The position numbers and the translations under genes are program-made. From Natronomonas salina (GTDB taxonomy: Archaea; Halobacteriota; Halobacteria; Halobacteriales; Haloarculaceae), in contig NZ_CP058335.1 in the NCBI RefSeq assembly GCF_013391105.1, positions 248,001-312,000 of the forward strand: a DNA stretch of 64,000 bases. The letters run 5' to 3'. The stretch's first letter is position 1. Every line of letters starts with the position of its first letter. The notes under the pieces are model-generated. The model saw only the letters and a list, made by a program, of their open reading frames with translations, made no database searches and was not told where the DNA came from. Of this stretch, positions 1 through 64,000 are shown piece by piece.

Positions 1-28
1 CGGTGGCCGCCGTTCCGGCGGTCGCCGG

Positions 29-1039
29 TCAGGCCCGCTCGCCGGTCTGGCTGAGCCGGAGGGCGCGGGTCGTCACGTCGTCGAGCGCGACGAGGTGACA
101 AATGGGGTTGCCCGGGTAGACCAGCGGGTTCTCGAGGATGCCGACGACGAGTCCGGTGAACGGCGCCTCGACGACGGTCGTGTCCGTCTTGAAGGGGTTC
201 GTGATAGAGCAGACGGCGTCGCCCTCCTCGACGAGCGAGCCGCGGCCGTGGTGCATCTCGACGACGCCGCCCGCGTCGGCGCGGAGCCACGTCTTCTCGT
301 CGGCGCCGTCGATGACGGTCCGCCAGCCCGGCCACTTGACCGTCTCGGTCGGCCGGATGCCGAACTCCGCCATCACCGAGAGGACCCCCTCGAGGGCCTT
401 GTCGATGAGGTTGCGCTGGAAGCGGTGGGCCTCCCCGAGCTCGATCGTCACGGTGGGCGTCCCGGCGTCGGTAGCCTCGCCGCGGAGCGTCCCGCTGGGC
501 CCCTCACTGGAGATGATGACGTTGGACCCGAAGGCCTTCGCGAGCCGCTCGACGGCCTCGGTGTCCGTGTCGCCGCGGACGTGGAGCATGTTGCTCCGGC
601 CGCGGGTCGACGTGTGGAAGTCGAGGCCGTAGTCGCAGGGCTCGATGAAGTTCCGGAAGATGCGGGCCGCGATGCGCTTGGCGCTGGTCCCCGAGTCGTT
701 GCCCGGGAAGGAGCGGTTGAGGTCGCGGTCGTAGATCGGGAGGTAGCGCTGCTGGGCGATGAACGCGGGCACGTTGAGGACGGGGAGGCAGACGAGCGTC
801 CCGTGGAGGTCCTCGAGGTCCCACTCGTGGGCGACCTCGCGGACGATCTCGATGCCGTTGAGCTCGTCGCCGTGGGCGGCCGCCGAGAGGAACAGCGTCG
901 GGCCCTCGCGCTCGCCGTTGATGATGGTCACGGGGATCCTGACCGGGTCGCCCAGGTAGGTCTCGCTGACGGTGTACCTGACGTTGACCCGCTCCCCCGG
1001 CGCGACGGACCCGCCGTCGTACGTGAACGCCTCCGCCAT
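29..1039 (-). CDS. Succinylglutamate desuccinylase/aspartoacylase family zinc hydrolase
   Basis: This 336-residue protein looks like an M14-type zinc amidohydrolase that removes acyl groups from small N-acyl compounds. The zinc ligands are recognisable: AHGDE (His56, Glu59) and GLDFHT (His142). A DLNRSFPG motif near residues 106-113 is typical of the aspartoacylase group, and a TIELGE segment lies where the catalytic glutamate is expected. The C-terminal third resembles the beta-rich domain of these enzymes. The start is the ATG at 1039, because the frame upstream to 1141 has poor, unstructured coding potential. It diverges from elp3. The actual substrate cannot be read from sequence. Confidence 0.85.
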   Translation of the reverse strand: MAEAFTYDGGSVAPGERVNVRYTVSETYLGDPVRIPVTIINGEREGPTLFLSAAAHGDELNGIEIVREVAHEWDLEDLHGTLVCLPVLNVPAFIAQQRYLPIYDRDLNRSFPGNDSGTSAKRIAARIFRNFIEPCDYGLDFHTSTRGRSNMLHVRGDTDTEAVERLAKAFGSNVIISSEGPSGTLRGEATDAGTPTVTIELGEAHRFQRNLIDKALEGVLSVMAEFGIRPTETVKWPGWRTVIDGADEKTWLRADAGGVVEMHHGRGSLVEEGDAVCSITNPFKTDTTVVEAPFTGLVVGILENPLVYPGNPICHLVALDDVTTRALRLSQTGERA

Positions 1040-1172
1040 ATCCGACCCAGGCGGGTCTGCTACAAAAGGGCACGCACTCGGTACGTCGTCGATCCGGGCG
1101 GAATCTCCGGCCGGCCCGGCGGGCTCGCAACCGCTAGCCACTTACCGCCGGGGGTCCTTGTCCCGACAGCGA

Positions 1173-2831
1173 ATGAGCACCGACGCCGACCCGGCCGAGT
1201 CCGACGCGTTCGAGCGGGTCTGTGAGTCCCTCGTCGAGGACATCCTGGCGGGCGAGATCGACGGTGACGACCTCGAGTCCGCCAAGATGGACGCCTGCCG
1301 GGAGTACTCCTCGCCGAAGGTCCCCAAGAACACGGACCTGCTCGACTACGCCCCCGAGGAGCGCCGCGAGGAGCTGGAGTCGGTCGTCCGCCGGAAGCCG
1401 GTGCGGACCGCCTCGGGCGTTTCGCCCGTCGCCATCATGACGTCGCCGCACATGTGCCCGCACGGGAAGTGCCTCTACTGTCCCGGCGGTCCCGCCTCGG
1501 AGTTCTCCTCCTCGCAGAGCTATACGGGCCACGAGCCGGCGGCGGCCCGCGGCGTCCAGAACGACTACGACCCCTACGGGCAGGTGACGCTGCGGCTCCA
1601 CCAGCTCCGGGAGATCGGCCACCCCGTCGACAAGGTCGAACTCATCCTGATGGGCGGGACGATGACGGCCCGCTCCCACGACTACCAGGAGTGGTTCGTC
1701 AAGCGCGCCCTCGAGGCGATGAACGACTACGACCTCGACAGCGAGCCCCAGCCGAGCGAGGAGGAGTCCTTCAAGCCGGACCCCGGGGAGACCGAGTTCA
1801 CCTACCTCGAGGACGTCATCGCCGAGAACGAGACGAACGACATCCGCAACATCGGGACGACGTTCGAGACGAAGCCCGACTGGTGCGACCCCGAGCAGAT
1901 CGACCGGATGCTCGACCTCGGCGGCACCAAGGTCGAGGTCGGCGTCCAGACCACCTACGAGCGGGTCAACCGCGAGATGCACCGCGGCCACGGCGTGCAG
2001 GCCAGCCTCGACGCCAACCGCCGGCTCCGCGACTCGGCGTTCAAGGTGGGCTTCCACATGATGCCCGGCCAGCCCGGCATGTCGCGGGAGATGTGCCTGC
2101 AGGACTTCCGGGAGATCTTCGAGAACCCCGACTGGCGACCCGACTACCTGAAGATCTACCCGACGCTCGTCGTCCGCGACACCGTCACCTACGACATGTG
2201 GCGCCGCGACGAGTACGAGCCGCTGCAGAACGAGGAGGCCGCTGAACTCGTCGCCGAGATCAAGTCGATGATCCCCCGGTACACGCGCCTCCAGCGCGTC
2301 CAGCGGGACATCCCCGCCGACTTCATCGACGCCGGCGTCTGGAAGTCTAACCTCCGCCAGCTCGCCCGCCAGCGGATGGAGGAACACGGGTGGGAGTGCG
2401 AGTGCATCCGCTGCCGTGAGGTCGGGATGAACGACGAGGAGCCCGAGGACGTCGAACTGGACGTCATGACCTACGAGGCCGCGGGCGGCAGGGAGCACTT
2501 CATCTCCTTCGAGGACTTCGAGAAGGACCTGCTGGTCGGTTTCTGTCGGCTCCGGTTCCCCAATAATCCGGTCCGCCGGGAGCTGGAGAACGCCGCGCTC
2601 GTCCGCGAGCTCCACGTCTACGGCAACGAGGTCGGCGTCGGGCAGGGCGGCGACGACGGCGACCACCAGCACCGCGGCTACGGCCGCCGGCTCCTGGAGA
2701 CGGCCGAGGACCTGGCCGCCGACGCCGGCTTCGAGAAGCTCTCGGTCATCTCGGGCATCGGCGTCCGCGAGTACTACCGGGAGAAGCTCGGTTACTACCA
2801 GGACGGTCCGTACGTCTCGAAGCGGCTGTAG
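1173..2831 (+). CDS. elp3: Elp3-type tRNA uridine-34 modification enzyme (radical SAM + GNAT)
   Basis: This 552-residue protein is the archaeal Elongator catalytic subunit, which modifies the wobble uridine of tRNA (cm5U-type side chains). The radical SAM cluster motif CPHGKCLYC gives cysteines 95, 100 and 103. The central radical SAM barrel includes GGTMTAR, and the C-terminal GNAT acetyltransferase domain has HRGYGRRLLE and a final YYREKLGY. A Cys-rich stretch near 2397-2420 (CECIRC) matches the zinc site of the family. The ATG at 1173 is chosen because the family begins with an acidic N-terminal segment like the one here. Its neighbours are unrelated, so it is probably transcribed alone. 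Confidence 0.95.
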   Translation: MSTDADPAESDAFERVCESLVEDILAGEIDGDDLESAKMDACREYSSPKVPKNTDLLDYAPEERREELESVVRRKPVRTASGVSPVAIMTSPHMCPHGKCLYCPGGPASEFSSSQSYTGHEPAAARGVQNDYDPYGQVTLRLHQLREIGHPVDKVELILMGGTMTARSHDYQEWFVKRALEAMNDYDLDSEPQPSEEESFKPDPGETEFTYLEDVIAENETNDIRNIGTTFETKPDWCDPEQIDRMLDLGGTKVEVGVQTTYERVNREMHRGHGVQASLDANRRLRDSAFKVGFHMMPGQPGMSREMCLQDFREIFENPDWRPDYLKIYPTLVVRDTVTYDMWRRDEYEPLQNEEAAELVAEIKSMIPRYTRLQRVQRDIPADFIDAGVWKSNLRQLARQRMEEHGWECECIRCREVGMNDEEPEDVELDVMTYEAAGGREHFISFEDFEKDLLVGFCRLRFPNNPVRRELENAALVRELHVYGNEVGVGQGGDDGDHQHRGYGRRLLETAEDLAADAGFEKLSVISGIGVREYYREKLGYYQDGPYVSKRL

Positions 2832-2921
2832 CGGCCCCGACGGTCGTCGTTCGGTCTCATTTGACAGTTCCTCGATGCGGGTTGCAGTAGTGATATTATG
2901 CAGGGTGCCCAGCCCCGACGC

Positions 2922-3353
2922 ATGAGCGACGACGAGGACTGGCGGAACCGCGCCGTCGCGGTCGTCACGCTGCTCGTCCTGGGGGCGGGGTTCCTGGCGA
3001 TATTCCTCGGGATATCGAGGTTCTGGATTGTCTGGGTCCTGGGCTTCGCGGTGGTCGTCCCACTCCTGTCCGTCCTGCTCGGCGTGGAGGACGACAGCGA
3101 GTCGGACGTCGAACCGGCAGCGGAACCGGTCTCCGAGCGAAGCGACAGCCGAAACGCGCTCGAGACCCTCCGGGACCGGTACGCTCGGGGCGAACTCACC
3201 GACGAGCAGTTCGAGCGGAAGCTGGAGCGCCTGCTCGAGACAGAGACCATCGAGGACGTCGAGGACGCCCGACGACGAGTGGATGCGGACCGAGTCGGCG
3301 ATGGAGCGGACGCCCGGAACGGACGCCGGAACCGGACGGAGCGGGAGCGCTGA
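2922..3353 (+). CDS. Two-TM membrane protein with SHOCT domain
   Basis: This 143-residue protein has a charged N-terminus and two adjacent hydrophobic segments (about residues 10-50). After an acidic linker comes a short C-terminal motif, LRDRYARGELTDEQFERKL, typical of the SHOCT (short C-terminal) domain. SHOCT domains are small oligomerisation modules. The architecture is very common in haloarchaea, usually with unknown function. The start ATG at 2922 is preferred over the one at 2898, because homologs usually begin just before a short acidic stretch and the first membrane helix. It lies upstream of an MBL gene with a 77-base gap, so co-transcription is possible but not shown. Confidence 0.8.
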   Translation: MSDDEDWRNRAVAVVTLLVLGAGFLAIFLGISRFWIVWVLGFAVVVPLLSVLLGVEDDSESDVEPAAEPVSERSDSRNALETLRDRYARGELTDEQFERKLERLLETETIEDVEDARRRVDADRVGDGADARNGRRNRTERER

Positions 3354-3430
3354 ATGACGGCCCACCGGAGCGACCGCGGCGGGGAGCGACTCGCCAGGGT
3401 GATATGGGCGGCCGCAGAAGGGAGCCCAAC

Positions 3431-4108
3431 ATGGTGAGGCGCGTCGCGGCCGGCGTGTACCTGCTGGAGGTGAGCTGGCCGGAGCCGCTCGGCTCGAACG
3501 TCTACCTGATCGACGACGGCGAGTTGACCCTCGCCGACGCGGGGATGCCGATTCCGAGGCGCCGCGTCGCCACCGAGATCCGGCGGGCCGGGTACGCCGT
3601 CGACGACCTCGACCGCGTGCTGTTGAGCCACTACGACGTCGACCACGTGGGCGCGCTCGGAAGGCTCGGCGCCGACGTCCCCGTGTACCTCGGCGCCCGC
3701 GACGTCGGCCTGGTCCGCCGGGAGTGGTCGCCGTCGTGGACCCACCACAAGGGGGCCTTCCACCGGCTGACGCGCAGGCTCTTCCCGCTGTCGGACGTCG
3801 ACCTCCGGCCGGTCGAGGACGGCGACGAGATCGGGGGGTTCCGGGCGATCCACACCCCCGGGCACAACCCCGGACACACGGTGTACGTCCACGCGGACTC
3901 GGGGGCGGCGCTGCTGGGCGACCTCGTCTGGGAGGACGACGGCGCGTTCACGCCGCCCATGTGGTTCGACTCCTACGACACCGACCGCATCGCCGCCAGC
4001 GTCCGCCGGGTCTCCCAGGAGCGGTTCGACCACGCCTGCGTCGCCCACGGCGATCCGCTGACCCCCGACGCGGACGTCGTCCTCCGGGAGCTGGCGGCGG
4101 AGATCTGA
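3431..4108 (+). CDS. MBL-fold metallohydrolase with altered metal motif
   Basis: This 225-residue protein has the metallo-beta-lactamase fold. The canonical HxHxDH motif reads HYDVDH at residues 67-72, so the second histidine is replaced by aspartate. Further ligands are seen in HTPGHNPGHT and in the downstream LLGDLVWEDDG strand. The protein resembles glyoxalase II-like hydrolases of unknown substrate. The start ATG at 3431 places the first beta strand close to the N-terminus, as usual. An in-frame upstream GTG or ATG would add only a short basic tail. It is followed 42 bases later by a flavoprotein gene, with a T-rich stretch between them. Confidence 0.8.
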   Translation: MVRRVAAGVYLLEVSWPEPLGSNVYLIDDGELTLADAGMPIPRRRVATEIRRAGYAVDDLDRVLLSHYDVDHVGALGRLGADVPVYLGARDVGLVRREWSPSWTHHKGAFHRLTRRLFPLSDVDLRPVEDGDEIGGFRAIHTPGHNPGHTVYVHADSGAALLGDLVWEDDGAFTPPMWFDSYDTDRIAASVRRVSQERFDHACVAHGDPLTPDADVVLRELAAEI

Positions 4109-4150
4109 CCCGAGCGGACGTTTTTCGACCCCCCGGGCCGTACCGGCGGT

Positions 4151-5185
4151 ATGAACCTCGCCATCGTCGGCGCCGGCGCCGCGGGCGCCGCGGCCGCCTA
4201 CGCGCTCCGGGACGCGCCGGTCGACGTGACCATCTTCGAGGCGGACGAGGGCGTCGGCGGTCGCGCGGCGTCCGGTCGGAAGAACGACTGTCGGTACGAC
4301 TACGGGGCGAACTACGTGAAGGCCGACAGCGCCCGCGTCGCCGAACTAGTGACCGAGGAACTCCCGACGACGGGGCTGGTCGACGTGGCGGAACCGGTCT
4401 GGACCTTCGACGCGTCGGGGGCGATCTCGGCGGGTGACGACCGCGACGCGCACAAGTGGACCTACGAGGCGGGCATCGCGGAGCTGCCCGAGCGGCTCCT
4501 CGCGGAGACGGACGCGACGCTCGAGTTCGGAACCCGCGTCGGGCGGCTCTCTCACGGCGGCGGCACGTGGTGGCTGCTCGACGACGCCGGCGCGGACCTC
4601 GGGACGTTCGACGCGGTGCTGCTCACGCCGCCGGCGCCGCGGACCGCCGACGTCCTCGCCGCGACCGAGTGGGACAGTCCGCTCCTCGCCGACCTCCAGG
4701 CGGCCGTCGACGCCGTCTCCTACCGGTCGATCTACGCCGCGGTGCTGCACTACCCCTTCGCGGTCGACTACCCGTGGTACGCGCTGGTGAACACGGACCG
4801 GGAGCACGACATCGGCTGGCTCTCGCGGGAGGAACTGAAGTCCGGGCACGTACCGCCCGGCGAGACGCTGCTGGTCGTCCAGATGGCGCCCGGATGGGCC
4901 GACGGGCGGAGCGACGACCCGGGAGAACTGACCGTCGACGTCGCGGACTCGGTGGCGGAGCTCCTCGACGACGAGCGGTTCGCGGCCCCCGATTGGACCG
5001 ACCACGAACCGTGGCGGGACGCGCTGCCGAACGAGGGTGTCGAGACCGAACCGCTGCGGGAGGCAGAAAGAACAGGCCTCTACTTCGCCGGCGACTGGGT
5101 CGCGGGCGACGGTCGCGTCCACCTCGCTATCGAGAGCGGGCTCGAGGCGGGCGAGCGAATCGCCGACGCCGCGGGGCCATCGTGA
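4151..5185 (+). CDS. Renalase-like FAD-dependent amine oxidoreductase
   Basis: This 344-residue flavoprotein begins with a dinucleotide-binding motif, GAGAAG (residues 7-12), and the FEADEGVGGRAAS segment typical of the amine oxidase/renalase group. A second FAD-contact motif, FAGDWVAGDGRVHLAIESG, lies near the C-terminus. These proteins bind FAD tightly and oxidise amines or dihydronicotinamide isomers. The substrate is not evident here. It is cytosolic, with no signal peptide. It follows the MBL gene on the same strand and may share its transcript. It ends 13 bases before a convergent HalOD1 gene. Confidence 0.85.
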   Translation: MNLAIVGAGAAGAAAAYALRDAPVDVTIFEADEGVGGRAASGRKNDCRYDYGANYVKADSARVAELVTEELPTTGLVDVAEPVWTFDASGAISAGDDRDAHKWTYEAGIAELPERLLAETDATLEFGTRVGRLSHGGGTWWLLDDAGADLGTFDAVLLTPPAPRTADVLAATEWDSPLLADLQAAVDAVSYRSIYAAVLHYPFAVDYPWYALVNTDREHDIGWLSREELKSGHVPPGETLLVVQMAPGWADGRSDDPGELTVDVADSVAELLDDERFAAPDWTDHEPWRDALPNEGVETEPLREAERTGLYFAGDWVAGDGRVHLAIESGLEAGERIADAAGPS

Positions 5186-5198
5186 TTCGGCGCTCCGC

Positions 5199-5474
5199 TC
5201 ACCCCTGGGTCGTGGTCTCGGCCGCCGGGGCTTCGCAGACGACGGTCACCTGGTCGCGGCCGCAGACGGTCACCTCGTAGCCGGCGTACTCGAAGGAGAC
5301 GCGGCCGGGGCGGCCGTCCCGGAAGATGGCGTCGAGGGCGTCGGGGTCGATCGCGTCGTACAGCGGCGGGAGGTCGGTCGGGTCCGCGTCGGCGCGGTCG
5401 GCCACCGTCGCGACGACCGCCTCGCTGGCGGTCGCGTCCGACTCGATGTGCGTGCGATCGTCGTTCCCTTGCAT
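5199..5474 (-). CDS. HalOD1 output domain protein
   Basis: This is a 91-residue single-domain protein. The segment from SEAVVATVAD to PPLYDAIDPDALDAIF matches the HalOD1 output domain. That domain is restricted to halophilic archaea, where it appears alone or attached to receiver domains and is inferred to act in signalling. The second half contains two short beta strands (VSFEYAGYEVTV, QVTVVCEA). It lies 61 bases downstream of an HTH regulator gene on the same strand, so the two are probably one signalling unit. Its molecular partner is unknown. Confidence 0.85.
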   Translation of the reverse strand: MQGNDDRTHIESDATASEAVVATVADRADADPTDLPPLYDAIDPDALDAIFRDGRPGRVSFEYAGYEVTVCGRDQVTVVCEAPAAETTTQG

Positions 5475-5535
5475 CAGCGGGGGTAGTGGCCAGCGGGGGA
5501 TGAGGTCTCGCCTTGCCCGTGCCGGACGTTATATA

Positions 5536-6189
5536 CTAGTCGTCGCGCCGGCCGTCGGCGACGGTCGACCGCACGAGGTTCGCCGTCGCCCGCCGGAGGA
5601 GTTCCGAGAGGGCCTGGTGGGAGACGTCCAGGTCGGCGGCGAGTTCGCGGGTCGTGACGTCCCGCGGCACCTCGAAGTAGCCGCGCTCGCAGGCGACGAC
5701 GAGCGCCTCGCGCTGGGCGGCCGTGAGGTCGCCGTACCAGCGGCGGGGCGCCTCGGGTTCCGCGAGGTCCAGCAGCCTGAACGGGTAGTCGCGCTCGGCG
5801 AGGAACGTCCGGAAGTCGTCGAACTGGTCGCGGGTGACGAACCGGAACCGGAGCCGCCAGCCCTCGGCGTCGGCCTCGGCCTGCAGGATCGACGCCTCGT
5901 GGTCGATGAACGCGTCGACGCGGCGCTCGACGAGTTCGCTCCAGTCGATCTGGTAGTACTTCTCCTCGGGGAACGCGAGGTCCTCGATGACCCCCGCGAC
6001 GGAGGCGTCGGCCGCGAGGGCCTCGTCCAGGGCGGCGAAGTCGACGCCGCTGGCCCACAGGCAGGGCATCGTCGACTCGGTCCCGTGGGCGGCGATCCGC
6101 TCGACCTCGACCTCCAGGTCGGGCAGCCGCTCGAACGTCTCGCGGAGGGCGACGGCCTCCGGGTCGAGCCGGAAGGACGCGATGAGCAT
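5536..6189 (-). CDS. Bacterio-opsin-activator-type HTH transcription regulator
   Basis: This is a 217-residue haloarchaeal regulator. The C-terminal segment (about residues 150-205) begins LTAAQREAL and includes YFEVPRDVTTRELAADLDVSHQALSELL. It is the HTH_10 (Bat-type) DNA-binding domain. The N-terminal ~140 residues form the alpha/beta sensor module normally attached to it, with no clear ligand motif. The product should be cytosolic. The ATG at 6189 follows a short upstream gap. The HalOD1 gene lies directly downstream on the same strand, which suggests a shared role. The target genes are unknown. Confidence 0.85.
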   Translation of the reverse strand: MLIASFRLDPEAVALRETFERLPDLEVEVERIAAHGTESTMPCLWASGVDFAALDEALAADASVAGVIEDLAFPEEKYYQIDWSELVERRVDAFIDHEASILQAEADAEGWRLRFRFVTRDQFDDFRTFLAERDYPFRLLDLAEPEAPRRWYGDLTAAQREALVVACERGYFEVPRDVTTRELAADLDVSHQALSELLRRATANLVRSTVADGRRDD

Positions 6190-6237
6190 GGGAACCCTTG
6201 GGCCCCCACGGTGAAAACGGGGCGGTCCGTCCGGCCG

Positions 6238-6846
6238 TTACCCGTAGACGTAGGCGTCGAGCTTCTCGTCGGCGTCGGACAGCACCGACGACCCGTGGTA
6301 GACGAGGCCGGCGTCGAACTCGTACTCCAGCAACCGCTCCAGGGACGCCTCGGCCTGCTGCAGGTCGTCGGTGTACACCGCCGGCGGCAGGTGGAAGAAG
6401 CCCTGCGGGAGCCCGCGCTGGTCGGCTCCGGAGAGCGCGTCTGCGAGGACGGCGACGCCGCGGTCCTCGTCGACGAGGGCGTGCTGGTGGTCGCGGTGGC
6501 CGGGGACGTGGACCGCCTCGAAGGGGCCGATCCGGTCGCCGTCGCCGTAGCGTTCGTCGGGTTCGTACTCGGTGTCCAGGGCGGCACCTTCGGGCACGTA
6601 CGTCTCGGCCGAGTGGGTGCGGACGACCTCGTCGAAGCCGCCGACGTGGTCGCGGTGGTCGTGTGTGACGATCAGCCGCTCGACCTCGACGCCCGTCTCG
6701 GCGATGCCGGCGGTCAGGGCCCCGGCGGTCCCGGGGAGCCCGCAGTCGACGAGCGTGCCGTCGTCGAAGAGGAACGCGCGGATCCGGCCCGTCTCGGTCT
6801 CCGAACACGTGACGTCGTGGACGCCCGGGAGGATCTCGGTCGGCAT
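6238..6846 (-). CDS. MBL-fold metallohydrolase
   Basis: This 202-residue metallo-beta-lactamase-fold hydrolase has an intact HDHRDH motif at residues 62-67. Later ligand motifs are VHVPGHRDHQHAL and VLADALSG. It resembles the glyoxalase II/hydroxyacylglutathione hydrolase-like group of unknown substrate. No signal peptide is present. It ends 48 bases upstream of the HTH regulator gene on the same strand, so the MBL, HTH and HalOD1 genes could form one operon read from 6846 towards 5199. The region upstream (6847-6969) is AT-rich and shared with the divergent subtilase gene. Confidence 0.82.
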   Translation of the reverse strand: MPTEILPGVHDVTCSETETGRIRAFLFDDGTLVDCGLPGTAGALTAGIAETGVEVERLIVTHDHRDHVGGFDEVVRTHSAETYVPEGAALDTEYEPDERYGDGDRIGPFEAVHVPGHRDHQHALVDEDRGVAVLADALSGADQRGLPQGFFHLPPAVYTDDLQQAEASLERLLEYEFDAGLVYHGSSVLSDADEKLDAYVYG

Positions 6847-6929
6847 ACCTCACCCACGCGGGTGATTCACATAGGTCCTCTGTCGCCGATTGGTTGTACA
6901 TAATTGGCGTGTTGATTCCGGTCATAGCC

Positions 6930-6950
6930 GAGGTTTTATCATGCAATAAT
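6930..6950 (+). promoter_or_regulatory. Probable promoter of the Tat subtilase gene
   Basis: The sequence GAGGTTTTATC followed by an AT-rich stretch matches an archaeal BRE/TATA region. It is centred about 40 bases upstream of the ATG at 6976, so the transcript would have a very short leader or none, as is usual in haloarchaea. The whole 6847-6969 gap is far more AT-rich than the rest of the window. It also carries GGTTGTACA at 6892-6900, a 9-mer found again in the palindrome before tenA. Confidence 0.45.
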
Positions 6951-6975
6951 CGCTCCATATTAGCCGTGAGTGAGT

Positions 6976-8298
6976 ATGATTAACACGACACCGAATCGAC
7001 GTGACCTCCTGAGGGGAATCGCCGGAGGTGGACTGACTGTCGCAGTAACCGGGATCGCGTCAGCGGACGGAGAGACGCGCTACCTCGTCCAGCGGAGTGA
7101 CCCTGCCGCCGAAAGCAACCTCGGACGCCGGGGGTTCAGTGTGGAGAGGAGCATGGCGGACGGCGAAGTGCTCGTCGTGACCGGAACCGACAGCGCCAGC
7201 GACGAACTCGAAGGTACCGACGGCGTCGAAGTCGCCATCCCTGACTTCAGCTTCGAGTTGAGCAGGCCGGAGCTCTCTGAACCGAAGAGCACCGATTCGG
7301 ATGGGTCGAAAGAAGACAGCGGCTACCCAGCGTACTACGACAGCCAATGGGACAAACACGTCACCGACGTCGAGACCGCCCACGAATCGGCGACCGGGGA
7401 CGGGACCACTATCGCCATCCTGGATACGGGCATCGACCACACCCATCCCGACCTCTATGTCAACGAGACCGCGAGTGCCGCCTTCATCGGTGGGGAGGTC
7501 CACGACCACACGGGAGATGTCCACGGCCACGGGACCCACGTCGGCGGCATCGCGGCCGCGACCGGCGAGGTCGGGGTCGTCGGGACTGCACCCGACGCCG
7601 AACTTGTCTCGCTCCGCGTCTTCCCGTCCGAAGACGAAGAACAGGACAACTTCTGGAGCGACCTCCTGCGAGCCATCGAGTACGCGGCGGTGGACCTCGG
7701 TGCGGACTCCCTCAACATGAGCATCGGGACCGTCGAGACGCTCGACGGCGGGGCAAACGCCGGCGGGATTCGTGGGGTAACCGAACCGGTGATGCAGCAC
7801 GCGGCGAGACGGGGGACGGTCGTCGTCGGCAGTGCCGGGAATCACGGCGAGAGCCTCCAGCAGGAGGGCCGGTGGACGCTCCCCAACAGTCTGGCGGGCG
7901 TAGTGAGCGTCAGCGCGACCGGACCGAGCGACGAACTCACGTTCTACTCGAACTGGGGGACGAACGAGATAGACCTCGGAGCCCCGGGCGGTGGCTACGA
8001 GACACTGGAAAAGACGCTCGAGGATGACACAGTCGAGTGGCCCTACCCCACGAACCTGGTGCTCTCGACGTTCCCCAAGGACCTGGACGATTCGGGGTAC
8101 GCCTACCTCGCCGGGACCTCGATGTCCGCACCGCAGGTCACCGGCGCCGTCGCGGCGGTGCGGGAACTGGCCCCCGGTGCGAACGCGAACGAGGTGGAAC
8201 GTGCACTCGAAGCCGGCGCCGACCTCGTCGAGGGGAAGGGGGACGCCGAACTCGGAGCCGGGCGGCTCAACGTCGCGAACGCGCTCGACGAGGTTTAG
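6976..8298 (+). CDS. Tat-exported subtilase (S8, halolysin-like)
   Basis: This is a 440-residue secreted serine protease; residue numbers count from the alternative GTG start at 6970, two codons upstream. The N-terminus has a twin-arginine signal, NRRDLLRG, followed by a glycine-rich hydrophobic stretch. A propeptide-like region follows. The catalytic triad is complete: Asp152 in ILDTGID, His187 in GHGTHVGG and Ser384 in GTSMSAP. The protein ends about 57 residues after the serine, so it lacks the C-terminal extension of classical halolysins. Codon third positions are less GC-biased than in neighbouring genes, and the upstream region is AT-rich, which hints at acquisition or relaxed selection. 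It is transcribed alone, divergent from the MBL gene. Confidence 0.92.
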   Translation: MINTTPNRRDLLRGIAGGGLTVAVTGIASADGETRYLVQRSDPAAESNLGRRGFSVERSMADGEVLVVTGTDSASDELEGTDGVEVAIPDFSFELSRPELSEPKSTDSDGSKEDSGYPAYYDSQWDKHVTDVETAHESATGDGTTIAILDTGIDHTHPDLYVNETASAAFIGGEVHDHTGDVHGHGTHVGGIAAATGEVGVVGTAPDAELVSLRVFPSEDEEQDNFWSDLLRAIEYAAVDLGADSLNMSIGTVETLDGGANAGGIRGVTEPVMQHAARRGTVVVGSAGNHGESLQQEGRWTLPNSLAGVVSVSATGPSDELTFYSNWGTNEIDLGAPGGGYETLEKTLEDDTVEWPYPTNLVLSTFPKDLDDSGYAYLAGTSMSAPQVTGAVAAVRELAPGANANEVERALEAGADLVEGKGDAELGAGRLNVANALDEV

Positions 8299-8314
8299 TG
8301 GGCAAATCGCCGGC

Positions 8315-8674
8315 TCACTCTTCCCGGACGTGTGCGACCGTCCGGTAGGCGCCGGCGGCGACCAGCCCGCCCGCGACGAGCGCGAGCCAGAAGACGCCGC
8401 CGATCAGGAGCGACTCCGGGACGCGGACGGCGAGGAGCAGCGCGACCGCGCCGACGGCGGTCGCCGCCCGGAGCGCCAGGTGGTCGACGGTCGCCGAGAC
8501 CGCGAGCGCGCCCGATACGACGAGGGAGAGCCCGGCCGCGACGACGAGCACGCCGCTGACGAAGGGGTCCACCGGCGGCGGGACCAGCCCCGGCAGGACG
8601 TACTCTGCGGTGCCGACGGCGGCCAGCGCGAGGCCGACGACGACGGCGACGGCTCCGGTGACGCGGTCGTCCAT
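8315..8674 (-). CDS. Small four-helix membrane protein
   Basis: This 119-residue protein consists almost entirely of hydrophobic segments. Four probable transmembrane helices lie at about residues 6-26, 38-60, 70-85 and 90-110, with a short charged C-terminus ending VAHVREE. No family motif was recognised. The start ATG at 8674 gives a hydrophilic MDDR beginning followed directly by the first helix. The open frame extends far upstream as an antisense shadow of rqcH, but that part is not credible coding. It converges with the subtilase gene and diverges from rqcH. Confidence 0.7.
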   Translation of the reverse strand: MDDRVTGAVAVVVGLALAAVGTAEYVLPGLVPPPVDPFVSGVLVVAAGLSLVVSGALAVSATVDHLALRAATAVGAVALLLAVRVPESLLIGGVFWLALVAGGLVAAGAYRTVAHVREE

Positions 8675-8770
8675 ACCGTCGCTCCGGGCAGGGCCGCCTA
8701 AGGGGTTGCGAAGCGCGTCGCGGCGGCGCGAACCCGTCAGGCCTTTCTCCGGGCCGCGCCAGGCGACGAC

Positions 8771-10879
8771 ATGGACAGAAAGCGGGCGATGACCAGCGTC
8801 GACCTCGCGGCGCTGGTCGGCGAGTTGCGGGACTACGCCGGGGCGGTCGTCGACAAGGCCTACCTCTACGGCGACGACCTCGTGCGGCTGAAGATGCGGG
8901 ACTACGAACGCGGCCGCATCGAACTCTTCGTCGAGGTGGGCGACCCCAAGCGCGCCCACGTCGCCGCGCCGGAGCACGTCCCCGACGCCCCCGGTCGGCC
9001 GCCGAACTTCGCGATGATGCTGCGGAACCGCATCGCCGGCGCGAACTTCGTCGGCGTCGAGCAGTACGGCTTCGACCGCATCCTCACCTTCCGGTTCGAG
9101 CGCGAGGACCAGACGACGCTCATCGTCGCGGAGCTGTTCGGCGACGGCAACGTCGCGGTCACCAACGAGGACCTGGAGGTCATCGACTCCCTGGAGACCG
9201 TCCGGCTCCGCTCGCGGACCGTCGCCCCCGGCGCCCAGTACGGTTATCCAGACGAGCGGTTCAGCCCCCTGGACTGCGATTACGACGCCTTCGCGGCGAA
9301 GATGGAGGAATCCGACACCGACCTGGTGCGGACGCTGGCGACGCAGTTGAACTTCGGCGGGCTCTACGCCGAGGAGCTCTGCACCCGGGCGGGCGTCGAG
9401 AAGACCGTCGATATCGAGGACGCGACGGAGGAGCAGTACGAGGCGCTGTTCGACGCCCTCGAGCGGCTCCGGGAACCGATCCTCGCCGGGCGGACGGAGC
9501 CGCGGCTCTACGAGAACGAGGACGAACAGGTCGTCGACGCGACGCCGCTGCCGCTGGAGGAACACGAGGCCGAGGGGTACGCGGCGACGGCCTTCGAGAA
9601 CTTCAACGGCGCCATCGACGAGTACTTCCACCGCCTGGAGCGGGAGGCCGAGGACGTCTCCCAGGAGGACGGGACCGACCGGCCGGACTTCGAGGCCGAG
9701 ATCGAGAAGCACGAGCGCATCATCGAGCAGCAGCAGGGCGCCATCGACGACTTCGAGGAGCAGGCCGAGGCCGAACAGGAGAAGGCCGACATGCTCTACG
9801 GCAACTACGACCTCGTCGACGACATCTGCTCGACGGTCCGCGAGGCCCGCGAGGAGGGCGTCCCCTGGGAGGACATCGAGGCGAAGTTCGAGCAGGGGGC
9901 CGAACAGGGCATCCCCGAGGCCGAAGCGGTCGCGGACGTCGACGCGGCCGAGGGGACGGTCACCGTCGAGATCGACGGCACGCGGATCGAGGTCGACCCC
10001 TCGATGGGCGTCGAGAAGAACGCCGACCGCCTCTACACCGAAGCCAAGCGCATCCGGGAGAAGAAGGAGGGGGCGCTGGCGGCCATCGAGGACACCCGCG
10101 AGGACCTCGAGGCGGTCAAGGAGCGCCGCGACCGCTGGGAGCAGGCCGACCAGGAGGACGACGATGACGACGGCGAGCCCGTCGAGCGCGACTACCTCTC
10201 GATGGGGTCGATCCCCATCCGGTACGACGAGAAGTGGTACGAGCAGTTCCGCTGGTTCCGCACCTCCGACGACTTCCTCGTCATCGGCGGCCGGAACGCC
10301 GACCAGAACGAGGCGCTCGTCAAGAAGTACATGGAGCCCTCCGACCGGTTCTTCCACGCACAGGCCCACGGCGCCCCGGTGACGATCCTGAAGGCGACGG
10401 ACCCCGACGAGGCCGCCCGCGACGTCGACATCCCCGACTCCAGCAGGGAGGAGGCCGCGCAGTTCGCCGTCTCGTACTCGTCGGTCTGGAAGGACGGCAA
10501 GTTCGAGGGCGACGCCTACGAGGTCGACCCCGACCAGGTCTCGAAGACGCCGGAGAGCGGCGAGTACATCGAGAAGGGGAGCTTCGTCATCCGCGGCGAC
10601 CGGGAGTACTACCGCGACGTCCCGGTCGGGGTCGCCGTCGGCGTCAAGTGCGAGCCGGACACCCGGGTGATCGGCGGGCCGCCGTCGGCCATCGAGCCGC
10701 GGGTCGAGACCTCGGTCCGGCTCGAACCCGGCCAGTACGCCCAGAACGACATCGCCAAGCGCATCTACCGGACGCTCCGCGAGCGGTTCGAGGACACCAG
10801 CTTCGTCCGGAAGGTCGCCAGCGCCGACCGGATCCAGGAGTTCTGTCCGAACGGCGGCAGCCGGATGAAAGACCAGTAG
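8771..10879 (+). CDS. rqcH: RqcH/NEMF-family ribosome quality-control protein
   Basis: This 702-residue protein is of the NFACT (Rqc2/NEMF/RqcH) family. Relatives bind split 60S/50S subunits with obstructed peptidyl-tRNA and, in bacteria, extend the nascent chain with alanine tails. The NFACT-N domain begins at the N-terminus and contains the conserved FDR triplet (Asp102-Arg103) required for tRNA-dependent tailing. Helical coiled-coil segments occupy about residues 290-345 and 415-460. The NFACT-R domain follows and includes YEQFRWFRTSDDFLVIGGR near 490. The C-terminal part of eukaryotic NEMF is absent. It lies upstream of pelota with one gene between, which fits a shared role in rescue of stalled ribosomes. 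Confidence 0.95.
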   Translation: MDRKRAMTSVDLAALVGELRDYAGAVVDKAYLYGDDLVRLKMRDYERGRIELFVEVGDPKRAHVAAPEHVPDAPGRPPNFAMMLRNRIAGANFVGVEQYGFDRILTFRFEREDQTTLIVAELFGDGNVAVTNEDLEVIDSLETVRLRSRTVAPGAQYGYPDERFSPLDCDYDAFAAKMEESDTDLVRTLATQLNFGGLYAEELCTRAGVEKTVDIEDATEEQYEALFDALERLREPILAGRTEPRLYENEDEQVVDATPLPLEEHEAEGYAATAFENFNGAIDEYFHRLEREAEDVSQEDGTDRPDFEAEIEKHERIIEQQQGAIDDFEEQAEAEQEKADMLYGNYDLVDDICSTVREAREEGVPWEDIEAKFEQGAEQGIPEAEAVADVDAAEGTVTVEIDGTRIEVDPSMGVEKNADRLYTEAKRIREKKEGALAAIEDTREDLEAVKERRDRWEQADQEDDDDDGEPVERDYLSMGSIPIRYDEKWYEQFRWFRTSDDFLVIGGRNADQNEALVKKYMEPSDRFFHAQAHGAPVTILKATDPDEAARDVDIPDSSREEAAQFAVSYSSVWKDGKFEGDAYEVDPDQVSKTPESGEYIEKGSFVIRGDREYYRDVPVGVAVGVKCEPDTRVIGGPPSAIEPRVETSVRLEPGQYAQNDIAKRIYRTLRERFEDTSFVRKVASADRIQEFCPNGGSRMKDQ

Positions 10880-10987
10880 GAGCCGATCGGAAGAGAGCGG
10901 GAGCGACTCCCGGTCGGCGCCGGCGGCCAAAGCTCAGTCCCGGAACACTCCGGGAGGTATAAGCGCCGCCCTCGCGTGGTTCTCGCC

Positions 10988-11911
10988 ATGTTTCGCGACG
11001 CCCTGGACTACTCGACGCGGCCGCCCCGCGGCGGTCGGGCGGTCCTGGTCGGGGGGACGCTGCTCCTCGTCACCGAGGTGGTCGCCGCCGTCGCGACCCT
11101 ACATACCCTCCTAGCCCCAGCGGCGCTCGTCGCGCTCGTGCCGTGGCTCCTCGTCCGCGGCTACTACGTCCGGGTGCTCCGGACGACGGCCGGCCACGAG
11201 TACCCGACGCCCCCGGCGTTCGACGACCTCTTCGGCCTCCTTCGCGACGGGATTGCGGCCGCGCTGATCGCCGTCGCCTACCTCCTCCCGGGGGTCGCGG
11301 TGCTGGCCCCCTTCGTCTACGTGCGGGCCCAGGGGAGCGACCTCGTGACGCTGGTGCTCGGCGGCCGCGTTCCCGAGGCGGTCGCCGCGGGGGTCGCCGC
11401 CGGCGCCGGCGTCGTCGCGCTGTTCGCCCTCTTCGCGGTCATCGGGGGCCTGTACGTCCTCCCCGTCGCCGTGACGCGGTTCGCCCACACCGGTCGACTG
11501 CGGGCCGCCCTCGACGTCCGGACCGTCGTCTCCGGCGCGGCCACCGAGGACTACGTGGTCGCCTGGGCCGTCTCGCTGCTCCTGCAGTTGCTCGTGCTGC
11601 CCGTCGCGTACGCCCTGAAGGTCGTCCTCGTGGGCTTCTACCTCCACTTCCTCGTCGCGATGGGCGTCCGGTACTGCTACGGCCAGGGCGTCGGCGCCGC
11701 ACTCGATCTCGACCCCGTCGACTCGTTCCTCGACGAGTCCGCCGGCGAAATAGACGCCGGCGACCTCCGGACGGCGGTCCGCCCCATCGAGGAGTCCGAC
11801 GAACCGGCGCTGCGCGCTTCCGGCGGGACCGAGGCGACCGACCCGACCGAGGCCGAGGACGACCCCTTCGAGTACCCCGCCCGGGAGCGCGGCGAAGGGG
11901 AGCGCACTTAG
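10988..11911 (+). CDS. DUF4013 membrane protein
   Basis: This 307-residue integral membrane protein opens with [23 protein letters not shown], the usual beginning of haloarchaeal DUF4013 proteins. Hydrophobic helices cover most of residues 15-230. The last 70 residues are acidic and soluble. The ATG at 10988 is chosen because it gives the conserved MFRDAL start. It sits between rqcH and pelota with gaps of about 100 and 22 bases, so co-transcription with pelota is likely. The function of DUF4013 is unknown, and a link to ribosome rescue is only positional. Confidence 0.85.
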
Positions 11912-11933
11912 GGGTCCCGCCCGGACTCCCGGT

Positions 11934-13001
11934 ATGCGCATCGCCGACCGCCAGTCCGTCGAGGGCCGGGGCGAACGGATCACCGTCGTCCCCGAGAGCC
12001 TCGACGACCTCTGGCACCTCACCTACGTCCTCGAGCCGGGCGACCTCGTCTCGGGGGACACCACACGGCGCATCCAGCGCGACGACGACAAGATGCGGGA
12101 CACCGGCGGCCAGCGCGAACCGATGTGGCTCCAGATCGAGGTCGAGGACGTCGAGTTCGCGAAGTTCGCCAACCGGCTCCGCGTCGGCGGCGAGATCGTC
12201 GACTGCTCGCGGGAGGACCAGCTCGGCTTCCACCACACCCTCAACGTCGAGGAGCACGACGAGCTGACCGTCGAGAAGGTCTGGCAGGTCGACCAGCTCG
12301 AGCGCCTCCAGGAGGCCGTCGAGGCCGCCGAGAACCCGACCGTCGCCATCGCCACCGTCGAGGAGGGCGAGGCCCACGTCCACACGGTCGCCCAGTACGG
12401 CGTCGACGAGCGCGCCTCCATCACCGGCACGACCGGCAAGGGCGAGTACGCCCGCGGCCGCGACGAGCTGTTCGAGCAGGTGACCGAGGTCCTCGAGCGG
12501 ATGGACGTCGAGGCCATCATCCTCGCCGGCCCGGGGTTCACCAAACAGGACGCCCTGGACTACATCGAGGACGAGGCCCCCCAGGTCGCCGAGAAGATTC
12601 AGACCGTCGACACCTCCGCCGTGGGCGAGCGCGGCGTCCACGAGGTGCTCAAGCGCGGCGCGGTCGACCGCGTCCAGACGGAGACCCGCATCTCGAAGGA
12701 GGCCGAACTAATCGACGACCTGATGGAGCGCATCGGCGAGGGCGCGAAGGCCGCCTACGGCATCGACGAGGTCGAGACCGCCACCGAGTACGGCGCCGTC
12801 GAGACGCTGCTCGTCCTCGACGAGCGGCTCCGCGAGGAGCGCTCCGGCGAGGGCGACTGGGACGTCGACGTCAACGACGTCGTCGAGAGCGTCGAGCGGC
12901 AGGGCGGCGAGGTGACCGTCTTCTCCCACGAGTTCGACCCCGGCCGACAGCTGGCGAACCTCGGTGGCATCGCCGCCCTGCTGCGGTACCGACTGGACTG
13001 A
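11934..13001 (+). CDS. pelA: mRNA surveillance protein Pelota (Dom34)
   Basis: This is a 355-residue archaeal Pelota, the eRF1-like protein that enters the empty A site of stalled ribosomes and, with the ATPase ABCE1, splits the subunits. The Sm-like N-terminal domain (about 1-130) has the expected opening and the segment [14 protein letters not shown]. The central domain (about 135-265) and the C-terminal alpha/beta domain ending [12 protein letters not shown] follow in order. The GGQ motif of release factors is absent, as expected. It follows the DUF4013 gene by 22 bases. Its TGA abuts, at 13001/13002, the stop of a convergent MBL gene. Confidence 0.97.
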
Positions 13002-13763
13002 TCAGCGCCGCCGGAGGTCCACCGTCAGCCCGTCCTCGGCCATCCGGACGTCGCCGTCGAAGCCCGCCTCCTGGACCGACTCGAGCATCTCCTCGTGGCG
13101 CCCGTCGGTGTGCGGGTAGAGGTGCGTCAGGTACACCCGGCCGAGGTCGTGGCCGGCGAGGGTCTCGCCGAGCTGCGACGGGGTCGGGTGGTTGTCGACG
13201 TCGACGTCGTCGGGGAAGGAGCAGTCGTGGGCCAGGATCGCCGACCCGTCCGCGAGGTCGGCTATCTCGTCGATGGCCTCGCTGTCGCCGGAGAACGTGA
13301 AGACCGCGTCGTCGGTCTCGAAGCGGTAGGCCAGACAGTACATCGAGTGGACGGTCTCGACGGCCTCGACGTCGTAGCCGGCCACAGAGAACTCGCCGGG
13401 GGCGACCTCCCGGAAGGTGAACTCGAAGCGGTCCTGCATGTACTCGTGCACCGAGAGGAGGTCGCGGACGAGCTCCTCGGTGCCTTCGGGACCGACGATC
13501 TCCATCTCGGTCTCGCCGGACAGCCAGCGGGCCTTCAGCAGGACCATGAGGTCCGAGACGTGGTCGAGGTGGTGGTGGGTCAACAGCAGTGTATCGACGC
13601 CCTCGTAGCCGACGTCCGTCTCGGCGAGGCCGTGGAGGGCGCCGCTGCCGCAGTCGACCATGAGGGGGTCGGCGTCGCCGTCCGGGTCCTCCAGCAGCAG
13701 GCCGGTCTGGTAGCGCTCGCCGGTCGGCATCGCGGAGCCCGTACCGAGGAATGTCACGCGCAT
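13002..13763 (-). CDS. RNase Z-like MBL-fold hydrolase
   Basis: This is a 253-residue metallo-beta-lactamase-fold protein with the RNase Z/beta-CASP-like beginning FLGTGSAMPTGERYQTG and an intact HHHLDH motif (residues 63-68). Further ligands are visible in FSGDSEAIDEI, ILAHDCSF and YLTHLYPH. The overall pattern is that of ribonuclease Z-related phosphodiesterases, but it lacks the long arm expected of a true tRNase Z, so the substrate is uncertain. The ATG at 13763 gives the conserved MRVTFLGTGS start. It shares a stop-to-stop junction with pelota and is divergent from the helicase gene, 109 bases away. Confidence 0.85.
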   Translation of the reverse strand: MRVTFLGTGSAMPTGERYQTGLLLEDPDGDADPLMVDCGSGALHGLAETDVGYEGVDTLLLTHHHLDHVSDLMVLLKARWLSGETEMEIVGPEGTEELVRDLLSVHEYMQDRFEFTFREVAPGEFSVAGYDVEAVETVHSMYCLAYRFETDDAVFTFSGDSEAIDEIADLADGSAILAHDCSFPDDVDVDNHPTPSQLGETLAGHDLGRVYLTHLYPHTDGRHEEMLESVQEAGFDGDVRMAEDGLTVDLRRR

Positions 13764-13872
13764 GGGCCGGGGTTCGGCGGCCCGGCGGAAGTGCGCTGGG
13801 GTCGCCCGCCCGGGTTTCACTTTCACTCCGGAGTCCAAACCCACTTGTCGTCTGGCGCCCAACGAGAAACCG

Positions 13873-16668
13873 ATGGGAGACGCCGCGTCGGAGGACGCCG
13901 AGGCCGTCGCACGGGAGCACCTGTCGGGGCGGGACCTCGGGTTCGACCCCGGGTCGGTGGCCGTCGACGACGCCGACGTGTTCGCCAGGCTCGACCCCGC
14001 CGTCCGGGAGTGGTGGGTCGACCAGTTCGGCGCGTTCGTCCCGGAGAACGGCGGATTCTTCACGCCGCCGCAGAAGGAGGCCGTCCCGCTCATCGACGAG
14101 GGGACGAACACGCTGGTCTGTGCGCCGACCGGGTCCGGGAAGACCCTCTCGGCGTTCACGGCCATCATCAACGACCTGTTTCACCAGGCGGAGTCCTCCG
14201 AGGACGGCCTCGAGAACAGCGTCTACTGCCTCTACGTCTCGCCGCTGAAGTCGCTGGCCAACGACATCCACCGCAACCTCACCGAGCCCCTCGAGGGCAT
14301 CACCGAGAACCTCGAGGACCGGGGGGAGGCCGTCGACATCCGACACGCCATCCGCCACGGCGACACCTCCAGCAACGACCGCCAGAAGATGCTGGAGGAG
14401 ACGCCGCACATCCTCAACACGACGCCGGAGACGCTGGCGATCCTGCTCAACAGCCCGAAGTTCAAGGAGAAGCTCCGGAGCGTCGAGTACGTCGTCGTCG
14501 ACGAGATCCACTCGTTGGCCGACAACAAGCGCGGCACCCACCTCTCGGTGTCGCTGGAGCGGCTGGAGCGGCTCTGCGAGACCTCGCCGACGCGCATCGG
14601 CTGTTCGGCGACCGTCGAGCCGCTGGAGACGATGGGCGAGTTCCTCGTCGGCGGCGACTACGACCCCGCCACCGGCGACTGGGAGCCCCGCGACTACGAG
14701 ATCGTCGACGCCCGGTTCGTCCGGGAGTTCGACGTCGAGTTGACCTGCCCGACCGACGACCTCGTCAACACGCCGCGGGACCGGGTCACCGACCGCTTCT
14801 ACCGGCAACTCGACGACCTCGTCGCCGAGCACGAGAACACCATCGTGTTCACGAACACCCGCTCGGGCGCCGAGCGCGTCCTGCACAACCTGCGGGAGCG
14901 CGGCGGCTACGACGAGTCGAACTCCGGCTGCCACCACGGCTCGCTAGCGAAGGGCCGGCGCCGGGAGATCGAGGAGGGGCTGAAGGCCGGCGACCTCGAC
15001 GTCGTCACGACGTCGACGTCGCTCGAACTCGGCATCGACATGCCGCACGTCGACCTCGTCGTCCAGGTCGGCTCACCGAAGTCCGTCGCCTCGCTGCTCC
15101 AGCGGATCGGCCGCGCCGGCCACCAGCTCGGCCAGACCGTCAAGGGCCGGGTCGTCGCCCTCGACCGAGACGAGCTGATCGAGTGTGCCGTCATGCTGAA
15201 GAAGGCCGAGGAGGGGTTCGTCGACCGGGTGTTCGTCCCCGAGAACGCCCACGACGTCGCCGTCCAGCAGGTCTACGGGATGGCCATCAACGGCCCGCTC
15301 CCGGAGGCCGAACTGCGGGCCACCCTCCGGAGCGCGTACCCGTACCGCGACTACGACGACCACCGGTTCGAGCAGCTGTTCCGCTACCTCACCGCCGACT
15401 ACGAGGGGATGGAGGAGAAGAACGTCTACGCGAAGATCTGGCGGGACGAGAACGACGCGCCCGGCGGCGAGCACTACTACGACGAGTACGAACCCGGGAC
15501 GCCGCTGGTCGGCAAGCGCGGCCGGATGGCCCGCGTCATCTACATGACGAATATCGGCACCATCCCGGACTCCTTCACCTGCGACGTCTACGTCCGCGGC
15601 AGCGACGACTGGGTGGGCCAACTCGACGAGGAGTACCTCGACACCCTGGAGGCCGGCGACGTCTTCGTCCTCGGGGGCTCGCACTTCGAGTACCGCTACC
15701 GCCGCGGCTCGAAGGTCTACGTCGACCACACAAGCGCCCGCCCGACCGTCCCCTCGTGGTTCTCCGAGCGGCTGCCACTCTCCTACGACCTCGGCCGCGA
15801 GATACTCGCCTTCCAGCGCGACCTCCTCGAACGGTACGAGGAGCGCGGCCCGCCCGCCGTCCGCCGGTGGCTCCGGGACCTCCCGCTCGACGAGAACACC
15901 GTCCGGGCCATCACCCGGATGTTCGACGCCCAGATCCAGTACGCGGGCGTCGAGAGCGTCTCGACGGACAGCCGACTCACCATCGAGGTGGAACTGGACC
16001 ACGACGACTACAAGCGCAACTACTACGTCCACTCGAACTACGGCCGGCGGTTCAACGACGGCCTCTCGCGGCTGCTCGCCTACCGCTGCGCGCAGGAGGC
16101 CAACGCGAACGTCAAGGTCGCCGTCGCCGACCACGGCTTCACCCTCTCGATGCCGCTCAACCGGAAGATCAACGTCCGGGGCATCCTGCGGGACATCGAC
16201 CCGACGGACGTCCGCCCGGACCTCCGGGCGTCGCTCGACGGGACGGACCTCCTGAAGCGGTACTTCCGCATCAACGCGACGCGGTCGCTGATGATCCTCA
16301 AGCGCTACAAGGGCTACGAGAAGTCCGCGAGCCAGCAGCAGGTCTCCAGCGAGATGCTCATCGGCTTCGCCCAGGACAGGGAGGAGTTCGCGGTGATGGA
16401 GGAGACCTACCGGGAGATCCTCGAGGACAAACTCGACGTGGACGCCCTCGAGAACTTCGTCGCGAGCGTCCAGACCGGCGAGGTCGACGTCGCGCTCCAC
16501 CAGGTCGAGTCGCCGTCGCCGCGGGCGTTCGGCCTGGCGACGCTGATGGCCAGCGACGTCGTGCTCGCGGAGGACGAGTCCGCCGTCCTCCAGGAGTTTC
16601 ACGACCGGGTCATGGACGAGATCGGCGACGACGGGCCGGGCGCCCTCACCGTGGGAACGGACGACTGA
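13873..16668 (+). CDS. lhr: Lhr-core-type superfamily 2 ATP-dependent helicase
   Basis: This is a 931-residue superfamily 2 helicase of the Lhr-core type. RecA-like domain 1 has Walker A APTGSGKT (residues 84-91), a DEIH box in VVVDEIHSLADNKRG and motif III SAT. Domain 2 has IVFTNTRSGAERV, HHGSLAKGRR and the motif VI segment QRIGRAGHQLG. A winged helix and the Lhr-specific C-terminal region follow. These enzymes translocate on single-stranded DNA 3' to 5' and act in repair or replication restart. The ATG at 13873 is preferred because the upstream frame overlaps the divergent MBL gene's promoter. It is likely transcribed alone. Confidence 0.94.
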   Translation: MGDAASEDAEAVAREHLSGRDLGFDPGSVAVDDADVFARLDPAVREWWVDQFGAFVPENGGFFTPPQKEAVPLIDEGTNTLVCAPTGSGKTLSAFTAIINDLFHQAESSEDGLENSVYCLYVSPLKSLANDIHRNLTEPLEGITENLEDRGEAVDIRHAIRHGDTSSNDRQKMLEETPHILNTTPETLAILLNSPKFKEKLRSVEYVVVDEIHSLADNKRGTHLSVSLERLERLCETSPTRIGCSATVEPLETMGEFLVGGDYDPATGDWEPRDYEIVDARFVREFDVELTCPTDDLVNTPRDRVTDRFYRQLDDLVAEHENTIVFTNTRSGAERVLHNLRERGGYDESNSGCHHGSLAKGRRREIEEGLKAGDLDVVTTSTSLELGIDMPHVDLVVQVGSPKSVASLLQRIGRAGHQLGQTVKGRVVALDRDELIECAVMLKKAEEGFVDRVFVPENAHDVAVQQVYGMAINGPLPEAELRATLRSAYPYRDYDDHRFEQLFRYLTADYEGMEEKNVYAKIWRDENDAPGGEHYYDEYEPGTPLVGKRGRMARVIYMTNIGTIPDSFTCDVYVRGSDDWVGQLDEEYLDTLEAGDVFVLGGSHFEYRYRRGSKVYVDHTSARPTVPSWFSERLPLSYDLGREILAFQRDLLERYEERGPPAVRRWLRDLPLDENTVRAITRMFDAQIQYAGVESVSTDSRLTIEVELDHDDYKRNYYVHSNYGRRFNDGLSRLLAYRCAQEANANVKVAVADHGFTLSMPLNRKINVRGILRDIDPTDVRPDLRASLDGTDLLKRYFRINATRSLMILKRYKGYEKSASQQQVSSEMLIGFAQDREEFAVMEETYREILEDKLDVDALENFVASVQTGEVDVALHQVESPSPRAFGLATLMASDVVLAEDESAVLQEFHDRVMDEIGDDGPGALTVGTDD

Positions 16669-16772
16669 CCAGTTCCGGAGCCACGAGAGGCGTCGAGATC
16701 GACGACTGGACGACCGCCCGCCCCGCCGTCGGGAACGGACTTATCGCCCTCCGCCCCTAACTCCCTGGTAAC

Positions 16773-16979
16773 GTGCAACACACGTACAGGTGCGGCGACT
16801 GCGGCGCCGAGTTCACCGGCTCCCGGAAGCGCTGCGAGTACTGCGGGACCGTCGGGGCGGCCACCGACCGCTCGGAGTGCCGGGAGTGCGGGCAGTGGCT
16901 GACCGATTCGCCCCACCAGGAGTGTCCGGTCTGCGGCTCCTCGAACGTCGATAAGGTCGCGCTCCGTCACCGCGACTAG
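16773..16979 (+). CDS. Small multi-CxxC zinc-ribbon protein
   Basis: This 68-residue protein starts at a GTG (16773). It contains four CxxC pairs: CGDC, CEYC, CREC and CPVC. They should form two zinc ribbons. The remainder is short, polar linker, and the C-terminus is basic (ALRHRD). No enzymatic domain is present, so a nucleic-acid or protein contact role is likely but unproven. It lies about 100 bases downstream of the helicase gene on the same strand. The start is supported by the position of the first ribbon only six residues in; no earlier in-frame start was apparent. Confidence 0.75.
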   Translation: MQHTYRCGDCGAEFTGSRKRCEYCGTVGAATDRSECRECGQWLTDSPHQECPVCGSSNVDKVALRHRD

Positions 16980-17089
16980 CCTCGCCGGGGCGAACGGTGT
17001 CCCTACCGCCGGTACGGCGGGCGTACGGTCAGCCGCCGCGGTTGAACTATCCCGCGACTCTTCCCCCTCCCGCGGCTACGTCTCCACTC

Positions 17090-17440
17090 ATGTCAAGCGA
17101 AACGCTGGAGCTGGAGCGCGACATCGGACAGGCCACCATCGTCTACGAGGACCCCGAGGACGGGACGGTCGAGCGCACCGTCGAGAACGAGCAGATCGTC
17201 TACTTCCAGGACCACTGGCTGCTGAAGGCCGGCGAGGACAGCGAGGGCAACGACGTGGTCCGGCGCATCCCCGACCACAAGGTGTACTACGTCGAGCGGT
17301 CGGTCGAGAAGTTCGAGGAGGAGATCAAGACGATCCGCAACCAGGTCCAGTCCTTCGCCGACGACATCCGCGGGAAGCTCCCCATCGGCGGGGAGGACGA
17401 GGAGGAGACGGACGACGGGGACGGCCCCGAGCGACTCTGA
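17090..17440 (+). CDS. Conserved small acidic protein, function unknown
   Basis: This 116-residue protein has a beta-strand-rich first half (ATIVYEDPEDGTVERTVENE and WLLKAG), an amphipathic helical middle (VEKFEEEIKTIRNQVQSFADDIRGKL) and an acidic tail. I do not recognise a named family, although the pattern looks like a conserved haloarchaeal protein. The ATG at 17090 is preferred over the upstream in-frame start at 16997, because codon use and composition change at this point and a typical AT-poor leader precedes it. It converges with the larA-like gene, with only 4 bases between stops. Confidence 0.7.
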   Translation: MSSETLELERDIGQATIVYEDPEDGTVERTVENEQIVYFQDHWLLKAGEDSEGNDVVRRIPDHKVYYVERSVEKFEEEIKTIRNQVQSFADDIRGKLPIGGEDEEETDDGDGPERL

Positions 17441-17444
17441 GCGC

Positions 17445-18671
17445 TCAGACCAGCAGCGTGTTCAGGGCGTCGGGGACGACCAGGACGTCGCTGCCGGATT
17501 CGACGGCGTCCTCGACCGACGCGCGGGCGTGCAGCAGGCACTCGTCGACCACGTCCGGCGCCTCGCTGTTCGTCACGTAGACGTCGTGGTCCCTGAGAGC
17601 CCGTGCGACGACGAACGCGCGCTGGGCGCCGGGTTCGTAGCCCTCGCGCATCTCCTTGTACAACGACTCGGCGCTCTCCGCGCCGGAGAGCCACTCGTAG
17701 AAGCGTTGCTCCCCGGTACCCTCGCCGGCGCCCTCCGGGAGCGCCGCCGGAACGACCACGCGGCCCCCCTCTCGAAGCGGATTGGTGGCCCCCAGGACGA
17801 CGTACGTCGCCGCGCGGGTCGCCTGGTAGAGGTTCGCGTCCTTCGGCGCGCCGACGCCGGCGACGACGGCGTCGTACCGGTCCGCGACCTCGACGGACAG
17901 CGCCTCTGTCGCGCTGTCCGCGAGCTCTCGGACGACGAGTCGCGGCTCGCCGGCGGCGACGTCGAGGATTCCTGCGGGGCCGTGCGTGACGTTCAGACAG
18001 AAGTCCAGCCCGCAGAGGTCGCCCGCCTCGTCGACGGCCTCCCGGAACGGGTTCTCCTCGATGCTGCCCAGTCGGACGCCATCGCGGGAGAGCATCTCGG
18101 GGCCGTGCGTGTAGCGGATGATCGGCTCGCCGCCCGCGCCGATGGCGACCGTCTTCCCCCCGCCGGAGAAGCCGGCGTACTGGTGGGGTTCGACCATCCC
18201 CGTCGAGAGCACCCGGTCGGCTTGCGCGACGGTCCGGTTCAGTTCGACGGTCGCGCCGTCGACCTCGCCCACGTCGACGGTGTCGTCGGGGTCGTGGTTC
18301 TCCGCGAGGTCGGCGCGGTCGCCGAGCATCTCCTCGAGTTCGGCGTCGGTCATCGGACGGTGAAGGCCCAGCCCCACGACGACGGAGACCTGCTCGCGGA
18401 AGACGCCGACCTGCTGGAGTTCCTCGAGGAGCACGTCGACGAGGACGTCGTCGGGGGTCGCGCGCGTGACGTCGGTGACGACGATGGCGATCGTGTCGTC
18501 GGGATCGACCAGTTCGGTGAGCGCGGGGCCGAGCGGGGAATCGACGGCCCGTTCCGCCGCCGCTCGGACGTCGACCGCCTCGCCGCCGGCGGGTTCGGCC
18601 ACCGTCACCTCGCAGTCCGGCAGGTCCACGGAGACGGTCCCGTCGCCGAGCGGCAGTTCGAAGGGCGCCAT
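17445..18671 (-). CDS. larA: LarA-family nickel-pincer racemase-like protein
   Basis: This 408-residue protein matches lactate racemase LarA and relatives, which use a nickel-pincer nucleotide cofactor tethered to a lysine. The catalytic residues seem intact. His104 lies in LGLHRPM, His163 and Lys173 in EPHQYAGFSGGGK, and His189 in YTHGPE. The 163-173-189 spacing equals that of the Lactiplantibacillus enzyme (His174, Lys184, His200). The substrate may be lactate or another 2-hydroxy acid, since LarA homologs differ. No larB, larC or larE gene is in the window. It begins 4 bases after the rtcB stop, so the two are almost certainly one transcript. Confidence 0.88.
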   Translation of the reverse strand: MAPFELPLGDGTVSVDLPDCEVTVAEPAGGEAVDVRAAAERAVDSPLGPALTELVDPDDTIAIVVTDVTRATPDDVLVDVLLEELQQVGVFREQVSVVVGLGLHRPMTDAELEEMLGDRADLAENHDPDDTVDVGEVDGATVELNRTVAQADRVLSTGMVEPHQYAGFSGGGKTVAIGAGGEPIIRYTHGPEMLSRDGVRLGSIEENPFREAVDEAGDLCGLDFCLNVTHGPAGILDVAAGEPRLVVRELADSATEALSVEVADRYDAVVAGVGAPKDANLYQATRAATYVVLGATNPLREGGRVVVPAALPEGAGEGTGEQRFYEWLSGAESAESLYKEMREGYEPGAQRAFVVARALRDHDVYVTNSEAPDVVDECLLHARASVEDAVESGSDVLVVPDALNTLLV

Positions 18672-18675
18672 CGGG

Positions 18676-20139
18676 TCAGCCCTTGATGTTGCAGACCGGG
18701 TAGACGCGGGCGACCTTGTCGCCGATGCCGAGCGCGTCGCTGACGCGGACGACCTCGTCGACGTCCTTGTAGACGCCCGGGGCCTCCTCGGCGATGGTCG
18801 CGCCGCTCTGGGCCTTCACGTACACCTGCTGGTTCCGGAGGTCGTCCTGGACGTCGCCGCCCCAGAACTCGTCTTTCGCCTGCGTCCGGCTCATCAGGCG
18901 GCCGGCGCCGTGGGCCGTCGAGCCGAACGTCTGGTCCATCGACTCGGCGCCGCCGCAGAGGACGTACGACCCCGCGCCCATGCTCCCCGGGATGATGACC
19001 GGCTGGCCGACGTCGCGGTAGGCCGACGGCACCTCCGGACGGCCGGCCGGGAACGCCCGCGTCGCGCCCTTCCGGTGGACGAACAGCTCCGTCTCCTCCC
19101 CGTCCACGTCGTGGACCTCCTTCTTCGCGATGTTGTGGGACACGTCGTAGAGCAGCTCCATCCCGAGGTCCTCCCACGGCTCGCCGAAGACCTCCTCGAA
19201 GACCTTGCGGGTCCGGAAGGTGATGAGCTGGCGGTTCACCCACGCGAAGTTGATGGCGGCGCACATCGCACCGTAGTAGTCCTCGGCGAGCTGCGAGCCG
19301 GCGGGCGCCGCCGCGAGTTCCTTGTCCGGCAGCTGCGAGAGGAGGCCGCTGTGGGTCTGCTCGATCTCCCGGAGGTAGTCGTTGCAGACCTGGTGGCCCA
19401 GCCCACGCGACCCGCAGTGGATGAGGACGACGATCTGGTCCTCCCGGAGGCCGTAGGCGCCGGCGATCTCCTCGTCGAAGACGTCGGTGACGCGCTGGAC
19501 CTCGAGGAAGTGGTTCCCGGAGCCGAGCGACCCCATCTGGTTCCGCCCGCGGTCCTTCGCCTTCTGTGAGACAGCGGACGCGTCGGCGTCCGGGCGCATC
19601 CCCTCGTCCTCGCAGTGGTCGAGGTCCGACTGGACGGCGTAGCCCTCCTCCAGAGCCCAGTCGACGCCGCGTTCGAGGACCGCCTCGACTGTGGCGGCGT
19701 CGCCCTGGACGACGCCCCCGCCGCCCAGTCCCGACGGGACGGCGTCGAACAGCGCGTCGACGAGCTCCTCCTCTTTGCCCTCGACGTCGCCGTAGGTGAG
19801 GTCCGTCTTCACCATCCGGACGCCGCAGTTGATGTCGTAGCCGACTGCGCCGGGCGAGATGACGCCGTCCTCGGCGTCGATGCCGGCCACCCCGCCGACG
19901 GGGAAACCGTACCCCTGGTGGCCGTCCGGCATGCAGAGGGCATACTTCCGGATGCCCGGGAGGTGGGTGGTGTTCTTCAGCTGTTCGAGGGTCTTGTCGT
20001 CGGAGATCTCCTCGAGCAGCGCCTCGCTGCCGAGCACCCGGGCCGGGACGCGCATTCCCGCCTCCTGGTCCTGCGGGATCTCCCAGACGTAGTCGCGGAC
20101 TTTGTGCAGCGTGATATCGCCCGCTTCGAAGGTGGTCAT
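18676..20139 (-). CDS. rtcB: RNA-splicing ligase RtcB
   Basis: This 487-residue GTP-dependent RNA ligase joins 2',3'-cyclic phosphate and 5'-hydroxyl ends, as in tRNA splicing and RNA repair. Recognisable metal and GTP-binding motifs are YDINCGVRMVK, GSLGSGNHFLEVQ, HCGSRGLGHQ and GSMGAGSYVL. The nucleotidylated histidine is expected in TAHGAGRLMSR. Length and order agree with archaeal RtcB, and no intein is present. It starts at 20139, about 40 bases from one copy of a hairpin-rich repeat. The larA-like gene follows with a 4-base gap. Archease was not seen in the window. Confidence 0.96.
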   Translation of the reverse strand: MTTFEAGDITLHKVRDYVWEIPQDQEAGMRVPARVLGSEALLEEISDDKTLEQLKNTTHLPGIRKYALCMPDGHQGYGFPVGGVAGIDAEDGVISPGAVGYDINCGVRMVKTDLTYGDVEGKEEELVDALFDAVPSGLGGGGVVQGDAATVEAVLERGVDWALEEGYAVQSDLDHCEDEGMRPDADASAVSQKAKDRGRNQMGSLGSGNHFLEVQRVTDVFDEEIAGAYGLREDQIVVLIHCGSRGLGHQVCNDYLREIEQTHSGLLSQLPDKELAAAPAGSQLAEDYYGAMCAAINFAWVNRQLITFRTRKVFEEVFGEPWEDLGMELLYDVSHNIAKKEVHDVDGEETELFVHRKGATRAFPAGRPEVPSAYRDVGQPVIIPGSMGAGSYVLCGGAESMDQTFGSTAHGAGRLMSRTQAKDEFWGGDVQDDLRNQQVYVKAQSGATIAEEAPGVYKDVDEVVRVSDALGIGDKVARVYPVCNIKG

Positions 20140-20177
20140 ACCCGGAGGTTCGCGGTGCCGCGTCCAATAAGTTACGA

Positions 20178-20359
20178 CCCACTTTTTGCACGGCCCCCTC
20201 GCTGTCGCTCGGGGGCCGGCAAAAACGTGGGGAAAATATGCGCGCGTGCTCCTTCCGCTCGTTGCGCTCGCTCCAGTCCGCGCGCGCTACGGCGACTCAC
20301 TCGCTACGCTCGTTCGTCGCCGGGAACCGCTCGCTCACTCCGTTCGCTCGCGGATGCTC
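20178..20359. repeat. ~182 bp hairpin-rich intergenic element, copy 1
   Basis: The element begins CCCACTTTTTGCACGG and ends TCGCTCGCGGATGCTC, and the same ends bound a second copy at 42776-42959. Stem 1 pairs CGGCCCCC (20191-20198) with GGGGGCCG (20211-20218), inside an outer TTTTTGC/GCAAAAA pairing. A later stem pairs GGCGAC (20291-20296) with GTCGCC (20316-20321). Loops resemble TCGCTnnGCTC in each hairpin. It lies between the rtcB start and the acyl-CoA dehydrogenase stop and encodes no protein that I can support. Confidence 0.8.
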
Positions 20360-20404
20360 GTGATCGCTGTCCGTTCGATACCCGAAGGATTCTCACTGGG
20401 GTCC

Positions 20405-21559
20405 TTACATCCCCTTCCCCTGCAGCTCGCGGGCGATGATGTTCTTCTGAATCTCGGTGGTCCCTTCGTATATCTGGGTGATCTTCGCGTCGCGGTAGAA
20501 CCGCTCGGCGTCGAAGTCGTCGACGTACCCCGACCCGCCGTGGATCTGGACGCACTCGTTGGCGCAGTCGACCGCCACCCGGGAGGCGAACTCCTTGGCC
20601 ATCGAGGCGAGCATCGTCAACTGGTCGTCCCGGTTCTCGACGGACCACGCGGACTTGTAGGTCAGCTGCCGGGCGGCCTCGGTCCGGGTGTGCATGTCGG
20701 CGAGCTTGTGCTGGATGGCCTGGAAGTCGCCGATCGGCCGGCCGAACTGCTCGCGCTCCTGGGCGTACTCCAGGGCGCGTTCGTTTGCGCCTTTGGCGAT
20801 GCCGATCCCCTGGGCCGCGACCTGGGTGCGCGTCTCGTCGAAGAACTGCATCTGCTGGAGGAAGCCCGCACCTTCCGTCCCGACGAGGTTCTCCTCGGGG
20901 ACGCGGACGTCGTCGAAGATGAGCTCGGCCGTGTCGGAGGCGCGAATCCCCATCTTCCCCGTGATCTTGTCGGATTCGAACCCGTCGCGGTCGGATTCGA
21001 CGACGATCTGGCTGAAACCGTTGTAGCGGCCCTCGGCGTCCGGGTCCGTCTTGCAGAGGACGACGAAGAAGTCGCCGATGGAGCCGTTGGTGATCCACAT
21101 CTTGTTGCCGTCGATGACGTATTCGTCGCCGTCCTTCTCCGCGCGCGTGGAGATGGAGGAGACGTCGCTGCCGGCGTGGGGTTCTGAGATAGCCGAGCCG
21201 CAGATGGCCTCGCCAGCGGCGAGTTCGGGCAGCCACCGCTCTTTCTGGTCCTCCGTGCCGAAGGCGATGATCGCCTCGCTGCCGAAGGCGGTGCCGAGGA
21301 TGCTGCCGGCGATGCCCGGGTCGGCCGAGTACAGCTCCTCGACGATGAGCGCGACGGTGAGCATGTCGTAGCCCGCGCCGCCGTAGTCGATGGGGATCTG
21401 CGCGCCGGTCAGGCCCATCTCGGCGCCCTTCTCGACGAGGTCGAGCGGCGCTTTCTCCTCGCGGTCGTACTCCTTGGCCTCGGGGCGGATCTCGTTGTCG
21501 GCGAAGCGGCCGACCTCCTCCGTTATCTGGCGTTGTTCGTCGGTCAGCTCGAACTCCAT
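20405..21559 (-). CDS. Acyl-CoA dehydrogenase
   Basis: This 384-residue flavoprotein oxidises acyl-CoA to enoyl-CoA in the first step of fatty acid beta-oxidation. The family signatures are SAISEPHAGSDVSS in the FAD-binding middle domain and IYEGTTEIQKNIIARELQGKG at the C-terminus. The general-base glutamate is expected in the last helical bundle. Electron transfer would go through an electron transfer flavoprotein. It is very similar to the protein at 41621-42775, and both have a repeat element just after their stop. The ATG at 21559 matches the usual short N-terminus. Chain-length preference cannot be read from sequence. Confidence 0.95.
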   Translation of the reverse strand: MEFELTDEQRQITEEVGRFADNEIRPEAKEYDREEKAPLDLVEKGAEMGLTGAQIPIDYGGAGYDMLTVALIVEELYSADPGIAGSILGTAFGSEAIIAFGTEDQKERWLPELAAGEAICGSAISEPHAGSDVSSISTRAEKDGDEYVIDGNKMWITNGSIGDFFVVLCKTDPDAEGRYNGFSQIVVESDRDGFESDKITGKMGIRASDTAELIFDDVRVPEENLVGTEGAGFLQQMQFFDETRTQVAAQGIGIAKGANERALEYAQEREQFGRPIGDFQAIQHKLADMHTRTEAARQLTYKSAWSVENRDDQLTMLASMAKEFASRVAVDCANECVQIHGGSGYVDDFDAERFYRDAKITQIYEGTTEIQKNIIARELQGKGM

Positions 21560-21621
21560 ACCCCGTACTGTGACCGATGTACGTTAAAACCCCGTGTCCG
21601 ATTAACAGTGTAAAGAAGCGG

Positions 21622-22056
21622 TCACTCGAACTCGCCGTCGACGATGTCGGGTTCCGCCTGGTGGGCCATCTTGACCTCGTAGTCCGGGAGGTGGAGCGCG
21701 AGGTCGGTGGTCGTGACGATGCCGACGGCGGAGCCGTCCTCGACGACTGGGAGCTTCTTGACGCCGTTGTGGCCCATCCGCTCGGCGGCGGCCCTGAGGG
21801 TCTCGTGGCGCTGGATGCTCACGACCGGGTCCGACATGAGGTCCGAGACTGGCGTCGAGGGGTCTCGCGTGTCGCCGACGGCGGCGACGATGTCGGTCTC
21901 GGTGATGATGCCCTCGATGCGGCCCTCGCCGACGATGAGCGAACCGATGCTGTTCTCGTCGAGCAGGCGCGCGGCCTGGGCCATCGTGGCCTCCGGGGAG
22001 ACCGTCTGGACGGGCGAGGTCATCAACTCCTCGACGTTAGAGTCTTGTTCCGGCAT
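21622..22056 (-). CDS. Two-CBS-domain protein
   Basis: This 144-residue protein is made of a tandem pair of CBS motifs (Bateman module). The first starts near VEELMTSPVQTVSPEATMAQAA and the second near VSDLMSDPVVSIQRHETL. Such modules bind adenosine nucleotides such as AMP, ATP or SAM and control partner proteins. No enzymatic domain is fused, so it is a stand-alone sensor. The ATG at 22056 gives the natural MPEQDSN start. It lies 62 bases upstream of the acyl-CoA dehydrogenase gene on the same strand. The partner is unknown. Confidence 0.88.
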   Translation of the reverse strand: MPEQDSNVEELMTSPVQTVSPEATMAQAARLLDENSIGSLIVGEGRIEGIITETDIVAAVGDTRDPSTPVSDLMSDPVVSIQRHETLRAAAERMGHNGVKKLPVVEDGSAVGIVTTTDLALHLPDYEVKMAHQAEPDIVDGEFE

Positions 22057-22137
22057 ACTCCAACAGACCGAGCGAACGGCCATAAGCCTACGCCCTGTAG
22101 TCGCTGGTCGCCTATCCGAGTCGACTCCGGTCCTGGG

Positions 22138-22569
22138 TCACCCCGACCGGTAGACGCCCTTCCGGGCCCGCCTCGTCAGCTTCCGCTCGGCCCGGCGCTT
22201 GAGGAGGAGGCCGACGACGTAGGCCGCGGCGGCCACGACGACCAGGAGGAGGGCAGGTCCGAACAGCTCCCGGGCGACCGAGACCGCGCGAAGGTCAGCG
22301 CCCTTTAGGACCGCCGGTAGGTACTGTACCGCGGGCGCGAAGACGGCGACGACGGCGCCGAACTGGAGGGCGGTGCCGAGGGCTTCCGACGGGAGGCGCT
22401 TGCGCGACAGGTACGCGGACACGACCAGCCAGCAGGCTGCGGCCCCCCACGGCGCGACGTCGGCTCGCAGCAGCGTCCATCCCGCCCCGAGGGCGAAGAA
22501 GATCCCGACGACCTGGGCGGTGACGTAGACGGTCACCGGTCGTCGCTCGCGCCGCGTTGCCGGGGTCAT
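22138..22569 (-). CDS. Small multi-helix membrane protein
   Basis: This 143-residue protein has four likely transmembrane segments (about residues 14-30, 38-52, 62-82 and 98-120) and a basic C-terminus (KRRAERKLTRRARKG), which suggests that its tail is cytoplasmic. The ATG at 22569 is chosen, and a GTG lies one codon upstream. No family was recognised. The region before it (22573-22671) includes an unusually AT-rich stretch, TATAATAATTTTTG, which is a plausible promoter for this gene on the minus strand. Confidence 0.7.
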   Translation of the reverse strand: MTPATRRERRPVTVYVTAQVVGIFFALGAGWTLLRADVAPWGAAACWLVVSAYLSRKRLPSEALGTALQFGAVVAVFAPAVQYLPAVLKGADLRAVSVARELFGPALLLVVVAAAAYVVGLLLKRRAERKLTRRARKGVYRSG

Positions 22570-22671
22570 CACTCAGCGGCTGGTAGGGCCCCTCGTATAA
22601 TAATTTTTGTAGACGTCGAGTCAAAATATTCAACCAGTTGAAGCGAACCGGGAGCGGCGGTACCGGTGCGG

Positions 22672-22854
22672 TCAGGGGTCCCAGTCGCTCCGGCAGTCGT
22701 CGTCGCAGAAGTGGGCCGTCTCGACCTGGTCGTCCTCGGTCCACGTGACGACCCGGTGTGTCGACTCGCTCACGATCGGTTCTCCGCAGACCTCGCATCT
22801 CGGCGCGTCGTCCTCGGTGACGTCCTCGCCGAGGTCCGAAGTGGGGTCGACCAT
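22672..22854 (-). CDS. Small zinc-binding protein, CxxC...C-x-C type
   Basis: This 60-residue protein has CEVCGEP, followed after about 25 residues by HFCDDDC, giving four cysteines and a likely zinc site. The acidic start MVDPTSDLGEDV is typical of small haloarchaeal zinc-finger proteins of the DUF7576-like kind. The ATG at 22854 is preferred. An upstream ATG at 22881 would add MGACRPYHK. No domain beyond the finger is present, so function is unknown. It lies between a membrane protein gene and an SDR gene on the same strand. Confidence 0.72.
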   Translation of the reverse strand: MVDPTSDLGEDVTEDDAPRCEVCGEPIVSESTHRVVTWTEDDQVETAHFCDDDCRSDWDP

Positions 22855-22935
22855 CTTGTGGTACGGTCGGCAGGCACCCATATGAACGATTATGTTCGCG
22901 CAGGCCTCCCGGCCCGCGACCGCTCGTACGGGCGG

Positions 22936-23802
22936 TCACTCCGGCCGTTCGTAGCTGGAATCGAACATCTGTGCGGACATGGGCGCCGGGTCGCCCTCGG
23001 TGAGGTTGTACTCCGAGAAGTCGTCGACGCCGGCCTCCTTCAGGAAGTCCTCGTCGTAGACCGCCTGCCCCGTGAACTCCGCGGGGTCGCGGCCCAGCAT
23101 CTCGAGGACGGTGTCGGCGACGATCTGGGGCGTCCGCCAGTCGTCCTCGGTCCCCATCCCGAAGTACCGTGTCGCGCGGGTGTCGATGGCCGTGACGGGC
23201 CAGAAGGAGTTGCAGCCGATGTCGTAGCCGCCGAGTTCGGTCGCCAGCGAGAGCGTGATGAACGACATGCCCATCTTCGACCAGGCGTAGGGGGCCTCGC
23301 CGGGCGCGCGGTCGACGGTCACCGGCGGCGCGTTCGCGAGGATCCAGGCGTCCTCCTCGACGTCCTTGAGGTGGTCGATGAACGCGCGGGTGGTGAGGTA
23401 GGTGCCCCGGACGTTCACGTCGGTCAGCAGGTCGAATCGGTTCGCCGGCAGGTCCTCGACGTTAGCCATCTGGATGGCGCTGGCGTTGTTGATGACGATG
23501 TTGACCTCGCCGAAGTGGTCGATGGCCTCCTGGGCGGCGGCCTCGACGTTCTCCTCCTCGCGGACGTTCAGCTGGATCGGGTAGGCCTCGACGCCCTTCT
23601 CGCGGCACTCCCGGGCGGTCTGCTCGATGGTGCCCTCGAGGTCCTTGTCCTCGCCGTAGTCGTCCTCCTCGCTGGTCTTGCCCGTGGAGACGATGTTGCA
23701 GCCCTGTTCGGCCAGCGACAGCGCGAGGGCCTTCCCGATACCGCGGGTGGTGCCGGTGATGAAGGCGGTCTGTCCCGAAAGATCCGGTGGATTCAGCGAC
23801 AT
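22936..23802 (-). CDS. SDR oxidoreductase, HSDL2-like
   Basis: This 288-residue short-chain dehydrogenase has the cofactor motif TGTTRGIGKALALSLAEQG at the N-terminus and an NNASAI segment. The catalytic YxxxK is seen as YAWSK. The equivalent of the catalytic serine lies in ILANAPPV, where the HSDL2-type SPP signature is APP, so the serine seems to be alanine. The protein should be a cytosolic NAD(P)-dependent oxidoreductase acting on an unknown hydroxy or acyl substrate. It is isolated between unrelated genes on the same strand. Confidence 0.88.
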   Translation of the reverse strand: MSLNPPDLSGQTAFITGTTRGIGKALALSLAEQGCNIVSTGKTSEEDDYGEDKDLEGTIEQTARECREKGVEAYPIQLNVREEENVEAAAQEAIDHFGEVNIVINNASAIQMANVEDLPANRFDLLTDVNVRGTYLTTRAFIDHLKDVEEDAWILANAPPVTVDRAPGEAPYAWSKMGMSFITLSLATELGGYDIGCNSFWPVTAIDTRATRYFGMGTEDDWRTPQIVADTVLEMLGRDPAEFTGQAVYDEDFLKEAGVDDFSEYNLTEGDPAPMSAQMFDSSYERPE

Positions 23803-23893
23803 ACCCCTCCCATCCGCGGGCTCCGCCTTAAATCCCGAGAAGAGTGGTAACGTCTGCGAGCCCTCGATGGGCCGTCGGACCCCCGCTGGCGGT

Positions 23894-25078
23894 TCAGCGG
23901 TCCTTCGTGACCGACTCGCCGGGTTCGGTGGTCGCCTCCGCCGACAGCACGAGCCCGGGCGATAGGCTGCTGTTGATCCCCGTCTTCGCGCCCGGTCCGG
24001 CGACGACGCCGTACTTCCGGCGGCCGGTCTCGACGCGGTCGCCCTTCACCGTCTGGGCGACGGGCTCGCCGTCGTGCCTGAGGTTCGCGACCTGCGTCCC
24101 CGCGCCGAAGTTGACGTCCGTCCCCAGGAGGCTGTCGCCGACGTACGAGAGGTGCGGGACGTTCGACCCCTGCATGACGACGGAGTTCTTGATCTCGACG
24201 CCGTGACCGATGTGGCAGTCCTCGCCGACGAGCGTCGCGCCCCGGACGTAGGCGTTCGGCCCGACGTCGGCGCCGGACTTCACGAGCGCCGGCCCCTCGA
24301 TGACGACGCCCTGTTCGATTGTGGCACCTTCCTCGACGACGACGTCGCCGCGGAGGTCGGCGTCGCCCTTCACCTCGCCGTCGACCCGCCCCTCCAGTTC
24401 GTCGAGCTTCCACTCGTTGGCCTCGAGGAGCTCCCACGGTCGGCCCACGCCGAGCCACCGTTCGACGGGGACGGCCCGGACCTCCCGCTCGGCGACCAGC
24501 CGCTCGACGACGTCGGTGATCTCGTACTCGCCGCGCTCGCTCATCTCGACGTCGGAGAGCCACTCGATGGCCGCCTCGGGGAAGTGGTAGAGGCCGACGT
24601 TGACCCGGTCGCTCGGCGGGTCCTCGGGCTTCTCGACGACGTCGGTCACCACGTCGCCGTCCAGCGAGAAGACGCCGTACGGTCGGGGGTCCTCGACCTG
24701 GTAGGCGCCGACGGCCGGGCAGTTCTCGAAGAGCGCCTGGACGGCTGCGGTGTCGTAGAGGTCGTCGCCGTTCAGGACGACGAAGTCGCCGTCCAGCTGG
24801 TCGCTCGCCGCGTCGACGGCGTGGGCGGTGCCGAGCTGTTCCTCCTGGACCGCGTAGGAAACCTCGACGCCGCGGTACTCGGCGCCGAAGTGCTCGCGGA
24901 CCGCGTCGGCCTCGTAGCCGACGACGAAGACCAGCTCGCTGGCGCCCGCCTCGACGGCCGCGTCGGCCGTGTGGGCACAGAGCGGCCGATCGGCGACCGG
25001 CAGCATCGGTTTCGGGACGGTCTCCGTCAGGGGTCGCATCCGCGTGCCCTCGCCGGCGGCGAGGATGACGGTTTGCAT
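23894..25078 (-). CDS. glmU: Bifunctional sugar-1-phosphate nucleotidylyltransferase/acetyltransferase
   Basis: This 394-residue two-domain enzyme has an N-terminal nucleotidyltransferase domain with the signature LAAGEGTRMRPLT and the metal-binding region LNGDDLYD. The C-terminal half is a left-handed beta-helix of hexapeptide repeats (such as VVVEEGATIEQGVVIEGPALV) that carries the acetyltransferase function. By analogy to archaeal GlmU proteins it makes UDP-N-acetylglucosamine or a related activated sugar for glycan synthesis. The ATG at 25078 gives the conserved MQTVILAAGEGTRM start. An ATG nine codons earlier is possible. Exact sugar specificity is not determined. Confidence 0.9.
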   Translation of the reverse strand: MQTVILAAGEGTRMRPLTETVPKPMLPVADRPLCAHTADAAVEAGASELVFVVGYEADAVREHFGAEYRGVEVSYAVQEEQLGTAHAVDAASDQLDGDFVVLNGDDLYDTAAVQALFENCPAVGAYQVEDPRPYGVFSLDGDVVTDVVEKPEDPPSDRVNVGLYHFPEAAIEWLSDVEMSERGEYEITDVVERLVAEREVRAVPVERWLGVGRPWELLEANEWKLDELEGRVDGEVKGDADLRGDVVVEEGATIEQGVVIEGPALVKSGADVGPNAYVRGATLVGEDCHIGHGVEIKNSVVMQGSNVPHLSYVGDSLLGTDVNFGAGTQVANLRHDGEPVAQTVKGDRVETGRRKYGVVAGPGAKTGINSSLSPGLVLSAEATTEPGESVTKDR

Positions 25079-25154
25079 GGTTCGCGACTCGCCCGGGGAG
25101 GGCAAAAGGTATCTGGTCGATAACAGGCGGGCGTCCGTCAGGCCGTCGCACGGA

Positions 25155-25176
25155 AACCCGCCCCTAACGGCGGGTT
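25155..25176. terminator. Hairpin directly after the rimK-like stop
   Basis: A perfect 8-base stem pairs AACCCGCC (25155-25162) with GGCGGGTT (25169-25176) around a 6-base loop. It lies 4 bases beyond the stop of the gene read from 26524 to 25181, so it fits a transcription end or processing signal. On the minus strand the hairpin is followed by pyrimidine-poor sequence without a T tract, so an RNA-stability role is also possible. Confidence 0.45.
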
Positions 25177-25180
25177 CCCC

Positions 25181-26524
25181 CTACTCCTCGAGCTCCTTCT
25201 CGCGGCTCGACGATTCGTCCTCGTCGGCCCGGCGCCGGACGTCCACCCGGTAGTTCTCGAGGATGTCCCGCCCGAGCAGCATCGGGTAGTCCATGTGGCT
25301 GCGGTCCTCGACGCTCGCGGTGACGGTGTGCTGGGTGCCGCCGATGCCGACGACCACGTCGACGACCGGCCGGGACTTCCCCGACTTGACGCTGCCCGAC
25401 CGGATCTTGACGATGTCCTTGATCGGGCCGGTGCCGATGTCGGCGGCCAGCCGCGCGTCGATGCTCGTCCGCGTCGCGCCGGTGTCGGACTTCGCCAGCA
25501 CCGTCTTCCGGCCCTTGGTCCCCATGACGACGACCTCCTCGATGTAGCCGATGTTCGGCGGCTCGCCCTGCTGGGTCTGCTGCTTGCGCGGCATCGCGTC
25601 CGGCCGGGAGTCGTCCAGCGAAGCCGAGAGCTCGCGGACGCGCTCCTCGTCGACCTCGCCGCCGGCGCGCTCGATGGCCAGGCGGGCGATGTGCGGTGCG
25701 GGCGAGCGCCCGGTCGCCTCGAAGAGGCCCTTGAAGCCGGCCGTCGGGTTGACCTCGAGGACGTGGTAGCCGTCCTCGCCCTCGACGACGTCGACGCCGG
25801 CGTAGTCGAGGCCGACCACGTCCGAGGCTCGCTCGGCGATGTCGATCACCTCCTGGTCGAGCCCCTCGGTGGCGTCCTCGACGGAGCCGCCGAGCGCGAC
25901 GTTCGTCCGCCACTCGCCCTCCGGGGCGTAGCGGTTCATCGCGCCGACGACCCGCTGGCCGACGACGTAGACGCGGAGGTCGTGGTGCCGCTGCTCGTCG
26001 TGCTCGATGAGCTCCTGGAGGAACGCCTGCCTGGAGCCGACCATCGGGTTCACCGAGTCGTCGGTGTCGAGCTTCCAGGTGCCGCCGCCGTGGGTCCCGA
26101 TGGCCGTCTTGTAGACGACCTCGTCGCCGAACCGCTCGCGGCGGGAGTTCAGCGTGTCGCTGGAGAGCGCCAGCAGCGCGTCCGGCACCGGCAGGCCGGC
26201 CTCCGCCAGCGCGGTCCCGGTCGCGAACTTGTGCATCGCCGTCATCGTCGCGGTCGGGTTGTTCAGCATCGGCCGCGCCCGGTCGATGGTCAGCGCCAGC
26301 CCGAGGGCCTCCGCGGGCTGTTCCTCCTTCGAGAGCAACAGCCGGTTGACGACGATGTCGACCTCCGGTTCCAGCCGGACCTCGCCGTCCTGGATGTCGA
26401 CGACGGTGTTCTCGCCGCGCAGCCACTCCGTGTCGTATCCGAGGCCGTCGACGGCGTTGAGGATCGCCTTCGACTCCTTCGAGCTGTGGAGACTGAGGAC
26501 GCCGACGGTCAGGTCAGAGGCCAT
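25181..26524 (-). CDS. rimK: RimK-like ATP-grasp ligase fused to retropepsin-like protease domain
   Basis: This 447-residue fusion has an N-terminal RimK-type ATP-grasp domain with VYKTAIGTHGGGTWKLD and the metal site LEVNPTAGFKG. That type of enzyme adds glutamate or another amino acid to a protein or small-molecule carboxylate. After a polar linker (about 305-325) there is a second domain with DTGATRTSI (347-355) and LLGRDIL near 416. It matches the RimB/ATP-dependent zinc protease group with a retropepsin-like fold. Placing ligase and protease activities in one chain would allow writing and erasing of the same modification. The target protein is unknown. Confidence 0.88.
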   Translation of the reverse strand: MASDLTVGVLSLHSSKESKAILNAVDGLGYDTEWLRGENTVVDIQDGEVRLEPEVDIVVNRLLLSKEEQPAEALGLALTIDRARPMLNNPTATMTAMHKFATGTALAEAGLPVPDALLALSSDTLNSRRERFGDEVVYKTAIGTHGGGTWKLDTDDSVNPMVGSRQAFLQELIEHDEQRHHDLRVYVVGQRVVGAMNRYAPEGEWRTNVALGGSVEDATEGLDQEVIDIAERASDVVGLDYAGVDVVEGEDGYHVLEVNPTAGFKGLFEATGRSPAPHIARLAIERAGGEVDEERVRELSASLDDSRPDAMPRKQQTQQGEPPNIGYIEEVVVMGTKGRKTVLAKSDTGATRTSIDARLAADIGTGPIKDIVKIRSGSVKSGKSRPVVDVVVGIGGTQHTVTASVEDRSHMDYPMLLGRDILENYRVDVRRRADEDESSSREKELEE

Positions 26525-26631
26525 ACGTCAACTCCGTTCGGTCGACCCAAAACCGTGGCGGTGCTCCACGCCGGCGGCGGGACTCGCAGGCGGAGCGAAC
26601 CGTGAGAAGGGACGGACTACGCCGGTGGAAC

Positions 26632-28803
26632 TTACGCGGATGGAGCGACGACCTGCTCGGCGACGGCGTCGACGACCGCGTCGAGGACGGCGTCGCGCTC
26701 GCCGCGCAGGAACTCGAGCTTCGGCTGGCGGGCGCCGGGGTCCGAGACGCCGGCGTTCGGCGCCGCGGACTCGAGGGCGGCGACGACCGCGTCGACGTCG
26801 AGGTCGGCCCGCGAGCGGACGTGGAGTTCGTCGGTCGCCACGCCGACGATCGCGTCGGCGTCGAGGCGGCGGTGCAGTTCGTCGAGCAGGAGCCGCGTCG
26901 GCGGGAAGTCGTAGCGGTGCGTGTAGGCGTCCGTGTCGAGGACGGTGACGGTCGCCCCGTCGACCTCGCGTTCCTCGAGGTTCGCCGTCGCGGTGTCGAG
27001 TTCGGCCTGCAGCTTCGTCCGGAACTGCTCGGAGACCTGTTCCGCGAGGCCGGTCCGCTTCTCGAACAGGAGGTCGATGATGAGCTCCCGCTTGTCCTCG
27101 TAGGACTGGTAGAACGCCTCCAGGGCGATGGCTTCGCGGAGCTGCTTGGCCGTCTCGGCGTCGACGCCGGCGTCCTCGGCGAGGTCGGCGTACGCGCTCG
27201 GTGCGTCGTCCCAGTAGCTGACCGCGGGCAGGTGCCGGACGTCGTCGCGGACGTCCTCGTTGACCGCCGCCGCGACGTTGGCGGCGACCGTCGCGGCCGA
27301 ACGCTCCTCGGCCGTCACGAGCGAGTCGATCTCGTCGACGACCTCGTCGTCGGCCCGCCGGCCGTCGAGGACGACCCGCGGGGCGCCGTAGATGTCGAGC
27401 AGCTCGAGGCCGTCGGTGGAGGCGGCCGTCGAGCCCGCGGCGGCGAAGACGAACAGCGGGAGCTTCTCGTCGTGGCGCTCGCGGTCGCCGAGCATCCGGG
27501 TGGCGTCCTTCGTCGCGTCGTTCATGTCGTAGACGCCGTCCTCGAGCGGCCGGCGGTCGAAGTAGTGGTAGACGGCGTCGGCGGTGGCGTGCTCCTCCTC
27601 GACGAGCGGCAGGACCGCCCGCTCGATGGCGGCGCCGGCGACGTAGCCGTCCGTCGTCGCGTCGTGGCGGACGACGACCGGGCGGGACTCGAGGACCGCC
27701 CGGCGGATCACCGTGGCGGCGTCCGTCACGTCGTCGGAGACGTTCTCGAGGGCGTCGTCGTCGGCCAGCAGTTCGAACTCGTCGGGGGAGGCGCGGTCGT
27801 CCAGTGCCTCGTCCATCCGGGTGACGACCGCGTCGCGCTCGTCGCCCTCGAGGGCGACCAGGGACTCGGTCTCGACCTGGATCTCGTCGCGGCGGAGGCG
27901 GATCTCCCCGTCCAGCCGGACGACGTCGTCGGCCTCGATCTCGGGGTAGGCGCGGACGCCCGCCTCGACGAAGGCCGCACAGTCGACGACCCCGGTCTCG
28001 TCGCGGAGTTCGAAGACCGTCGGGCCGGAGGTCTGCCGCACGGAGACGACCTCGCCCTCGAGGCGGACCGTGTCGCCGACCCGGTCGCGGAGTTCCTCGA
28101 CGGCGACGCGGTCGAAGTCGGCGGCGGTGCCCTCCGCTTCGTCGCTGTCGGTGGTCGTCTCGGCGAGGTCGGCGTCGCTCGGAGTGCCGCCGGTCTGCTC
28201 GTCGGCGCCGCGCTGAGCGTCCTCGTCCGTCGAGGTGGACTCGGAGGCCGTCTCGGCGGACTGCTCGTCGTCGAACTCGAACTCCGAGTCGTCCTCTTCG
28301 TCAGTGGCGTCGGCAGACGTGTCGGCGTCGGACTGGGCTCGGGAGGCGGCAGCGGACTCGGGTCTTGATTGCGACTCTGACGAGGAACTGGACTCCGAAC
28401 TCGAACCCGAATCGTCGTCGCCGTACTCGTCGGCGAGGTAGTCGCCGTCGGGGGCGTCGACGAGGAGGCCGCGGAACTCGTCGGGGGTCTGCCGGATGGA
28501 CCACCCGAGGTCGATGTCGCCGTTGTCGCGGATGTTGTTGACCTGGACGGAGACCGTGTCGCCGACCTCCCAGTCGAGGCTCTCGAGGCGGCGGTCGAGT
28601 TTGCTCCGGTGGAGCAGCCCGGTCACGTTGCCGATGTCGACGAAGACGCCGAACTCGGCGTAGCCGTCGACGGTGCCCCGGTAGAACCGACCCGGGGTCA
28701 GCTGTGATGGTTTATCGCCCTCGAACTCGAATAGGACGTCCTCCTGGTGGACGTCGCAGATCGGCCCGTCGGTCGACGTACCGCAGATGATACAGTTACC
28801 CAT
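26632..28803 (-). CDS. RecJ-like DHH-family protein with zinc finger, S1 and OB domains
   Basis: This 723-residue haloarchaeal protein has a short N-terminal zinc motif (CIICG...CDVH), an S1 RNA/DNA-binding domain (about 36-115), a Ser/Glu/Asp-rich linker (about 125-225) and a second OB fold (about 235-315). The C-terminal region resembles the DHH phosphoesterase/RecJ fold. The first motif region reads RHDATTDGYVAG, and the usual DHH triplet appears replaced by LDGRRADD. A catalytically degenerate Cdc45/RecJ-like scaffold is therefore possible, though nuclease activity cannot be excluded. Its start MGNCIICG is clear, and it is transcribed upstream of no obvious partner. Confidence 0.8.
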   Translation of the reverse strand: MGNCIICGTSTDGPICDVHQEDVLFEFEGDKPSQLTPGRFYRGTVDGYAEFGVFVDIGNVTGLLHRSKLDRRLESLDWEVGDTVSVQVNNIRDNGDIDLGWSIRQTPDEFRGLLVDAPDGDYLADEYGDDDSGSSSESSSSSESQSRPESAAASRAQSDADTSADATDEEDDSEFEFDDEQSAETASESTSTDEDAQRGADEQTGGTPSDADLAETTTDSDEAEGTAADFDRVAVEELRDRVGDTVRLEGEVVSVRQTSGPTVFELRDETGVVDCAAFVEAGVRAYPEIEADDVVRLDGEIRLRRDEIQVETESLVALEGDERDAVVTRMDEALDDRASPDEFELLADDDALENVSDDVTDAATVIRRAVLESRPVVVRHDATTDGYVAGAAIERAVLPLVEEEHATADAVYHYFDRRPLEDGVYDMNDATKDATRMLGDRERHDEKLPLFVFAAAGSTAASTDGLELLDIYGAPRVVLDGRRADDEVVDEIDSLVTAEERSAATVAANVAAAVNEDVRDDVRHLPAVSYWDDAPSAYADLAEDAGVDAETAKQLREAIALEAFYQSYEDKRELIIDLLFEKRTGLAEQVSEQFRTKLQAELDTATANLEEREVDGATVTVLDTDAYTHRYDFPPTRLLLDELHRRLDADAIVGVATDELHVRSRADLDVDAVVAALESAAPNAGVSDPGARQPKLEFLRGERDAVLDAVVDAVAEQVVAPSA

Positions 28804-28845
28804 TACAGGAAACGTACGGGCCGACCTTAAAACGGTTGTCGGATT

Positions 28846-29508
28846 CTACGCGCCGCCGGATTCCCGGGTCACCTCGAGGCCGAGGACGCCCTCGAGTGCC
28901 GCGATCCCCCCGAGGGCGAGGCCGAAGACGAACAGCGCCGGGACCGCCCCGGCGAGGAACGCCCGGGGGAGGGACGTCTCGTGGACGACCGCCAGGCCGA
29001 CGACGAGCAGAATCGCTCCGTAGGCGGCTCCGAGGAGGCGGACCGCCGGGACCGGGACGGCCGTGAAGACCGCGGGCGCGGCGGCGTAGGCGATCACCTG
29101 CACGGTCTCGCCGACGCCGGCGCGGTCGTCGACGACGGGGATCAGCGACAGCGTCGCCAGGGCCGCGGCCAGGTGCAGCACGATCGGCGCGACGAGGAAG
29201 CAGGCGGCGCCGAGGACGACGACGGCCGTCGCCACCGGCGAACCGGTCGCGGCGGCGACGCGCTCGTACCCCGACAGCGACGACGGCGCCAGGAGCAGCC
29301 TGCCGGCGACGGCGACGAACGCGACGGCGATGGCGAAGGTCAGTCCCGGCGCCTGGTCGCCGGGCGACACCCCGTTCTCGAAGAACCGCCGCGGGCGGAC
29401 CAGCACCTCGACCCACGCGCGCGCCAGCCCGGACGGCCCCCGGTCCCGCCCGCCCGCGGGGTTCTCGACCCACTGCGTCACGTCCGACCGTTGGCGGGGG
29501 TGTGCCAT
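28846..29508 (-). CDS. YIP1-family membrane protein
   Basis: This 220-residue membrane protein starts with a polar segment containing RPRRFFENGV, which is characteristic of haloarchaeal Yip1-domain proteins. Five hydrophobic segments follow. They begin near residues 55, 85, 110, 140 and 190. Such proteins are thought to affect membrane organisation, but no archaeal function is established. The ATG at 29508 yields the conserved hydrophilic N-terminus. It lies 43 bases before the start of the RecJ-like gene's minus-strand neighbour and diverges from a Tat lipoprotein gene across a 66-base gap. Confidence 0.75.
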   Translation of the reverse strand: MAHPRQRSDVTQWVENPAGGRDRGPSGLARAWVEVLVRPRRFFENGVSPGDQAPGLTFAIAVAFVAVAGRLLLAPSSLSGYERVAAATGSPVATAVVVLGAACFLVAPIVLHLAAALATLSLIPVVDDRAGVGETVQVIAYAAAPAVFTAVPVPAVRLLGAAYGAILLVVGLAVVHETSLPRAFLAGAVPALFVFGLALGGIAALEGVLGLEVTRESGGA

Positions 29509-29574
29509 CAGCGTTCCGAGGTCGAGTTCCCGAATCGTCCGAACGTTTTTGCCACGGCCCGCAGACCGCGAACC

Positions 29575-30465
29575 ATGCCAGTCCTCCAGCGACGACGGTT
29601 GCTACGCACGTTCGGGACGCTCGCGGCAGCGGGGTCCCTCGCCGGCTGTCTCGACGGCGCTCCCACCGACGGCGACGACGGGGGTTCCGACGGCCCGCTT
29701 CGGGGGGACGCCGTCGTCGACTACCCGGGGATCGTCGACGGGGGAGCCACCGTCTCCGGCGACGAACGCGAGATCGCCTACGACGAGCCGGAGCGGACCT
29801 TCGCGTTCCAGTACGCCTACGAGGGCGACACCGCCGACCCCGAGCAGTTGCACGTCGGCCGGGACCTCTCGGGGGAGCGGATGGCGGCGTTCGTCGCCCC
29901 GGTCTACGACGAGGGGGTGGACGCGTTCGCCTACCACGTCTTCGCGAACGAGGCGTTCGTCGACTACGCCGACTGGTACTACGTGGCGGGGCCGTCGACC
30001 GACCCCGAGGACACGGGGGAGGTCTCCTTCGAATCGCTAGGCGGGACCGTCTCCCGGTTCGTCGTCGGCCCCGTCGACGCCCTGACGGCCGGCATCATCG
30101 ACGTCCCGCCGGAGGAGGCCCGGAACGGCGGGACGAACGTCACCGGTGTACTGATCAGGGGCGGATCGGACGAGAGCGGATCAGGTAGTCCCGCGCCGCA
30201 GGTCTCGTTCGCGTTCGACTACGCTTCGGAATCGGAGACCCTGGAGATCACCCACCAGGGCGGTGACTCGGTCCAGGGCAGCGACCTCCGCGTCGTCGTC
30301 GAGGCCGGCGAGCGGACGGTTGAATCGCCCTTCGAGGGGAAGGTGACGGCGGGCGACCGTGTGACGGTCGAGGTACCGAGCGGTGCGACAGTCCAGATCG
30401 TCTGGGCGTCGTCGGACGGCTCCAGGCGGTCGGTTCTCGCCGAGTGGGACGCCCCCGACGCCTAG
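29575..30465 (+). CDS. Tat lipoprotein with pilin-like C-terminal domain
   Basis: This 296-residue exported protein has the Tat signal LQRRRLLRTFGTLAAAG and a lipobox ending LAGC (Cys about residue 24), so it should be anchored by lipid on the outer face of the membrane. The middle part is rich in acidic and aromatic residues with no named family. The final ~85 residues, from QVSFAFDYASESETLEITHQ to AEWDAPDA, resemble the beta-rich C-terminal domain of haloarchaeal type IV pilins (DUF1628-type). The N-terminal pilin helix is absent. It converges with the FMN reductase gene with a 4-base stop overlap. Confidence 0.75.
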   Translation: MPVLQRRRLLRTFGTLAAAGSLAGCLDGAPTDGDDGGSDGPLRGDAVVDYPGIVDGGATVSGDEREIAYDEPERTFAFQYAYEGDTADPEQLHVGRDLSGERMAAFVAPVYDEGVDAFAYHVFANEAFVDYADWYYVAGPSTDPEDTGEVSFESLGGTVSRFVVGPVDALTAGIIDVPPEEARNGGTNVTGVLIRGGSDESGSGSPAPQVSFAFDYASESETLEITHQGGDSVQGSDLRVVVEAGERTVESPFEGKVTAGDRVTVEVPSGATVQIVWASSDGSRRSVLAEWDAPDA

Positions 30466-31049
30466 TCGACGTGCTCGGCGCCGGGGTTCTCCTCGGCCTC
30501 GATGGTCCGGGGGTCGGGTTCGATGGTGGCGTACTCGACCATCCGCCGGCCGAGGACGTCGATCCGGTCGGCGACCTTCTCGTCGGCGAGTTCGCCGCGC
30601 TCGAAGTGGTTCGACACCCGGGGGACGGCGACCTGGTGGGGGACGACCCAGGCGTTGAGCCCGCGGCAGACCGACCGGAGGTGATCCAGCGTCGTCGTCG
30701 GGAACGACCCGCCGGCGACGCAGAGCAGTCCGACGGTCGTGTTCTCGAACTCGTCGAAGCCGCAGTAGTCCAGGGCGTTCTTCAGCGCCGACGAGTAGGA
30801 GGCGTGGTAGACTGGCGTCCCGAGGACGACCGAGTCGGCCCGCTGGATCCGCTCGCGGAGGTGTTCGCCATCGCCGGCGTCCTTGTCGTCGGCGTCCAGC
30901 ACGGGGAGGTCGAGTTCCCGGAGGTCGACGCAGTCCGTCGTGACGTTGTCGTAGTTGCCCGCCGCCTCGAGCGCCCGTCGGCAGGAGAGCCGCGTGTAGC
31001 TCTCGTCGCGGAGGCTGCCGACGATCGCGGCGACGCGTACCTCGTTCAT
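30462..31049 (-). CDS. NADPH-dependent FMN reductase
   Basis: This 195-residue flavodoxin-fold protein has the P-loop-like flavin site IVGSLRDESYTRLSCRRALE near the N-terminus and the segment SVVLGTPVYHASYSSALKNALD, typical of NAD(P)H-dependent FMN reductases. It should reduce flavins or quinone-like acceptors in the cytosol. The ATG at 31049 gives the usual short N-terminus. The stop overlaps by 4 bases with that of the preceding convergent gene. No dedicated partner oxygenase is next to it. Confidence 0.88.
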   Translation of the reverse strand: MNEVRVAAIVGSLRDESYTRLSCRRALEAAGNYDNVTTDCVDLRELDLPVLDADDKDAGDGEHLRERIQRADSVVLGTPVYHASYSSALKNALDYCGFDEFENTTVGLLCVAGGSFPTTTLDHLRSVCRGLNAWVVPHQVAVPRVSNHFERGELADEKVADRIDVLGRRMVEYATIEPDPRTIEAEENPGAEHVD

Positions 31050-31142
31050 GGTCGGGATTGGACCTCGCCCGACAAAGAACGCGTGGTACCGGATGGGTGT
31101 TCGGCCGAGCGAGTCGTCCGGTGACTACTGCCTCCCGTCGGA

Positions 31143-32108
31143 CTACTTCCGGAGCATCGCGACGGTCTCGCCGTCCCGCTGCGTCACGTCGACGAGCCCG
31201 TCTTCCGCGAGGTCGTCGACGAGGCCCCGCAGCCACTCGCGGCCGAACTCCCCCTCAGGGGCGTAGTCGACGCGGACGCGCGGGCCGAGGTCGTCCAGCC
31301 GTAGCTCGTCGAACTCCTTCAGCGTCGAGACCACCCGGCCGCGCATCTGTCGGCGCGAGCCCTCGAACTCCGGCTGGGTCGGGACGTCCGGCGCGGTGAA
31401 GTCGTTGGTCTCGTAGGCGCGACACCACTCCCGCCACGGACAGCCCGCCTCGTCGCAGCGGGGCTTCTTCCCGCAGGCGACGCCGCCGAGTTCCATGATC
31501 GCGTTGTTCCACACCCGGGACTCCCCCTCGGGCATGAGTTCCGAGGCGACCGCCTCGAAGGTCGCGTCGTCGTCCGGGACGTCGAAGGCGCGGTAGAGGA
31601 CGCGCTTGACGTTCGTGTCCACGACCGCGTCCCCGTTATTGAACGCGAAGGAGGCGACCGCGTTGGCGGTGTAGGGACCGACGCCCATCAGCTCCTGGAG
31701 GCCCTCGGGGGACTCGGGGAACTCGCCGCCGGCTCCGGCGGTTTCACCGCCTTCGCGAGGTCGGTCCTGCGGACCGACCTCTCCCTCCGTTACCTGTCGG
31801 GCTGCCTCGTGGAGGTACTTCGCGCGGTTGTTGTACCCCAGCGAGTGGTCGGTCCAGAAGCCGACGACGTCGGCTCGGTCGGCCGCCGCCAGGTCCTCGA
31901 CGGTCGGCCAGGCCTCGAGGAAGTCCCGCCAGGCGGCGACGACGCGGTCGAGCTGGGTTTGCTGGCTCATCACCTCGGAGACGAGTATCTCGTAGGCGTC
32001 GTCGGTCCGCCGCCAGGGGTACTCGCGGTGGTCGTCCTCGTACCACTCGACGAGCGCCGTCCGGACCGCGTCGGCGTCGTCGGGCAGGTACTCGGCGGCG
32101 TCGGTCAT
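31143..32108 (-). CDS. mutY: Adenine DNA glycosylase MutY with a hairpin-encoded insert
   Basis: This is a 321-residue base-excision repair enzyme that removes adenine opposite 8-oxoguanine. The catalytic glutamate is Glu45 in SEVMSQQT, and Asp164 lies in VVDTNVKRV after the helix-hairpin-helix GVGPYTANA. A [4Fe-4S] ligand set, CGKKPRCDEAGCPWREWC, follows. An extra, Gly- and Pro-rich stretch of about 17 residues (about 111-127) interrupts the usual short loop before the HhH motif. Its DNA is composed of two inverted repeats. The start at 32108 gives MTDAAEYLPD. The upstream region is shared with divergent tenA. Confidence 0.93.
   Translation of the reverse strand: MTDAAEYLPDDADAVRTALVEWYEDDHREYPWRRTDDAYEILVSEVMSQQTQLDRVVAAWRDFLEAWPTVEDLAAADRADVVGFWTDHSLGYNNRAKYLHEAARQVTEGEVGPQDRPREGGETAGAGGEFPESPEGLQELMGVGPYTANAVASFAFNNGDAVVDTNVKRVLYRAFDVPDDDATFEAVASELMPEGESRVWNNAIMELGGVACGKKPRCDEAGCPWREWCRAYETNDFTAPDVPTQPEFEGSRRQMRGRVVSTLKEFDELRLDDLGPRVRVDYAPEGEFGREWLRGLVDDLAEDGLVDVTQRDGETVAMLRK
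31737..31781. repeat. Double inverted repeat inside mutY
   Basis: Two adjacent hairpins lie within the coding sequence. The first pairs GGCGGT (31737-31742) with ACCGCC (31746-31751). The second pairs GAGGTCGGTCC (31757-31767) with GGACCGACCTC (31771-31781), an 11-base perfect stem around a 3-base loop. Together they encode the residues that are additional to typical MutY proteins, so a repeat insertion that kept the frame is the simplest reading. Confidence 0.75.
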
Positions 32109-32145
32109 CGCCACACCGTACCCGGGGGCGGCGTTTGTGTGTGAC

Positions 32146-32176
32146 GGTTGCGGGATAACAACCGGGTTGTACAACC
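32146..32176. promoter_or_regulatory. Four alternating GGTTG/CAACC half-sites between mutY and tenA
   Basis: Half-sites occur as GGTTG (32146-32150), CAACC (32159-32163), GGTTG (32165-32169) and CAACC (32172-32176). The last two form a perfect 12-base palindrome, GGTTGTACAACC (32165-32176). The TATA-like AGAGATAC follows at about 32178, which places the sites over or just upstream of the tenA promoter. A dimeric or tetrameric regulator is suggested, but its identity is not visible. Confidence 0.5.
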
Positions 32177-32212
32177 TAGAGATACAAGTGGGTACGCCGC
32201 GGAGTGACGCCC

Positions 32213-32878
32213 ATGGGATTCACCGAGGAACTGGAGCCGATACTGGACAGGATCGTCGCGGAGACGCTCGAACACCCGATGGTCGCGCGCCTCGGCGACG
32301 GGACGCTGGACGAGGAGCCGTTCGAGGAGTGGGTGCGGCAGGACTACCGCTACCTCGTCGAGTACAACCGCGTCTTCGCGCTCGGTGCGGCGAAGGCCCC
32401 GGACCTCGACAGAATGCGCACGTTCGCGACGCTGATGGACGAGACGCTGCACACCGAGATGGACCTCCACCGCGAGTACGCCGCCGAGTTCGGCATCTCG
32501 GAGGCGGAACTCGAGACCACCGCGCCCTCCCCGACGACGCAGGGGTACACCGACTTCCTCGTCAGGACCGCTTCGCACGGCTCCTTCGGTGACCTCGTCG
32601 CCGCGCTGCTCCCCTGCATGTGGGGGTTCAACGAGGTCGGCCGGCGCCTCGACGAGCGGGGCCGCCCCGACGACGAGCGTTACGCGGAGTGGATCGCCAC
32701 CTACGCCGGCGAGGAGTTCACGGAGCTCACCGAATGGTGCATCGGCCTGCTGGACGACGTCGCCGCGGACGCGGCGCCCCGGACCCGCGACCGCTACCGC
32801 GACCTGTTCACGACCTCGATGCGCTACGAGTACAGGTTCTGGGACGCGGCCTGGCGACAGGAGGGGTGGTCGGCGTGA
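32213..32878 (+). CDS. tenA: TenA-family aminopyrimidine aminohydrolase with catalytic Cys
   Basis: This 221-residue TenA/thiaminase II-type protein salvages thiamine pyrimidine breakdown products such as aminopyrimidine to HMP. Key residues match Bacillus TenA. Asp44 lies in RQDYRYLVEY, Cys135 in LLPCMWGFNEVG and a glutamate lies in MRYEYRFWD near 206. This is the Cys-containing form. The ATG at 32213 is preferred over a GTG 9 bases earlier. It overlaps the next gene by GTGA (32875-32878), which implies translational coupling. The upstream region holds four alternating half-sites. Confidence 0.92.
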   Translation: MGFTEELEPILDRIVAETLEHPMVARLGDGTLDEEPFEEWVRQDYRYLVEYNRVFALGAAKAPDLDRMRTFATLMDETLHTEMDLHREYAAEFGISEAELETTAPSPTTQGYTDFLVRTASHGSFGDLVAALLPCMWGFNEVGRRLDERGRPDDERYAEWIATYAGEEFTELTEWCIGLLDDVAADAAPRTRDRYRDLFTTSMRYEYRFWDAAWRQEGWSA

Positions 32879-33612
32879 CACCCGAATCGGAGACGGTCGG
32901 GTCGGATCCCTTCGCCGCGGCCGATGAGGACCGGTTCACGGAGTGGCTCCGGGCCAGGACCGGCGACCGCTGGGCGGCCGCGACCGAACACCGCTTCACC
33001 GAAGAACTGGCCGACGGGTCGCTCGACGAGGCGGTCCTCGAGCGGTACCTACTGCAGGACTACGTCTTCCTCCGGGAGGCGACCGGACTGGTCGCCAGCG
33101 CAGCGGCCGACGCCCCGGACGTCGAGTCCCGCGGCGAGATCGCCGAGTTCCTCGCGATGCTGTGCAGCGACGAGAACGACTACTTCCGGCGGGCCTTCGG
33201 CGCCCTCGGCGTCCCGGAATCCGAGTTCGAGTCGCCGGACCTGACGCCGACGACCGAGGCGTTCCTCGACCTCGTCCACCGGGCCGCGAGCGAGGGCGGC
33301 TACGCCGAGTCGCTGGCCGTCTTCGTCCCGGCCGAGTGGGTCTACCTGGAGTGGGGGCGGCGCACAGCCGAGCGCGTCGCCGCCGACCTGCCGTTCACAC
33401 ACCGGGAGTGGATCGACCTCCACGCCGACGAGTCGTTCGTCGAGTTCGTGACGTGGCTCCGCGGCGAACTCGACGCAGTAGGGCCGGAGCTCTCGCCGCG
33501 GCGGCAGCGCCAGGTCGCTCGACTGTTCGAGCGGACCGTCGACCTGGAGGCGGCCTTCTTCGACGCCGCCTACGGCGACGCGCCGGCCGCGAGCGGCGCC
33601 GTCGAGGAGTAG
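32875..33612 (+). CDS. TenA-like protein lacking the active-site cysteine
   Basis: This 245-residue paralog of the preceding gene starts at a GTG overlapping its stop. Asp62 in LLQDYVFLRE corresponds to the substrate-binding aspartate, and the segment FVPAEWVYLEWG aligns with LLPCMWGFNEVG, so the cysteine is replaced by alanine (residue 153). Cys-lacking TenA_E proteins exist in plants and some prokaryotes and hydrolyse related substrates. Whether this one is of that type or has another task is uncertain. The two are read from one mRNA, so they may form a heteromer or act on sequential substrates. Confidence 0.85.
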   Translation: MTPESETVGSDPFAAADEDRFTEWLRARTGDRWAAATEHRFTEELADGSLDEAVLERYLLQDYVFLREATGLVASAAADAPDVESRGEIAEFLAMLCSDENDYFRRAFGALGVPESEFESPDLTPTTEAFLDLVHRAASEGGYAESLAVFVPAEWVYLEWGRRTAERVAADLPFTHREWIDLHADESFVEFVTWLRGELDAVGPELSPRRQRQVARLFERTVDLEAAFFDAAYGDAPAASGAVEE

Positions 33613-33663
33613 CGGGGTCGAACATAGCGAAACCCACTTCCCCCGTCCAGCCGGACGGCGGGT

Positions 33664-33999
33664 ATGGGACTCGACGAACTCTCCGCCGACGTGGAGGACG
33701 CCTACGGCGCCCTCGGGGACGAGCTGGCGGTCGAACTGGACGCCGAGACGCGGAACGAACTGGCGATGCTCGAGAGCGCCTACGAGCCCGACGAGACGGA
33801 CGAACTCGTCCGGCGGGCGATCCACATGCTGTTCCAGTCGGCCGTCGAGACCGGCAACCTCGACTTCCACCTCCGGAGCGGCTACGACGTGACCTACGAC
33901 GAGTATCTCTCGGGAATGACCTTCGAGGAGATGACCGGCGGCGGCCAGTCGTTCCCCCAGCAGACGCCGGACGACAACGCCCGGCGCTACCAGTTCTGA
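33664..33999 (+). CDS. Conserved small haloarchaeal protein, unknown
   Basis: This 111-residue acidic protein has helical character in its first 75 residues (DELSADVEDAYGALGDELAV, LVRRAIHMLFQSAVETGNLD) and a short Tyr-rich, strand-forming C-terminus. No motif was recognised, and no signal or membrane segment is present. It follows the second TenA gene by 52 bases on the same strand, but I see no functional link. Codon usage fits that of neighbouring genes, and the start ATG at 33664 follows a gap of suitable size. Confidence 0.7.
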   Translation: MGLDELSADVEDAYGALGDELAVELDAETRNELAMLESAYEPDETDELVRRAIHMLFQSAVETGNLDFHLRSGYDVTYDEYLSGMTFEEMTGGGQSFPQQTPDDNARRYQF

Positions 34000-34032
34000 C
34001 GGGCAGGCGAAGAACGAGAGCGGCGGGGTCGA

Positions 34033-34869
34033 TTACTCGACGGTGACGCTGATCTCGTCGGTCTCGGGGAGCGCGAGGTGCTCGCCGTCGCCCATCTGGA
34101 GGACGAGGTCGTGCTCGCCGGACTCGAGTTCGAGTTCGGCCTCGGTCGACCCGTCGCCGAAGTGGCGGTGGGCGTCGTCGTTGGGGATCTCCTCGCCGAC
34201 CGCGACGGCCTCGGCGTCCACCATCACGTGGAAGTGGCCGCCGGTCTGACCGAGTTCGCCGGCTTCCTCCGCCTGCAGGTTCTCGGAGGCGTCGAACCCG
34301 ACGGCGACCGGGCTCTGGACCGTCGCACCGTCCTCGGGGGCGGCGAAGGAGACGGACGCCTCCTCGACCTCAACTTCGACGGTGTCGGTCAGGTCGAGGG
34401 CACGGTGCTGGCCGTCGGCGGCCTGCAGTGTCAGTTCGTGGGTGCCGGGTTCGAGGTCGAGGACGGTCCGGGAGGAGCCGTCACCGAAGTGCAGGTGCGT
34501 CTCGTCGTTGGGGATCTCCTCGCCGACCGCCACGGCGCCCTCGTCGATCATGACGTGGAAGTGGCCGGCGTTGTCGTTGACCTCGCCGGCCTCCTCGATG
34601 GTGAAGTTCTCCGCCTGCATCGAGACGGTGACGCCGTTGGCGGCCGTGGCGCCGTCTTCGGGCGCCTCGAAGGAGACCGACGCCTCCTCGTCGACGTCGA
34701 TGGAGGCCTCGCCCTCGGCGGGCGTCCCGGTCCCCTCGGCGGTCCCGTTGCCGTTCTGGTCGCCGCTGGCGTCGTCATCCTGCTCTCCGTCCGAGCAGCC
34801 GGCGATGGCGGCGGCGGTCGTACTCGCTGCGAGCGCTGCGAACTTCCGTCGGGAAACCCGTTCTGGCAT
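34033..34869 (-). CDS. Tat lipoprotein with two DUF4399 domains
   Basis: This 278-residue exported lipoprotein has a twin-arginine signal (SRRKFAALA) and a lipobox ending IAGC. After an Asp/Gly/Glu-rich linker it carries two copies of the DUF4399 domain, about residues 70-170 and 175-278. Each copy has the histidine motif GHFHVM and a second one, H(L/R)HFGDGS. A metal-binding, perhaps periplasmic copper or redox-linked, role is a reasonable guess but not demonstrated. The start at 34869 gives MPERVSRRKF. It is transcribed alone. Confidence 0.85.
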   Translation of the reverse strand: MPERVSRRKFAALAASTTAAAIAGCSDGEQDDDASGDQNGNGTAEGTGTPAEGEASIDVDEEASVSFEAPEDGATAANGVTVSMQAENFTIEEAGEVNDNAGHFHVMIDEGAVAVGEEIPNDETHLHFGDGSSRTVLDLEPGTHELTLQAADGQHRALDLTDTVEVEVEEASVSFAAPEDGATVQSPVAVGFDASENLQAEEAGELGQTGGHFHVMVDAEAVAVGEEIPNDDAHRHFGDGSTEAELELESGEHDLVLQMGDGEHLALPETDEISVTVE

Positions 34870-34978
34870 ACGATTCGAGTGCTTGCGGGGCGGATGTAAG
34901 AAAGGAAATCTTCCGGCGGTATCTACGTCATTCGGTCCGGTACCGAACCCCACGCCTGCCCCGGGTTCCGCGGTCGCG

Positions 34979-35182
34979 TCACTCGGACCTGGCGGTGAGC
35001 GTCAACTCGAGGTCGGCGCCGCAGCTGTTGCACTCGCCCTCGGCGATAACGTCCTTCAGCAGGATGTCCTTGAAGCAGGCCGGACACGCCACGCCCGCCA
35101 TGGGACCGGGGAGGAAGGTGAACGTGTTCTCGCTGTCCAGTTCGAACGTCCGGGCCCGCCCGTCAGCCGGCTCCGTCGACAT
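34979..35182 (-). CDS. Small two-CxxC zinc-ribbon protein
   Basis: This 67-residue protein contains CPAC and CNSC pairs about 20 residues apart, a typical zinc ribbon. It is preceded by an acidic start, and the remaining residues are short strands. The start ATG at 35182 (MSTEPADGR) is favoured, and a second in-frame ATG is 15 bases upstream. No other domain is present. It lies in a gap between a lipoprotein gene and an aminotransferase gene, all read on the minus strand. Confidence 0.72.
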   Translation of the reverse strand: MSTEPADGRARTFELDSENTFTFLPGPMAGVACPACFKDILLKDVIAEGECNSCGADLELTLTARSE

Positions 35183-35250
35183 GTGGGCAGGTATCACACC
35201 ACACCATGTAAATCTTCGTCAGACATCGATCGGTGCTCGCGGCGGTCGGC

Positions 35251-36585
35251 TCAGGCCGCGGCGTCGGCCGCCTCGGAGAGCAACTCCACGGCCATGGTGA
35301 TCTCCCGCTCCCGGACGTCCAGCGGCGGGAGCAACCGGAGGGTCCTGTGCCCGCAGCCGAGCGTCAGCAGCCCGCGCTTCATCGCCTCGTCCTGGACGTC
35401 GTCGCGTCGCTCCTTCGAGTCGAACTCCACGCCGAGCATCAGCCCCCGCCCCCGGACGTCGACGGCGTTCGGCACGGCCGCCGCGGCGAGTTCCGACGTC
35501 GCCTGCTCGCCGCGCCGAACCGCGTTCCCCAGCAGGTCCTCCTCGCGGATGACGTCGATAGTCAGCGCGCCCTGCAGCGACGCGACGATGTCGCCGGCGC
35601 CCCACGTCGAGGAGAGCCGGGACTCCTCGTCGGGGAAGACGTCCTCGCTCGCGACGGTGGCGCCGACGCGGGCGCCCTTGGCCGCGCAGATGACGTCCGG
35701 TTCGATGGGATAGTGGTCCGAGGCCCAGAACTCGCCCGTCCGTCCCAGCCCCGACTGGATCTCGTCGGCGATCAGGAGGAGGTCGTGCTGCTCGCAGACC
35801 TCGGCGACCTCCGTCATGAACGCGTCGCTCGGCGCGTAGTAGCCGCCCTCGCCCTGGATCGGCTCCATGACGAGGTAGGCGACCTCGTCGGCGTTGACGT
35901 GGCCGGTCTCGTCGTCCAGCATCCGCCGAAGTTGCGAGGTGTCGCCGGCGAAGAACCCGCACTCGCAGGTCCCCGGCGTACACTGCCGGTCCCGACAGAA
36001 GGGGACGTCGTGGATGCTCCCGAGTTCGGGGAACTGCCGGCGGTATACCTCCTTCGAGCGGTTCAGCGACAGCGCCCCGAGAGTGCGGCCGTGGAAGGCG
36101 CCCTCGAAGGTGATGCCGTACTTCCCGCCCGTCCGGTCGTAGCAGATCTTCAGGGCGTTCTCGACGGCCTCTGCGCCGGAGTTCGACAGGAAGACCGTGT
36201 CCATCCCGTCCGGCGTGACGTCGACGAGCCGCTCCATCAGTTCCCCCGGCCCGGGGAACTCGGGGTTCCCAGGGTCGCCGGCGGTCGTGTAGAAGTCCTG
36301 GCCGGCGATCTTCAGGGGGTCGACGAGGTCGAAGGCCTCCATCCGCTCGAGCAGTTCGGGGTTGTTGTAGCCCAGCGGCGCGGCGCCGACGTGGCCGGTG
36401 AAGTCCAGGAGGACGTTGCCGTCGGCGTCGGTGCAGAACGGACCGATCGCCGGGGCCGTGACGTCCCAGACGAACTCGTAGACGTACGTGCTCGGCGCCG
36501 CGAACGAGCCGTGGTACTCGACGCGCTCTCGCGCCCGGGGGCCGGGCAGCTCGTCGACCTGCGGCGTCACCGTCTCGCGATCCAT
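35251..36585 (-). CDS. Class III PLP-dependent aminotransferase
   Basis: This 444-residue fold-type I enzyme of the GabT/ornithine aminotransferase family uses pyridoxal phosphate. The cofactor-binding FLSNSGAEAVENALK, the aspartate in LLIADEIQSGLGRTG and the Schiff-base lysine expected in VICAAKGARVG are all in place. A cysteine-rich insert, FCRDRQCTPGTCECGFF, lies between domains. The amino donor cannot be named with certainty. 4-aminobutyrate, lysine or branched-chain omega-amines are possible. The ATG at 36585 follows a clear upstream gap. No pathway partner is adjacent. Confidence 0.9.
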   Translation of the reverse strand: MDRETVTPQVDELPGPRARERVEYHGSFAAPSTYVYEFVWDVTAPAIGPFCTDADGNVLLDFTGHVGAAPLGYNNPELLERMEAFDLVDPLKIAGQDFYTTAGDPGNPEFPGPGELMERLVDVTPDGMDTVFLSNSGAEAVENALKICYDRTGGKYGITFEGAFHGRTLGALSLNRSKEVYRRQFPELGSIHDVPFCRDRQCTPGTCECGFFAGDTSQLRRMLDDETGHVNADEVAYLVMEPIQGEGGYYAPSDAFMTEVAEVCEQHDLLLIADEIQSGLGRTGEFWASDHYPIEPDVICAAKGARVGATVASEDVFPDEESRLSSTWGAGDIVASLQGALTIDVIREEDLLGNAVRRGEQATSELAAAAVPNAVDVRGRGLMLGVEFDSKERRDDVQDEAMKRGLLTLGCGHRTLRLLPPLDVREREITMAVELLSEAADAAA

Positions 36586-36649
36586 GCCCGGCGTAGGGGC
36601 ACCGTCGTGTTAAGCGTTGACAGCGATCGGCCGCGAAGGGGGCTCGCGG

Positions 36650-37915
36650 TCAGACCATCGTCACGAAGGCCGCGGTGATGGCCCCGGCGCTGGCCAGCAG
36701 GACGGCGCTCCAGACGAGCACGCCCCGCGAGAAGTCCCGGTTCGGCGACGGCAGTGTGAGCCCGACCTTGACGACGATGCTGGCGGCGGAGGCCAGCAGC
36801 ACCGCGACGGTCGCCTGGACGGCCGTGATCGACCCGTTCGCGTAGAGGACGACCGCCGAGGCCGTCGCGCCGGCGCTGCTGACCAGCCCCGCGAACAGCG
36901 CGGCGAGGTAGAGCCCGGAGGTGCCGAAGGCCGCCTCGGCGAACCCGCCGACGAGCAGGACGGTGAGGAACAGCGCGCCGATGCCGAGGGCGTATCGGAG
37001 CGTGAACGGCGTGTCGAGGTCGATCTCGATTGACTCCGACCAGTCGGCGGAGTAGGCGGCGACGGCGACGGCGACGACGACGACGGACGCCAGCGGGACG
37101 ACCGCCTCCAGCAGCACCCCGGAGCCGACCGTGAACACGACCGCGATGGCGAGGTTCCGGATGGCCATCGAGGCGTTCGACAGCAGCACGGCGGCGACGC
37201 CGTAGGCGGCGGCCTCGGGCCGCTGGTTCACGTGGTCGAGCATGGTGCCGACGACGGCCGTCGAGGAGGCCAGGCCGCCGAAGAAGCCGGTCACGGCGAT
37301 GCCGCGGCCGCCGTACAGCCGGACGATGGCGTAGTTGACGATGCCGATGCCGGCGACGAAGACGACCATGAGCCAGACCACCCGCGGTTCGATGTCGACG
37401 GAGAGCCCCGCGAGGGTGATGGTCCGCTCCTCCGGCGGCAGCAGGGGGTAGAGGACGAACGCCAGGATGGCGAACTCGGCGCCGGCCTGCACCTCCTCCT
37501 TGGAGAGCGCGCCCGCGACCCCGTGGAGTTCCTGCCGGAGGACCAACAGCAGCGAGGAGACGACCGCGACGGTCACCCCCTCGAGGACCAGGCCCGACCC
37601 GACCAGGGCGCCGACGCCGTAGGCGACGAGCAGCGAGGCCGACGTCGTCAGCGAGAGCGTCCCGACCTGGCCGAGCAGTCCCTGGACGCCGAGGATGATC
37701 CCGAAGACGACGACCAGCAGCGCTCCGGAGAGCAACAGCAGCTGCGAGTCGAGGATGGTGAACGCCGCCGCCAGCAGGCTGACCAGCGAGAAGGTCCGGA
37801 TGCCGGCCGTCTTGTCGGACCACTCGCGCTCCAACCCGAGGAACATCCCCAGTGCGGCCGCCAGCACCAGGGCGACGACGTTGTCGTCGAGCAGCGACAC
37901 GCCGAACTCGGTCAT
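36650..37915 (-). CDS. MgtC/DUF4010-family membrane protein
   Basis: This 421-residue integral membrane protein has about 12 hydrophobic segments. The N-terminal part, with GMFLGLEREWSDKTAGIRTF, matches the MgtC/SapB domain. The rest corresponds to DUF4010. Similar proteins are sometimes linked to magnesium or pH homeostasis, but that has not been shown for this subfamily. It is divergent from the AI-2E family gene with a 76-base gap. The start at 37915 gives MTEFGVSLLDDNVV, which fits the family. Confidence 0.85.
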   Translation of the reverse strand: MTEFGVSLLDDNVVALVLAAALGMFLGLEREWSDKTAGIRTFSLVSLLAAAFTILDSQLLLLSGALLVVVFGIILGVQGLLGQVGTLSLTTSASLLVAYGVGALVGSGLVLEGVTVAVVSSLLLVLRQELHGVAGALSKEEVQAGAEFAILAFVLYPLLPPEERTITLAGLSVDIEPRVVWLMVVFVAGIGIVNYAIVRLYGGRGIAVTGFFGGLASSTAVVGTMLDHVNQRPEAAAYGVAAVLLSNASMAIRNLAIAVVFTVGSGVLLEAVVPLASVVVVAVAVAAYSADWSESIEIDLDTPFTLRYALGIGALFLTVLLVGGFAEAAFGTSGLYLAALFAGLVSSAGATASAVVLYANGSITAVQATVAVLLASAASIVVKVGLTLPSPNRDFSRGVLVWSAVLLASAGAITAAFVTMV

Positions 37916-37991
37916 CGCATCGGCGTTCGCGGGGCCGTCGAATAAACGCGTCGGCGGGCGGCTTTATCCCGCTCGCGGCCGCAGGTCACGT

Positions 37992-39173
37992 ATGCTCAGG
38001 GACGTCTCCCGCCCCCGGCTCGCGTGGTGGACAGTCGGCGCCGTCCTCGCCTTCGTCGTCGGGACAGCGCTGCTCGCGTTCACGGGCACGCTCGTCACCG
38101 CGCTGTTCCTCTACTACGTCTGTCGACCGGTCTACCGGCGGCTCCGCCCCCGCGTCGGCCGGAACCTCGCGGCCGTCGGCGCGATGATCGCGCTCGCGAT
38201 CCCCATCGTCCTCCTGGTCACCTACACCGTCGCGATCACCATCCAGGAGATCCAGACGCTCGCGGAGAACGTCGACCTCGGTCCCCTCCAGGAGGTCGTC
38301 TCGCCGTACTTCGACATCTCGAGCGTCGTCCAGGACCCCGCGAGCCTCCTGCAGAACTCCGACTTCATGTCCGCACTGAACGTCGTGATCGAGGGGGCGT
38401 TCAGCTACCTGCCGCTCGTCCTCACGTTCCTCCTCAACCTCTTCATCGCCCTCGCGGTCACCTTCTACCTGCTCCGGGACGGCGACAAGCTCGCCGGCTG
38501 GATCCGCCACACGTTCGGCCACGACACGGGCGTCTTTGACACCTACGCCCGCGCCGTCGACGAGGACCTCTCGAGCGTCTACTTCGGCAACATCCTCAAC
38601 GCGGTCCTCGCCGCCATCATCGCCGCCATCGCGTACCACGCCCTGAACCTCCTGGCGCCGGCGGGCGGGGCCATCCCGTACCCGGCGCTGCTGGGGATGC
38701 TCATCGGCGCCGCGAGCCTCATCCCCGTCGTCGGGATGAAGATCGTCTACCCGCCCGTCGCGATACTGCTGTTCGCCCAGGCCGTCTCGCAGGGCGACCC
38801 GCTGTGGTTCCCCGTCGCGTTCTTCCTCGTCTCGGTGGTCATCATCGACTTCATCCCGGACATCGTCCTCCGGCCGTACGTCTCCGGCCGGAACCTCCAC
38901 GTCGGTCTCGTGATGATCGCCTACATCGTCGGCCCGGTGTTCTTCGGCTGGTACGGGCTGTTCCTCGGCCCGCTGCTGCTCGTGCTGGTGTTCCACTTCG
39001 CCCGGCACGTCCTGCCGGCGCTGCTGGACGACGGGCCGATCCGGCCGGTGCCGGCCTTCACGGAGGCCACGGCCCCGGACGAGTACCTGGAGGGAGAGGT
39101 CGCGACCGACGATAGCGCCGGGACGGAGGGCGGCGGGTCGACCGGTGGCGCCGACGACCCCGGCCCTCACTAA
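37992..39173 (+). CDS. AI-2E family transporter
   Basis: This 393-residue membrane protein has about eight transmembrane helices and the family segments TFYLLRDGDKLAGWI and FGWYGLFLGPLLLVLVFHFAR. The AI-2E (PerM/TqsA) family includes exporters and Na+/H+ antiporters, so the transported substrate is open. The C-terminus is acidic and Gly-rich. The ATG at 37992 is preferred because the earlier in-frame sequence overlaps the divergent MgtC-like gene. Its stop overlaps by 4 bases with that of the convergent small zinc-ribbon membrane gene. Confidence 0.88.
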   Translation: MLRDVSRPRLAWWTVGAVLAFVVGTALLAFTGTLVTALFLYYVCRPVYRRLRPRVGRNLAAVGAMIALAIPIVLLVTYTVAITIQEIQTLAENVDLGPLQEVVSPYFDISSVVQDPASLLQNSDFMSALNVVIEGAFSYLPLVLTFLLNLFIALAVTFYLLRDGDKLAGWIRHTFGHDTGVFDTYARAVDEDLSSVYFGNILNAVLAAIIAAIAYHALNLLAPAGGAIPYPALLGMLIGAASLIPVVGMKIVYPPVAILLFAQAVSQGDPLWFPVAFFLVSVVIIDFIPDIVLRPYVSGRNLHVGLVMIAYIVGPVFFGWYGLFLGPLLLVLVFHFARHVLPALLDDGPIRPVPAFTEATAPDEYLEGEVATDDSAGTEGGGSTGGADDPGPH

Positions 39174-39436
39174 TCGCGGGGTTCCTGCAGGCGGTTCCCG
39201 TCGCGCGGGCAGTGCTCGTACTCGGGATCGCGGGTCCGGAACCCGCACCGCGGGCACTCCCTGACCACCGGGCGCTCGACGGGCGTCGCGCCGCTCCCGC
39301 CCGCGCGGAACAGGAACGGGACGAAGGGCACGAAGAGGAAGAACAGCAGCCACCCCGTGTAGAGGTAGAGGACGACGCTGATCGCGAGGCTGACGCCGAT
39401 GCCGAGCAGTGCCGTCAGCGTGCGTGAGCCGACCAT
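39170..39436 (-). CDS. Small membrane protein with C-terminal zinc ribbon
   Basis: This 88-residue protein has two hydrophobic helices at residues 8-45, then a soluble tail with CPRCGFRTRDPEYEHCPRDG, a CxxC...C zinc-ribbon-like motif. The tail probably faces the cytoplasm. No family name was recognised. It overlaps the end of the AI-2E gene by 4 bases. The ATG at 39436 gives MVGSRTLTALLG. Confidence 0.7.
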   Translation of the reverse strand: MVGSRTLTALLGIGVSLAISVVLYLYTGWLLFFLFVPFVPFLFRAGGSGATPVERPVVRECPRCGFRTRDPEYEHCPRDGNRLQEPRD

Positions 39437-39521
39437 CGAGTCGTGCTACGCGCTCCGGGCGGTTGGACGTTGCGGCGCCGTCGCTGGCGGGACGCGAAAG
39501 AACGGAGAACGCGAGTCGGCG

Positions 39522-41489
39522 TTACTTGCCTTCGAAGTTCGGCTCCCCGTCGCCCATGAAGGCCGTGATGCCCTCCATGAGGTCGTCCGTGTTGATGAGG
39601 TGGCCGAAGGCCTGGGCCTCGAGTTCGAGGCCGGCGTCGATGTCCTCCCAGCCCGCGAGCATCGCGCGCTTCGTGAGCTTCTGGGAGATCGGCGGGCCCG
39701 CGGCGAGGTCGGCGGCGAACTCGTGGACGCGGTCCTCGAACTCCTCGGTCGGGACGACCTCGGTGACGACGTCGTACTCGTACATCGTCTCGGGGTCGAA
39801 CCGCTCGGCCGTGAAGACGATCTCCTTGGCGCGGCCGAAGCCGGCGATGCGCATCAGCCGCTGGGTGCCGCCCCAGCCCGGCAGCAGGCCGAGGTTGTGT
39901 TCGGGGGTGCCGAGCTCGGAGCGCTCGGAGGCGATGCGGAAGTCACAGCACAGCGCCAGCTCGAAGCCGCCGCCGAGGGCGAAGCCGTCGATGCCGGCGA
40001 CGACCGGCATGTCGCACTCCTCGAGCTTGCCGAAGGTGCGCTGGCCCTTCCGGGAGAGGTCGATCGCCTCGATCGGGTCGGCGCCCGACGCCATCGCGGT
40101 GACGTCGGCGCCGGCGGAGAACGCGCGGTCGCCCTTGCCCGTGATGAGGAGCGCTCGGACCTCGTCGTCCTCCTCGAACAGGTCGATGGCCTCGCTCAGC
40201 TCGTCCATCAGCGCGGGGTTGATGGTGTTCATCCGGGCCTCGCGGTCGAGGACGATCTGCCCGACCATGTCGCCGGGGTAGCGGACCTCGATGTTCGTGA
40301 AGTCGACGCCCTCCTCGTCGTCGCCGCTGTGGAAGCCGCCCTCCTCGGCGGCCTCGCGGAGGCCGTCGGAGACCTCGTAGCGCGGGTGCCCCTTCTCCTC
40401 GTGGAGCTCGTCGAGCGTCTCGACGAGGCCCTCGAGGCCGCGGTCGTCGGCGATCTTCGCGGGACCGTCCGGGAAGCCGGCGCCCAGCATCACGGCCTCG
40501 TCGATGGCCGGCGGGTCGGAGACGTCCTTGCCGACGAGGTTGCCGACCTCGTTGGCCATCACGGCGACCAGTCGGCTGGCGACCTCCTCGCTGCCGGCGT
40601 CGGTCGGGACGTCGGCGCCGTCGCCGTCCTCGTAGTCGTAGACGCCCCGGCCGGTCTTCTTGCCGTAGCGCTCCTCCTCGATGAGCTCCTCGAGGAACGG
40701 CGCGGGCTCGTAGGCCTCGCCGAGGACCTCGTTCATGTACTCGAGGACGTGGTAGGTGACGTCGTGGCCGACCTGGTCGCCGAGTTCGAACGAGCCCATC
40801 GGCAGGCCCATGTCGAACTTCGTCGTGGAGTCGATCTCCTCGACGGTGGCGTCGTCCTCCGAGACCATCCAGCAGGCCTCGTTCATCAGGGGGACGAGGA
40901 TGCGGTTGACGATGAAGCCGGGGGAGTCCTTGCGGACGCGGACCGGCGTCTTGTCGAAGTCCTCGGCCAGCTGCTCGGTGACCTCGAGGGTCTCCTCGGC
41001 GGTGTGAGCCCCGGAGATGACCTCGACGAGCTGCATCCGGACCGGCGGGTTGAAGAAGTGCATCCCGCAGAACTGCTCCGGCCGCTCGGTGACCTCGGCG
41101 AGGTCCGTGATGGACAGCGAGGAGGTGTTCGTCGCGATGATGGCGTCCTCGGGGAGGTGCTGCTCGACGTCCCCGTAGACGTCCTTCTTGATGTCCATCT
41201 GCTCGGGGACGGCCTCGATGACGAAGTCGGCGTCGCCGACGGCTTCCTCGACGTCGACCAGCGGGGTGACGCGGTCGAGGGCCTCCTCGGCGTCGGACTC
41301 CGAGATCTGCTCGCGCTCGGCGAGCTTGTTCAGCGACCACTCGATGTCGTCGTAGCCGCTCTGGACGAACTCCTCCTTGATGTCCCGGAGGTTGACCTCG
41401 TAGCCCGACAGCGCGGCGACCTCGGCGATGCCGTGGCCCATGTTCCCGGCCCCGAGCACCGCTATGGTCTCGATATCTTCGAATTCCAT
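39522..41489 (-). CDS. 3-hydroxyacyl-CoA dehydrogenase/enoyl-CoA hydratase fusion
   Basis: This is a 655-residue beta-oxidation enzyme. The N-terminal NAD-binding domain has VLGAGNMGHGIAEVAALSG and a second catalytic domain. The C-terminal crotonase domain has DRAFSAGADVT and GFALGGGFELALCCDFR, with acidic catalytic residues expected near LGLLPGWGGTQ. The order (dehydrogenase then hydratase) is the reverse of bacterial FadB and is common in archaea. It should convert enoyl-CoA to 3-ketoacyl-CoA. The acyl-CoA dehydrogenase gene lies divergently, 131 bases away, so the pair may share a control region. Confidence 0.94.
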   Translation of the reverse strand: MEFEDIETIAVLGAGNMGHGIAEVAALSGYEVNLRDIKEEFVQSGYDDIEWSLNKLAEREQISESDAEEALDRVTPLVDVEEAVGDADFVIEAVPEQMDIKKDVYGDVEQHLPEDAIIATNTSSLSITDLAEVTERPEQFCGMHFFNPPVRMQLVEVISGAHTAEETLEVTEQLAEDFDKTPVRVRKDSPGFIVNRILVPLMNEACWMVSEDDATVEEIDSTTKFDMGLPMGSFELGDQVGHDVTYHVLEYMNEVLGEAYEPAPFLEELIEEERYGKKTGRGVYDYEDGDGADVPTDAGSEEVASRLVAVMANEVGNLVGKDVSDPPAIDEAVMLGAGFPDGPAKIADDRGLEGLVETLDELHEEKGHPRYEVSDGLREAAEEGGFHSGDDEEGVDFTNIEVRYPGDMVGQIVLDREARMNTINPALMDELSEAIDLFEEDDEVRALLITGKGDRAFSAGADVTAMASGADPIEAIDLSRKGQRTFGKLEECDMPVVAGIDGFALGGGFELALCCDFRIASERSELGTPEHNLGLLPGWGGTQRLMRIAGFGRAKEIVFTAERFDPETMYEYDVVTEVVPTEEFEDRVHEFAADLAAGPPISQKLTKRAMLAGWEDIDAGLELEAQAFGHLINTDDLMEGITAFMGDGEPNFEGK

Positions 41490-41620
41490 TGTGACAGGCT
41501 AACGGTCTTCCGGAGTCCGTTTCAACGTTTCCTTCTGGCCACGGACACACTGGTTTCAACGCCCAATCTGTTTCTACGGAATTGGGAAGTGTTATGGGGT
41601 AGCACGCACCTTGAGCAACC

Positions 41621-42775
41621 ATGGACTTCGAGCTAACCGACGAGCAGAAACAGCTCAAGGAGGAGGTCAAGCGCTTCGCCGACAACGAGGTCCGGCCGAA
41701 CGCCAAGGAGTACGATGTCGAGGAGAAGTTCCCCCACGACATCGTCGACGACGCCGCCGATATGGGTCTCTGCGGCGCCTCCATCCCCATCGAGTACGGC
41801 GGCGCCGGCTACGGCGCCGTCGACTCGGTCCTCATCGCCGAGGAGCTGTTCGCCGCCGACCCCGGCATCGCCCTCTCCATCCTGGCGACGAGCTTCGGGA
41901 CCGAGGCCATCCGCGAGTACGGCACCGAGGACCAGAAGGAGGAGTTCCTCGAGCCGGTCGCGAAGGGCGAAGCCATCTCCGGGGCGGCCATCTCGGAGCC
42001 GGACACCGGCTCTGACGTCTCCAGCGTCTCGACGCGCGCGGAGAAGGACGGCGACGAGTACGTCATCAACGGCAACAAGATGTGGATCACCAACGGTTCG
42101 GTCGGGGACTTCTTCGTCACACTGTGCAAGACCGACCCCGAGGCCGAGGGCCGCTACAACGGCTTCTCGCAGATAATCGTCGAGTCGGACCGCGACGGCT
42201 TCGAGGCCGACAAGATCACGGGGAAGATGGGGATTCGCGCGTCCGACACGGCCGAACTCATCCTCGACGACGTCCGCGTCCCCGAGGAGAACCTCGTCGG
42301 GAGCGAGGGCGCCGGTTTCTACCAGCAGATGCAGTTCTTCGACGCGACCCGGACCGGCGTCGCGGCCCAGGGCGTCGGCATCGCGAAAGGTGCGGCGGAG
42401 CGCGCCCTGGAGTACGCCCAGGAGCGCGAGCAGTTCGGCCGTCCCATCGGCGACTTCCAGGCAATCCAGCACAAGCTCGCCGACATGCACACCGAGACCG
42501 AAGCCGCCCGAAATCTCACGTACAAATCCGCGTGGGAGGTCGACTCCGGCGGCTCGCCGAACACCCAGCTGGCGTCGATGGCCAAGGAGTTCGCCTCCCG
42601 GATCGCCGTCAAGACGGCCAACGAGTGCGTCCAGATCCACGGCGGGTCGGGCTACGTGAACGACTTCGACGCCGAGCGGCTCTACCGCGACGCGAAGATC
42701 ACCCAGATCTACGAGGGCACCACCGAGATTCAGAAGATGATCATCGCCCGCGAGCTGCAGGGGAAGGGGTTCTAG
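41621..42775 (+). CDS. Acyl-CoA dehydrogenase, close paralog of the 20.4 kb copy
   Basis: This 384-residue flavoprotein is of the acyl-CoA dehydrogenase family. It has AAISEPDTGSDVSS and IYEGTTEIQKMIIARELQGKG, and it is nearly the same length as its paralog at 20405-21559. Identity by eye is high across the FAD domain and C-terminus, so gene duplication is likely, with possible different chain-length preference. It is divergent from the hydratase/dehydrogenase fusion gene. The hairpin repeat element begins at the base after the TAG stop. Its substrates are not determinable. Confidence 0.95.
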   Translation: MDFELTDEQKQLKEEVKRFADNEVRPNAKEYDVEEKFPHDIVDDAADMGLCGASIPIEYGGAGYGAVDSVLIAEELFAADPGIALSILATSFGTEAIREYGTEDQKEEFLEPVAKGEAISGAAISEPDTGSDVSSVSTRAEKDGDEYVINGNKMWITNGSVGDFFVTLCKTDPEAEGRYNGFSQIIVESDRDGFEADKITGKMGIRASDTAELILDDVRVPEENLVGSEGAGFYQQMQFFDATRTGVAAQGVGIAKGAAERALEYAQEREQFGRPIGDFQAIQHKLADMHTETEAARNLTYKSAWEVDSGGSPNTQLASMAKEFASRIAVKTANECVQIHGGSGYVNDFDAERLYRDAKITQIYEGTTEIQKMIIARELQGKGF

Positions 42776-42959
42776 CCCACTTTTTGCACGGTCGCCTCAC
42801 TACGCTCGGCGACCGGCAAAAACGTGGGGAAAATATGCGCGAGCGCCTCCAGCCGCCTCGCTCACTCCGTTCGCTCGGCGTTAGTCGGCGCTCGCTACGC
42901 TGGCTCGCTCCGCTCGCCAGCGAGAACCCCTCGCTCACTTCGTTCGCTCGCGGATGCTC
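42776..42959. repeat. ~184 bp hairpin-rich intergenic element, copy 2
   Basis: This copy shares both ends with the one at 20178-20359. Stem 1 pairs CGGTCGCC (42789-42796) with GGCGACCG (42808-42815), so the arms differ from copy 1 (CGGCCCCC/GGGGGCCG) yet keep pairing. Stem 3 pairs CGCTGGC (42898-42904) with GCCAGCG (42916-42922). Conserved parts are GCAAAAACGTGGGGAAAA and the terminal CGTTCGCTCGCGGATGCTC. It starts immediately after an acyl-CoA dehydrogenase stop and encodes no credible protein. Confidence 0.8.
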
Positions 42960-42994
42960 CTATTCTTTTACGCTCGCCAGTCTACACAGGTGGT

Positions 42995-43279
42995 ATGACC
43001 GCCGACCTGGAGGAGAAGACGGACCGTTACGAGGATCTGCTGGCGGAGGCGCTGGAGGCCGCCGAGATAGCGCCGCAGGAGGGGACGCCGCTGCACGACG
43101 CGGCCCTGGAGTACGAGGAGATGGCCCGTTCGTACCTCGAGGACGGCCGGCACTTCCGGGAGGACGACGACCTCGTCAACGCGCTGGCGTCGTTCTCCTA
43201 CGGTCACGGCTGGATGGACGCGGGTGCCCGCATCGGCGTCTTCGAGGTACCGACTGAGGGGCACCTCTTCACCGTCTGA
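42995..43279 (+). CDS. DUF357 protein
   Basis: This 94-residue helical protein belongs to the small archaeal DUF357 group. The segments LEEKTDRYEDLLAEALEAA and LEYEEMARSYLEDGRHFREDDDLVNALASFSYGHGWMDAGARIGVF fit a compact helical bundle. No enzyme motif is present. The ATG at 42995 starts MTADLEEK. It lies just after the second copy of the repeat element and before an HTH gene. Function is unknown. Confidence 0.8.
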   Translation: MTADLEEKTDRYEDLLAEALEAAEIAPQEGTPLHDAALEYEEMARSYLEDGRHFREDDDLVNALASFSYGHGWMDAGARIGVFEVPTEGHLFTV

Positions 43280-43328
43280 CCTTTCTCATCCCCCCACTTT
43301 ACGTCGGTCGGGTGAGTGGCACCCAGCA

Positions 43329-43604
43329 ATGGAGGCGGCCCTCTGGTACGTGCTGACGGGGACACGCGGCGGCGCGAACCGCGCCCGCGTCCTGCGTGCC
43401 ATCGACGAGCGGCCGCGGAACGCCAACCAACTCGCCGAGGACCTCGACCTCGACTACAAGACCGTCCGCCACCACCTCGACGTCCTGGAGGAGAACAACG
43501 TCGTCACCGACAGCGGGGACGACTACGGCAAGGTGTACCTCCCCAGCGAAGCCGCCCGCGCACACTGGGACACCGTCGAAGAGGTGCTCGAGAAGGTGAT
43601 CTGA
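43329..43604 (+). CDS. ArsR-type winged-helix regulator
   Basis: This 91-residue winged-helix protein has RARVLRAIDERPRNANQLAEDLDLDYKTVRHHLDVLEENNVV, the recognition helix arrangement of ArsR-like regulators, followed by the wing region. Metal-ligand cysteines are absent, so it is not a classical metal sensor. The start at 43329 (MEAALWYV) gives a full domain. It is followed 57 bases later by a small membrane protein gene on the same strand, which might be its target or partner. Confidence 0.82.
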   Translation: MEAALWYVLTGTRGGANRARVLRAIDERPRNANQLAEDLDLDYKTVRHHLDVLEENNVVTDSGDDYGKVYLPSEAARAHWDTVEEVLEKVI

Positions 43605-43660
43605 ATGCTGGCCGAATTTGGGAAAGACAATATATACGTGACCGGGAAAGGTGACGCATA

Positions 43661-43966
43661 GTGCTCGTCCGCATCGTCCAGGTATTCGCCGTCCTGAACG
43701 TCCTCCTGCTCGCGGCGCTGCTCTACGTGTGGGGGCGGAACTGGTGGCAACTGCGGTCGAAACACACCCTCGGGCTCGTCCTGTTCAGCGCGTTCCTCCT
43801 CGGGGAGAACGCCCTGGCGGCCTACCTGTTCATCCTCGACCCGACGCTGAACGTCTGGATCCACCACGACCAGATGGTGCCGCGGCCGGCGCAGATCGCC
43901 CTCGCGAGCTTCCGCGTCCTCCAGTTCCTCGGGCTGGTGTTCCTGACCTGGGTCACCTGGGACTGA
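43661..43966 (+). CDS. Small three-helix membrane protein
   Basis: This 101-residue protein starts at GTG (43661) and has three hydrophobic segments near residues 5-22, 40-60 and 80-100, with a basic loop WGRNWWQLRSKH between the first two. Several tryptophans and prolines are present. The family is not recognised. It follows the HTH regulator gene by 57 bases, so it is probably the second gene of that operon. No alternative ATG within the frame gives a more natural membrane start. Confidence 0.7.
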   Translation: MLVRIVQVFAVLNVLLLAALLYVWGRNWWQLRSKHTLGLVLFSAFLLGENALAAYLFILDPTLNVWIHHDQMVPRPAQIALASFRVLQFLGLVFLTWVTWD

Positions 43967-44190
43967 CCCGGCGTCGACGGGGCTCCACTCCGAGCCGACA
44001 GTCGACTGACCGTGGACGTGCTGTCGATCGTGGCCGCCCTTCTGGTAGCTCGTGGACGGAGCTGATTTAGCTCCCGACACCACGGAAACGTTTATTATCG
44101 ATAATGGTTGTCGTGGGGTAATCATCCGACGTGTGGTAACAAGTGGTACGGTCCGAGACCCACGAATTCGGCCGTTCCAGGCAAATATCC

Positions 44191-44208
44191 GGCGAAACCT
44201 TTAAGTAG
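44191..44208 (+). promoter_or_regulatory. Main TFB promoter (BRE + TATA)
   Basis: GCGAAA (44192-44197) followed by CCTTTAAGTAG matches an archaeal BRE and TATA box. Start of transcription is expected about 25 bases downstream, near 44228-44232, which leaves a leader of about 60 bases before the ATG at 44293. An older-looking second TATA candidate lies near 44090. Confidence 0.65.
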
Positions 44209-44238
44209 CTTTCGGACTAACGTACTGTTACGAAACGC

Positions 44239-44280
44239 GGCTCCGGGATTTCTTGGTTTTCCCACCTCCGGAGCCCGGAG
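44239..44280 (+). promoter_or_regulatory. Alternative hairpins in the TFB leader
   Basis: The left arm GGCTCCGG (44239-44246) pairs perfectly with CCGGAGCC (44268-44275), but CTCCGGG (44241-44247) pairs equally well with CCCGGAG (44274-44280). The two stems cannot form together. The right-hand arms contain the GGAG motifs that could act as a ribosome binding site 12 bases before the ATG, so pairing may limit translation. This is a prediction from complementarity only. Confidence 0.45.
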
Positions 44281-44292
44281 TAACCCATCACA

Positions 44293-45276
44293 ATGAGCGA
44301 CACAAGCATCCGAACGTACACGGAAGAGAACCGTACCGAATCGACGGAACAGACGGAGTCGGAGGAGCAGCAGGAGTCGACGTCGACCTGCCCGGAGTGC
44401 GGCGCCCGGCTCGAGAACGACACCGAGCACGGCGAGACCGTCTGCAGCGAGTGCGGCCTCGTCGTCGAGGAAGACGAGATCGACCGCGGCCCCGAGTGGC
44501 GGGCCTTCGACAGCGCCGAGAAGGACCAGAAGTCCCGCGTCGGCGCCCCCACCACGAAGATGATGCACGACAAGGGGCTGTCGACGAACATCGGCTGGCA
44601 GGACAAGGACGCCTACGGCAACTCCCTGTCGAGCCGTCAGCGCCAGAAGATGCAGCGGCTCCGGACCTGGAACGAGCGGTTCCGGACCCGCGACTCCAAG
44701 GAGCGCAACCTCAAGCAGGCCCTCGGCGAGATCGACCGGATGGCCTCCGCCCTGGGGCTGCCGGACAACGTCCGCGAGACCGCGTCGGTCATCTACCGCC
44801 GCGCGCTCTCGGAGGACCTGCTGCCGGGCCGCTCCATCGAGGGCGTCGCGACGGCGTCGCTGTACGCCGCCGCCCGACAGGCGAACGTCCCGCGCAGCCT
44901 CGACGAGGTCGAACGCGTCTCCCGCGTCGACAAGATGGAGCTGACGCGGACGTACCGCTACATCATCCGGGAGCTGAACCTGGAGGTCCAGCCCGCGGAC
45001 CCCGAGAGCTACATCCCGCGGTTCGCCAGCGACCTCGACCTCTCCGACGAGGTCGAGCGCCGCGCCCGCGAACTCGTCGACGCCGCCCGCGAGGACGGCA
45101 TCCTCTCCGGGAAGTCGCCCGTGGGGCTCGCGGCGGCCGCCGTCTACGCCGCCGCGCTGCTCTGCAACGAGAAGGTGACGCAGAGCGACGTCAGCGAGGT
45201 CGCCGACATCTCCGAGGTCACCATCCGCAACCGGTACAAGGAGCTCCTCGAGGCCGGCGACGTCGTCACGGCCTAG
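44293..45276 (+). CDS. tfb: Transcription initiation factor IIB (TFB)
   Basis: This is a 327-residue general transcription factor. The N-terminal zinc ribbon has CPEC (Cys33, Cys36) and CSEC (Cys51, Cys54), and the B-reader/finger region follows around GPEWRAFDSAEK. Two cyclin-like repeats (about 130-220 and 225-325) contact TBP and BRE DNA, and the second includes ISEVTIRNRYKEL. The protein recruits RNA polymerase. Haloarchaea often carry several TFB genes with promoter preferences, so this is one paralog. It has its own promoter and a folded leader. Confidence 0.97.
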   Translation: MSDTSIRTYTEENRTESTEQTESEEQQESTSTCPECGARLENDTEHGETVCSECGLVVEEDEIDRGPEWRAFDSAEKDQKSRVGAPTTKMMHDKGLSTNIGWQDKDAYGNSLSSRQRQKMQRLRTWNERFRTRDSKERNLKQALGEIDRMASALGLPDNVRETASVIYRRALSEDLLPGRSIEGVATASLYAAARQANVPRSLDEVERVSRVDKMELTRTYRYIIRELNLEVQPADPESYIPRFASDLDLSDEVERRARELVDAAREDGILSGKSPVGLAAAAVYAAALLCNEKVTQSDVSEVADISEVTIRNRYKELLEAGDVVTA

Positions 45277-45432
45277 AACGCGTTCGGGTGTCGCTCAGTT
45301 CGGGTGACGAACTGTTCTCTGTTTTCAACACGGATTAGCGGCCGCACCGCCGACGGTCGCCGCGACCGCCGCGCGGCTATCGTCCGGAGAACCGTGACAA
45401 AGGTTTTCATACCTTCCCGACGATGCGGGTGT

Positions 45433-45606
45433 ATGGAGACGTACGTTCGACTGCTGTGTCCCGAATGTGGCAAGAACTGGCAGGCCTCTCCCGGCGAGCT
45501 ACCGAAGCCCGCGCGCACGTTCCACTGTCCCGGCTGCCACGCGAGCCGGCCGCTCTCCGAGTTCGCCCGTACCGAACACGACCTCCAGAACCTCAAGCAG
45601 TTCTGA
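45433..45606 (+). CDS. Small two-CxxC zinc-ribbon protein
   Basis: This 57-residue protein, METYVRLLCPEC..., has CPEC and CPGC pairs separated by 22 residues, a classical zinc ribbon. A helix-like tail, EFARTEHDLQNLKQF, follows. No enzyme domain is present. It resembles DUF7836-type proteins. The stop is directly adjacent to the stop of aIF2-beta on the other strand (45606/45607). It is probably real because it has a good start, compact domain and typical haloarchaeal composition. Confidence 0.75.
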   Translation: METYVRLLCPECGKNWQASPGELPKPARTFHCPGCHASRPLSEFARTEHDLQNLKQF

Positions 45607-46011
45607 CTACGCTCCCGTCGCCGACTGCGCGCCGCAGGCCTCACACCGGAGGATCTCGGCGCCGCTCTCCTTCTCGAGGCGCGTGTCGGGCAGGCCGCAC
45701 TCCGAGCAGATGACGAACCGCTCGGCGTACTCCTCCATGGCCTCCTGGACGCGGGACTGGCGGAACTCGCCGGTCAGTCGGAGCCGGCCCCGCTCGTCGA
45801 TGGTGGCGCTGGTCCCGAGCTCGTTCTGGAGGTACTTCATCACGTGGTCGGTCTCGCGGTCGAGGGTGTCGAGGGTCGACTGGAGGTTCTCGTAGACCGT
45901 CACGTTCCCCTCCTGTCGGACCTCCGGGTCGGGCAGCGAGAACCGCTGGGCCGACCCCTGGATGTCCGGCGTCTCCTCGAGAGCGCGGTCGAGGTGCTCC
46001 TCGTAGTCCAT
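45607..46011 (-). CDS. Translation initiation factor aIF2 beta subunit
   Basis: This 134-residue protein is the beta subunit of the aIF2 heterotrimer that brings Met-tRNAi to the small subunit. The opening MDYEEHLDRALEETPDIQG, the middle RLTGEFRQSRVQEAMEEY and the C-terminal zinc finger with CSECG and CEACG are standard. The family length is about 130-140 residues, so it is complete. It is transcribed alone, convergent with a small zinc-ribbon gene and divergent from a UPF0058 gene. No alpha or gamma subunit gene is in the window. Confidence 0.95.
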   Translation of the reverse strand: MDYEEHLDRALEETPDIQGSAQRFSLPDPEVRQEGNVTVYENLQSTLDTLDRETDHVMKYLQNELGTSATIDERGRLRLTGEFRQSRVQEAMEEYAERFVICSECGLPDTRLEKESGAEILRCEACGAQSATGA

Positions 46012-46176
46012 GGGGGCGCGTTGGGCGGCCCGGACGAAAAAACTTCCAGCTACCTCTCGGCGAACCGGAAGGTACCGATTCCTTGTGAACGGTAACCACG
46101 TGAGCGGGCCTGAGGGTGGATGTTAACCCGTGTCGGGATAGTTCTATATGTCCCGAGTCGCTATGCGCGAGTGACC

Positions 46177-46413
46177 ATGAAGAAGCAGGAGCTCATTCAT
46201 CTCCACGGCCTGCTTGCCGAGGTATGTAACCACTACGAGCAGCTGGCCGAGTGCGATGTAGAGCACGTGAAGTACAGTGAACTGGGCGTCCGACCGACAT
46301 CGATCCACAAGTCGAAGACCGACCACAAGGCCGCGGTCTTCGCGCTGGCAGACGGTATCACCGAAGAGATGGAGAGCGAGACCGAGACGGCGGTCTCCGC
46401 CGCTGCCGACTGA
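46177..46413 (+). CDS. UPF0058 family protein
   Basis: This 78-residue protein matches the archaeal UPF0058 family, with MKKQELIHLHGLLAEVCNHY, ELGVRPTSIHKSKTDHKAAVFALADGI and an acidic tail. It is small and helical, and its function is unknown. The ATG at 46177 gives the conserved MKKQELIH start. It is close to TFB and aIF2-beta but no operon link is evident. Confidence 0.85.
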   Translation: MKKQELIHLHGLLAEVCNHYEQLAECDVEHVKYSELGVRPTSIHKSKTDHKAAVFALADGITEEMESETETAVSAAAD

Positions 46414-46467
46414 CTCTCGACGAACTGCAGTTCTCCGTTTCCCCAGACTACCTAGCGGCCGCGCCGA

Positions 46468-46944
46468 TCACTCGTCGATGAGGTCCTCGAACTCCGGCAG
46501 CGCGTCGTCCTCGCCTTCACCCTGCCCGTCTTCGACGTTCGCCTCCTCGACGGAGATGTCCTCCGTGAGGTCGTCCTCGTCCGACTCGTTGTCGGCCTCC
46601 TCGCCCTCCTCGATTACCTCGACCTCGTCGACCTCCAGCGGGATGTTCTGGAGCCGCTGGCCGATCTCCTTGCGGGCGATCCGCGCGGCGTGCTCGTCGC
46701 GCTCGACGTTGAAGACCGTCATCTCCAGGTCGAGTGCGACGAGGCCCTCGTCGGCGGCGATGAACGCGGGTTCCGACTCCGCCCCGCACTCAGGGCAGCA
46801 CCGCTCTCCCATGCTTATCTCGACGTAGTTGAGGTCCGGGTTCAGCATCTCCCCCGTCTTCGAGATGGCGATGCGCACCGCCTCGTCGGCCGTCTCCACG
46901 TCGTACACGGGGACGGCCGCTTCCACGACGACTCGACAGTCCAT
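46468..46944 (-). CDS. UPF0212 (DUF555) protein
   Basis: This 158-residue protein of the archaeal DUF555/UPF0212 group has the conserved CCPECGAESEPAFIAADEGLVALDLEMTV, with a cysteine motif able to bind zinc. The C-terminal ~50 residues are extremely acidic. Function is unknown. The start ATG at 46944 gives MDCRVVVEAAVP. It is transcribed alone on the minus strand, and its upstream region overlaps that of the OGG1 gene. Confidence 0.85.
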   Translation of the reverse strand: MDCRVVVEAAVPVYDVETADEAVRIAISKTGEMLNPDLNYVEISMGERCCPECGAESEPAFIAADEGLVALDLEMTVFNVERDEHAARIARKEIGQRLQNIPLEVDEVEVIEEGEEADNESDEDDLTEDISVEEANVEDGQGEGEDDALPEFEDLIDE

Positions 46945-47055
46945 GTTAGCACATTACGTGCGCAGCGACAAGAAGTTTCGCCTGCGTCTGAGTGAACGAA
47001 AACGTCAGCGTCGTAACTCGAAAGGCCGAAAGCGCCCCGGCCCCTCCCGCGGCGT

Positions 47056-47976
47056 ATGGAGACGGGGAGTCGTCCGATCGAGTCGTTCGACGGCGGTCTC
47101 GACCTGCAGGCCACCGTCGAGAGCGGGCAGTCCTACCTCTGGCGGCGCGCCGACGGCCGGATGTACGAGCAGCCGTACGCCTCCGGCGGCGACGCCTGGT
47201 ACCACACGGTGCTCCCGGCGACGGCCACACGGACCAACGAGCCGGAGGTCCTTCGCGTCAGACAGGCCGACGGGTGCCTCGAGTGGGAGTCCTCGACCCC
47301 GAACGCCTACGAGCTGCTGGAGCACCTCCTCCGGCTCGACGACGACCTCGACGCGATCATCGACGCGACCCCGCCGGACGACCTCGTCGACCGCGCCTAC
47401 GACGCCTACAGGGGCCTCCGGCTTGTCCGCGACCCGCCGTTCGCCTGCCTGATCTCGTTCATCTGCTCGGCGCAGATGCGGGTCGCCCGCATCCACGGGA
47501 TGCAGGTCGCGCTCGCCGACGCCTACGGCGATGCGGTCGAGTTCGACGGCGAGACCTACCGGGCGTTTCCGACGCCCGAGCAGCTGGCGGCCGCGAGCGA
47601 GTCCGAACTCCGGGGCCTCTCGCTGGGCTACCGGGCGCCGTACGTCCAGCGCACGGCGGAGATGGTCGCGACCGGCGAGGCGACCCCGGAGGAGGCGCGG
47701 GGTCTCGAGTACGAGGCCGCCCGGGAGTCGCTCACCCGGTTCGTCGGCGTCGGCCAGAAGGTCGCCGACTGCGTCCTCCTGTTCTCGCTGGGCTACCTCG
47801 AGGCCGTCCCGCTGGACACCTGGATCCGGACGGCAATCGAGGAGCACTACCCGCACTGCGAGCGCGGCAACTACGTCAACACCTCCCGGGCCATCCGCGA
47901 GCAGTTCGGCGGCGAGTACGCCGGATACGCACAGACGTACGTGTTCCACTACCTCCGGACCGGATACGAGGAGTGA
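47056..47976 (+). CDS. ogg: 8-oxoguanine DNA glycosylase/lyase (OGG1-type)
   Basis: This is a 306-residue base-excision repair enzyme. The helix-hairpin-helix segment FVGVGQKVADCVLLFSLG holds the Schiff-base lysine (Lys235), and Asp254 lies in VPLDTW, so the Lys-Asp spacing of 19 equals the human OGG1 spacing. The N-terminal domain (about 1-115) with ATVESGQSYLWRR matches OGG1. It removes oxidised guanine and can cleave the strand. MutY, which excises the opposite adenine, is about 15 kb away. The start at 47056 gives METGSRPIES. Confidence 0.92.
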   Translation: METGSRPIESFDGGLDLQATVESGQSYLWRRADGRMYEQPYASGGDAWYHTVLPATATRTNEPEVLRVRQADGCLEWESSTPNAYELLEHLLRLDDDLDAIIDATPPDDLVDRAYDAYRGLRLVRDPPFACLISFICSAQMRVARIHGMQVALADAYGDAVEFDGETYRAFPTPEQLAAASESELRGLSLGYRAPYVQRTAEMVATGEATPEEARGLEYEAARESLTRFVGVGQKVADCVLLFSLGYLEAVPLDTWIRTAIEEHYPHCERGNYVNTSRAIREQFGGEYAGYAQTYVFHYLRTGYEE

Positions 47977-48045
47977 GCGCCGGCCCCGCCGTTCGGTACG
48001 CGATACCACCCGACAACTCATGACGGTGGCGTCCGTTCGGGGGGT

Positions 48046-48186
48046 ATGGTCAGAGCGCCGTCGCGATGCCCGAACCCCGACTGCGAGAACAGCCTGGGCG
48101 GGACCTTCGAGCGGTCGCAGTTCGAGAAGGTCGACGACGGCGTTTGGGAGTGCCGGGAGTGCGGCGAGGTCCAGGACATCAGGTGA
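48046..48186 (+). CDS. 46-residue zinc-ribbon protein
   Basis: A short frame beginning ATG at 48046 and ending TGA at 48186 encodes a 46-residue protein with CPNPDC near residue 8 and CRECGE near residue 36. Two paired cysteine motifs of this kind form a rubrerythrin-type zinc ribbon. The middle segment GGTFERSQFEKVDDGVWE is typical of small haloarchaeal proteins of this type. It is too short for usual gene-length cut-offs and would be missed by many annotators. It lies upstream of acylphosphatase on the same strand. Confidence 0.72.
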   Translation: MVRAPSRCPNPDCENSLGGTFERSQFEKVDDGVWECRECGEVQDIR

Positions 48187-48254
48187 GAGTGCGGGCGGCA
48201 TCCCCACCGGCAAGCGGACCGGATTTTATTGTCCGAACGCGAGTACGGACGCCC

Positions 48255-48533
48255 ATGAGCGACCGCACACGCGCGCACGTGTTCGTCACCGGCAAGGTCC
48301 AGGGCGTCTACTACCGGGCGAACACCCGCGAGACCGCACGCGAGCGCGGCGTCGACGGCTGGGTCCGCAACCTCGAGGACGGCCGCGTCGAGGCGGTCTT
48401 CGAGGGCGACGAGACCGACGTCGAGGCGATGGTCGAGTGGTGCCACACCGGCAGCCCGCGGGCGTCCGTCGACGACGTCGAGGCCGAGTACGAGGGCCCG
48501 GAGGGAGTCGACGGGTTCGAGATCCGTCGGTGA
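48255..48533 (+). CDS. acyP: Acylphosphatase
   Basis: This 92-residue protein hydrolyses acyl phosphates such as 1,3-bisphosphoglycerate. It has the signature GKVQGVYYRANTRETA, with the catalytic arginine after VQGVYY, and GWVRNLEDGRVEAVFEG, with the catalytic asparagine. The ATG at 48255 gives MSDRTRAHVFV, a normal start. It lies between a tiny zinc-ribbon gene and nnr on the same strand. Confidence 0.95.
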   Translation: MSDRTRAHVFVTGKVQGVYYRANTRETARERGVDGWVRNLEDGRVEAVFEGDETDVEAMVEWCHTGSPRASVDDVEAEYEGPEGVDGFEIRR

Positions 48534-48587
48534 GGGTGGCCGGCCGTCGGCGGAACTATTACCGACCGGCCGCGCGAAGCCACGGCC

Positions 48588-50024
48588 ATGATCACCAGCG
48601 ACGAGATGGCCGTCGTCGACGCCAACGCCGAGGCCCTGGGGGTCCCGCGCAAGCAGCTGATGGAGTCCTCCGGCAGCGCCGTCGCCGACGCCGTCCGCGA
48701 GGTCGTCGATCCCGGCGCCGAGGTCTCGCTCGTCTGCGGCCGCGGGAACAACGGCGGGGACGCGTTCGTGACGGCTCGCTTCCTCTCGGAGTACGAGGTC
48801 GCCGTCCACCTGCTGGGTCGCGAGGAGACCATCACGACCGACATCGCCAGCGAGAACTGGGAGGCCCTGCAGTCGGCCGAGATCGACGCCGAGGAGGTCC
48901 GCGACTCCGCGGACCTCGATCTGGGCGACCCCGACGTCGTCGTCGACGCGATGCTCGGGACCGGGGTGGCCGGCGCCCTCCGCGAGCCCGCTGCCTCGGC
49001 CGCCGAGGCCATCAACGACTCCGGGGCGACCGTCGTCGCCGTGGACGTCCCTTCGGGGGTCGACGCCGACACCGGCGAGGCCGAAGGGGTGGCGGTCGAC
49101 GCCGACCGCGTCGTCACGTTCCACGACGCCAAACCCGGGCTCGCATCCCTCGACGCCGAGGTGACGGTCGCCGACATCGGCATCCCCGAGGCGGCCGAGC
49201 GGTTCGTCGAGCGCGGCGACCTCCTGCGGCTCTCCCGTGACCCCCACTCCCACAAGGGCGACTTCGGCCGGGTGCTCGTCGTCGGGGGCGGCCCCTACAC
49301 CGGGGCGCCGGCGCTGTCCGCACAGGCGGCGCTGCGGGCGGGCGCCGACCTCGCCTTCGTCGCCGCCCCCGAGAACGTCACGCGGGAGATCCAGGGGTAC
49401 AGCGAGAACCTCATCACTAGGTCGCTCTCCGGCGACCACCTGGCGCCGGAGCACGTCGACGACCTGCTCGAGCAGGCCGCGGAGATGGACTGCGTCGTCC
49501 TGGGTCCGGGCCTCGGCGGCCGAGAGGGCAGTCTGGAGGCGGTCCGGGAGTTCCTCGGCTCGTTCGACGGGCTGGCTGTCGTCGACGCCGACGCGCTGCA
49601 GGTCGTCCCCGAGGTCGACACCGACGCGACGCTGCTCTGCACCCCCCACCAGGGCGAACTCGTCGGCATGGGCGGGGAGACGGCCGACGACTGGGCGGAG
49701 CGGGCCGACCTCGTCGAGTCCTTCGCCGCCGACCTGGGCCAGACGGTGCTCGTCAAGGGCGCCTACGACGTGATCTCCGACGGGGAGACGACCCGCGCCA
49801 ACCGGACCGGCAACCCAGGGATGACGGTCGGCGGCACCGGAGACGTCCTCGCCGGCGTCACGGCGGCCCTGGCCTGCGCACTCGACCCGACGGAGGCCGC
49901 CGCCCTCGGCGCCTACGTCAACGGCCGCTCCGGCGACATCGTCGTCGACGACCACGGGTACGGCCTCGTCGCGACGGACCTGCTCGAGGCGGTCCCAGAC
50001 GCGTTGTGGCCCGACGACGACTGA
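48588..50024 (+). CDS. nnr: Bifunctional NAD(P)HX epimerase/ADP-dependent dehydratase
   Basis: This 478-residue enzyme repairs hydrated NAD(P)H. The N-terminal ~215 residues are the YjeF_N epimerase domain, with CGRGNNGGDAFVTARFL. The C-terminal half is the ADP-dependent dehydratase domain, with GPGLGG and NPGMTVGGTGDVLAG, related to ribokinases. It makes a stand-alone metabolite-repair protein. The acylphosphatase gene lies 54 bases upstream, so an operon is possible. It is complete compared with the family. Confidence 0.95.
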   Translation: MITSDEMAVVDANAEALGVPRKQLMESSGSAVADAVREVVDPGAEVSLVCGRGNNGGDAFVTARFLSEYEVAVHLLGREETITTDIASENWEALQSAEIDAEEVRDSADLDLGDPDVVVDAMLGTGVAGALREPAASAAEAINDSGATVVAVDVPSGVDADTGEAEGVAVDADRVVTFHDAKPGLASLDAEVTVADIGIPEAAERFVERGDLLRLSRDPHSHKGDFGRVLVVGGGPYTGAPALSAQAALRAGADLAFVAAPENVTREIQGYSENLITRSLSGDHLAPEHVDDLLEQAAEMDCVVLGPGLGGREGSLEAVREFLGSFDGLAVVDADALQVVPEVDTDATLLCTPHQGELVGMGGETADDWAERADLVESFAADLGQTVLVKGAYDVISDGETTRANRTGNPGMTVGGTGDVLAGVTAALACALDPTEAAALGAYVNGRSGDIVVDDHGYGLVATDLLEAVPDALWPDDD

Positions 50025-50114
50025 CGGTCCCGGCCTCCTCCACCCGTCGTCCGGGCCGCCAGAACGTTGCAGCGAGGTGATGGATTTAACAGTGCCAGCC
50101 TTCTGTAACGGTAC

Positions 50115-52364
50115 ATGGACAACGAGGCGGGGGGAGACGCCGGCGCCATCTGGCGCGACGACGAGGTGGCGGCGCGACGCTGCAGGTCGCTTCTCTCCGT
50201 GATCGACGGGGCGGTCTTCGAGGTCGAGGTCGCCGGCGACGCGAGATTCACCGACGTCGACGACGAGTTCTCGGCGCGGACCGGGTACGAGCGGTCGGCG
50301 CTCGTGGGGGCCCGCGCGTCGGACGTCTTCGACGAGGACTCGGCCGCGGCGCTGGTTCGTGAACTCGATGCGGGGACCGACCCGGTACGACTCGACGTGA
50401 CGGTCGAGACCGCCGACGGCGAACGGCTTGCCGCGACACTCCGGGCCTCGCCGGTCGCCCTGGACGGCGGCGGTCGTGGGGGCGTCGGGATCCTCGGGTC
50501 TGTAGCGCCCGAGACGGGTCCCGGCTCCACTGCGGGATCTGACGATTCCCAGGTGGCCGAACGCCGGTACCGGACGCTCGTCGAGAACTTCCCGAACGGC
50601 GCCGTCGGCCTGTTCGACGAGGACCTTCGGTACACGGCGGCCGGCGGTCGGGCGTTCTCGGACCTGGACGACTCGGAGGCGGAGGTGGTCGGCGAGACCA
50701 TCTGGGAGCGCTACCCGGAGGAACTGGCCGAGAAGCTGGAACCCCGGTTCGAGGCCGCGCTCAGGGGGGAGGCCAGCGACTTCGAACTGGAGTTCCACGA
50801 CCGCGTCTGGATGGCCCACACCCACCCCATCGAGGACGACGGCGAGGTCAGCGGCGGCGTCATCATCGTCCAGGACGTCACGGACCGCAAGGAGCGCGAG
50901 CGTGAACTCGAGTTGAGCGAGCAGCGCTACCGGACGCTCGTCGAGAACTTCCCGAACGGCGCGGTCGCACTCGTCGACGACGAGTTCCGCTACCAGACGG
51001 TCGGCGGCACGCCGCCGGAGGGGATCGAACTCACGACCGACCAGTTGGTCGGCGAACGAGTCCAGGACGCGCTGCCGCCGGCGCTCGCCGAGAAGCTGTC
51101 CGCCTCCTACGAGGCCGCCTTCGACGGGGAGTCGAGCTCCTTCGAGTACGAGTCCGGCGACTTCGTCTACCGGTTCCACACGGTGCCGGTCCGCGACGAC
51201 GACGGCGACGTCTTCGCCGCGATGGGGATCTCCCAGGACGTGACCGAACAGAAGGGCCAGGAACGGCGGCTCCGCGCCGCCAAGGCCCAACTGGAGACGC
51301 TGTTCGACGTCCTGCCGGTCGGGGTCGTGGTGGCGGACGCCGACGGCCGGATCCTCCAGGCGAACGACACCGCCGAGGAGATCTGGGGCGGCGACGTCTT
51401 CGACGTCGACTCCGTCGCCGAGTACGAGCGGTACCCGGTCCGGGAGGCCGACTCCGGCGAGACGGTCCCGCCCGAGGAGATGACCCTGGCCCGGGTCATC
51501 GACGGCGAGGAGGTGACCGAACCGGACGTCTACGAGATCGACGCCTTCGACGGGGAGCGGCGGGTCGTCCGCCTGGAGGGACGGCCCATCCGCGACGACG
51601 CCGGGCGGGTGACCCGCGGCGTCGTCACGCTGACCGAAATCACCGAGCGCCGGGAGTACCAGCAGCGACTCGAGGAGTCCAACGAGCGCCTCGAGCAGTT
51701 CGCCTACGCGGCCTCCCACGACCTCCAGGAGCCCCTCCGGATGGTCACGAGCTACCTGCAGTTGCTCGAACGACGGTACGGCGACGAACTGGGCGAGGAC
51801 GGCCAGGAGTTCGTCGACTTCGCGGTCGACGGCGCCGAGCGGATGCGCGAGATGATCGACGCGCTCCTGGAGTACTCCCGCGTCGAGACCCGCGGCGACC
51901 CGTTCGAACCCGTCGACCTCGACGAGGCCCTCGAGGACGTGACCCGCGACGTCCAGGTTCGGGTCGAGGAGACCGACGCCGAGATCACCGCCGAGGACCT
52001 CCCGACGGTCCGGGGCGACCCCAGCCAGCTCCGGCAGGTGTTCCAGAACCTGCTGAGCAACGCCCTCGAGTACAGCGGCGAGGAGCCGCCGCGGATCCAC
52101 GTCGACGCCGAGCGGTCGGGCGACGAGTGGGTGCTCTCCGTCGCCGACGAGGGCATCGGCATCGAGCCGGACCAACACGAGCGCGTCTTCGAGGTGTTCC
52201 AGCGGCTCCACTCCCGCGACGAACACGAGGGGACGGGCATCGGCCTGGCGCTGACCCGTCGGATCGTCGAGCGACACGGCGGCGACGTCTGGGTCGAATC
52301 CGCTCCGGGCGAAGGTTCAACGTTTTACTTTACGCTCCCCGTAGGGGTGGAACGTGATGGCTAG
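50115..52364 (+). CDS. Multi-PAS sensor histidine kinase
   Basis: This is a 749-residue soluble signal transducer. At least four PAS segments cover about residues 20-520. The second and third both start with RYRTLVENFPNGAV and share a 35-base identical stretch of DNA. The HisKA domain has the phosphorylated histidine in ASHDLQEP (His535). The ATP-binding domain has NLLSNALEYS and GTGIGLALTRRIVERHGG. No membrane helix is present, so a cytoplasmic signal is sensed. The stop overlaps the response-regulator start by 8 bases, implying a two-component pair. Confidence 0.93.
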   Translation: MDNEAGGDAGAIWRDDEVAARRCRSLLSVIDGAVFEVEVAGDARFTDVDDEFSARTGYERSALVGARASDVFDEDSAAALVRELDAGTDPVRLDVTVETADGERLAATLRASPVALDGGGRGGVGILGSVAPETGPGSTAGSDDSQVAERRYRTLVENFPNGAVGLFDEDLRYTAAGGRAFSDLDDSEAEVVGETIWERYPEELAEKLEPRFEAALRGEASDFELEFHDRVWMAHTHPIEDDGEVSGGVIIVQDVTDRKERERELELSEQRYRTLVENFPNGAVALVDDEFRYQTVGGTPPEGIELTTDQLVGERVQDALPPALAEKLSASYEAAFDGESSSFEYESGDFVYRFHTVPVRDDDGDVFAAMGISQDVTEQKGQERRLRAAKAQLETLFDVLPVGVVVADADGRILQANDTAEEIWGGDVFDVDSVAEYERYPVREADSGETVPPEEMTLARVIDGEEVTEPDVYEIDAFDGERRVVRLEGRPIRDDAGRVTRGVVTLTEITERREYQQRLEESNERLEQFAYAASHDLQEPLRMVTSYLQLLERRYGDELGEDGQEFVDFAVDGAERMREMIDALLEYSRVETRGDPFEPVDLDEALEDVTRDVQVRVEETDAEITAEDLPTVRGDPSQLRQVFQNLLSNALEYSGEEPPRIHVDAERSGDEWVLSVADEGIGIEPDQHERVFEVFQRLHSRDEHEGTGIGLALTRRIVERHGGDVWVESAPGEGSTFYFTLPVGVERDG

Positions 52365-52809
52365 CCGCCGTACGGGGGAGTCGGTCGACATCCTCCTCGT
52401 CGAAGACAACCCGGGCGACGTCCGGTTGACGCAGGAGGCGTTCGCCGAACTCGACCTCGAGGACGCACTCTACGTGGTGAACGACGGGGAGACGGCCCTC
52501 GACTTCGTCAACCAGCGGGGGGCCCACGAGGACGCGCCGCGGCCCGATCTCGTCCTGCTGGACCTGAACCTCCCGAAGATCGACGGGATGACGGTCCTCG
52601 ACGAGATCAAGACCGACCCGGAGCTCCGGCGCATCCCCGTGGTCGTCCTGACCGGTTCGGGCGCCCAGGAGGACATCGTCGAGAGCTACGACCGCCACTC
52701 GAACGCCTACCTGACCAAACCCATCGATCCGGAGGAGTTCGTCGACCTCGTCGGCTCCTTCGAGGACTTCTGGCTATCGCTCGTCGAACTTCCACCGAGT
52801 AACCAATGA
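52357..52809 (+). CDS. Single-domain response regulator
   Basis: This 150-residue receiver (CheY-like) protein has the phosphoacceptor aspartate in VLLDLNLPK (Asp69) and the conserved lysine in YLTKPID. No output domain is present, so it acts by protein contact or as a phosphate carrier. The ATG at 52357 overlaps the kinase gene's last 8 bases, and its own stop overlaps the next start by ATGA. The preceding GTG three bases earlier is an alternative start. Confidence 0.93.
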   Translation: MASRRTGESVDILLVEDNPGDVRLTQEAFAELDLEDALYVVNDGETALDFVNQRGAHEDAPRPDLVLLDLNLPKIDGMTVLDEIKTDPELRRIPVVVLTGSGAQEDIVESYDRHSNAYLTKPIDPEEFVDLVGSFEDFWLSLVELPPSNQ

Positions 52810-54854
52810 CACAGGAAACTTCCCCGCACACGCTGCTCATCGAGGACAACCCAGGCGACGCCCGCTACATCAGAGAGCTGCTCCAGGAGGCCCAGGACGT
52901 CTCCGAGCGGCGGTTCGACGGCGGCGGGATGCTCGCCGAGCGGCCGGTCGACGCCGACCACGGCGACGAGACGCTCGTCCACGAGACGGAACTCGGCGCC
53001 GGGCTCGAGCGCCTCGAGTCCGAACCGTTCGACGTCGTCCTGCTCGACCTGAACCTCCCGGACAGCGCCGGGCTCGACACCCTCACGGCGGCCCGCGACC
53101 AGGTGGAGACGATCCCGATCGTCGTCCTGACCGGCCTCCGCGACCGCGAGATGGGCCTGGAGGCGCTCCGGCAGGGGGCCGACGAGTACCTCGTGAAGGA
53201 CGAGATCAACCCCGGGCTGCTGGTCCGCTCCATCTACCACGCCATCGAGCGGAAGGCCCACGAGCGCGAGCAGAAGCGCTACGAGACGCTCATCGAGGAG
53301 TCCACCGACGTCAACGCCATCCTCGACACCGACGGATCGATCAGCTACGTCACGCCGTCCGTCGAGTACGTCCTCGGCTACGACCAGGACGAGATGGTCG
53401 ACGAGGACGCCTTCGAGTACATCCACCCCGAGGACGCCGAGGAGGCGAAGTCCGAGTTCGAGAAGACGGTGACCGACCCCGGGTACCGGGCGAGCGCGGA
53501 GTTCCGGTTCCGGGACGCCGACGACGACTGGGTCGTCCTCCACGCCCGCGGCCGGAACCTGATGTCGGACCCCTCCATCGAGGGCGTCGTCGTCTACACC
53601 CACGACATCACCGACCTGAAGGAGTACGAGCGCCAGCTCGAACAGCAGCGCGAGCGACTGGAGGCGCTCAACCAGCTCAACGGCGTCGTCCAGGGAATCA
53701 CGGAGGCGGTCATCGAACAGTCGACTCGCGAGGAGATCGAGCAGGTCGCCTGCGAGCGCCTCGCCGCCTCCGACTCCTACGAGTTCGCCTGGATCGGCGA
53801 GCGCTCGGGCTCCGATGTGACCGTGCGCGCCTCCGCTGGCGTCGACGGCTACCTCGACGAGGTCGACATCTCGACGAACCCCGAGGACGAGACGAGCAAG
53901 GGACCGACGGGGAAGGCCCTGCAGACGGGCGAGATACAGACGACCCTCGACATCCGGTCGGACCCGTCGTACGAACCCTGGCGAGAGACGGCCGACGAGT
54001 ACGGCTTCCAGTCGTCGGCCGCCGTCCCGATCCGCCACGAGGACACCATCTACGGCGTCCTGAACATCTACGCGGACCGGCCCGACGCCTTCCGAGGCGA
54101 GGAGCGGACGGTCATCGACCACCTCGGCGAGATCGTCGGCCACGCCATCGTGGCCGCCGAGCGCAAGCAGGCCCTGATGAGCGACGCCGTCGTCGAGCTC
54201 GAGATCGGCATCCCGGACGTCTTCCGGGCGGGCGAGGGCGGCCTCGCGGAGGACCCCATCCGCATCGAGCGCGCGGTGCCGGTCACCGACGACGAGTTCC
54301 TCCTCTACGGGACGACCTCGGAGGCCGCCGTCGAGAAGATGGTGGCGTACGCCGAGCAGGAGCCCGGGTGGGAGGAGGTGACCACGGTCAGCGAGACGCC
54401 GGACGGCGTCCGGTTCGAGCTCCGACTCTCGGAGCCGCCGGTCCTCTCGGTCGTCGCGTCTGTCGGCGGCTCCGTCGAGGAGGCGGTCATCGAGGGCGGC
54501 GACTACCGGCTGACCATCCACCTCCCGCAGGGGACCGACGTCCAGGGGGTGCTCAACCGCATCCAGGAGACGTACCCGCAGGCCAACGCCCTCGCCCGGC
54601 GGCAGGTGACCCGCTCGGACGACCCCGCCCGTCGGCTGACCCGCGCGTGGATGGACGACCTCACGGACCGACAGCGGACGGCCCTCGAGGCCGCCTACTT
54701 CTCGGGCATCTTCGAGTGGCCCCGGCACAGCTCCGGCGAGGAGGTCGCGGAGTCCCTCGGCGTCTCCTCGCCGACGTTCCACCAGCACGTCCGGGCCGCC
54801 GAGAAGAAGATCTTCGGCGCGCTGCTGGAGGACTCGTCCTTCGACGAGACCTAG
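52806..54854 (+). CDS. REC-PAS-GAF-Bat/HTH one-piece regulator
   Basis: This 682-residue protein has a receiver at the N-terminus with Asp81 in VLLDLNLPD, then a PAS domain (about 150-275), a GAF domain (about 300-440), the bacterio-opsin activator middle domain (about 455-605) and a C-terminal HTH_10 DNA-binding domain with LTDRQRTALEAAYFSGIFEWPR. About 20 extra residues lie between helix 1 and strand 2 of the receiver. It can therefore link phosphorylation, ligand sensing and transcription in one chain. Its start overlaps the response regulator stop, which indicates one mRNA. Confidence 0.92.
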   Translation: MTQETSPHTLLIEDNPGDARYIRELLQEAQDVSERRFDGGGMLAERPVDADHGDETLVHETELGAGLERLESEPFDVVLLDLNLPDSAGLDTLTAARDQVETIPIVVLTGLRDREMGLEALRQGADEYLVKDEINPGLLVRSIYHAIERKAHEREQKRYETLIEESTDVNAILDTDGSISYVTPSVEYVLGYDQDEMVDEDAFEYIHPEDAEEAKSEFEKTVTDPGYRASAEFRFRDADDDWVVLHARGRNLMSDPSIEGVVVYTHDITDLKEYERQLEQQRERLEALNQLNGVVQGITEAVIEQSTREEIEQVACERLAASDSYEFAWIGERSGSDVTVRASAGVDGYLDEVDISTNPEDETSKGPTGKALQTGEIQTTLDIRSDPSYEPWRETADEYGFQSSAAVPIRHEDTIYGVLNIYADRPDAFRGEERTVIDHLGEIVGHAIVAAERKQALMSDAVVELEIGIPDVFRAGEGGLAEDPIRIERAVPVTDDEFLLYGTTSEAAVEKMVAYAEQEPGWEEVTTVSETPDGVRFELRLSEPPVLSVVASVGGSVEEAVIEGGDYRLTIHLPQGTDVQGVLNRIQETYPQANALARRQVTRSDDPARRLTRAWMDDLTDRQRTALEAAYFSGIFEWPRHSSGEEVAESLGVSSPTFHQHVRAAEKKIFGALLEDSSFDET

Positions 54855-54912
54855 GCCGCGGCTCCGGCGACGGTCGGAGGTTTCTTCGCCCTGCCCACGC
54901 GAGTAGCCGCAC

Positions 54913-55395
54913 ATGAGCGACGAGTCGGACCTCACGCACGTCACCGACGAGGGCGACGCCCAGATGGTCGACGTCGGCGACAAGCCCGACACGGCCCGCC
55001 GGGCGGTCGCCCGGGGGGAGATCCACCTCTCGGCGTCCACCGTCGAGGCCATCGAGGACGACGCCGTCGAGAAGGGCGACGTCCTCGCGACGGCCCGGAT
55101 CGGCGCCATCCAGGCTGTCAAGCACACCTGGGAGACCATCCCGATGTGTCACCAGATCCCCGTCACGAACGTCGACGTCGCCTTCGACGTCGCGGACGAA
55201 CGCGTGACCCTGGAGGTGGCCGTCGAGACGACCGGGAAGACGGGCTGCGAGATGGAGGCCCTCGAGGGCGTCACGACCGGTCTCAACGTCGTCTGGGACA
55301 TGGTCAAGGCCGCCGAGAAGGACGACGACGGCCAGTACCCCGGGACGCGCATCTCCGACGTCGAGGTCGTCTCCAAGGAAAAGCGGGAACTGTAG
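54913..55395 (+). CDS. moaC: Cyclic pyranopterin monophosphate synthase MoaC
   Basis: This 160-residue enzyme acts in the first step of molybdenum cofactor synthesis, making cyclic pyranopterin monophosphate with MoaA. Motifs HTWETIPMCHQIP, TTGKTGCEMEALEGVT and WDMVKAAEKD are all conserved, and the last contains the catalytic aspartate and lysine. Length agrees with the family. MoaA is not in the window. It lies 58 bases after the large regulator gene, but a link in function is unlikely. Confidence 0.95.
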   Translation: MSDESDLTHVTDEGDAQMVDVGDKPDTARRAVARGEIHLSASTVEAIEDDAVEKGDVLATARIGAIQAVKHTWETIPMCHQIPVTNVDVAFDVADERVTLEVAVETTGKTGCEMEALEGVTTGLNVVWDMVKAAEKDDDGQYPGTRISDVEVVSKEKREL

Positions 55396-55455
55396 GCGAA
55401 CCGCTGCCGGCCGTCCGTCGAGACCCGGTCGGTGCCGAAGACGTGTTCGGCTGCG

Positions 55456-55620
55456 TCAGTCCTCGACGCGTCGGACCGAGAGCTTGTGCCCCGACTCACG
55501 TCCGTGCTCGACCACGACGTCGGCGGGGAGCCGGTCGTCGTTCGGCGTCACCACCGCCGTGAAGTTGCAGTCCTGACACTCCACCCGTGCCTCCCGTCGC
55601 CGCTCCTCTTGTTCACCCAT
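55456..55620 (-). CDS. 54-residue C2H2-like zinc protein
   Basis: A minus-strand frame from ATG (55620) to TGA (55456) encodes 54 residues with CQDC near residue 15 and HGRESGH near residue 39, a C2H2-type zinc site. The start MGEQEERRREARVE is basic and acidic in turn, as in similar haloarchaeal proteins. It would be missed by a 60-residue cut-off. It lies convergently after moaC and before hflX on the same strand as the latter. Confidence 0.65.
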   Translation of the reverse strand: MGEQEERRREARVECQDCNFTAVVTPNDDRLPADVVVEHGRESGHKLSVRRVED

Positions 55621-55711
55621 GTGTCACCCCGGGAGTTACAGCAGTGCGCGTATATCTGTAGTTACCAGGTGCGTCGAACACGCCGAGCGGCCGCGACGGC
55701 GGCGACGCCGG

Positions 55712-57019
55712 TCACTCGGCCGGCGCGGCCGTGAGTTCGCCGGCCTTCGCCCGCGCCTGCTCGACGATGGCGGGGCGGGCCTCGAAGTCGATGGTGACCT
55801 GGTCGCCGTAGTCGACCGACTCGACGTCGCCGTGGTCGTGGACCCAGGAGACGAGGCTCATCGTCTCGTCGGTCATCGGGACGACCAGCCGCTCGCGGCG
55901 CCACTCCGGGAGCTCGGCGTCGATGCGCTCGCGCAGCTCGGCGACGTTCTCGCCGTCCTTCGCGCTGATGGCGACGGGGTTCGGCGCCAGCGCCTCCAGG
56001 GCCTCCCGCTTCTCGCGGAGCTCCTCGTCGTCGACCTGGTCGATCTTGTTGAGGACGGTGACGATCGGCGCCTCGTTGCGCTCGTAGAGGGTGTCGTGAC
56101 ACGTCACCAGCTTCTCCCGGATCTCCTCGATGGGGTCGGAGACGTCCACGACCAGCAGCACGAGGTCGGCGCGGTACACCTCCGAGAGCGTCGACTTGAA
56201 CGACTCGACCAGCCAGTGGGGCAGATCCGAGATGAAGCCGACGGTGTCGGTGACGAGCACGTTCCGGCGGTCGAACTCCGCGCGTCGCGTGGTCGTCCCG
56301 AGCGTCGTGAACAGCCGGTTCTCCGACTCGGCGGTGGCGTCGAGGTCCGGGTGGAGCCCCTCGTTCTCGTCGATGTCGACGTCCGCGGCGAGGCGGCGCA
56401 GCAGCGTCGACTTGCCGGCGTTCGTGTAACCCGCCAGCGCGACGAGGTCGAAGCCGGACTCCCGGCGCTGCTCGCGGCGGTGGGCCTCCGTCCGCTCGAT
56501 GCGCTCGAGTTCGTCGCTGATGCGGCTGATCTGGGCCTTGATGTCCTGCTCGCGGGACTCGTCGTACTCGCCGAGCCCCATGAAGCCGGGGCGCTCGTCG
56601 CGCTTGGCCAGCGAGGTCTTTGCCTCCGCGCGCGGGAGCTCGTAGCGCAGCTCCGCGAGCTCCACCTGGAGCTGGGCCTTCTTCGTCTGGGCGCGCTGGC
56701 CGAAGATGTCGAGGATGAGCTTGAAGCGGTCGACGACCTCGACGCCCTCCGGGAGCTTCGTCCCTAGGTTGTACGTCTGGTAGGGCCCGAGCTGGTTGTC
56801 GAAGATCACCGTCGTCGCGTCCGTCGCGGCGACGGTGGTCGCGAGCTCGTCGACCTTCCCCTCGCCGAGGCAGAAGGCGGGGTCCTCGGTCCGGGTCTGG
56901 GTCACCTCGCCGGCGACCGCGTAGCCGGCCGCGTGCGCGAGGTCGCGTATCTCCTCCGTGTCCGGGTGACCGTCGTCGACCCGCTTGGCGACGACGGCTT
57001 TGCCGTTGGTCCCTGTCAC
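55712..57019 (-). CDS. hflX: HflX-type GTPase
   Basis: This is a 435-residue GTPase of the HflX family, which binds ribosomes and can rescue them under heat or antibiotic stress. The N-terminal HflX domain (about 1-170) is followed by a helical linker. The G domain has GYTNAGKSTLL (G1), the switch region with DTVGFISDLPHWLVESFKSTL (G3) and NKID (G4). It begins with GTG at 57019. SBDS is encoded nearby on the same strand. It is complete. Confidence 0.94.
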   Translation of the reverse strand: MTGTNGKAVVAKRVDDGHPDTEEIRDLAHAAGYAVAGEVTQTRTEDPAFCLGEGKVDELATTVAATDATTVIFDNQLGPYQTYNLGTKLPEGVEVVDRFKLILDIFGQRAQTKKAQLQVELAELRYELPRAEAKTSLAKRDERPGFMGLGEYDESREQDIKAQISRISDELERIERTEAHRREQRRESGFDLVALAGYTNAGKSTLLRRLAADVDIDENEGLHPDLDATAESENRLFTTLGTTTRRAEFDRRNVLVTDTVGFISDLPHWLVESFKSTLSEVYRADLVLLVVDVSDPIEEIREKLVTCHDTLYERNEAPIVTVLNKIDQVDDEELREKREALEALAPNPVAISAKDGENVAELRERIDAELPEWRRERLVVPMTDETMSLVSWVHDHGDVESVDYGDQVTIDFEARPAIVEQARAKAGELTAAPAE

Positions 57020-57122
57020 TCGCCTCGTGATAGGTGGTCGCCGTATTTAAGCGTCCGGCAACTGTGCTAGTTTCTGACACCGACCGACGGGCAACGGTCG
57101 ATCCGACGGCGGCGCCCGGCGG

Positions 57123-57848
57123 CTACCGCGTCCCGATCTCGTCCTCGTCCTTCACGACGCGGGTCTCGGCCTCGCCGCTGGTGTGCTCGTTGACGAGGTC
57201 GTAGAACTCGTTCTGGAGGCCGGCGGGGAACTCGATGACGCCGACCCAGGAGCCGTCGGCCTGCCACTCCTCCCGCTGGAGGTCGCCGAACTGGCGGATC
57301 TGGGACTGCGCGCTGCCGGCGTACTCCGCGGGCACCTGCACCGCCATCACGACCTCGTCGAAGCGGATGGGGATGACCGGCCTGAGGTCGTCGAGGGCCT
57401 CGTCGACCTGGTTCTCGACGGGCTCCATCGGGTCCACCTGGAAGCCCGCCTCCTCCAGGGCGCGCTCGATGCGCTCCGGGGGGTGCGGCGCGTCGTCCAT
57501 CTGCGGGTTCACCGCGTTCCGCGCGATCTGGTTGACGAGCTTCCGGTGCTTCTGCTCCTGCATCTCCCGGCGCTGGTCGGCGGTGATCTGTATCTCCCCG
57601 CGCTCGATGACCTGGGGGATGATCTCGAGGGGGTCCGTCGTCCCGAAGACCTCCTCGAGGGCCTCCTCGGGCGGTCGATCGCCGGAGGAGGCGTCCTCGA
57701 AGACGTCCTCCGCGGCGATGACCTCCTCGAGTTCGCCGTCGAACTCGCCGCGTTTGATGGCCAGCGCCGCGTCGGGGTCGACGAGCACCTCGAACCGTTC
57801 GCCGTGGGACTCCAGACGGGCGGTCACGGCCTCGTCAAGGGATATCAT
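57123..57848 (-). CDS. sbds: Ribosome maturation protein SBDS (Sdo1)
   Basis: This 241-residue protein matches archaeal SBDS, which in eukaryotes releases eIF6 from the large subunit. The domain I segment ERFEVLVDPDAALAIKRGE is followed by the helical domain II with GEIQITADQRREM and the ferredoxin-like domain III ending VIEFPAGLQNEFYDLVNEHT. In many archaea it is next to psmA in a conserved superoperon. Here a large subtilase gene separates them. HflX starts about 100 bases downstream on the same strand. Confidence 0.95.
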   Translation of the reverse strand: MISLDEAVTARLESHGERFEVLVDPDAALAIKRGEFDGELEEVIAAEDVFEDASSGDRPPEEALEEVFGTTDPLEIIPQVIERGEIQITADQRREMQEQKHRKLVNQIARNAVNPQMDDAPHPPERIERALEEAGFQVDPMEPVENQVDEALDDLRPVIPIRFDEVVMAVQVPAEYAGSAQSQIRQFGDLQREEWQADGSWVGVIEFPAGLQNEFYDLVNEHTSGEAETRVVKDEDEIGTR

Positions 57849-57947
57849 GCGTCCCGGTACGTGCGGGCGACGCTAAAAGGTGTTCGGAACCGCAGTGGGG
57901 CTGGCCTCGTCCCGCCGCGGTCCGCGGGTCGGACGACGAGCGGTTCT

Positions 57948-60818
57948 CTAGAGGCTGGTATCCTGGCCGACCACCGCGACCGTCTGGGTCCCGGTGAACC
58001 CGGCCTCGTCGTTGCGGACGCCCTCACCGCCCTCGACGACCTCGACCCGGGCCGGACCGAAGTCGTAGGTGGCGGTGTTCTCGAGACCGCTCGGCGCCTC
58101 CACGAAGTAGGTGAACGCGACGTCGCCGTCGCTCAGCGACGAGACGTCGACCTCGCCGAAGTTGACGAGGCCGTCGGACTCGGTGCCGTCGCTGTACTCC
58201 TCGGCGAATCGCCACCCGTCCGGGATGCGGTCGGTGACGCGAACGCGGTCCACCTCGGTGACGTCCTCCAGGGAGACCGTGACGCTGTTCGTCTGCCCGC
58301 CGGTGAAGACCGACCCGTCGCCCTCACGGGTTCCGGCTGCCAAGAAGGCGGGCAGGTCCGGCGCCGTGAGCGAGACGTCGAGGTCGAAGTGCGCCTGGAC
58401 GTCGAAGCCGTTGACGGCGCCGGGCACGTTGACGAGCTTCGCGACGACGTAGACGACCGCGTCCTCGACGTCGACCGAGACCGACGCCGAACCCTGGACG
58501 CCCTGGTCGCTCGCCAGGACGTTCGGCTCGCCGCTGCCCGCCGGCGTCGCCGCGTCGTAGACGAAGAGGTCGACGTGCGGGTCGCCCTTCGCCATGGCGG
58601 CGTTCCCGCCCCCGTAGTGACTGAACGACACCGAGGCCTCCAGGGTGCCGTCGGCGTCGACGTAGCCGGCGACCGCGCGGGCGTCCGTCGGCCGGTCGAG
58701 CCCGACGGTCTCCGAGCTGGACGCCGAGACGGTCTCGTTCGGCGCCAGGCCGTCGGTGTCGAGCAATTCACGGGTGACGGCGTCGACGGCCGCGTCGGGG
58801 TTGACCCGGCCGTACCCCTCGAAGGGGTCGCGCTCGGCGTGGGTGTACGTCGGCGCCTTCGCGCGGTGGTACGGCGCCGCGGTGAACGCCGTCGTCGACG
58901 CGGTCGACAGGAGTGCGGCCTTCAGCCGCATCGCGTCGGCGCGGTCGGCGTCCGCCGGTTCTGGGAGGCAGATGCTATCCGGCGCGTCGTCGCTCTCCAT
59001 CGCCTCCGCCAGGAGCCCGACGACGCCGCAGGCGTACGGCGAGGCCATCGACGTCCCGGACTTCCCGGTGTAACCGCGGACCGCCTCGTCGTCCTCGGGG
59101 TCCTCGCCGATGTCGGCCGCGAAGGCCTGCGTGGTCAGCGTGCCGCCGGGTGCGGTCACGTCGGGCTTGCCGTGGAACTCGCCGTCGGCGTCGAAGCCGC
59201 CGATGCCGCCGGAGGAGTACGCGGCGATGCCGTCGAGGGCGCCAGTTGCGACCACGGAGACGGCCTCCTCGGCGACTCCTGGCGCGCCGTTGCCGTTGGC
59301 GGGCGTCGCGGCGTTGCCAGCCGCGGCCACCGGCAGGATCCCGGCCTCGGCGATGCTCGCGATACTGCCGATCGTGTCGTCGAGTTGCCCGCCGAAGGCG
59401 CCGAGCGGCAGGCCGCCGGCGTACCCCCACGACATGTTCACCGCCCGCATGTTGAACGTCTCGGCGAAGAACGCCGCGTCCTCGCCGAGGTCCGCCGTCG
59501 GGCCGCTGAGTCCCTGCAGGCCGACGATTCCGGCGTTCGGCGCGACGCCCGCGTGGACGGTGGCGTCCCCGTCGGCCGTCCTGTCACCGGCCGTCGATTC
59601 GGCGTCCCTCAGTGCGCCCACGCTGACCGACTCGACGCGACCTGTCGAGACGAGTTCGCCGCCGGTCGGCCGGACGTAGACGGTGTGGGTACCCGCCGTC
59701 TCCGCGGGTCCGACGGCGAGGACGTTGTCCCACTCGCCGGTGTCGGAGGCGAGTTCGGCCGCGGCCACCTGCCGCCCGTCCGGCCCCTCGACGACGAGCT
59801 CGATGGCGTCGCCGTATGCGGAGGCGAACACGCCGCTGCGCGGTTCGGTGACCTCGACCTCGTAGGAGAGCACGTCGCCGGCCGTCAACACCGCGTTCGG
59901 CTCCGCCTCCTGGACCGTCCCGGGGTCGGGGTGGCTCGCCCGGCCGCTGCCGGCCATGATGGACGCGCAGTGCGTCCCGTGGCCGTTCTCGTCTCTCGGT
60001 TCGCCGAACGTGCCGTACTGGTCCGTCTCGTTGTACCAGCCGAGGGTCTTCGGCGTCCCGGCAGAGATTGTGTCGACGTCCTCGAAGACTGCCTGGGCGT
60101 CGAGGTCCACGAACTCGCCCTCCAGGACCGTGTACCGCCCCTCGATCTCGTACTGTGCGGCGACGGCGGCGTAGTGCTCGATGACGTACCGGTAGGTCTC
60201 GCCCTCGGAGACGTCGACGGTGACCGACTCGGGCATCGTCGCGGTCGCCGCGCTGCCGACGGCCTCCCAGCCGTCGTCGACCCGCCGGTCGATGCGGAAC
60301 TCGTAGTCGTTCGGCCCCGAGAGGTCCTCCTCGGCGACCGCCTCGACCTCGGCGGCGTCGGGCGACCAGTACAGATCGGCGTGGAGACGGTCGGCGGCCG
60401 GCGCGGTGAACTCCGCGGCGACCTCCTCGCTGCCCGTCGCGAACGTCCCGCCGGTGGCGGTCCCGGAGGCGTTCTCGGTCTCGCCGGTCTCGGTCTCCTC
60501 GGGGACGTCCTCGCCGTCGATCAGCCGGAGGCTGCCGTCGGCCTCGCTGACGACCCGGACGCCGTTCCAGGGGCCGAGGTCGGGGTGTCGGGCGTCGATC
60601 CCGGAGTCCGTTAGCCCGAGCGTCCGGTCGGCGCGACCGCGGTAGCCGCGCTCCCAGACCTTCTCCGCTTCGCGAACCCGCCAGTTGGCGAACTCGGAGT
60701 GGAACCCACCGTGCGCTGCGACGCCGTTCGCGCTCGCACCCACCGCGCCCGCGGCGGCCGTCAGGCCGGCGGCCTTCATGAAGGTCCGCCGCGAGACGTC
60801 GTAGTTGTCGTTGCTCAT
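57948..60818 (-). CDS. Large Tat-exported subtilase (S8) with insertions in the catalytic domain
   Basis: This is a 956-residue secreted protease. A Tat signal with SRRTFMKAAG is followed by AAHGG. The catalytic Asp71 lies in LTDSGID, His280 in ENGHGTHCAS and Ser590 in GKSGTSMASP. The usual gap between Asp and His is about 35 residues, but here it is about 209. A second beta-rich insert of about 120 residues follows the histidine. Both inserts look like beta-sandwich domains. After the serine, a C-terminal region of several beta domains follows. The gene separates psmA from sbds on the same strand. Confidence 0.93.
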   Translation of the reverse strand: MSNDNYDVSRRTFMKAAGLTAAAGAVGASANGVAAHGGFHSEFANWRVREAEKVWERGYRGRADRTLGLTDSGIDARHPDLGPWNGVRVVSEADGSLRLIDGEDVPEETETGETENASGTATGGTFATGSEEVAAEFTAPAADRLHADLYWSPDAAEVEAVAEEDLSGPNDYEFRIDRRVDDGWEAVGSAATATMPESVTVDVSEGETYRYVIEHYAAVAAQYEIEGRYTVLEGEFVDLDAQAVFEDVDTISAGTPKTLGWYNETDQYGTFGEPRDENGHGTHCASIMAGSGRASHPDPGTVQEAEPNAVLTAGDVLSYEVEVTEPRSGVFASAYGDAIELVVEGPDGRQVAAAELASDTGEWDNVLAVGPAETAGTHTVYVRPTGGELVSTGRVESVSVGALRDAESTAGDRTADGDATVHAGVAPNAGIVGLQGLSGPTADLGEDAAFFAETFNMRAVNMSWGYAGGLPLGAFGGQLDDTIGSIASIAEAGILPVAAAGNAATPANGNGAPGVAEEAVSVVATGALDGIAAYSSGGIGGFDADGEFHGKPDVTAPGGTLTTQAFAADIGEDPEDDEAVRGYTGKSGTSMASPYACGVVGLLAEAMESDDAPDSICLPEPADADRADAMRLKAALLSTASTTAFTAAPYHRAKAPTYTHAERDPFEGYGRVNPDAAVDAVTRELLDTDGLAPNETVSASSSETVGLDRPTDARAVAGYVDADGTLEASVSFSHYGGGNAAMAKGDPHVDLFVYDAATPAGSGEPNVLASDQGVQGSASVSVDVEDAVVYVVAKLVNVPGAVNGFDVQAHFDLDVSLTAPDLPAFLAAGTREGDGSVFTGGQTNSVTVSLEDVTEVDRVRVTDRIPDGWRFAEEYSDGTESDGLVNFGEVDVSSLSDGDVAFTYFVEAPSGLENTATYDFGPARVEVVEGGEGVRNDEAGFTGTQTVAVVGQDTSL

Positions 60819-60983
60819 CTGTGACGCTCGAGCGGACGGACCTCCTCTAAAAGGGGTTTCTGACAGACCCGTCCAAAGGTCGGGGCCGGCGACGCGACAG
60901 GGGTCGGTCGCGCCCAGGGCTACGTGCGTTCGTCTCTAAACCGAGTACCTCCATCTCGACCCCCGGAAAAACAGCTGTCGGCG

Positions 60984-61754
60984 TTACTCCTCGTCGGCCT
61001 CGTTGCCCTCGTCCTCGTCCTCGTCGGCCAGCAGGTCGTGGTCCGCCAGGTGGGTCTCGATCTCGTCGTCGGACAGCTCCTGGAAGCCGTCGTCGCCGAC
61101 CGAGATGGTCGCGAGGCCGATACCCTGCGGTGTCAGCGAGTTGTCGTTGACGGAGGCGAGCGCCTCCAGGGCGAGGCCGACGCCGGCGTCGAGTTCGAGG
61201 TCGTCGTCGTAGTTCTCCTCGAGGTAGTCCTCGATCTCGCCGCGATCGGCGCCGACGGCCAGCGCCTGCCACTCGTAGGGCGTCCCGGAGGGGTCCGTCT
61301 CGTAGAGGCGCGGTTCGCCGTCCTCGATGCCGCCGATGATGAGCGCGACGCCGAACGGGCGGGCGCCGCCGACCTGGGTGTACTGCTGAATGTGGTCGGT
61401 GACGGCCTTCGTCAGCGTCTCGACGCCGATCGGTTCGCCGTAGCGGAGCTGGTTGACCTGCGCCTGCCGGCGGGCGAAGTCGATGAGCTGGCGGGCGTCG
61501 GCCACGTGGCCGGCGCTGGCGATGCCGATGTGGTCGTCGGCCTTGTGGATCTTCTCGACGCTGGTCCGCTCCATCAGCGGACTACGGATGCGCTTGTCGA
61601 CCGCCAGCACGACGCCGTCGGCCGTCCGGATGCCGATCGACGCCGTCCCTCGTTTGACCGCTTCGCGCGCGTACTCGACCTGGTACAGCCGTCCGTCCGG
61701 GGAGAAGATGGTGATCCCCCGGTCGTACGCCTGCTGCTGCGATTGTCCTTGCAT
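60984..61754 (-). CDS. psmA: Proteasome alpha subunit PsmA
   Basis: This 256-residue subunit of the 20S proteasome forms the outer gate ring. The N-terminal motif AYDRGITIFSPDGRLYQVEYAREAVKRG is diagnostic. The C-terminus is acidic and rich in Glu and Asp, as in halophiles. The alpha subunit lacks a catalytic threonine. The start ATG at 61754 lies 2 bases after the stop of rnp2, so the two are translationally coupled. No beta subunit gene is in the window. Confidence 0.97.
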   Translation of the reverse strand: MQGQSQQQAYDRGITIFSPDGRLYQVEYAREAVKRGTASIGIRTADGVVLAVDKRIRSPLMERTSVEKIHKADDHIGIASAGHVADARQLIDFARRQAQVNQLRYGEPIGVETLTKAVTDHIQQYTQVGGARPFGVALIIGGIEDGEPRLYETDPSGTPYEWQALAVGADRGEIEDYLEENYDDDLELDAGVGLALEALASVNDNSLTPQGIGLATISVGDDGFQELSDDEIETHLADHDLLADEDEDEGNEADEE

Positions 61755-61756
61755 TG

Positions 61757-62242
61757 TCAGGTATCGGGAAACTCGAGTGCTGTCGCGCCCACGTAGCCGC
61801 CGGAGAGACGCACGTCGACCCGGTCGTCCCGGACGAGGGCGGGCCGGTCGGCGTCGGCGAACGCGACGGTTCTCTCCTGCGAATCTTCCCCCGGGCGCCG
61901 TATATACTTTTCCTCACAGGCCCGCACCGTGCCGCTGACGCCCCGCACGGAGACCCCGAGCGGCTGGCCGTCGACGGCGTCCATCGTCGCCAGGACGGCC
62001 CGGAGCCGCTCGACCTCCCCGCGCCGGGCGCGGACGACCGCCTCGCCGTCGCCGTCCTCGAACCGGAAGTGGAGGACGCTCCCGTCCAGGTCGGCGCTGC
62101 CGGCGTCGCCCAGGAGGTTCTGGGCGGCGAACCACAGCTCGCGCTGGAAGGTCCGGCGGTCGAGGGCGGCGTCGGGCCACGACGCCAGGCCGACCGCCAG
62201 GTAGCGCCACCGCGGCCGGAGGTGCTTCGGGAGGTGCTTCAC
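61757..62242 (-). CDS. rnp2: RNase P protein component 2 (Pop5/Rnp2)
   Basis: This 161-residue protein is of the Pop5 family, a subunit of archaeal RNase P that helps the RNA to process tRNA 5' ends. It begins VKHLPKHLRPRWRYLAVGL, the usual start of haloarchaeal homologs, here with a GTG at 62242. An ATG 27 bases upstream (62269) would add MTRAVEPGA. Further conserved segments are FQRELWFAAQNLLGDAGSADLDGSVLHF and GVSGTVRACEEKY. It lies 2 bases before psmA, and its usual partner rnp3 is further upstream. Confidence 0.92.
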   Translation of the reverse strand: MKHLPKHLRPRWRYLAVGLASWPDAALDRRTFQRELWFAAQNLLGDAGSADLDGSVLHFRFEDGDGEAVVRARRGEVERLRAVLATMDAVDGQPLGVSVRGVSGTVRACEEKYIRRPGEDSQERTVAFADADRPALVRDDRVDVRLSGGYVGATALEFPDT

Positions 62243-62331
62243 GGCCCCCGGTTCGACCGCCCGGGTCATAGCTTCCGGGGAACGCGTCCGACCCCGGGAT
62301 TGATACGATTCCGTGAGCATTGCCAACACGC

Positions 62332-62718
62332 ATGTCGCATGAGACCCGATCCACCGAATTTGCGGACGCAGAGCTACAGAAGGCCCGGGAGGCGCTGGCC
62401 GACGCACGGATCCTCCAGGAGGGCGGCGGGTCCACGGCCGGGACCGTCGACCGCATCTACTACGCGGCGTTCCACGCCGCCCGCGCCGTCCTGTCGGTCC
62501 GCGGGTCGCTCCCAGAGGACGAGGACCACGTCCCCGCGCAGTTCGCCGAGGACGTCGTCATCGCCGAGGAGACGTCGATGGAGGACGCGCAGTTCCTCAA
62601 CCAGATGCGCGCCTACCGGAAACGGGGCGACTTCGAACAGGAGCCCCTCGACCTCGACGTCGAGGCCAAGATCGCCCGGGCGGACCGGTTCATCGAGGAC
62701 ATGGCCGAGTTCTGCTGA
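62332..62718 (+). CDS. Orphan HEPN-domain protein
   Basis: This 128-residue protein has the HEPN-type helix RIYYAAFHAARAVLSVRG, similar to UPF0332/MNT-associated proteins. HEPN proteins often pair with nucleotidyltransferase antitoxins or act as RNases, but no MNT gene is adjacent. It lies on the plus strand between rnp2 and a methyltransferase gene, both on the minus strand, so it is inserted in the RNase P locus. The ATG at 62332 is preferred over one 12 bases earlier. The RNase RX4-6H motif is not clearly placed. Confidence 0.82.
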   Translation: MSHETRSTEFADAELQKAREALADARILQEGGGSTAGTVDRIYYAAFHAARAVLSVRGSLPEDEDHVPAQFAEDVVIAEETSMEDAQFLNQMRAYRKRGDFEQEPLDLDVEAKIARADRFIEDMAEFC

Positions 62719-62884
62719 CCGAACGACAGGTAGCGGACGAGACGACGAACGGGCCGTGCGGCATGCAGGCCGGGGTGGAGATTCGGACCGGACCGGACTG
62801 GGCCGAATCAGTCTGGACCGGACCGGTCGGGGTTTTTCTTCGCGACGTCACGCAGAACGGTCGTACTACCGAGCGACGCCGTCG

Positions 62885-63490
62885 TTACGCCGACCGCTCG
62901 GCGACGAGGACGCCGACCTGGTCGTGGACCATCTCGACGGCCGTCAGCGAGAACCCGGCGTCGGTGAGGGCGTCCGCCAGCATGCCGACGGTCGAAGGGT
63001 CGTCGACTTCGGGGCTGTAGAAGGGCTCCTCGGGGTCGGGTTCGTCGAAGAACATCACGTCACCGAGCACGAACCGCCGCGGCCCGAGGTCGGCGATAAC
63101 CTGGATAGCCTCGCGCTTCTCCTCGTCCGAGAGGTGGTGCATCGCGAAGTTCGAGACCACGATGTCCACCTCGCCGTCGTAGTTCGGCTCCAGGAAGGAG
63201 CCCCGGCCGAACGTGACGTTGTCGTAGCCCGCCCCCTCGGCCTTCCGTCTGGCCTCCTCCATCATCCCCTCGCTGATGTCGCGGCCGATCACCTCGGCGG
63301 CCCGCTCGGCCAGGCGCAGTCCGATGGCGCCGGTCCCACAGCCCAGGTCGAGGACGACGTCCTCGGGGCCGGGGTCGGCGTAGTCGACGACCAGCGAGAC
63401 GCAGGCGCGGTACTCCTCGCTCTTGGAGTCGTCGTACTCCGAGGCCTTCTCGTCGAACCGTGCCGCGTGCTCCTCATGCGTCTTCTTCAT
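62885..63490 (-). CDS. Class I SAM-dependent methyltransferase
   Basis: This 201-residue methyltransferase has the SAM-binding motif VVLDLGCGTGAIGLRLAE and FAMHHLSDEEKREA downstream. It resembles the ubiE/methyltransferase-11 group. The substrate is unknown. The start MKKTHEEHAARFDEKAS at 63490 overlaps the end of rnp3 by 17 bases, so the two are co-transcribed. It may act on a small metabolite or on RNA, and the RNase P neighbourhood does not decide this. Confidence 0.88.
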   Translation of the reverse strand: MKKTHEEHAARFDEKASEYDDSKSEEYRACVSLVVDYADPGPEDVVLDLGCGTGAIGLRLAERAAEVIGRDISEGMMEEARRKAEGAGYDNVTFGRGSFLEPNYDGEVDIVVSNFAMHHLSDEEKREAIQVIADLGPRRFVLGDVMFFDEPDPEEPFYSPEVDDPSTVGMLADALTDAGFSLTAVEMVHDQVGVLVAERSA

Positions 63491-64000
63491 GGTCGTCGAT
63501 ACGCACGCCAGGCTCAATGAACCCCTCGGACCGGCGGTCCCGGTTCCGCGATGCGATTTCCCCCCAGGCCCGGAGCCCCGCCTCGACGGCGCCGCGCTCG
63601 AAGCCGATCGTCTCCGCGAGCGCGAAGAGCTCTCTCGGCGCCCGCAACTGGAGGTGCGAGCGCGCGTCGGCCGACACGACGTAGGGCACGTCGTACTGCT
63701 CGACCAGCTCGCGGAGCTTCCGGAGTCCCTGGATGGCCTGGACGCGGGGGCCGCCGTCGTCCCGAAGCACGCGCCCGAAGTTGAACTCCAGGTGGACCCG
63801 GTTCTCGGCGGCGGCTCTCGCCAGCACGTGGTTGACGTCGCCGTCGCGCATCGGGTGGGCGAGGACGTCCACCTTCGGCTGCTCGACGGCGAAGCGGTTC
63901 AGCGGCCCGCCGTGGACGCAGACGACGTCGACCTTCGACCGGTAGTTCCCGACGAGTCCGCTGGCCTGGCTGGTGTCGTCGGTGCGGATCTCGATGCCCG
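63474..64000 (-). CDS. rnp3: RNase P protein component 3 (Rpp30/Rnp3), 5' end outside window
   Basis: This partial gene encodes an Rpp30-type TIM-barrel protein, a subunit of archaeal RNase P. The visible part ends with SEGFIEPGVRIDDHEEDA. It includes FAVEQPKVDVLAHPMRDGDVNHVLARAA and NRVHLEFNFG, which are diagnostic for the family. The reading frame stays open to the window end, so the start lies beyond 64000. It overlaps the methyltransferase start and is followed later by rnp2 and psmA on the same strand, as in other haloarchaea. Confidence 0.93.
   Translation of the reverse strand, partial: GIEIRTDDTSQASGLVGNYRSKVDVVCVHGGPLNRFAVEQPKVDVLAHPMRDGDVNHVLARAAAENRVHLEFNFGRVLRDDGGPRVQAIQGLRKLRELVEQYDVPYVVSADARSHLQLRAPRELFALAETIGFERGAVEAGLRAWGEIASRNRDRRSEGFIEPGVRIDDHEEDA

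What the first reader, a model, noticed from the sequence alone, without database searches (positions are those of the whole stretch)
8771..13001. RqcH and Pelota linked by a DUF4013 membrane protein
RqcH/NEMF handles the split large subunit with stalled chain, and Pelota triggers splitting. They stand on one strand with only a DUF4013 gene between. This suggests co-regulation of two steps of the same rescue path, and possibly a membrane link through DUF4013.
Basis: partly seen in the sequence, partly recalled or inferred. Interest (0 to 1): 0.55.

Follow-up and report, generated by a model that had tools for sequence, protein, structure and literature searches.

The report
Ancient archaeal ribosome-rescue gene pair
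Two genes that clear stuck ribosomes, RqcH and Pelota, have stayed next to each other across a large group of archaea, and a membrane-protein gene later slipped between them in salt-loving archaea; related archaea keep a third rescue gene and a membrane-insertion gene at the same spot, hinting that rescue is tied to the membrane.

Summary
In detail: RqcH (8771-10879), a DUF4013 membrane protein (10988-11911) and Pelota (11934-13001) stand on one strand. The order is not private to this genome. In 107 of 144 haloarchaeal genomes (15 of 17 families) RqcH lies upstream of Pelota, same strand, within 10.5 kb. Outside the order, 59 of 120 genomes of the phylum keep it; an ATG overlaps the RqcH stop (ATGA) in 8 of 20 loci read. 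So RqcH-Pelota is an old pair.

DUF4013 is a haloarchaeal addition, present between the genes in 55 of 108 linked loci; the window's copy belongs to a subfamily that held only locus copies in my tree. "One transcript" is doubtful in haloarchaea, because Pelota keeps its own conserved promoter whatever lies upstream.

Unexpectedly, in 38 of 148 genomes (11 families) RqcH is flanked divergently by EMC6_arch (an insertase partner), with ABCE1 (the ribosome splitter) behind it in 37; in a twelfth family all four run on one strand. EMC6_arch-ABCE1 is itself adjacent in 106 of 148 genomes, overlapping by one base in this genome. The stronger membrane link is therefore EMC6-ABCE1, not DUF4013, whose function stays open.

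The parts
8771..10879 (+). RqcH (NEMF/Rqc2 family), 702 aa
   Evidence: NF041120 839.8 bits; NFACT_N and NFACT-R_1
8730..8749 (+). putative core promoter of RqcH (T-rich box CCTTTC around -27 from ATG 8771)
   Evidence: read; T at -27 and -26 in 80% and 83% of 109 haloarchaeal RqcH upstream regions
10958..10962 (+). TATAA box, -30 to -26 from DUF4013 ATG 10988: putative leaderless promoter of the middle gene
   Evidence: read; as a set DUF4013 starts show no aligned box, though 25 of 94 have an AT-rich hexamer at -34..-24 against 8 of 94 in a control stretch
10988..11911 (+). DUF4013 six-helix membrane protein, 307 aa, with an acidic tail (last 63 aa: 20 D/E, 6 K/R), low-confidence and without helices in the model; alternative GTG start 10976
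   Evidence: PF13197 89 bits; AlphaFold model mean pLDDT 77.7; tail composition
11894..11910 (+). Pelota core promoter GAAGGGGAGCGCACTTA, running into the stop codon of DUF4013
   Evidence: only match in the window to a pattern that I loosened with this copy in view; 0.02 expected at up to 1 mismatch; consensus from 126 upstream regions; a stricter pattern, which this genome does not match, has 18 of its 20 matches in 146 genomes at Pelota
11934..13001 (+). Pelota (aDom34), 355 aa
   Evidence: TIGR00111 319 bits; eRF1_1, eRF1_2, eRF1_3
13002..13763 (-). RNase Z-like metallo-beta-lactamase, tail to tail with Pelota (neighbour, not part of the pair); start chosen by reading
   Evidence: TIGR02651, 119 bits, below its cut-off of 293; on the opposite strand downstream of Pelota in 61 of 128 called loci, 9 families, immediately next in 30
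1209..2828 (+). Elp3-like tRNA U34 modification enzyme, a frequent upstream neighbour of RqcH in haloarchaea
   Evidence: tblastn 71% identity; query identified as TIGR01211; upstream of RqcH on the same strand in 54 of 113 called loci

Best explanation
RqcH and Pelota form an old two-gene ribosome-rescue unit of this archaeal phylum. Inferred mechanism, from the known biochemistry of these families: Pelota enters the empty A site of a stalled ribosome and, with the ATPase ABCE1, splits it; RqcH then binds the 50S subunit that still holds peptidyl-tRNA and extends or clears the nascent chain. The genes stay together because the second step is needed in proportion to the first. In methanogens and other sister lineages they often look translationally coupled (ATGA overlap), and RqcH often sits back to back with EMC6_arch-ABCE1. 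In haloarchaea the unit was loosened: each gene has its own promoter, and one or more DUF4013 membrane-protein genes entered between them; one DUF4013 subfamily is tied to the locus and may be an accessory, but is dispensable to the pair. Shown here: the pairing, its order and breadth, the promoter conservation, the subfamily. Inferred: the molecular steps and the reason for linkage.
For: Order level: 107 of 144 genomes with both genes placed (sample of 146; G089 and G096 left out) have RqcH upstream of Pelota, same strand, <10.5 kb; 15 of 17 families; 16 of the other 37 have the genes on different contigs. Phylum level outside the order: of 124 genomes, 120 have both genes placed; 54 adjacent (-20 to 300 nt between profile edges), 5 more within 2 kb, 14 of 20 families, none Pelota-first within 15 kb. 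In 8 of 20 fetched loci (families f19, f20, f24, f25, f27, f31) a possible Pelota ATG overlaps the RqcH stop by 4 nt. Named examples: Methanohalophilus, Methanolobus, Methanomethylovorans, Methanocellales. DUF4013 between the pair in 55 of 108 linked loci, 19 genera, 8 families; RqcH and Pelota <320 nt apart in 19, 12 genera. ABCE1 within 4 kb of RqcH in 43 of 148 genomes.
Against: 37 of 144 haloarchaeal genomes (one of them at 10.8 kb) and 61 of 120 others lack close linkage; families f9 and f11 in the order and f18, f21, f22, f30, f33, f37 outside show none, though 16 of the 37 and 53 of the 61 have the genes on different contigs. Of 80 named Pelota loci, 51 show no RqcH in the sequence at hand, many with short flanks; in L227 and L230 (Methanoperedens) and L231 (uncultured archaeon) RqcH begins 2.6-6.1 kb downstream of Pelota, the opposite order. 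39 of 104 linked haloarchaeal loci have an opposite-strand ORF between the genes. Conserved neighbours can reflect shared regulation or slow rearrangement rather than a shared step. Related genomes are not independent counts.
Confidence: 0.78

Rival explanations
1. DUF4013 is a real third member: a membrane anchor or receptor that brings the rescue factors to ribosomes stalled at the membrane, with its long acidic C-terminal tail as the docking arm.
For: In a tree of 55 DUF4013 proteins the window copy lies in a subfamily (22 rows, support 98/95) holding only copies at this locus (or beside Pelota in f4) and none of 12 unlinked ones. With a profile of that subfamily the 49 matches of 200 bits or more in 146 genomes lie between RqcH and Pelota or beside one of them (compared by eye). 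Where RqcH has moved away in family f4, DUF4013 stays directly upstream of Pelota in 9 of 9 Pelota loci. Long-tailed members end in a conserved stretch, WPDW in f14 and FxW in the Pelota-only copies of f4.
Against: Absent in 53 of 108 linked loci and in the 20 non-haloarchaeal loci examined, with a profile built from haloarchaeal copies; 0 of 14 Pelota-only loci outside f4 have it upstream. In G067, of the window's genus, it sits beside RqcH while Pelota is on another contig. The profile was built from locus copies, so high scores there are partly circular, and that search scored at most 15 candidates a genome. The 13 unlinked copies in the first tree were chosen for strong PF13197 scores; off-locus copies in f7 genomes score up to 193 bits and were not placed in a tree. 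The window tail lacks the WPDW/FxW ending. Fold matches point to transporter-like proteins, not ribosome receptors.
Confidence: 0.2
2. DUF4013 is a passenger: a tandem-prone membrane-protein gene family, perhaps a CysZ/CTL-like transporter, that settled in a permissive gap between two separately promoted genes.
For: Copy number at the locus varies from 0 to 4. Structure matches by VIA-align: PNS1 Z 9.3, CysZ Z 9.3, 9.1 and 8.9, CTL1 Z 8.3 and 7.9, over 185-221 residues, next row 4.8. In 34 of 108 linked loci the gap is 320 nt or more without DUF4013, mostly filled by other called ORFs, and in L187 (family f28) an MFS transporter fills it. Pelota keeps its promoter whatever lies upstream.
Against: The locus-tied subfamily and its retention beside Pelota in f4 suggest more than chance. 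Foldseek itself gave no match below E 0.001, and Z below about 13 is common for helical bundles (note).
Confidence: 0.55
3. The linkage is only slow genome rearrangement with no functional content.
For: Neighbouring genes such as Elp3 (54 of 113 loci) and an RNase Z-like hydrolase (61 of 128 loci) are also retained around the pair in haloarchaea. No null for random neighbouring pairs was computed.
Against: The pair spans methanogens to haloarchaea with start-stop overlaps and keeps one orientation in both genome samples, and RqcH is joined to ABCE1, the known partner of Pelota, in 43 of 148 genomes. The other neighbours were not traced outside the haloarchaea.
Confidence: 0.08

Closest known systems
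Eukaryotic RQC: Pelota/Dom34-Hbs1 with ABCE1, then NEMF/Rqc2
   Same: Same protein families and, by inference, the same order of steps: splitting, then capture of the large subunit
   Different: Genes unlinked in eukaryotes (recalled); Listerin was not looked for here; archaeal tailing was not tested
Bacterial RQC: RqcH with MutS2 or SmrB splitting
   Same: RqcH family protein acting after splitting
   Different: Bacteria use other splitting factors; Pelota and ABCE1 are not part of it (starts of the abstracts of PMC8373112 and PMC10897456 in search listings, and recall)
Archaeal EMC6-like protein as partner of archaeal YidC (PMC8675477, passages read)
   Same: The small membrane protein beside ABCE1 and RqcH in relatives is Pfam EMC6_arch, by name the kind of protein that paper describes
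   Different: That paper pairs it with YidC and says its gene is far from the ribosomal/SecY cluster; the words ABCE1, Rli1 and operon were not found in its main text
CysZ sulfate permease and CTL/PNS1 choline-transporter-like fold
   Same: Predicted fold of DUF4013 aligns over most of its membrane part
   Different: No match of 47 DUF4013 proteins to another Pfam family below E 0.001; 9-12% identity; middling Z for a helical bundle

Membership tests
RqcH (NF041120) | score over the curated equivalog cut-off, full length | tested here: met
   839.8 bits against 400, residues 8-700
RqcH (NF041120) | NFACT-N and NFACT-R domains | tested here: met
   PF05833 and PF05670
RqcH (NF041120) | binding to 50S-peptidyl-tRNA and C-terminal tailing | not testable with these tools
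   needs biochemistry; the DR pair of NFACT-N is recalled, and FDRIL begins at residue 101
Pelota (TIGR00111) | score over the curated equivalog cut-off | tested here: met
   319.2 bits against 177.65
Pelota (TIGR00111) | no GGQ in domain 2, unlike aRF1 (recalled criterion) | tested here: met
   a GGQ does occur in the protein, but at residues 58-60 in domain 1, by reading; domain 2 (137-245) shows none by eye; the aRF1 model scores 72 bits against 235
DUF4013 (PF13197) | score over the gathering cut-off | tested here: met
   89 bits against 26.9
CysZ / CTL-like transporters | same fold | tested here: inconclusive
   Z 7.9-9.3 by VIA-align, no Foldseek match below E 0.001; sequence scan shows no such family
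One operon RqcH-DUF4013-Pelota in haloarchaea | no independent promoters inside | tested here: inconclusive
   against: Pelota core promoter conserved in every context and present in the window; but this is sequence conservation only, a plain AT-rich-hexamer test did not detect it, and no RNA ends were available
One operon RqcH-DUF4013-Pelota in haloarchaea | a transcript spanning the genes | not testable with these tools
   needs RNA data
RqcH-Pelota conserved pair | same order and strand in distant relatives | tested here: met
   107 of 144 and 59 of 120

The most novel reading that the evidence does not exclude
Archaeal ribosome rescue is organised at the membrane. EMC6_arch-ABCE1 and RqcH-Pelota are two halves of one module that clears ribosomes stalled on the SecY/YidC-EMC6 insertase: EMC6 (a YidC partner) couples ABCE1 recycling to the insertase, Pelota and ABCE1 split the stalled ribosome, and RqcH clears the half-inserted chain. 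The locus-tied DUF4013 of haloarchaea is a second, later membrane component of the same module.
Probability: 0.2. Interest if true: 0.85.

Novelty: new variant of a known kind. Interest (0 to 1): 0.58.

Why it matters
To my knowledge archaeal quality control after stalling is little studied, although archaea hold relatives of the eukaryotic factors. A conserved cluster that unites Pelota, RqcH and ABCE1 says which factors act together and gives laboratory species in which to test it. The phylum-wide pairing of ABCE1 with an EMC6-like insertase subunit, overlapping by one base in the window's own genome, makes a link between ribosome recycling and membrane-protein insertion directly testable. 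No listed title or abstract start, and no passage shown of the two papers looked into, reported either linkage (searches; passages).

Tried and rejected
Regulon idea: the Pelota promoter might mark a set of co-regulated genes. The pattern GAAYRGCAGNNCACTT had 20 matches in 19 of 146 genomes, 18 at Pelota and 2 elsewhere, with 1 match for the backward control. So no regulon for this exact pattern; looser versions were not searched genome-wide, and most genomes, the window's included, do not match it.

Simple-operon idea for haloarchaea: made unlikely by the conserved promoters and by opposite-strand ORFs in 39 of 104 loci (ORFs called by my codon model, so some may be spurious). Against my promoter reading: a plain count of AT-rich hexamers at -34..-24 was hardly above the control stretch for Pelota (4 of 49 against 0, 1 of 24 against 1, 3 of 34 against 1, 0 of 19 against 0) and RqcH (11 of 109 against 5); the signal is a short conserved motif, not a full TATA box. 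L096 and L098 lack it by eye. Loci under 58% G+C were left out.

DUF4013 as ancestral part: none of 20 non-haloarchaeal loci carries it by a profile built from haloarchaeal copies.

Fold of DUF4013: Foldseek gave nothing below E 0.001; the VIA-align rows are a lead only. Families not listed there are not excluded.

Beyond the phylum: no handle in another phylum was at hand, so linkage there is untested.

Gene calling by my codon model failed or was partial in L045, L046, L049 and L095; these were covered by the six-frame profile search. The tree used 55 of 117 rows: 7 long-branch rows were dropped (one of them unlinked) and rows of 60% identity or more thinned. In the wider tree the same split had support 88, not starred.

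Hand choices in counts: two fragments of Pelota in G111 and of RqcH in G105, G187 and G226 were joined as coordinates; I took the second EMC6 match for G161 and a lower-scoring ABCE1 fragment for G170 because they share a contig with the partner, so 2 of the 106 EMC6-ABCE1 pairs rest on that choice. Left out before counts: G089 and G096; G170, G208, G218 and G238. Pelota surroundings were fetched for 23 of the 36 unlinked genomes of the order.
Full report
OBSERVATION. The three genes are real and correctly placed. RqcH is 8771-10879, Pelota 11934-13001. The middle gene most likely starts at ATG 10988, where a TATAA at 10958-10962 sits 30-26 nt upstream.

THE PAIR IS OLD. I located Pelota (TIGR00111) and RqcH (NF041120) in 146 genomes of the window's order. 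Of 144 with both, 107 have RqcH upstream of Pelota on the same strand within 10.5 kb, in 15 of 17 families; one more lies at 10.8 kb; 16 of the remainder have the genes on different contigs. In a phylum-wide sample 124 genomes lie outside the order; 120 have both genes placed, 54 adjacent and 5 more within 2 kb, all RqcH first, 14 of 20 families; 53 have them on different contigs. In 8 of 20 fetched loci a Pelota ATG overlaps the RqcH stop as ATGA. Of 80 named Pelota loci, 29 show RqcH by tblastn: 21 within 400 nt upstream of Pelota (mostly Methanosarcinaceae and Methanocellales), 5 haloarchaeal loci 1.0-2.5 kb upstream, and 3 with RqcH 2.6-6.1 kb downstream (L227 and L230 Methanoperedens, L231 uncultured archaeon). 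RqcH is not seen in 14 of 15 loci labelled Archaeoglobi or their genera (5 of them with under 4 kb upstream), nor in the Methanothrix and Methanophagales loci, several with short flanks.

WHERE DUF4013 FITS. Among 108 linked haloarchaeal loci, DUF4013 lies between the genes in 55 (19 genera, 8 families), the genes are under 320 nt apart in 19 (12 genera, 7 families), and in 34 the gap is wider without DUF4013. Up to four copies stand there. Of 23 Pelota loci fetched from the 36 unlinked genomes, 9 of 9 in family f4 keep DUF4013 directly upstream, 0 of 14 elsewhere. In a tree of 117 copies (support 88), and more firmly in a careful tree of 55 (98/95), the window copy belongs to a subfamily that holds only copies at this locus or beside Pelota; the other side holds the unlinked copies plus further locus copies, many of them next to RqcH. 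With a profile of the subfamily, the 49 matches of 200 bits or more lie between RqcH and Pelota or beside one of them, though the profile was built from such copies and at most 15 candidates a genome were scored; f7 genomes G145 and G140 have off-locus copies at 193 bits that I did not place. The AlphaFold model (6 sequences, mean pLDDT 77.7) shows six long helices, a short N-terminal helix and a low-confidence tail. VIA-align ranks PNS1, CysZ and CTL1 at Z 7.9-9.3 and nothing else above 4.8, while Foldseek has no match below E 0.001. This is a lead to a transporter-like fold, not a membership.

PROMOTERS. Upstream regions of 126 haloarchaeal Pelota genes (loci of 58% G+C or more) share a motif, about GAA(T)GGCAGGNCACTTA, ending near -24, with A/T at -26 in 92% after DUF4013 (n=49), 92% after RqcH (n=24), 97% after an antisense gene (n=34) and 100% after other genes (n=19). 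A plain AT-rich-hexamer test did not rise clearly above its control for Pelota, so the evidence is the aligned motif. The window's copy, 11894-11910, is the only match in 64 kb to a pattern that I loosened with that copy in view (0.02 expected), and runs into the DUF4013 stop codon. A stricter pattern hits 20 places in 146 genomes, 18 at Pelota. RqcH has its own box. So in haloarchaea the genes are probably neighbours with separate core promoters; read-through is not excluded.

THE WIDER MODULE. Upstream of RqcH, on the opposite strand, several non-haloarchaeal loci carry a ~100 aa membrane protein and a ~590 aa ATPase. One of each was scanned: EMC6_arch (PF19094, E 7e-27) and ABCE1/RLI (NF009945, 906 bits). 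Across 148 genomes of the phylum, EMC6_arch lies upstream of ABCE1 on the same strand within 600 nt (median 31 between profile edges) in 106, 21 of 25 families, never in reverse; in 36 the two are on different contigs. EMC6_arch is divergent from RqcH in 38 genomes of 11 families, with ABCE1 within 4 kb of RqcH in 37 of these; they include f18 (7 of 7), where Pelota lies elsewhere. In f20 (6 of 6) the coordinates give RqcH, Pelota, EMC6_arch, ABCE1 on one strand. The window's genome has EMC6_arch-ABCE1 at C1:2486905-2489009 with a TGATG overlap, 2.2 Mb from this locus. The two are not found together in f22 (0 of 19), f30 and f37, and in 8 of 23 of f21; many of those are on different contigs.

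INTERPRETATION. From established knowledge (recalled; partly in abstract starts of listed papers), Pelota and ABCE1 split stalled ribosomes and NEMF-family proteins act on the large subunit afterwards. The cluster joins these consecutive steps. PMC8675477 (passages) proposes that archaeal EMC6-like proteins pair with YidC, a ribosome receptor; a tie of ABCE1 to that protein suggests that recycling or rescue is coupled to insertion. That last step is inference from gene order alone.

PRINT. PMC6514570 (passages) discusses Rqc2 in archaea and gene neighbourhoods of release-factor relatives, but the passages shown name no RqcH-Pelota linkage. Searches listed no paper on it by title or abstract start; lists were capped, and subscription papers and supplements were not searched. 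DUF4013 occurs in one paper, on cotton.

Noticed in passing
L313 (window genome C1:2486905-2489009): EMC6_arch and ABCE1 overlap by one base (TGATG) in the window's own genome; the two are neighbours in 106 of 148 genomes of the phylum.
   Followed up: yes
window 1209-2828: Elp3 lies upstream of RqcH; on the same strand near RqcH in 54 of 113 called haloarchaeal loci, 10 families.
   Followed up: partly
window 13002-13763 (-): An RNase Z-like hydrolase abuts Pelota tail to tail with zero spacing; seen on the opposite strand downstream in 61 of 128 called loci. Its score is below the RNase Z cut-off.
   Followed up: partly
L114-L120, L146-L154: Long-tailed DUF4013 proteins end in a conserved stretch, WPDW in f14 and FxW in Pelota-only copies of f4, and several f4 members share a PAVQxGRxV stretch: possible short binding motifs.
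   Followed up: no
L227, L230, L231: In two Methanoperedens loci and one of an uncultured archaeon RqcH begins 2.6-6.1 kb downstream of Pelota on the same strand, the reverse of the usual order.
   Followed up: no
L226: One locus labelled Archaeoglobaceae has RqcH 8 nt upstream of Pelota, unlike the 14 other Archaeoglobi loci.
   Followed up: no
L173-L177: In family f19 genes that look like PriS primase and GINS (recognised by eye, not scanned) take the place that EMC6-ABCE1 holds beside RqcH in sister families.
   Followed up: no
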